Positions 1 to 15,554 of a stretch of DNA of 15,554 bases are shown here, in pieces. Made by a program: the position numbers and the translations under genes. Source of the DNA: a bacterium. GTDB lineage: Bacteria > SM23-31 > JAUVVT01. Below the pieces are notes generated by a model. It was given only the letters and a program-made list of their open reading frames with translations, was not told where the DNA came from and did not search any database. Numbering within the stretch: position 1 is the first letter of the stretch; every line of letters begins with the position of its first letter. The stretch spans positions 1-15,554 of the forward strand of contig JAUWXV010000065.1 of the NCBI GenBank assembly GCA_030616165.1, read 5' to 3'.

Positions 1-636
1 GAATATATCTTTTGCATACACACCAATACCATTTTCTTCTAACTGATTTGCAGAAACTACAATATCATGACATCCATCAATTAAAATCCCATTTTCTTTG
101 TTATATGCGATATTGTTATCAGATACCCGTGGATTTTCATAACAGTAGTCAAGATATATTCCAGATTTACCGTGGTAATCAATCCACGTTTCTCTCAGAG
201 AAATTTCATTAACATAATGTGCATAAATTCCATGTCCGCACTTTTCATTACCTTTCAGGTGCATATTACAAACTTTTACACGCCAGATTTCTAATTCACT
301 TCTTGTTTTTTCCGGGTGACGTTCACCTCTTAATTCAATTGTATTTTTTCCTTCTTCATTTGTGTTTAGGATTAACGTGCCTGAACCTGCTCCTTGTAAT
401 GTGACATCAGATTTAGTAACAATTATCGGTTCTGAAATTTTGTACGTGCCTGTTGGTATAAAAACAGTACCTCCCTCATCAGGGAGCGCATCAACTGCAT
501 CCTGTATAGAAGGATAATCACCTGCATTCACAACATTACCAGAAATGAAAGATGACGGGATATTATTTGAATTTTGACATGAAAAAAGCAAAAACAAAAT
601 GAAAAATACATACATTAATAAATTTCTTAACTTCAT
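1..636 (-). CDS. Right-handed beta-helix (pectate-lyase-like) lipoprotein, 3' end cut by window edge
   Basis: An open frame runs without a stop from an ATG at 636 to the window edge, giving 212 codons. An AGGAG Shine-Dalgarno sequence precedes the ATG. The N-terminus is a lipoprotein signal: a hydrophobic stretch ending in LLFSC, with the lipid-bearing Cys at residue 20. The mature part reads DYPSIQDAVDALPDEGG followed by TVFIPTGTYKI and VTLQGAGSGT, the usual opening of pectate-lyase-3 / glycosyl-hydrolase-28-like parallel beta-helices. Later repeats with GIYAHYV, GIYLDYC and GILIDGC are coils of a right-handed beta-helix (NosD/PbH1 type). Such proteins bind or cleave polysaccharide at the cell surface; substrate and enzyme activity cannot be judged here, since catalytic residues may lie beyond the edge. 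It is divergent from the DUF364 gene at 1041. I am confident of the fold and export, not of the activity. Confidence 0.85.
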   Translation of the reverse strand, partial: MKLRNLLMYVFFILFLLFSCQNSNNIPSSFISGNVVNAGDYPSIQDAVDALPDEGGTVFIPTGTYKISEPIIVTKSDVTLQGAGSGTLILNTNEEGKNTIELRGERHPEKTRSELEIWRVKVCNMHLKGNEKCGHGIYAHYVNEISLRETWIDYHGKSGIYLDYCYENPRVSDNNIAYNKENGILIDGCHDIVVSANQLEENGIGVYAKDIF

Positions 637-730
637 CACTTTCTCCTGTATTTAACCTGATATATTCATAAATTTTATTTTTATTGTGAATATTCTATAT
701 ACATACATATATTTAAGTAGAACTAAATTT

Positions 731-821
731 GTCATGTCGAGCGAAGTCGAGACATCTCATTTTTTGAGATTTCTCAACTACGTCCCCCCGCCATCGGCGG
801 CGGGACTCCGTTCGAAATGAC
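731..821. repeat. Nested palindromic repeat (hairpin with a second GC-rich hairpin in one arm)
   Basis: The outer arms 731-748 and 804-821 are inverted repeats matching at 15 of 18 positions (GTCATGTCGAGCGAAGTC against GACTCCGTTCGAAATGAC). The inner arms 749-759 and 765-775 (GAGACATCTCA / TGAGATTTCTC) match at 10 of 11 around a short T loop. Between the inner and outer right arms, 776-803 is an extra 28-base segment that has no partner on the left and carries its own GC-rich palindrome (CCGCC...GGCGG). Its GC content stands out sharply from the AT-rich flanks. Dispersed short repeats of the GTCATxTCGAGCGAAG type occur in many copies in several FCB and candidate-phylum genomes. I infer this is one, probably mobilised in trans or spread by recombination. 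It could also act as a bidirectional transcription barrier. Confidence 0.8.
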
Positions 822-984
822 ACCCTCACATACGCTCAAATTTTATGAATAATGCAGATTAAAAAGTGTTCTTATCTTTTTCTTAAAAATAAAAAAAATT
901 TAATAAAAGTCAAACATAAACTCAACAATTTTTGAATATTTTAAAATAACTATATTTTTGTTTCATTTGGTAAATGTATTCTTC

Positions 985-1013
985 TTGACAATTTGAGTAG
1001 ATTATATTAATTT
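985..1013 (+). promoter_or_regulatory. Possible promoter for the DUF364 gene
   Basis: A perfect TTGACA at 985-990 lies 17 bases before TAATTT at 1008-1013, with another AT-rich hexamer (TATATT) at 1003-1008. It is about 30 bases upstream of the ATG at 1041. The -10 match is poor and the whole area is AT-rich, so this is a weak call. Confidence 0.3.
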
Positions 1014-1040
1014 TATTAAAAATCAGTTTCAAAAAAAGTT

Positions 1041-1763
1041 ATGAAAATAATAACTGAACTTATTAATTCGGTCAAGAATAAAGATTGTGAGGTTAAGGAG
1101 GTCTATACATTTGCGCGTTTTTCAATGGTCGTAAGCAGAAACTGTGGAATAGCATCAGTTTTAAAGGATGCTTACTGCAGCCACGAAGGTGTCAAAGATG
1201 CTGGAAAACTTTTGGAAAAATCAGCCATTGAATTGGCTGAGTATGCTCTATCGGATGATATTTTAGAAGCATCAATTGGCACTTCAGCGATAAATTCTCT
1301 AATCGATATACATGAAGAAGAATGTGTCGAGATTAATGCTTACGATATAATTGCAGATAAAGGTAAAGGTAAAAATGTTGCACTAATAGGTCATTTCCCT
1401 TTTGTAGAAAAATTAAACGATAAAGTGAATAATCTCTGGGTAATAGAAAAAAGTACGCAGCCCGGAGATTCAGAAGAACGTGAAACGAAAGATATCCTTC
1501 CGAACTGCGATGTAATCGCAATTACAGGGACAACTATAATAAATCACACACTTGAAGATATATTGAGTTACTGTAAAAAAGACAGTTTAAAGATATTGTT
1601 AGGACCATCCACTCCTATGAGCCCTATTCTATTTAGTTATGGAATAGATGTCATTTCGGGAACCAAGATAGTAGATAAGGATAAAGTTTTTAATTATTTC
1701 AGTCAGGGCTCGGGATTTCAGGGAATTTCTGGAGTGAGGTTGTTGACAATGATTAAAAAATGA
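1041..1763 (+). CDS. DUF4213/DUF364 protein (putative heavy-metal chelation domain)
   Basis: A 240-residue cytoplasmic protein with no signal peptide. Residues 1-90 fit the DUF4213 domain (enolase N-terminal-like), including EASIGTSAINSLI. Residues 95-235 fit DUF364, a Rossmann-like domain annotated as putative heavy-metal chelation: ALIGHFPF at 114-121, TGTTIINHTLEDIL at 162-175 and GPSTPMSP at 188-195 are its typical blocks. The length is normal for the two-domain family. The physiological role is not settled; members often sit near metal or cofactor transport and metabolism genes, but nothing of that kind is adjacent here. The ATG is preceded only by A-rich sequence (no clear Shine-Dalgarno), yet conserved domain sequence begins close after it. 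It is the only plus-strand gene and converges with the PhoD gene. Confident of family, not of function. Confidence 0.88.
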   Translation: MKIITELINSVKNKDCEVKEVYTFARFSMVVSRNCGIASVLKDAYCSHEGVKDAGKLLEKSAIELAEYALSDDILEASIGTSAINSLIDIHEEECVEINAYDIIADKGKGKNVALIGHFPFVEKLNDKVNNLWVIEKSTQPGDSEERETKDILPNCDVIAITGTTIINHTLEDILSYCKKDSLKILLGPSTPMSPILFSYGIDVISGTKIVDKDKVFNYFSQGSGFQGISGVRLLTMIKK

Positions 1764-1952
1764 TATGCAATTAGTCAATAACCTGAAAATTGCAAACAAA
1801 AAAAATACCATTATCTTCCATAAGTTTCGGGGACATCCATTTGGGACAATGACAAAAGGGTCAATTTTTATATAGCACCGGTTTGGTTTAAAAAAATTTT
1901 TATTTGTATTAATTTTAAAGATTCTACTACAATTTTCAGATAATAATAAAAT
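1764..1952. other. Convergent intergenic gap, no clear terminator
   Basis: This lies between the ends of the DUF364 gene and the PhoD gene. I see A/T tracts (near 1795-1805 and 1890-1902) that could serve as tails, but no GC-rich hairpin in front of them on either strand. A GGGGACA / GGGACA direct motif pair near 1828-1848 followed by a GGGTCAA tract resembles the flanks of some transposon ends, but there is nothing else to support a mobile remnant. Confidence 0.45.
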
Positions 1953-3398
1953 TTATTCTTCTATGACTGATTTCTGCCACTGGTATAATATTTTGCCAAA
2001 TACATCGTGATGTCTAAAAGTGATAGTATGTTTGTTATCGATTTTTGATACCTTAACAGAAAGGAATCCCCCAATATTAATTCTATAATACGGCTGCTTA
2101 TCTGGAGGCCATCGGGGAGCCGACTTCGGAGATTCGCTGATGCCTTCAGCATGCTTATCTGATATACTGCCGCTTGAAAACTCCATAATTCCGGTTTCGT
2201 CAATCGAATGGTACTGCCAGTGACGGTCACCGCAAACTATGAAAAAATTTCCCCCTGCATTTTCTTTTACCCATTTAAGAAATTCTCTTCCCTCAGTCCA
2301 GAAACCTCTCTGGTTTGCGTGGTTGTCTATTTTTGTCTGTCTGTCAGGACCAACTATCGGTGTGGGTGATATCAGAACTTTGAATAACGCATTACTGTTT
2401 TTAATTCCCTCTTTTAGCCATAATTTTTGTTCTCTTCCCCATATGGATTTTTCAGGACCATCAGGCATAGTGTTAGGGGAGCGGTAATCTCTCCCTTCAA
2501 CCAGCCAGATTTGGAGTCCTTCACCCCATCGAAAAGTCCTGTATGTTTTATCACTCATCGGGACTTGTTCTTTAAAGATAGTCACACCATCTTTATGTGA
2601 AATCCCCGGAAAATCCCGATGAGGGTCGCTGTCATTCCACCTGTAATCGTGGTCGTCCTTCTCGAAATAAACAGGCACAGTCTCAAATAAAGATACTACA
2701 GTAGGTAAAGAATACATCCTATGCCAGTGAAAACGAGCCACTAATGGTATTTTCGCTATAGGTGGGTCAGAATCGTAATATACATTATCACCAGTGCATA
2801 CCAGAAAATTAGGGTTCAGATTTTTCATTGAAACATATGTATTGAAACCATCATCCCTATCAATACTCCTTACAGCCTGTCCGGTTATTACCGTAAACAG
2901 AATGTCATCCCAAACATCAGGCTCTGGAGCAGTAATAAATCTTCCAGCAGCACAGAGTCGAGTTTGTTTACCTGTAATGTCAGCCGTTTCCACCTGATAA
3001 AAATAGGTAGCAGCAGGTTTAAGATTTCTTATATTAAATTGATAACAAAAATCGCTTGATTCATCCACACTTGCCCACTCAGTCGATTTTTTAGAGTTCT
3101 TTTCTTCTCCATAGTGCATTCGAACCATTCCGGGTGAGCCCGGACATTCACCAACAAAACCTGGATCCGGTCCCCGATTAGTAGGTTTTCCAGTGTCAGC
3201 CCAGTCTCCAGAATCAGTATTACGTGTTGGAGATATGGTGAGTCGGACCCAAACTACTGCTGATGTGGAGGTAACTTCCCCAACTTTTGCACCCTGGGCA
3301 GTATAAGGGGCATTCACTTGTGAACACAGAAAGGAAAAAATTATTAATGTTAAAACAGGAAATATTGAAAATATAAAATAAATTTTTTTTCTTACCAT
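1953..3398 (-). CDS. PhoD-like metallophosphatase, Sec-exported
   Basis: A 481-residue protein of the alkaline phosphatase D family, phosphomono- or diesterases of the calcineurin-like superfamily. Residues 1-30 are a Sec signal peptide with likely cleavage after VNA. Residues 33-157 are the beta-sandwich PhoD_N domain (GEVTSTSAVVWVR, LKPAATYFYQVE). The catalytic domain shows GDNVYYD at 203-209, DDHDYRWND at 248-256, the structural WGREQKLWLKE at 320-330 and GDRHWQYHS at 390-398, so most metal ligands are present. Where many PhoD proteins have a Ser-Cys-Gln motif at the first strand (the Cys binds iron in Bacillus PhoD), this protein reads TGQAV (172-176), so that Cys appears to be missing. 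Start: ATG at 3398 with AAGGAAGGG upstream. It is the last gene of the minus-strand run, 86 bases after the nitrilase gene. The substrate may be phosphate esters, phospholipid or teichoic-acid-like polymers. Confidence 0.9.
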   Translation of the reverse strand: MVRKKIYFIFSIFPVLTLIIFSFLCSQVNAPYTAQGAKVGEVTSTSAVVWVRLTISPTRNTDSGDWADTGKPTNRGPDPGFVGECPGSPGMVRMHYGEEKNSKKSTEWASVDESSDFCYQFNIRNLKPAATYFYQVETADITGKQTRLCAAGRFITAPEPDVWDDILFTVITGQAVRSIDRDDGFNTYVSMKNLNPNFLVCTGDNVYYDSDPPIAKIPLVARFHWHRMYSLPTVVSLFETVPVYFEKDDHDYRWNDSDPHRDFPGISHKDGVTIFKEQVPMSDKTYRTFRWGEGLQIWLVEGRDYRSPNTMPDGPEKSIWGREQKLWLKEGIKNSNALFKVLISPTPIVGPDRQTKIDNHANQRGFWTEGREFLKWVKENAGGNFFIVCGDRHWQYHSIDETGIMEFSSGSISDKHAEGISESPKSAPRWPPDKQPYYRINIGGFLSVKVSKIDNKHTITFRHHDVFGKILYQWQKSVIEE

Positions 3399-3484
3399 TG
3401 TCGATACCCTTCCTTAGTTAAGCATTTTTATATTTAATGACTTAAAGAATTTTTAAAAAAGAATATGCATATAGTTTTTTATAA

Positions 3485-4522
3485 TTACCAATATTTTTCC
3501 TGCATTTTTTGTGCCTTTATTATATGCTCTTCGTGAGTGGCGATTTCGAACTCTTTTAAAGCATCAGCAATTTTAACATCGGGAGAAATGCTTTCGATTA
3601 TTGCCCATCCTTCATCATGAAACATTTTAATGCGAATCTCCTTGGCATATTTTGCTCTCAATGCGTCAAAGTATTTTATATAAGGCCAGCAATGAATAAA
3701 AGCTTTTTCCAGATTAACAGGAGCACATACCCAATCTCCGTATCTCCCGGTTATAGCCAATTCTTCACCGGTAATATCAATAATTCTTGTTGGGTCCTGC
3801 CTTGTGCTCGTAGTAATACAGTATTTATTAATCCACGCAAGGGTATTAAGCATTTTTCCGCCCGCAAATGCGGAAGGCCAGAATACAATCTCTGCACCTG
3901 ATTTTCTGAGATACCGCCATCCCTTATGCCAGTTCACATCAAAGCATATCTGTATTCCAATTGTACCGAAATCAGTTTTAAACACCGGAGGCTCAGGAGG
4001 ACCGGGAGATACGCCACTCTCCATCTCTGAAACAGTAGGACGAATCTTACGATACTCACCAACCACTGTCCCATCACGATTAATAACAACTGCTGAATTG
4101 TAGAAACGACCATTTTCTTTTGTGTAAATAGGACAAATGATATAACAGTGATATTTTTTTGCATATTCTGCAAACCTTTTGGTAATTGGACCTGGAGCAA
4201 CTTCTGCACATTCTGACAATGGAGGATTTTTTGCAACCTTAATAAACGGAAATATCTCAGGAAGACAAACAATATCAGGCTGATAAGGAACAAATTCCTC
4301 CATTGTTTTTAATACCTTTTTTATCATTTCTTCAAAAGTTTTTGCTTCAAGACTTTCAAGGGACAAACTTGCAATCCAAACCTCTCTGGGCAGTCTTTCA
4401 CTTATTTTAATGCTCTTTTCTGATGCCCAACTAAAAGTTGATGCCCCCAAAATACTTACTCCCAGACCCGCTGAAGTTTTCTGAATAAATCCTCGACGTG
4501 TTATCTTTTTTTTCTCTTTCAT
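3485..4522 (-). CDS. Tat-exported nitrilase-superfamily carbon-nitrogen hydrolase (paralogue 1)
   Basis: A 345-residue amidohydrolase of the nitrilase superfamily (CN_hydrolase). The catalytic triad is visible: Glu89 in CLPEIFP, Lys159 in GEYRKIRP and Cys193 in GIQICFDVNW. The N-terminus MKEKKKITRRGFIQK followed by a small hydrophobic stretch is a twin-arginine signal, so the folded enzyme is predicted to act outside the cytoplasm. That is unusual for this mostly cytoplasmic family. The family hydrolyses amides, N-carbamoyl compounds or nitriles; the substrate cannot be read from the sequence. The ATG has a GAGGT Shine-Dalgarno sequence (4527-4531). It lies 34 bases after the MBL gene and 86 bases before PhoD, so co-transcription is likely. 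A paralogue with the same N-terminal plan lies at 8622-9680; more than half of the residues in the core agree by eye. Confidence 0.92.
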   Translation of the reverse strand: MKEKKKITRRGFIQKTSAGLGVSILGASTFSWASEKSIKISERLPREVWIASLSLESLEAKTFEEMIKKVLKTMEEFVPYQPDIVCLPEIFPFIKVAKNPPLSECAEVAPGPITKRFAEYAKKYHCYIICPIYTKENGRFYNSAVVINRDGTVVGEYRKIRPTVSEMESGVSPGPPEPPVFKTDFGTIGIQICFDVNWHKGWRYLRKSGAEIVFWPSAFAGGKMLNTLAWINKYCITTSTRQDPTRIIDITGEELAITGRYGDWVCAPVNLEKAFIHCWPYIKYFDALRAKYAKEIRIKMFHDEGWAIIESISPDVKIADALKEFEIATHEEHIIKAQKMQEKYW

Positions 4523-4556
4523 AAAACCTCTAATGTTATTTTTTATAATTTTCTAA

Positions 4557-6431
4557 TTATTTTACATCAATTACCATCTCTGCGAATTCTCCAAGATGTT
4601 TGCCATTCATAGTTACATCCGCACAGATGATTTCTCGTTTTATGCTCTCATTTTTATGATTAACTTTTATGGTAAACGGTATCATATCGGAAGATTTTGT
4701 CAAAACTTTATAAATCTTTGACTGTTGATTACAAGTAACATTATCCGAATATCTCAAAGTAATCTTAAATTCTGAAGGGGTATCCAGATGATTCATAATA
4801 TTAACGTTAACTGTAAATTCTTCATCGGGTTTAACTTCAATCCTGTATGGATAAAAATGAACCCACAAAGGGTCCATACCCATATTAGCATCCGGCTGGT
4901 CTATAATCTCTTTAAATAAAGCGGTTAATTTTTCTGCCCAGTCCTGGTACATTTCAAGTTCTTCTCGAGTGACTGAAAATGGAAAATAATGTGATGGAAC
5001 AATCACATCTACCTTGAGGTCCAGCAGGTCTTTTGATATCTTTAAATAACCATCATCCTCTCCAATAAAATATCGGTTTCTCGGAATAACCGGGCTGTTC
5101 ATAGGCCGCACGCCGTCAGCCGGATGCCAGATATTATCGCCGCTGAGCAAATATCGTTTCCCCTCATCCTCAATCATTAAACCCTGATGGTAAAAAGTCT
5201 GTCCGGGCATATGAAAAAAATACAACTTAAGACCTTCCCATTCGATTGTCTCACCATCTTTTATCACTCTGTCTGCCTTAATCGGAAATGGTATCAAGCA
5301 GGGGAGTGTGTACCTTTCAGGATTCTCGAAAACATCCAGCATCTTCTCAAATATCCATATTTCTGTCTCAATCGTAATTTCATTGCTGTTCATTCGAAAC
5401 AAAAGTTCTGGCGTTCGAATGTTATGGTCATCATGATAATGGCTGTATGTTACAGCATCGATATGTTCAATGTTATATTTCCTTATAAACTCGCGCATTC
5501 TCGGAACATCAATATATCCATAACCATAAATGATTGCCCTTCTATTATCTGAAACCAATGCGTATGAAGTAGAGCCGAGATAAACAATATGTTTTGAGAC
5601 ACTGAACATCTCCTCGCTGGTTCTCCTTTTGCGATTTGGGTTTACCAGTTTAGTCAATTCTTCATATCTTTCCTCCAGTTTTTCAATTGCGGATATGGGA
5701 TTGTTCATTGTTTCGCCGTGAGAAGGGAGAAGAATATCGGGTTTCTCATTCTTAATATTTTTAAATGACTCGAGCGATGCTCTGATTCCAGGCGGAGGTG
5801 GATTGTAATTCCAGTGAAGGTCGTAATAATTTGTAACCTTTCCCGGAGCAGAAATCAAATCATTGCTGAAAATTGCCGTTTTCCCATCGACATTAACAAT
5901 ATATGATACAGCACCATCGGTATGACCCGGAGTCAGCAAGACCTTAATCGCATAATTCCCAATATTTATTACATCCCCGTCTTTTACTGTCTGTGATACC
6001 CTGACATTTTTTCTAATGGTATTGAAATGTGAGCGAAGGTTATAATTAATGTAAATATGCACATTTTCCCAGAAATCTTCAGCATCGGTGATAAACTGTT
6101 TTTCTCCATCGGGAATATATAAATCGAAATCTCTATTTTTTATATCTACAAGTCCCTGAATCTGGTCACGATGGTGATGAGTGATAAATACACTGCTAAT
6201 GCGCTCCACACCTGCTTTAGATAGATTATTTAGAATCTTACCCGAACCGAAATCTATTAATATTCCATCATTATTATCTTTTATCAGATAGACATTACAG
6301 CAGTCTTTATATAAATAGAGATTATCGGAAATTTTTACAAATTCATTGTTCCTTTCAGAATAATTTTCACAGTTAAAATAAATGAAAAGAACAAAAAAGA
6401 TTGCGACTACGGACATAAAAATTTTCCTCAT
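4557..6431 (-). CDS. Tandem metallo-beta-lactamase-fold lipoprotein with C-terminal beta-sandwich
   Basis: A 624-residue chain with two MBL-fold domains. Domain 1 (about 30-260) has THHHRDQ at 84-90, PGHTDG at 168-173, SND at 189-191 and SHGE at 237-240. The His that normally ends the HxHxDH motif is Gln90. Domain 2 (about 275-510) has SHYHDDH at 330-336, SGDN at 430-433 and PSHYFPF at 479-485. Here the usual PGHT is PGQT (409-412), so the His ligand between the two metal motifs is Gln411, although His407 or His415 might replace it. Residues about 525-624 look like an Ig-type beta-sandwich. The N-terminus is hydrophobic and ends in IYFNC (Cys21), probably a lipoprotein signal with an imperfect lipobox. 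Start: ATG at 6431 with AGGTGA upstream. MBL hydrolases of this kind cleave lactones, thioesters or phosphoesters; the exact substrate is unknown. It sits between the R-M cassette and nitrilase 1. Confidence 0.85.
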   Translation of the reverse strand: MRKIFMSVVAIFFVLFIYFNCENYSERNNEFVKISDNLYLYKDCCNVYLIKDNNDGILIDFGSGKILNNLSKAGVERISSVFITHHHRDQIQGLVDIKNRDFDLYIPDGEKQFITDAEDFWENVHIYINYNLRSHFNTIRKNVRVSQTVKDGDVINIGNYAIKVLLTPGHTDGAVSYIVNVDGKTAIFSNDLISAPGKVTNYYDLHWNYNPPPPGIRASLESFKNIKNEKPDILLPSHGETMNNPISAIEKLEERYEELTKLVNPNRKRRTSEEMFSVSKHIVYLGSTSYALVSDNRRAIIYGYGYIDVPRMREFIRKYNIEHIDAVTYSHYHDDHNIRTPELLFRMNSNEITIETEIWIFEKMLDVFENPERYTLPCLIPFPIKADRVIKDGETIEWEGLKLYFFHMPGQTFYHQGLMIEDEGKRYLLSGDNIWHPADGVRPMNSPVIPRNRYFIGEDDGYLKISKDLLDLKVDVIVPSHYFPFSVTREELEMYQDWAEKLTALFKEIIDQPDANMGMDPLWVHFYPYRIEVKPDEEFTVNVNIMNHLDTPSEFKITLRYSDNVTCNQQSKIYKVLTKSSDMIPFTIKVNHKNESIKREIICADVTMNGKHLGEFAEMVIDVK

Positions 6432-6480
6432 TTTTTCACCTAATATAAAATTTATAATTTACTTTCTTTTGAAAAAGTTA

Positions 6481-7065
6481 TTAAAATATCTCTCCATAAT
6501 CAACCTCAATTCCTTTATCAATCTTTCTATAATAAACAATCTTAATACCTATATGTTCTGGTAAAGCTGCTTTTGCCTCGTATGTACGGGGCTTTATAGA
6601 TACTGGAACATCGCCTATATATCCATCAATTCCTTTTGACTCTTCATCCGGCTCAGATAAACGATAACTGGTTCCTATAATCTCTGCACCTTTCTTAAGT
6701 ATTGCCTCCTGAAATCTGAGTCCGACAAAAGTTTTCACAATCACCAAATCTCTTACCCATTGTTCTACAATTTTTTGGTCAATTTTATCCATTGAATTCT
6801 TTAAATTTTTTAACATTTGCAGGATTTTCTCAGTAGCATTCTTGATTGCATCAGGTTTTTTCTCTAAATACCAATTTTCCCATTCATTCAATGACTTCCC
6901 AGTAAATTGCTGGATAAGCTCACTCATTTGACCAACAATTCTTGGTCTTGTTCCTTGTGCATATTGATTTGCCAAGTTGATAAGGGGAGCGGCGTACTTG
7001 GGAAACTCAGGTGATTCTATGTCCAAATATCTTTGAATTTCACTTATACTAAATTTTACTTTCAT
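6481..7065 (-). CDS. MjaI-family type II restriction endonuclease, predicted CTAG specificity
   Basis: A 194-residue protein that I recognise as the MjaI restriction endonuclease family, whose founder cuts CTAG. Family-like blocks include RFQEAILKKG (117-126) and GIDGYIGDVPVSIKP (145-159). Glu120, Asp147 and the Ser-Ile-Lys at 156-158 are candidates for a variant PD-(D/E)xK catalytic centre. I start it at the ATG at 7065, which begins MKVKFSISEIQRYL, 4 bases after the stop of the methyltransferase. The same frame is open to an ATG at 7170, but that adds 35 residues that overlap the methyltransferase and do not look conserved. No good Shine-Dalgarno precedes 7065, so translation is probably coupled to the upstream methyltransferase. 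That would delay nuclease synthesis until the protective enzyme has been made. CTAG specificity is inferred from the family and from the rarity of that tetramer in the window. Confidence 0.85.
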   Translation of the reverse strand: MKVKFSISEIQRYLDIESPEFPKYAAPLINLANQYAQGTRPRIVGQMSELIQQFTGKSLNEWENWYLEKKPDAIKNATEKILQMLKNLKNSMDKIDQKIVEQWVRDLVIVKTFVGLRFQEAILKKGAEIIGTSYRLSEPDEESKGIDGYIGDVPVSIKPRTYEAKAALPEHIGIKIVYYRKIDKGIEVDYGEIF

Positions 7066-7069
7066 ATAA

Positions 7070-8374
7070 TTACTTAGTAATAGATTCTTGCAAAGCAAGG
7101 AATTTCGATTTGTATTTGTAATACCTCGATAGGTCTGCTTTTCCAAGCCCAAATTTAATAAGATGAGCATTTAAAAAAGTCTTGTTCCGCAAATAGAGAT
7201 AACAGAGTAAGTTATTTTTTTCATCGTACTTTACAGCGTCAAATTTTATGAATACTTTTTGTCCTTTCGTTTTTTCTTTTAAAAATTTGATTGCCTCTTC
7301 ATTCTTTTCTGGTTTCTCTTTCACGCCCAATAATCTGATTTTTACTCCATTATTTAAAATCAATAACTCAGGAGAGACTATTTCTTTTACTGTATAAAAT
7401 TTCTCCCTTTCTGAATGGGAATTATCTATCCTTGAGCCAAACCTCAATTTTCTTGGGTCAATTTTCTTATCAAACTTTATTGGGTCTTTGAAAATATAAG
7501 GTAGATTTTTAGTCTCTTCTTTAAAGTCTGTTTTTACCTCTTCTTTTTTGATTATCTTGAAAGCTGCATCATTAAAAATATAGCCTTGTTTTACTCCCAA
7601 TTTTTCCTCTATAACTGGCAGAAAATCTTCATTTATTTCATACCCAATAGAATTTCTTTTCAAGTTTCTAGCTGCTAAAGATGTTGTTCCACTTCCCAAG
7701 AAAGGGTCTAGAACTGTATCTCCCAAAAAACTAAACATTTTGATAAGCCGTTTTGGCAATTCCTCAGGAAACATTGCCAAGTGCTTATCCTGTTTTTCAC
7801 CAGGAAAGTTCCAATGTCCAGTAAAGTATTGATTCCATTCTTCATGGATCAATCTTGATTGTTCTTTAATCTCTTTAGAAACTTTTGGTGGATTCCCATA
7901 TTTTTTAAAAATCAGAATGAATTCATAATCTAATTTAAGAATCCCACTTCTTGGATAAGGAAAGGAACCCATTACCGTTGCCCCACCAGTAGTATGGCAA
8001 GTAGTAACTTTTTGCCAGATGATTGCTCCCATATAATCAAAACGCGAACTCTCACAAAACTTAATTATCTCTGTTCTTATTGGTATAACCTTATATCTTC
8101 CATAATAAACTGAACGAGCAAATTGGTCACCTATATTAATACATAAACGACATCCTTTATGTAGAATCCTTTTGCATTCATTCCAGACCAAATTAAGATT
8201 GTTGACATATTCCTCATAAGTATTATTGAACCCTATCTGTTCCCCGTTTCCATAATCTTTTAGCTGCCAGTAAGGCGGAGATGTGATAATAAGATGGATT
8301 GATTCATCCGGAACTTCCTTCATTCTCCTTGAATCACCAATTATTATTTTGTGAAAGGTCTTCATAATAATCAC
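7070..8374 (-). CDS. DNA (cytosine-N4/adenine-N6) methyltransferase fused to a degenerate SNase-like domain
   Basis: A 434-residue modification enzyme of the MjaI-type R-M pair. Residues 1-260 are a beta-class N4/N6 amino-methyltransferase: the catalytic TSPPYW is at 31-36 and the SAM-binding DPFLGSGTT follows at 223-231. The SPPY form favours N4-cytosine methylation. A lysine-rich linker (270-325) leads to residues 327-430, which follow the staphylococcal nuclease (SNase) fold pattern: VKIRLLGVKEKPE, a helix with AIKFLKEKTKGQKV, CYLYL, FLNAHLIKFGLGKAD. In that domain the DGD metal loop reads VSPE (333-336) and the second catalytic arginine (usual GR after the YD) reads NN (387-388). Only the first Arg (347) remains, so it is probably a DNA-binding OB-fold rather than a nuclease. 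Start: GTG at 8374 or ATG at 8365 (GTG-ATT-ATT-ATG); neither has a Shine-Dalgarno. Confidence 0.88.
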   Translation of the reverse strand: MIIMKTFHKIIIGDSRRMKEVPDESIHLIITSPPYWQLKDYGNGEQIGFNNTYEEYVNNLNLVWNECKRILHKGCRLCINIGDQFARSVYYGRYKVIPIRTEIIKFCESSRFDYMGAIIWQKVTTCHTTGGATVMGSFPYPRSGILKLDYEFILIFKKYGNPPKVSKEIKEQSRLIHEEWNQYFTGHWNFPGEKQDKHLAMFPEELPKRLIKMFSFLGDTVLDPFLGSGTTSLAARNLKRNSIGYEINEDFLPVIEEKLGVKQGYIFNDAAFKIIKKEEVKTDFKEETKNLPYIFKDPIKFDKKIDPRKLRFGSRIDNSHSEREKFYTVKEIVSPELLILNNGVKIRLLGVKEKPEKNEEAIKFLKEKTKGQKVFIKFDAVKYDEKNNLLCYLYLRNKTFLNAHLIKFGLGKADLSRYYKYKSKFLALQESITK

Positions 8375-8430
8375 AATTTAATGCTTAAAAAACTATTTTG
8401 CTTACACTTTTTATATGAAAAAATATATAA

Positions 8431-8455
8431 GGATATATCCATATTGGATGGGGAT
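8431..8455. promoter_or_regulatory. Overlapping inverted repeats upstream of the methyltransferase, possible operator
   Basis: GGATATATCC (8431-8440) is a perfect 10-base palindrome. It overlaps ATCCA-TAT-TGGAT (8437-8449), and a further GGAT follows at 8452-8455. These GGAT/ATCC units lie 57-81 bases upstream of the GTG at 8374, in the AT-rich 247-base gap before the R-M genes. Many R-M systems control expression through operators at this position. There is no separate C-protein gene, so any regulator would have to be the methyltransferase itself (its SNase-like domain is a candidate) or a host factor. Confidence 0.35.
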
Positions 8456-8621
8456 AATCTTCTAAATAAAATAATATATTATTAGTGAACTTTGTTTTTT
8501 AATTTTTCAATACAATATATATCATTTTTCATTACTTTTCAAGGGGATTTGCTTTTTTTATACTTAATCTCTTTCTCTTACATATCTATTTTACAACTTA
8601 AATTTATCCCATCTAAATTAA

Positions 8622-9680
8622 TCATTCAGGTCTTTTTCTATTTTGTTTTTCAGTTGCGCGCTTAATATACGAGTCATAGGTAACAAGTTCAAATTCTTCT
8701 ATAACCTGAGCCACGGCAACATCAGGAGACCTGCTTTCAAGGGTAAACCATCCTTCAGGATGATAGATTTTTACATCTACCTTCTCAGCATATTTTTCCT
8801 GTATTGCCTTAACTTTTCCCCCTTGATAATCCCAATGGAAAACTTCTTTATCCAGATTAATGGGTGCACAAACCCACGACTGAAGTCTCCCACTTGTGAA
8901 CAGTTCATCACCGGTAATATCAATAATCCTAGCCGGTGCTCTCCATGTGCAGCTCACAATGTAATAATTATTATTCCAGGCAAGAGAATTTAGCATCCTG
9001 CCCCCTGCAAATGCTGAGGGCCAGAATATTATCTCCGCACCTGAATCTTTCAAAAAGCGCCATTTATCCGGCCAGTTTGCATCAAAACAAATTAATATAC
9101 CGATTTTTCCGAAATCAGTTTTAAACACTGGAGGATTAACTGGACCGGGAGTTACACCACCTCTCATCTCACTCTCTGTTGGATGAATCTTGTGATACTC
9201 GCCCACCACATTACCATCCCGGCTGATAAGAACAGCAGTATTATAAACATAATCACCTTTTTTTGTATGAAGAGGACAAATTACGTAACAACTATTTGTC
9301 TTTGCAAATTCTGCAAATCTTCTAACTATTGGTCCAGGAATAATTTCGGCTCTTTCTGGAATGGGTGGAAGACCGGAAATCATAGCATCCGGGAATATCT
9401 CGGTAAGGCAAATTATATCTGGCTGAAAAGGAACAACTTCTTCCATTCTTTTCAGCATTCTTTCAATTCTTTCTTCCTGCGTATTATTCCTGAGATTATA
9501 AAGAGTGATACTGGCTGCCCATACTTCTCTCGGTAATCTGGAACCTCTACTACTTTTAACATTTTTAAGACTTTCCTCAAATACCGAACTAAAACTCGAT
9601 TTACCTATTATACCCAAACCCAGGCCCACAGTAGTCTTTTGTAAAAAACTTCGGCGGTTTATATATTTTTTCTCCTTCAT
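8622..9680 (-). CDS. Tat-exported nitrilase-superfamily carbon-nitrogen hydrolase (paralogue 2)
   Basis: A 352-residue amidohydrolase of the nitrilase superfamily with an intact triad: Glu94 in CLTEIFP, Lys164 in GEYHKIHP and Cys198 in GILICFDANW. The N-terminus MKEKKYINRRSFLQK is a twin-arginine signal followed by a Gly-rich hydrophobic stretch, so export of the folded protein is predicted. It matches the gene at 3485-4522 along its length, including LPREVW, PPVFKTDFG, FWPSAFAGG and RIIDITG, and shares at least one identical 20-base DNA stretch (9109-9128 with 3966-3985). The copies therefore arose by gene duplication, not by independent acquisition. Differences cluster in the substrate-lining segments (for example STRQDPTR against SCTWRAPAR after the catalytic Cys region), which hints at different amide substrates. 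The ATG has a strong AGGAGAG (9686-9692). It follows the deacylase gene by 63 bases. Confidence 0.92.
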   Translation of the reverse strand: MKEKKYINRRSFLQKTTVGLGLGIIGKSSFSSVFEESLKNVKSSRGSRLPREVWAASITLYNLRNNTQEERIERMLKRMEEVVPFQPDIICLTEIFPDAMISGLPPIPERAEIIPGPIVRRFAEFAKTNSCYVICPLHTKKGDYVYNTAVLISRDGNVVGEYHKIHPTESEMRGGVTPGPVNPPVFKTDFGKIGILICFDANWPDKWRFLKDSGAEIIFWPSAFAGGRMLNSLAWNNNYYIVSCTWRAPARIIDITGDELFTSGRLQSWVCAPINLDKEVFHWDYQGGKVKAIQEKYAEKVDVKIYHPEGWFTLESRSPDVAVAQVIEEFELVTYDSYIKRATEKQNRKRPE

Positions 9681-9743
9681 AAAAACTCTCCTGAATATTT
9701 ATTCTTATGAAAAGAACTTAAAAGCTTTTAATTTCGATTCATA

Positions 9744-11417
9744 TCATTTTTTCTCCGGACCATATATAATTCTGCCTGGCTTTGCACCTGTATGCTCGCT
9801 ATTTTCAATAACCATTTTCCCATTTACAATCAGATAATTTACTCCTACGCTGTACTGGTGCGGATTTTCGAATGTTGCGTTATCTATTATTTTATCATAA
9901 TCGAAAACTACAACATCCGCAAACATTCCTTCTTTTAATAATCCTCTGTCTTTTAAACCAAGACGTTGAGCCGCAAGAGATGTCATTTTGCGTATTGCAT
10001 CTTCAAGTGTAAGCACGTTTTCTTCCCTGACATATCTGCCCAGAATCCTCGGAAATGTACCGTAATATCTTGGATGCGGTTTTCCCCTTCCTAATATTCC
10101 TTCTAACTTCACTGACGAACCATCAGAACCAATACTTAACCAGGGCTGTGCCATTGCTAATTTCTTGTTTTCTTCAGTCATCGTAAAGAATACTCCTGAT
10201 ACAGTCCCATCCTCTTCTAACAATAAATCAAAGTAATTATCAATTGGGTCTGCATTTTTTTCTTTTGCAATCTCAAGTAAATTTTTCCCTTCGAGATGCT
10301 CATTTTTTTCACTCTGAACTTTCGCAATACGAACATTTGACATATACTCCTCGATACTATCAAATCCTGTATCACCGGTTCTCATATCATCTTTAATTCT
10401 CTGCCTCGTCTCTGGATTTTTAATTCGTTCCAATATATTTTCAGTTCCCCCTTCACGAGCCCAGTCAGGAAGAAGTATGGTAATGGTCGTTGACCCTGCA
10501 ATGTAAGGATATTGGTCAACTGTGATGTCAACTCCTGATTTTCTCGCCTCATTTATCTTTTTAATTGCTTCCGTCATTTTATACCAGTTTTTTTTCGCTG
10601 AGGCTTTAAAATGAAAAATCTCTACCGGGATATCTGCTTCTCTTCCAATTCTTATTGCTTCATCAAGTGATTCTAATAGTGTTTCGTCCTCGCTTCTAAT
10701 ATGCGTTGCATAAATCCCTCCATATTCCGATACTACCTTTGCAAGTTCAATAATCTCTTCGGTGCTAAAAAACATATCGGGAATATAAAGCAGACCGGAA
10801 GATAATCCAATCGCTCCTTCATCCATTGCTTCTCTGACTAATCTCTTCATTTCTTTCATTTCTTCATCGGTCGGTGCACGATTTTCCTCTCCGATAACAC
10901 ATTGCCTGACCTGACCTAAGCCAACATAGGAAGCAATATTAACCGAAATTCCACTACCTTCAAGAACACTGAAATATTCACTTAGAGTTTTCCAGGTCAA
11001 TTTTAATCCCAACCTTTCAAGTCCTTTTTCCATCGATTTCACAGCCTCTCCAAATACCGGTCCTGCTGATTCGCTCTCCCCAATTACTTCAAGTGTCACA
11101 CCCTGCCTCACCTTACTCTGTGCCGTTCCGTCAACAAGGAGAGTATAATCGGAATGAGTATGCATATCGATAAATCCCGGCACAACGTATAATCCTTCCG
11201 CTGATATTTTCTTGTCTGCCTGTGAACCCGAAAGCTTCCCAACTTTCGCAATCTTATCATCTATAATACCCACATCAGCATATCTCCACGGATTCCCCGT
11301 ACCATCGATTAACTTACCACCTGTAATCAATATATCAAATTTTTCAACTCTTGCACAATTATTAATGATAACTAAAAAAAATATCAATATACCCAAAATA
11401 AATCTTATTCTATTCAT
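9744..11417 (-). CDS. N-acyl-D-amino-acid deacylase (D-aminoacylase family) lipoprotein
   Basis: A 557-residue amidohydrolase-superfamily enzyme of the D-aminoacylase family, which removes the acyl group from N-acyl-D-amino acids. The frame opens with FDILITGGKLIDGTGNPW, followed by the metal motif GFIDMHTHSD (His86 and His88). GESESAGP places Glu114 where D-aminoacylases have the bridging Cys of GNCG. His239 in ATHIRSED, His269 in IFHFKAS and the catalytic Asp432 in IGSDGSS are all present, so the enzyme should be active. The N-terminus (about 21 residues) is hydrophobic and ends in INNC, a probable but imperfect lipobox, which suggests anchoring outside the cytoplasm. I use the ATG at 11417 rather than the in-frame GTG at 11429, because the Shine-Dalgarno lies across that GTG. 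It is 34 bases from the DUF1611 gene and 63 bases from nitrilase 2, so the three are probably one operon. Confidence 0.9.
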   Translation of the reverse strand: MNRIRFILGILIFFLVIINNCARVEKFDILITGGKLIDGTGNPWRYADVGIIDDKIAKVGKLSGSQADKKISAEGLYVVPGFIDMHTHSDYTLLVDGTAQSKVRQGVTLEVIGESESAGPVFGEAVKSMEKGLERLGLKLTWKTLSEYFSVLEGSGISVNIASYVGLGQVRQCVIGEENRAPTDEEMKEMKRLVREAMDEGAIGLSSGLLYIPDMFFSTEEIIELAKVVSEYGGIYATHIRSEDETLLESLDEAIRIGREADIPVEIFHFKASAKKNWYKMTEAIKKINEARKSGVDITVDQYPYIAGSTTITILLPDWAREGGTENILERIKNPETRQRIKDDMRTGDTGFDSIEEYMSNVRIAKVQSEKNEHLEGKNLLEIAKEKNADPIDNYFDLLLEEDGTVSGVFFTMTEENKKLAMAQPWLSIGSDGSSVKLEGILGRGKPHPRYYGTFPRILGRYVREENVLTLEDAIRKMTSLAAQRLGLKDRGLLKEGMFADVVVFDYDKIIDNATFENPHQYSVGVNYLIVNGKMVIENSEHTGAKPGRIIYGPEKK

Positions 11418-11420
11418 AAT

Positions 11421-11427
11421 CCACCTC
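11421..11427 (-). promoter_or_regulatory. Ribosome binding site that fixes the deacylase start
   Basis: GAGGTGG on the minus strand, with its GAGGT core 5 bases before the ATG at 11417. Because it overlaps the codons just after the alternative GTG at 11429, the GTG cannot be the start served by it. Confidence 0.7.
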
Positions 11428-11451
11428 ACTTAAACTTGTGTTATTAAATTG

Positions 11452-12492
11452 TTAACGTTCAAAATATTTCAAAATCACATCAGCCAGTTTTTCTCCTCCA
11501 AATCGGACAGTATCATCAACCGGCATTTTCAGTTTTCTTTCCATCCTCTTTATCTCTTTCAAAGCCTCATCTTCAGGTACATTCTCTGTTATAAGGTTCA
11601 TCCCAATAACTCTGCTTTTCTTATAAAGTCCTACAACCATTTCATGCAGTTTGATTATAGATTCGAAATCGTGAATAGGGTCTCCAAAGTGGTCAATTGT
11701 TCTTCCAATTTCATGACATAAAATCATAGCATCAGGCATAACTCCGTGAATCAGCCCCATCGTAACGCTTGAATAACCTTGATTTGTTAATGCTCCCTGC
11801 CCCTCGATAAAGATATAATCGTGTCTTCTTGCCGATTTTACAACCTCGAGTTCCATTACCCCTGCAACAAAATCACTCTTTACAGCATCAATGGCAACGC
11901 CTTTCCCCCCTATCAACATACCGGTTTGACCGGTCGCTATAAAATCGGCACGCTTACCCATCTTTCTAAAAACTCTGTAAATTTCAAAAACTGCTGATTT
12001 TTTACCTATTGCACAATCCGTTCCTATAGACAGTATAACCTTGGATTTTATCTTCTTCCATTTTCCACATGCAACATGGTAAATATCCGGAGGCTTTCTT
12101 AAATCAATCACCTCTACACCATATCGACGTGCATATCTAATTATATCCTTATCGTCTGTTAAAAAAGTGTGCAGTCCATTTATCACATTCAATTTATATT
12201 TAATTGCCTTAATTATAAATTTTTTCCATTCCTCCGGCAATACTCCTCCAACCAATGCAATCCCGATAACAAGTGTATCTGGATTAAACTTAAGACCCTC
12301 TTCGATAGACGAAATTATGGGGATATCACCTCCGTATCCAACAACTTCTTTGCAGATTTTTCCGGCAAGAGTGCTGTCAATAACAGCCACAACCTGCTCA
12401 GGGATATATCTCACAACTCCGTGAGCAGTTTTACCATGCGCGTCTGTGAACATCCCTTCTGCAAGAACAAGCATCCTTCTTCTTTTTCGCAT
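11452..12492 (-). CDS. DUF1611 family protein, DgcN-like (D-glutamate N-acetyltransferase candidate)
   Basis: A 346-residue cytoplasmic protein of the DUF1611 family. The N-terminal half is Rossmann-like (VVAVIDSTLAGK, GIALVGGVLP, GLHTFL). The C-terminal half has a P-loop-like GTDCAIGKK (157-165), then GQTGMLIGGKGVAIDAV, EGQGALTNQGYSSVTMGLIHG and the DHFGDP block, all characteristic of the family. DgcN, a member from marine bacteria, is reported as the D-glutamate N-acetyltransferase of a D-glutamate catabolic route and works with a racemase, DgcA. No DgcA-like enolase-superfamily gene is in the window. The adjacent N-acyl-D-amino-acid deacylase supports a D-amino-acid role, by inference. I take the ATG at 12492; the ATG at 12474 is possible, since an AGAAGG lies directly against it but is too close to work well. 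It begins 41 bases after the protease stop codon, so co-transcription is possible. Confidence 0.82.
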   Translation of the reverse strand: MRKRRRMLVLAEGMFTDAHGKTAHGVVRYIPEQVVAVIDSTLAGKICKEVVGYGGDIPIISSIEEGLKFNPDTLVIGIALVGGVLPEEWKKFIIKAIKYKLNVINGLHTFLTDDKDIIRYARRYGVEVIDLRKPPDIYHVACGKWKKIKSKVILSIGTDCAIGKKSAVFEIYRVFRKMGKRADFIATGQTGMLIGGKGVAIDAVKSDFVAGVMELEVVKSARRHDYIFIEGQGALTNQGYSSVTMGLIHGVMPDAMILCHEIGRTIDHFGDPIHDFESIIKLHEMVVGLYKKSRVIGMNLITENVPEDEALKEIKRMERKLKMPVDDTVRFGGEKLADVILKYFER

Positions 12493-12533
12493 AGAAAAAG
12501 ATATATTTTTATAATTTTTATATTATGCTTAAA

Positions 12534-15500
12534 TTACTTCAAAAAAATCAATTTTTTGGATTTTATAAAATCTTCTGTACTTATCATGTAAATATATATA
12601 CCACTTGCAACTTTAATGTTACTGTCATTTGTTCCATCCCATTTGACTGAATGATATCCAGCATGTTTTCTTTCATTTACCAATGTCTTTGTCTTTTCTC
12701 CCAATAAATTATAAATTTGAATAGTAATGAAAGATTCTTTCGGTAGTTGATATTTGATTTTTGTTTCTGAATTAAATGGATTGGGGAAATTTTGGAATAA
12801 TGAATAATTATCGGGATTATTAACCGTAACGCTTATTATTTCAGAATATTCATATGAACCATCAAAATCAATTTGTTTTAAGCGGTAATAAATTTTACGA
12901 GTTTTTTCAATATCATCTGTAAATTGATAATTACACTGTTTCATAGTAGTTCCATTACCCTTAACAAATCCAATTTTTATAAATTCATATCCAACGTAAC
13001 TTTTTTCAATTTCAAAACCTAAGTTATTAGTTTCTGAAGACGTTGTCCATTCGAGAACCACTCCGTTCTTAACATCTGTTCTTAATATAAAAGACAAAAG
13101 TTCCACAGGAATAACATTTGGGTTTGTCGAATCAACGAGCGCCCAGATTGAAAAATTATCAACTATTGCTTTAGCTGTCATATTTACCCTATCAATTATA
13201 GTAGGAACCTTACACCATATCAACTCATCTGTCTTAAAATACGCCAATACCAACATATCAGCATGTTCTGAACTTAACCCTGCAGCAGAAAGGTTTTCAT
13301 CTGTATATTTAATTTCTAATTCAGCAACGAATGATTCCGTAATATCTGTTTCAATATAATAATATGCAGCAACACTACCCTCAGTTTTTGCATAATTTGA
13401 ATCAGCCGCTAAAGTGTCAGGAAGTGATGAACCCATATCAGTAATGGTAATGGTCTTTCCAGCATTACTCCCACCTGAAAGAAATAGTATTGTTACTTTT
13501 GTATCATCTATAAAATCCACCTCTACTATGTCTGTATTTGTTGCTATACGTTTCTCAACTGGTATATTTTGACTCTCCTGTGAAATAGGAGCGTTTATCC
13601 AACCAACAGTATAATAATTAGAAGAAGCATATTCTTCTATAATTGGATGAGAATTATCGCCCAAAAATACATTTTTAACCACTATGGCAGCTTTATCACT
13701 CGTAGTAAAACTGCTTGTTGTTTTCAACTTTATTATTCCTGCCAAACCTTCACCTTCTGGAGTATCAGCATCTGATACATTAGATGTATCTGAAAAAATT
13801 CCAGCAATACTGATTCTTTTAAAATTCCCATCATCAGTTCCAGGTATTGTATTTGAAAATAAATCTATATCTGCAAATATATTCTCCTTATTTAGAATAT
13901 TCATTTCAAAAGTATATGGGTTATATTCATAGACATCTACAAATTCAAGTTTCACCCAGCTTAATTCTTTAGGGTCTATAAGCAAATCAAACATATATAA
14001 TACGATATTATAAACATTCTGTAAATAAACTTTAACATATATATCAGTATCAGGACCAATCCCAGTCAGAACATTATTTCCAGAATTTGATGTATTAGTA
14101 GGGAATTCAGTGTAAAGGTCAAGTGTTGCTTTAGCATTCGCATTGGGATATGTCATTTCAAGATTTAATATTCCATACCCATAAATATTATCTTTTCCTA
14201 TTTCTCCCAAATCAACAGTTTGTGATTCAAGTAAATCTTTTAAATCTGTATTTGTTCTTGATGGGTCTTTTTCTAATAAAAGCGCTGCTGCTCCGGCAAC
14301 ATGAGGTGCTGATGCAGATGTTCCATAAAAAGGGTTTTCAGTGTAATTTGAAACTCCCGCTGGAGCAACTACATCGGGCTTTATTCTACCATCATTTGTT
14401 GGACCCATTGAACTGTAATCTTCAATAACATCATATATATAAGTTGTTGCTCCTACTGATAAAACTTCCTCTGCTGTTGCAGGATCGAGTATACTACTCT
14501 TATAACTAACTTCCTCATTTATAAATTCCAAATCATTTTCTGAACTGAAAATTTCGATTTTTGAATTTCCATCAGCACTTTTATTCCAAACAGCGAGATA
14601 ATAAGTTCCATCCCTTTCTGCATTGTAATCTATCATTTCAACAGGAGGTTCATTACCTGTTTGAGATGTCTCACTTGAATCAACTATTACAAGATAATCA
14701 CCATCTTCAAACCATAGATAAAAATCATAATCATTTGAGGAGTAAGGCCAATCATCCCAACTGAGATGTGCTTCGATATTTTCACCAATATTTACATTTT
14801 TTACTTTCAATACTTCAACATTATCATAAAATCTATGCCATCCATATATTTCAGTATTATTAAAATAACTCTCATAATGTTTATTTCTATGATTCCCAGC
14901 ACTATTAACCCATAATATGCCATTATTAATTGCATTTATTGCTATATCACATATAGGCCCTGTTCCATCATAAGGTTGGTAAAAATAAGACATTGAATGG
15001 TTAATTATTTTAACACCTTGGCTAATAGCATAATCCACTGCATAACTTAGCTCAACTCCGGTGTTGAAATTGATTAGATATAATTGTGCATTTGGAGCAA
15101 CATCATGTACAATTTCTGCAACAGCCGTTCCATGTTCATCACCTTCACCAGTGATATCTCCAGTCCCTGAAGTACTATTATAAAAAGATTTTGTAATAAC
15201 ATAATTAGGCAATTCAATACCCAATAAATCCTCATATCCTGTAAAACCACCATCAATAATTGCAACTTTAATTCCGTTCCCAGTGTAACCAGCAATATGA
15301 AATTCATCAGCGTTAATCTTTGCCACACCTTCACTAATTACATCAGGTATTGGTATTTTAGGAACACATATATATAAAACATAAGGCTCTTCGGACAACT
15401 TTTTTATATTTTTAATAGGTAACAACATCTGGACAATATTTTGAAAAACTCCGTAATAATCGTCTTTCTCAATTTCATATAAATCAAAATTAATCTTTGT

Positions 15501-15554
15501 AATATCTATTGGATTTCTAACATGGACTTCTACTTTTACCTTATCATTAACAAT
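12534..15554 (-). CDS. Subtilisin-family (S8) serine protease with T9SS-type sorting tail, 5' end cut by window edge
   Basis: The frame stays open from the stop at 12534 to the window edge, 1006 codons. The ATG at 15428 is internal: the 42 codons upstream of it read as an inhibitor-like propeptide (KVKVEVHVRN...), so the true start lies beyond the window. Numbering from the edge, the triad is Asp101 (IIDG), His141 (DEHGT) and Ser413 (GTSASAP), with SAGN (oxyanion Asn221) between. An insert at about 232-352 looks like a PPC-type beta-sandwich (YDFYLWF, GTYYLAVWNKS). A cohesin-like region (about 475-650) follows, then a beta domain ending NFSIWALVDS, an Fn3-like segment (VVLEWTTSSETNNLGFEIEK) and a FlgD-like / Por sorting tail with FPNPFNS (about 913-1006). 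It is predicted to be a secreted, surface-bound protease. No signal peptide can be seen because the start is missing. Confidence 0.93.
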   Translation of the reverse strand: MVNDKVKVEVHVRNPIDITKINFDLYEIEKDDYYGVFQNIVQMLLPIKNIKKLSEEPYVLYICVPKIPIPDVISEGVAKINADEFHIAGYTGNGIKVAIIDGGFTGYEDLLGIELPNYVITKSFYNSTSGTGDITGEGDEHGTAVAEIVHDVAPNAQLYLINFNTGVELSYAVDYAISQGVKIINHSMSYFYQPYDGTGPICDIAINAINNGILWVNSAGNHRNKHYESYFNNTEIYGWHRFYDNVEVLKVKNVNIGENIEAHLSWDDWPYSSNDYDFYLWFEDGDYLVIVDSSETSQTGNEPPVEMIDYNAERDGTYYLAVWNKSADGNSKIEIFSSENDLEFINEEVSYKSSILDPATAEEVLSVGATTYIYDVIEDYSSMGPTNDGRIKPDVVAPAGVSNYTENPFYGTSASAPHVAGAAALLLEKDPSRTNTDLKDLLESQTVDLGEIGKDNIYGYGILNLEMTYPNANAKATLDLYTEFPTNTSNSGNNVLTGIGPDTDIYVKVYLQNVYNIVLYMFDLLIDPKELSWVKLEFVDVYEYNPYTFEMNILNKENIFADIDLFSNTIPGTDDGNFKRISIAGIFSDTSNVSDADTPEGEGLAGIIKLKTTSSFTTSDKAAIVVKNVFLGDNSHPIIEEYASSNYYTVGWINAPISQESQNIPVEKRIATNTDIVEVDFIDDTKVTILFLSGGSNAGKTITITDMGSSLPDTLAADSNYAKTEGSVAAYYYIETDITESFVAELEIKYTDENLSAAGLSSEHADMLVLAYFKTDELIWCKVPTIIDRVNMTAKAIVDNFSIWALVDSTNPNVIPVELLSFILRTDVKNGVVLEWTTSSETNNLGFEIEKSYVGYEFIKIGFVKGNGTTMKQCNYQFTDDIEKTRKIYYRLKQIDFDGSYEYSEIISVTVNNPDNYSLFQNFPNPFNSETKIKYQLPKESFITIQIYNLLGEKTKTLVNERKHAGYHSVKWDGTNDSNIKVASGIYIYMISTEDFIKSKKLIFLK

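What the first reader, a model, noticed from the sequence alone, without database searches (positions are those of the whole stretch)
7070..8374. R-M methyltransferase fused to a catalytically degenerate SNase domain
The last ~105 residues follow the staphylococcal-nuclease fold, but the metal-binding DGD loop reads VSPE and the second catalytic Arg reads Asn. Only the first active-site Arg remains. A nuclease fold with its catalytic centre removed, attached to the modification enzyme of a self-contained R-M pair, suggests reuse as a DNA-binding or target-recognition module, or as an autorepressor acting on the operator-like repeats at 8431-8455. SNase domains with substitutions in catalytic residues that serve binding roles are established (Tudor-SN). 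Its use in a beta-class MTase is what seems new to me; I cannot exclude that REBASE holds relatives.
Basis: partly seen in the sequence, partly recalled or inferred. Interest (0 to 1): 0.68.

Follow-up and report, generated by a model that had tools for sequence, protein, structure and literature searches.

The report
Dead nuclease tail on restriction-modification methylase
A bacterial DNA methylase that works beside a restriction enzyme carries at its end a staphylococcal-nuclease fold whose cutting site is gone; the same dead tail is kept in many bacteria and archaea, so it is a real working part, probably for holding DNA, though what it does is untested.

Summary
The ORF at 7070-8374(-) is a beta-class (N4-cytosine type) DNA methyltransferase with a conserved linker and a C-terminal SNase domain. 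The next gene (6481-7065) is an MjaI-family restriction enzyme. The tail alone is predicted at pLDDT 92-97 and superposes on staphylococcal nuclease (Z 16.9, rmsd 1.8 over 111 residues). The Asp21, Asp40 and Arg87 equivalents are gone, and no tail of 82 keeps the full catalytic set. Intact thermonucleases stand separately in several related genomes. The architecture is not unique: at least 581 loci encode relatives, and the best 80, all with the tail, span many phyla and both domains. An unnamed PADLOC 'MTase_II' model already covers the full length. The SNase domain is under purifying selection (dN/dS 0.05-0.17). It is kept beside two very different restriction-enzyme types and in orphan methylases, and is cleanly absent from two methylases that keep an apparently intact partner. 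Target-recognition domain, partner-specific docking and autorepressor are therefore not supported: upstream DNA is not conserved and the palindrome is at chance level. Best reading: a dead-nuclease DNA-binding arm that helps the methylase. Binding is untested. I found no description in the papers searched.

The parts
7589..8365 (-). beta-class N4C-type DNA methyltransferase domain (residues 4-262); likely true start is the ATG at 8365
   Evidence: PF01555 E 1e-43; closest solved structure 2zie E 6e-53; relatives start at the MKT... methionine
8270..8284 (-). motif IV TSPPY (residues 31-35), upstream of motif I, as in the beta class
   Evidence: sequence; invariant in 78 homologues
7682..7708 (-). 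motif I DPFLGSGTT (residues 223-231)
   Evidence: sequence; nearly all positions invariant in 78 homologues
7400..7504 (-). conserved linker LPYIFKDPIKFDKKIDPRKLRFGSRID... (residues 291-325), kept even in relatives that have lost the SNase domain
   Evidence: low model confidence at 302-323
7073..7399 (-). catalytically degenerate SNase/OB-fold domain (residues 326-434)
7367..7378 (-). VSPE (333-336) at the place of the metal-binding DGDT loop (Asp21 lost)
7334..7336 (-). Arg347, equivalent of catalytic Arg35; Arg in 66 and Lys in 16 of 82
7310..7321 (-). KEKP (352-355) at the place of the DTPE metal-binding/base motif (Asp40 to Lys, Glu43 not kept in register)
7211..7213 (-). Asn388 at the place of catalytic Arg87 (Asn in 59 of 82)
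7163..7186 (-). NKTFLNAH (397-404), most conserved stretch of the tail; N397, F400 and N402 invariant in 82
6481..7065 (-). MjaI-family restriction endonuclease (type A), 53% identical to R.MthZI
   Evidence: PF09568 E 5.5e-69
8375..8621 (+). AT-rich intergenic region upstream of the MTase; palindrome 8427-8444 not above chance; no evidence of an operator

Best explanation
This is the modification enzyme of a type II R-M pair of the MjaI kind. To its beta-class N4-cytosine methyltransferase domain, a thermonuclease-derived SNase domain was joined in an ancestor, lost its metal site and second arginine, and has since been kept by selection. I think the tail works as a non-cutting nucleic-acid-binding arm on a conserved tether: a basic OB fold that keeps the Arg/Lys that grips phosphate, has its acidic metal ligands replaced by Lys or Pro, and so holds DNA next to the catalytic domain, raising the affinity or processivity of methylation. 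Shown: fold, loss of the catalytic residues, wide conservation, purifying selection, retention beside very different RE types and in orphan MTases, occasional clean absence. Inferred: nucleic-acid binding, the effect on methylation, a single acquisition before the loss of catalysis.
For: SNase fold with pLDDT 92-97, Z 16.9, rmsd 1.8 over 111 aa. Catalytic set absent in all 82 main-group tails, and visibly missing in the archaeal group and the deep planctomycete orphans. Related genomes hold separate intact thermonucleases. SNase-domain dN/dS 0.05-0.17 against 0.05-0.09 for the MTase. Net charge of the SNase part +7.1 on average, +11 in the window. Asp40 replaced by Lys or Arg in 73 of 82; position of Arg35 always Arg or Lys. 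At least 581 relatives, the best 80 all with the tail, in Bacteria and Archaea. Retained with RE type A and type B, which are 25% identical to each other, and in orphan MTases with no MjaI-type RE nearby (L167-L171, L174, L175). The tail's position relative to the MTase is poorly fixed in the full model (linker pLDDT under 50 at 302-305 and 310-323).
Against: No direct test of DNA or RNA binding. The OB/SNase fold also serves protein-protein contacts. The tail is cleanly absent from two MTases that still have an apparently intact RE (L158/G529 and L160/G482) and from several viral MTases, so it is not essential for protection. Basic charge is common in active SNases too and is weak evidence.
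Confidence: 0.5

Rival explanations
1. The tail is a protein-protein module, either MTase dimerisation or docking of the cognate restriction enzyme, so that the two enzymes are coordinated.
For: MTase and RE genes are adjacent or overlapping in most loci (53 of 60 within 60 bp). In the loci found through the RE, nearly all MTases of this clade carry the tail. Viral solo MTases often lack it or carry it truncated.
Against: The same MTase-tail pairs with RE types that are only 25% identical, interspersed on the MTase tree. The tail is kept in orphan MTases and at loci where no RE, or only RE fragments, could be found. Two RE-paired MTases lack it. Self-dimerisation is not excluded.
Confidence: 0.22
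2. The tail is a DNA-binding autorepressor that controls the R-M operon through repeats upstream (8431-8455).
For: A palindrome lies at 8427-8444; some type II MTases autoregulate through added DNA-binding domains (from memory: M.SsoII, M.EcoRII).
Against: Upstream 170 bp of 24 homologues share no common operator; several genes start close behind another gene. An equal palindrome occurs in 433 of 2000 Markov resamples. A short shared element (GGTGGCTTT at -37 to -40) exists in only 4 loci and not in the window.
Confidence: 0.05
3. The tail is part of target recognition: it adds or changes the recognised sequence.
For: An OB-fold could contact DNA next to the site.
Against: Beta-class MTases carry the TRD between motif VIII and motif X (general knowledge), and that stretch is present here. 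Relatives with 58-65% identical MTase cores lack the tail, as do two RE-paired ones. Specificity itself was not measured.
Confidence: 0.08
4. The tail is still a nuclease with a rearranged active site.
For: Arg35 equivalent kept; a Glu lies near the Glu43 place in 49 of 82.
Against: No Asp at the Asp40 window in any of 82, one DxT/S (L010) at the Asp21 window, Arg87 window filled in 12 of 82; the metal site is absent.
Confidence: 0.03

Closest known systems
M.MthZI / M.MjaI (CTAG N4C methyltransferases) with R.MthZI / R.MjaI
   Same: beta-class N4C MTase beside an RE of the same Pfam family; window RE 53% identical to R.MthZI
   Different: the characterised CTAG enzymes are 303-364 aa (PMC5867850); M.MthZI has no SNase-like end by eye and is 35% identical; in pFZ1 the genes are convergent, here tandem
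PADLOC model PDLC03259 (MTase_II, 423 positions)
   Same: covers window residues 6-427, E 1.2e-192: the full-length architecture is already held in a defence-gene collection
   Different: labelled only 'Type II methyltransferase'; no SNase domain named
Staphylococcal nuclease / thermonuclease (PF00565)
   Same: fold and the core AYVYLxxxTFxNAxxI-type stretch
   Different: no metal ligands, Arg87 lost, not a separate protein
Tudor-SN / extended Tudor domains
   Same: catalytically mutated SNase domain kept for binding (PMC7641849)
   Different: eukaryotic proteins, RNA and dimethylarginine binding; no MTase domain; independent origin likely

Membership tests
Beta-class DNA methyltransferase (N4C/N6A) | motif IV (S/D)PPY before motif I F.G.G, N6_N4_Mtase domain | tested here: met
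   TSPPY at residues 31-35, DPFLGSGTT at 223-231; PF01555 E 1e-43; conserved in the family
Beta-class DNA methyltransferase (N4C/N6A) | methylates N4 of cytosine | not testable with these tools
   SPPY form suggests N4C; no methylome
MjaI-family type II R-M system | adjacent RE of PF09568 | tested here: met
   6481-7065, E 5.5e-69; only such hit in the genome
MjaI-family type II R-M system | cuts/methylates CTAG | not testable with these tools
   RE 53% identical to R.MthZI; inference only
MthZI/MjaI-type CTAG methyltransferase clade | MTase groups with M.MthZI | tested here: not met
   separate clade from M.MthZI with SH-aLRT 100 on the MTase-domain tree, quick method
SNase (PF00565) fold superfamily | SNase OB fold and profile match | tested here: met
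Active thermonuclease | Asp21, Arg35, Asp40, Glu43, Arg87 | tested here: not met
   only Arg35 clearly kept; 0 of 82 tails with the full set
PADLOC MTase_II PDLC03259 | full-length profile match | tested here: met
   E 1.2e-192, residues 6-427
Autoregulatory type II MTase (M.SsoII/M.EcoRII-like) | conserved operator upstream of the operon | tested here: not met
   no operator common to the homologues examined; palindrome at chance level

The most novel reading that the evidence does not exclude
The dead SNase pocket is a dedicated nucleic-acid reader (for example of methylated or hemimethylated DNA, single-stranded DNA, or its own mRNA) that gates the methyltransferase: a new class of type II and orphan MTases in which a nuclease was converted into a regulatory sensor, exchangeable between restriction-enzyme partners.
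Probability: 0.15. Interest if true: 0.65.

Novelty: new variant of a known kind. Interest (0 to 1): 0.48.

Why it matters
A dead nuclease fold has been built into DNA methyltransferases found in many bacterial and archaeal phyla and kept by selection, yet it seems to be labelled only 'methyltransferase'. It offers a direct test of what a non-catalytic SNase domain does in prokaryotes, and a natural experiment: the same MTase-tail with two very different RE types, orphan versions, and tail-less versions.

Tried and rejected
(1) Operator: no shared upstream element, palindrome at chance. (2) Tail in trans in the tail-less genomes G482, G529, G421: only the linker, or SNase-like ORFs elsewhere at weak E-values. 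(3) Tail proteins in viral contigs by the tail alone: a single-sequence scan gave nothing, an alignment scan gave one locus. (4) Integron attC-like repeats as the vehicle: 6 upstream hits against 5.2 expected; only L027 and L035 look convincing. (5) Correlation of tail loss with RE loss: suggestive among viral MTases, but the 80 genome loci were picked by full-length score, so tail-less ones are under-sampled; not used as evidence for the best explanation. (6) phmmer of the single tail against PDB chains gave only chance hits; the family profile was needed. (7) Papers: no description of an MTase-SNase fusion found; subscription journals and REBASE are not covered.

Full report
WHAT IS THERE. 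The minus-strand ORF at 7070-8374 encodes 434 residues. Residues 4-262 are a methyltransferase domain with motif IV TSPPY ahead of motif I DPFLGSGTT, the beta order; Pfam gives N6_N4_Mtase at 1e-43, and the nearest solved protein is 2zie, a putative modification methylase (E 6e-53). The GTG at 8374 is probably not the start: relatives begin at the ATG of residue 4. A conserved linker (291-325) follows, then a domain that Pfam calls SNase (E 1.6e-5 in the whole protein, 1.7e-6 alone, above the gathering score). The next gene, 6481-7065, is an MjaI-family restriction enzyme (E 5.5e-69), 53% identical to R.MthZI. It is a self-contained R-M pair, set between ordinary metabolic genes.

THE FOLD. 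The tail alone, with 81 sequences, was predicted at pLDDT 92-97 from residue 326 on. Foldseek puts staphylococcal nuclease at the top (E 1e-7, probability 1.00), and VIA-align gives Z 16.9, rmsd 1.8 over 111 residues. All 81 tails match PF00565 on their own.

THE ACTIVE SITE. Profile alignment to staphylococcal nuclease places Arg35 at Arg347, Asp40 at Lys352 and Arg87 at Asn388; Asp21 falls on Pro335. Across 82 tail-bearing homologues, position 335 is Pro in 76, 352 is Lys in 67, 388 is Asn in 59, and 347 is Arg in 66 and Lys in 16. Glu43 is the one uncertain place: a one-residue shift would put Glu356 there, but a Glu at 355-357 occurs in only 49 of 82. With generous windows no tail of 82 has the full set. 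Four separate ORFs found with the tail profile in related genomes (L115-L118) carry intact DGDT, RLxGxDTPE and YxRLLxY-type motifs, a positive control for the alignment. The second refutation test, intact residues in shifted positions, also fails.

HOW WIDESPREAD. The best 80 all span the tail, in Atribacterota, Planctomycetota, Nitrospirota, Omnitrophota, WOR-3, Ignavibacteria, Methanophagales and others. Independent searches by restriction enzyme and by methyltransferase core found an archaeal second group and deep planctomycete orphans, with shorter or more diverged tails that are also visibly without the catalytic motifs. PADLOC model PDLC03259 covers residues 6-427 at E 1e-192, so the full-length protein family is already catalogued as a type II methyltransferase. 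M.MthZI lacks the tail, and the characterised CTAG enzymes are 303-364 aa (PMC5867850).

IS IT SELECTED? For pairs with synonymous divergence low enough to read, dN/dS of the SNase domain is 0.05-0.17, against 0.05-0.09 for the MTase domain. N397, F400 and N402 are invariant in 82 sequences. This is a working domain, not debris.

WHAT IT IS NOT. (i) Not specific to one RE partner: the same MTase-tail, at 85-90% core identity, sits beside RE type A (about 194 aa, MthZI-like) or type B (about 210 aa), 25% identical to each other, interspersed on the MTase tree. The tail is also present at loci where no RE, or only short RE pieces, was found, and in deep orphans with no MjaI-type RE in the roughly 1 to 1.5 kb held on either side. 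(ii) Not essential for an R-M pair: L160 (G482) and L158 (G529) end soon after the linker and still have an RE ORF of normal length; the tail is not found in trans. The linker persists in every such case (also L009, L111, L163). (iii) Not an evident autorepressor: upstream regions share no operator and the window's palindrome is at chance level. (iv) Not obviously target recognition: tail-less relatives with 58-65% identical cores exist.

MOST LIKELY MECHANISM. With the acidic metal ligands replaced by Pro and Lys, a basic residue always at the Arg35 place, and a net charge of +7 on average, the domain looks like a nuclease pocket turned into a non-cutting nucleic-acid grip, on a conserved tether whose position relative to the core is not fixed in the model (pLDDT under 50 at 302-305 and 310-323). 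I infer that it helps the methyltransferase hold DNA. Binding, and any effect on methylation, are not shown. Dimerisation or another protein contact is the main rival.

NOVELTY. The fold, the MTase class and the RE family are all known; a degenerate SNase arm as a standing part of a large MTase clade is, in the papers that could be searched, undescribed. I call it a new variant of a known kind. Limits: REBASE and subscription journals were not searchable; the 80 genome loci were chosen by full-length score and so over-represent the tail.

Noticed in passing
loci L023-L102, downstream of the MTase: Near-identical MTases (85-90% core identity) are paired with two RE types that are only 25% identical (16 type A, 42 type B among intact-length REs); the types are interspersed on the MTase tree, as if the RE were exchanged.
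   Followed up: partly
L052, L055, L057, L058, L066, L068, L075, L076, L078, L084: In planctomycete genomes the R-M pair sits in the same place, after an ornithine-carbamoyltransferase-like gene (with argD- and argB-like genes further up) and before an rdgB/XTP-pyrophosphatase-like gene: a conserved chromosomal site for an R-M system (gene names by eye).
   Followed up: no
window 7400-7504; L009, L111, L158, L160, L163: The linker LPYxFKDPxxFDKKxDPxKLxFGSKID is strongly conserved although predicted with low confidence, and remains where the SNase domain is gone; L158 and L160 share a short replacement end (DNSDIYxxxELxxAVR).
   Followed up: partly
L134 204-1181 and 1178-1492: MTase and SNase tail are split into two overlapping ORFs (325 and 104 aa) with the tail sequence otherwise intact; frameshift or natural fission.
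   Followed up: no
L007 2989-4389: Viral MTase-tail ORF runs on in frame into a sequence like the start of the RE (SFSKYTTQLI), then stops: a possible remnant of an MTase-RE fusion.
   Followed up: no
upstream of the MTase in L026, L027, L031, L035: Shared GGTGGCTTT at -37 to -40 in loci from different phyla; L027 and L035 also carry attC-like inverted repeats, which suggests integron cassettes, but over all loci such repeats are not above chance.
   Followed up: partly
L003 826-1161; L054, L061, L077: A small ORF or a gap of 285-384 bp between MTase and RE; in L003 a 111-aa ORF of unknown role.
   Followed up: no
window 3488-4522 and 8625-9680: Two paralogous carbon-nitrogen hydrolases with signal-like N-termini lie on either side of the R-M pair.
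   Followed up: no
window 4560-6431: 624-aa protein with two stretches matching metallo-beta-lactamase models, directly downstream of the RE.
   Followed up: no
window 12537-15428: 964-aa subtilase with a type IX secretion-like sorting tail.
   Followed up: no
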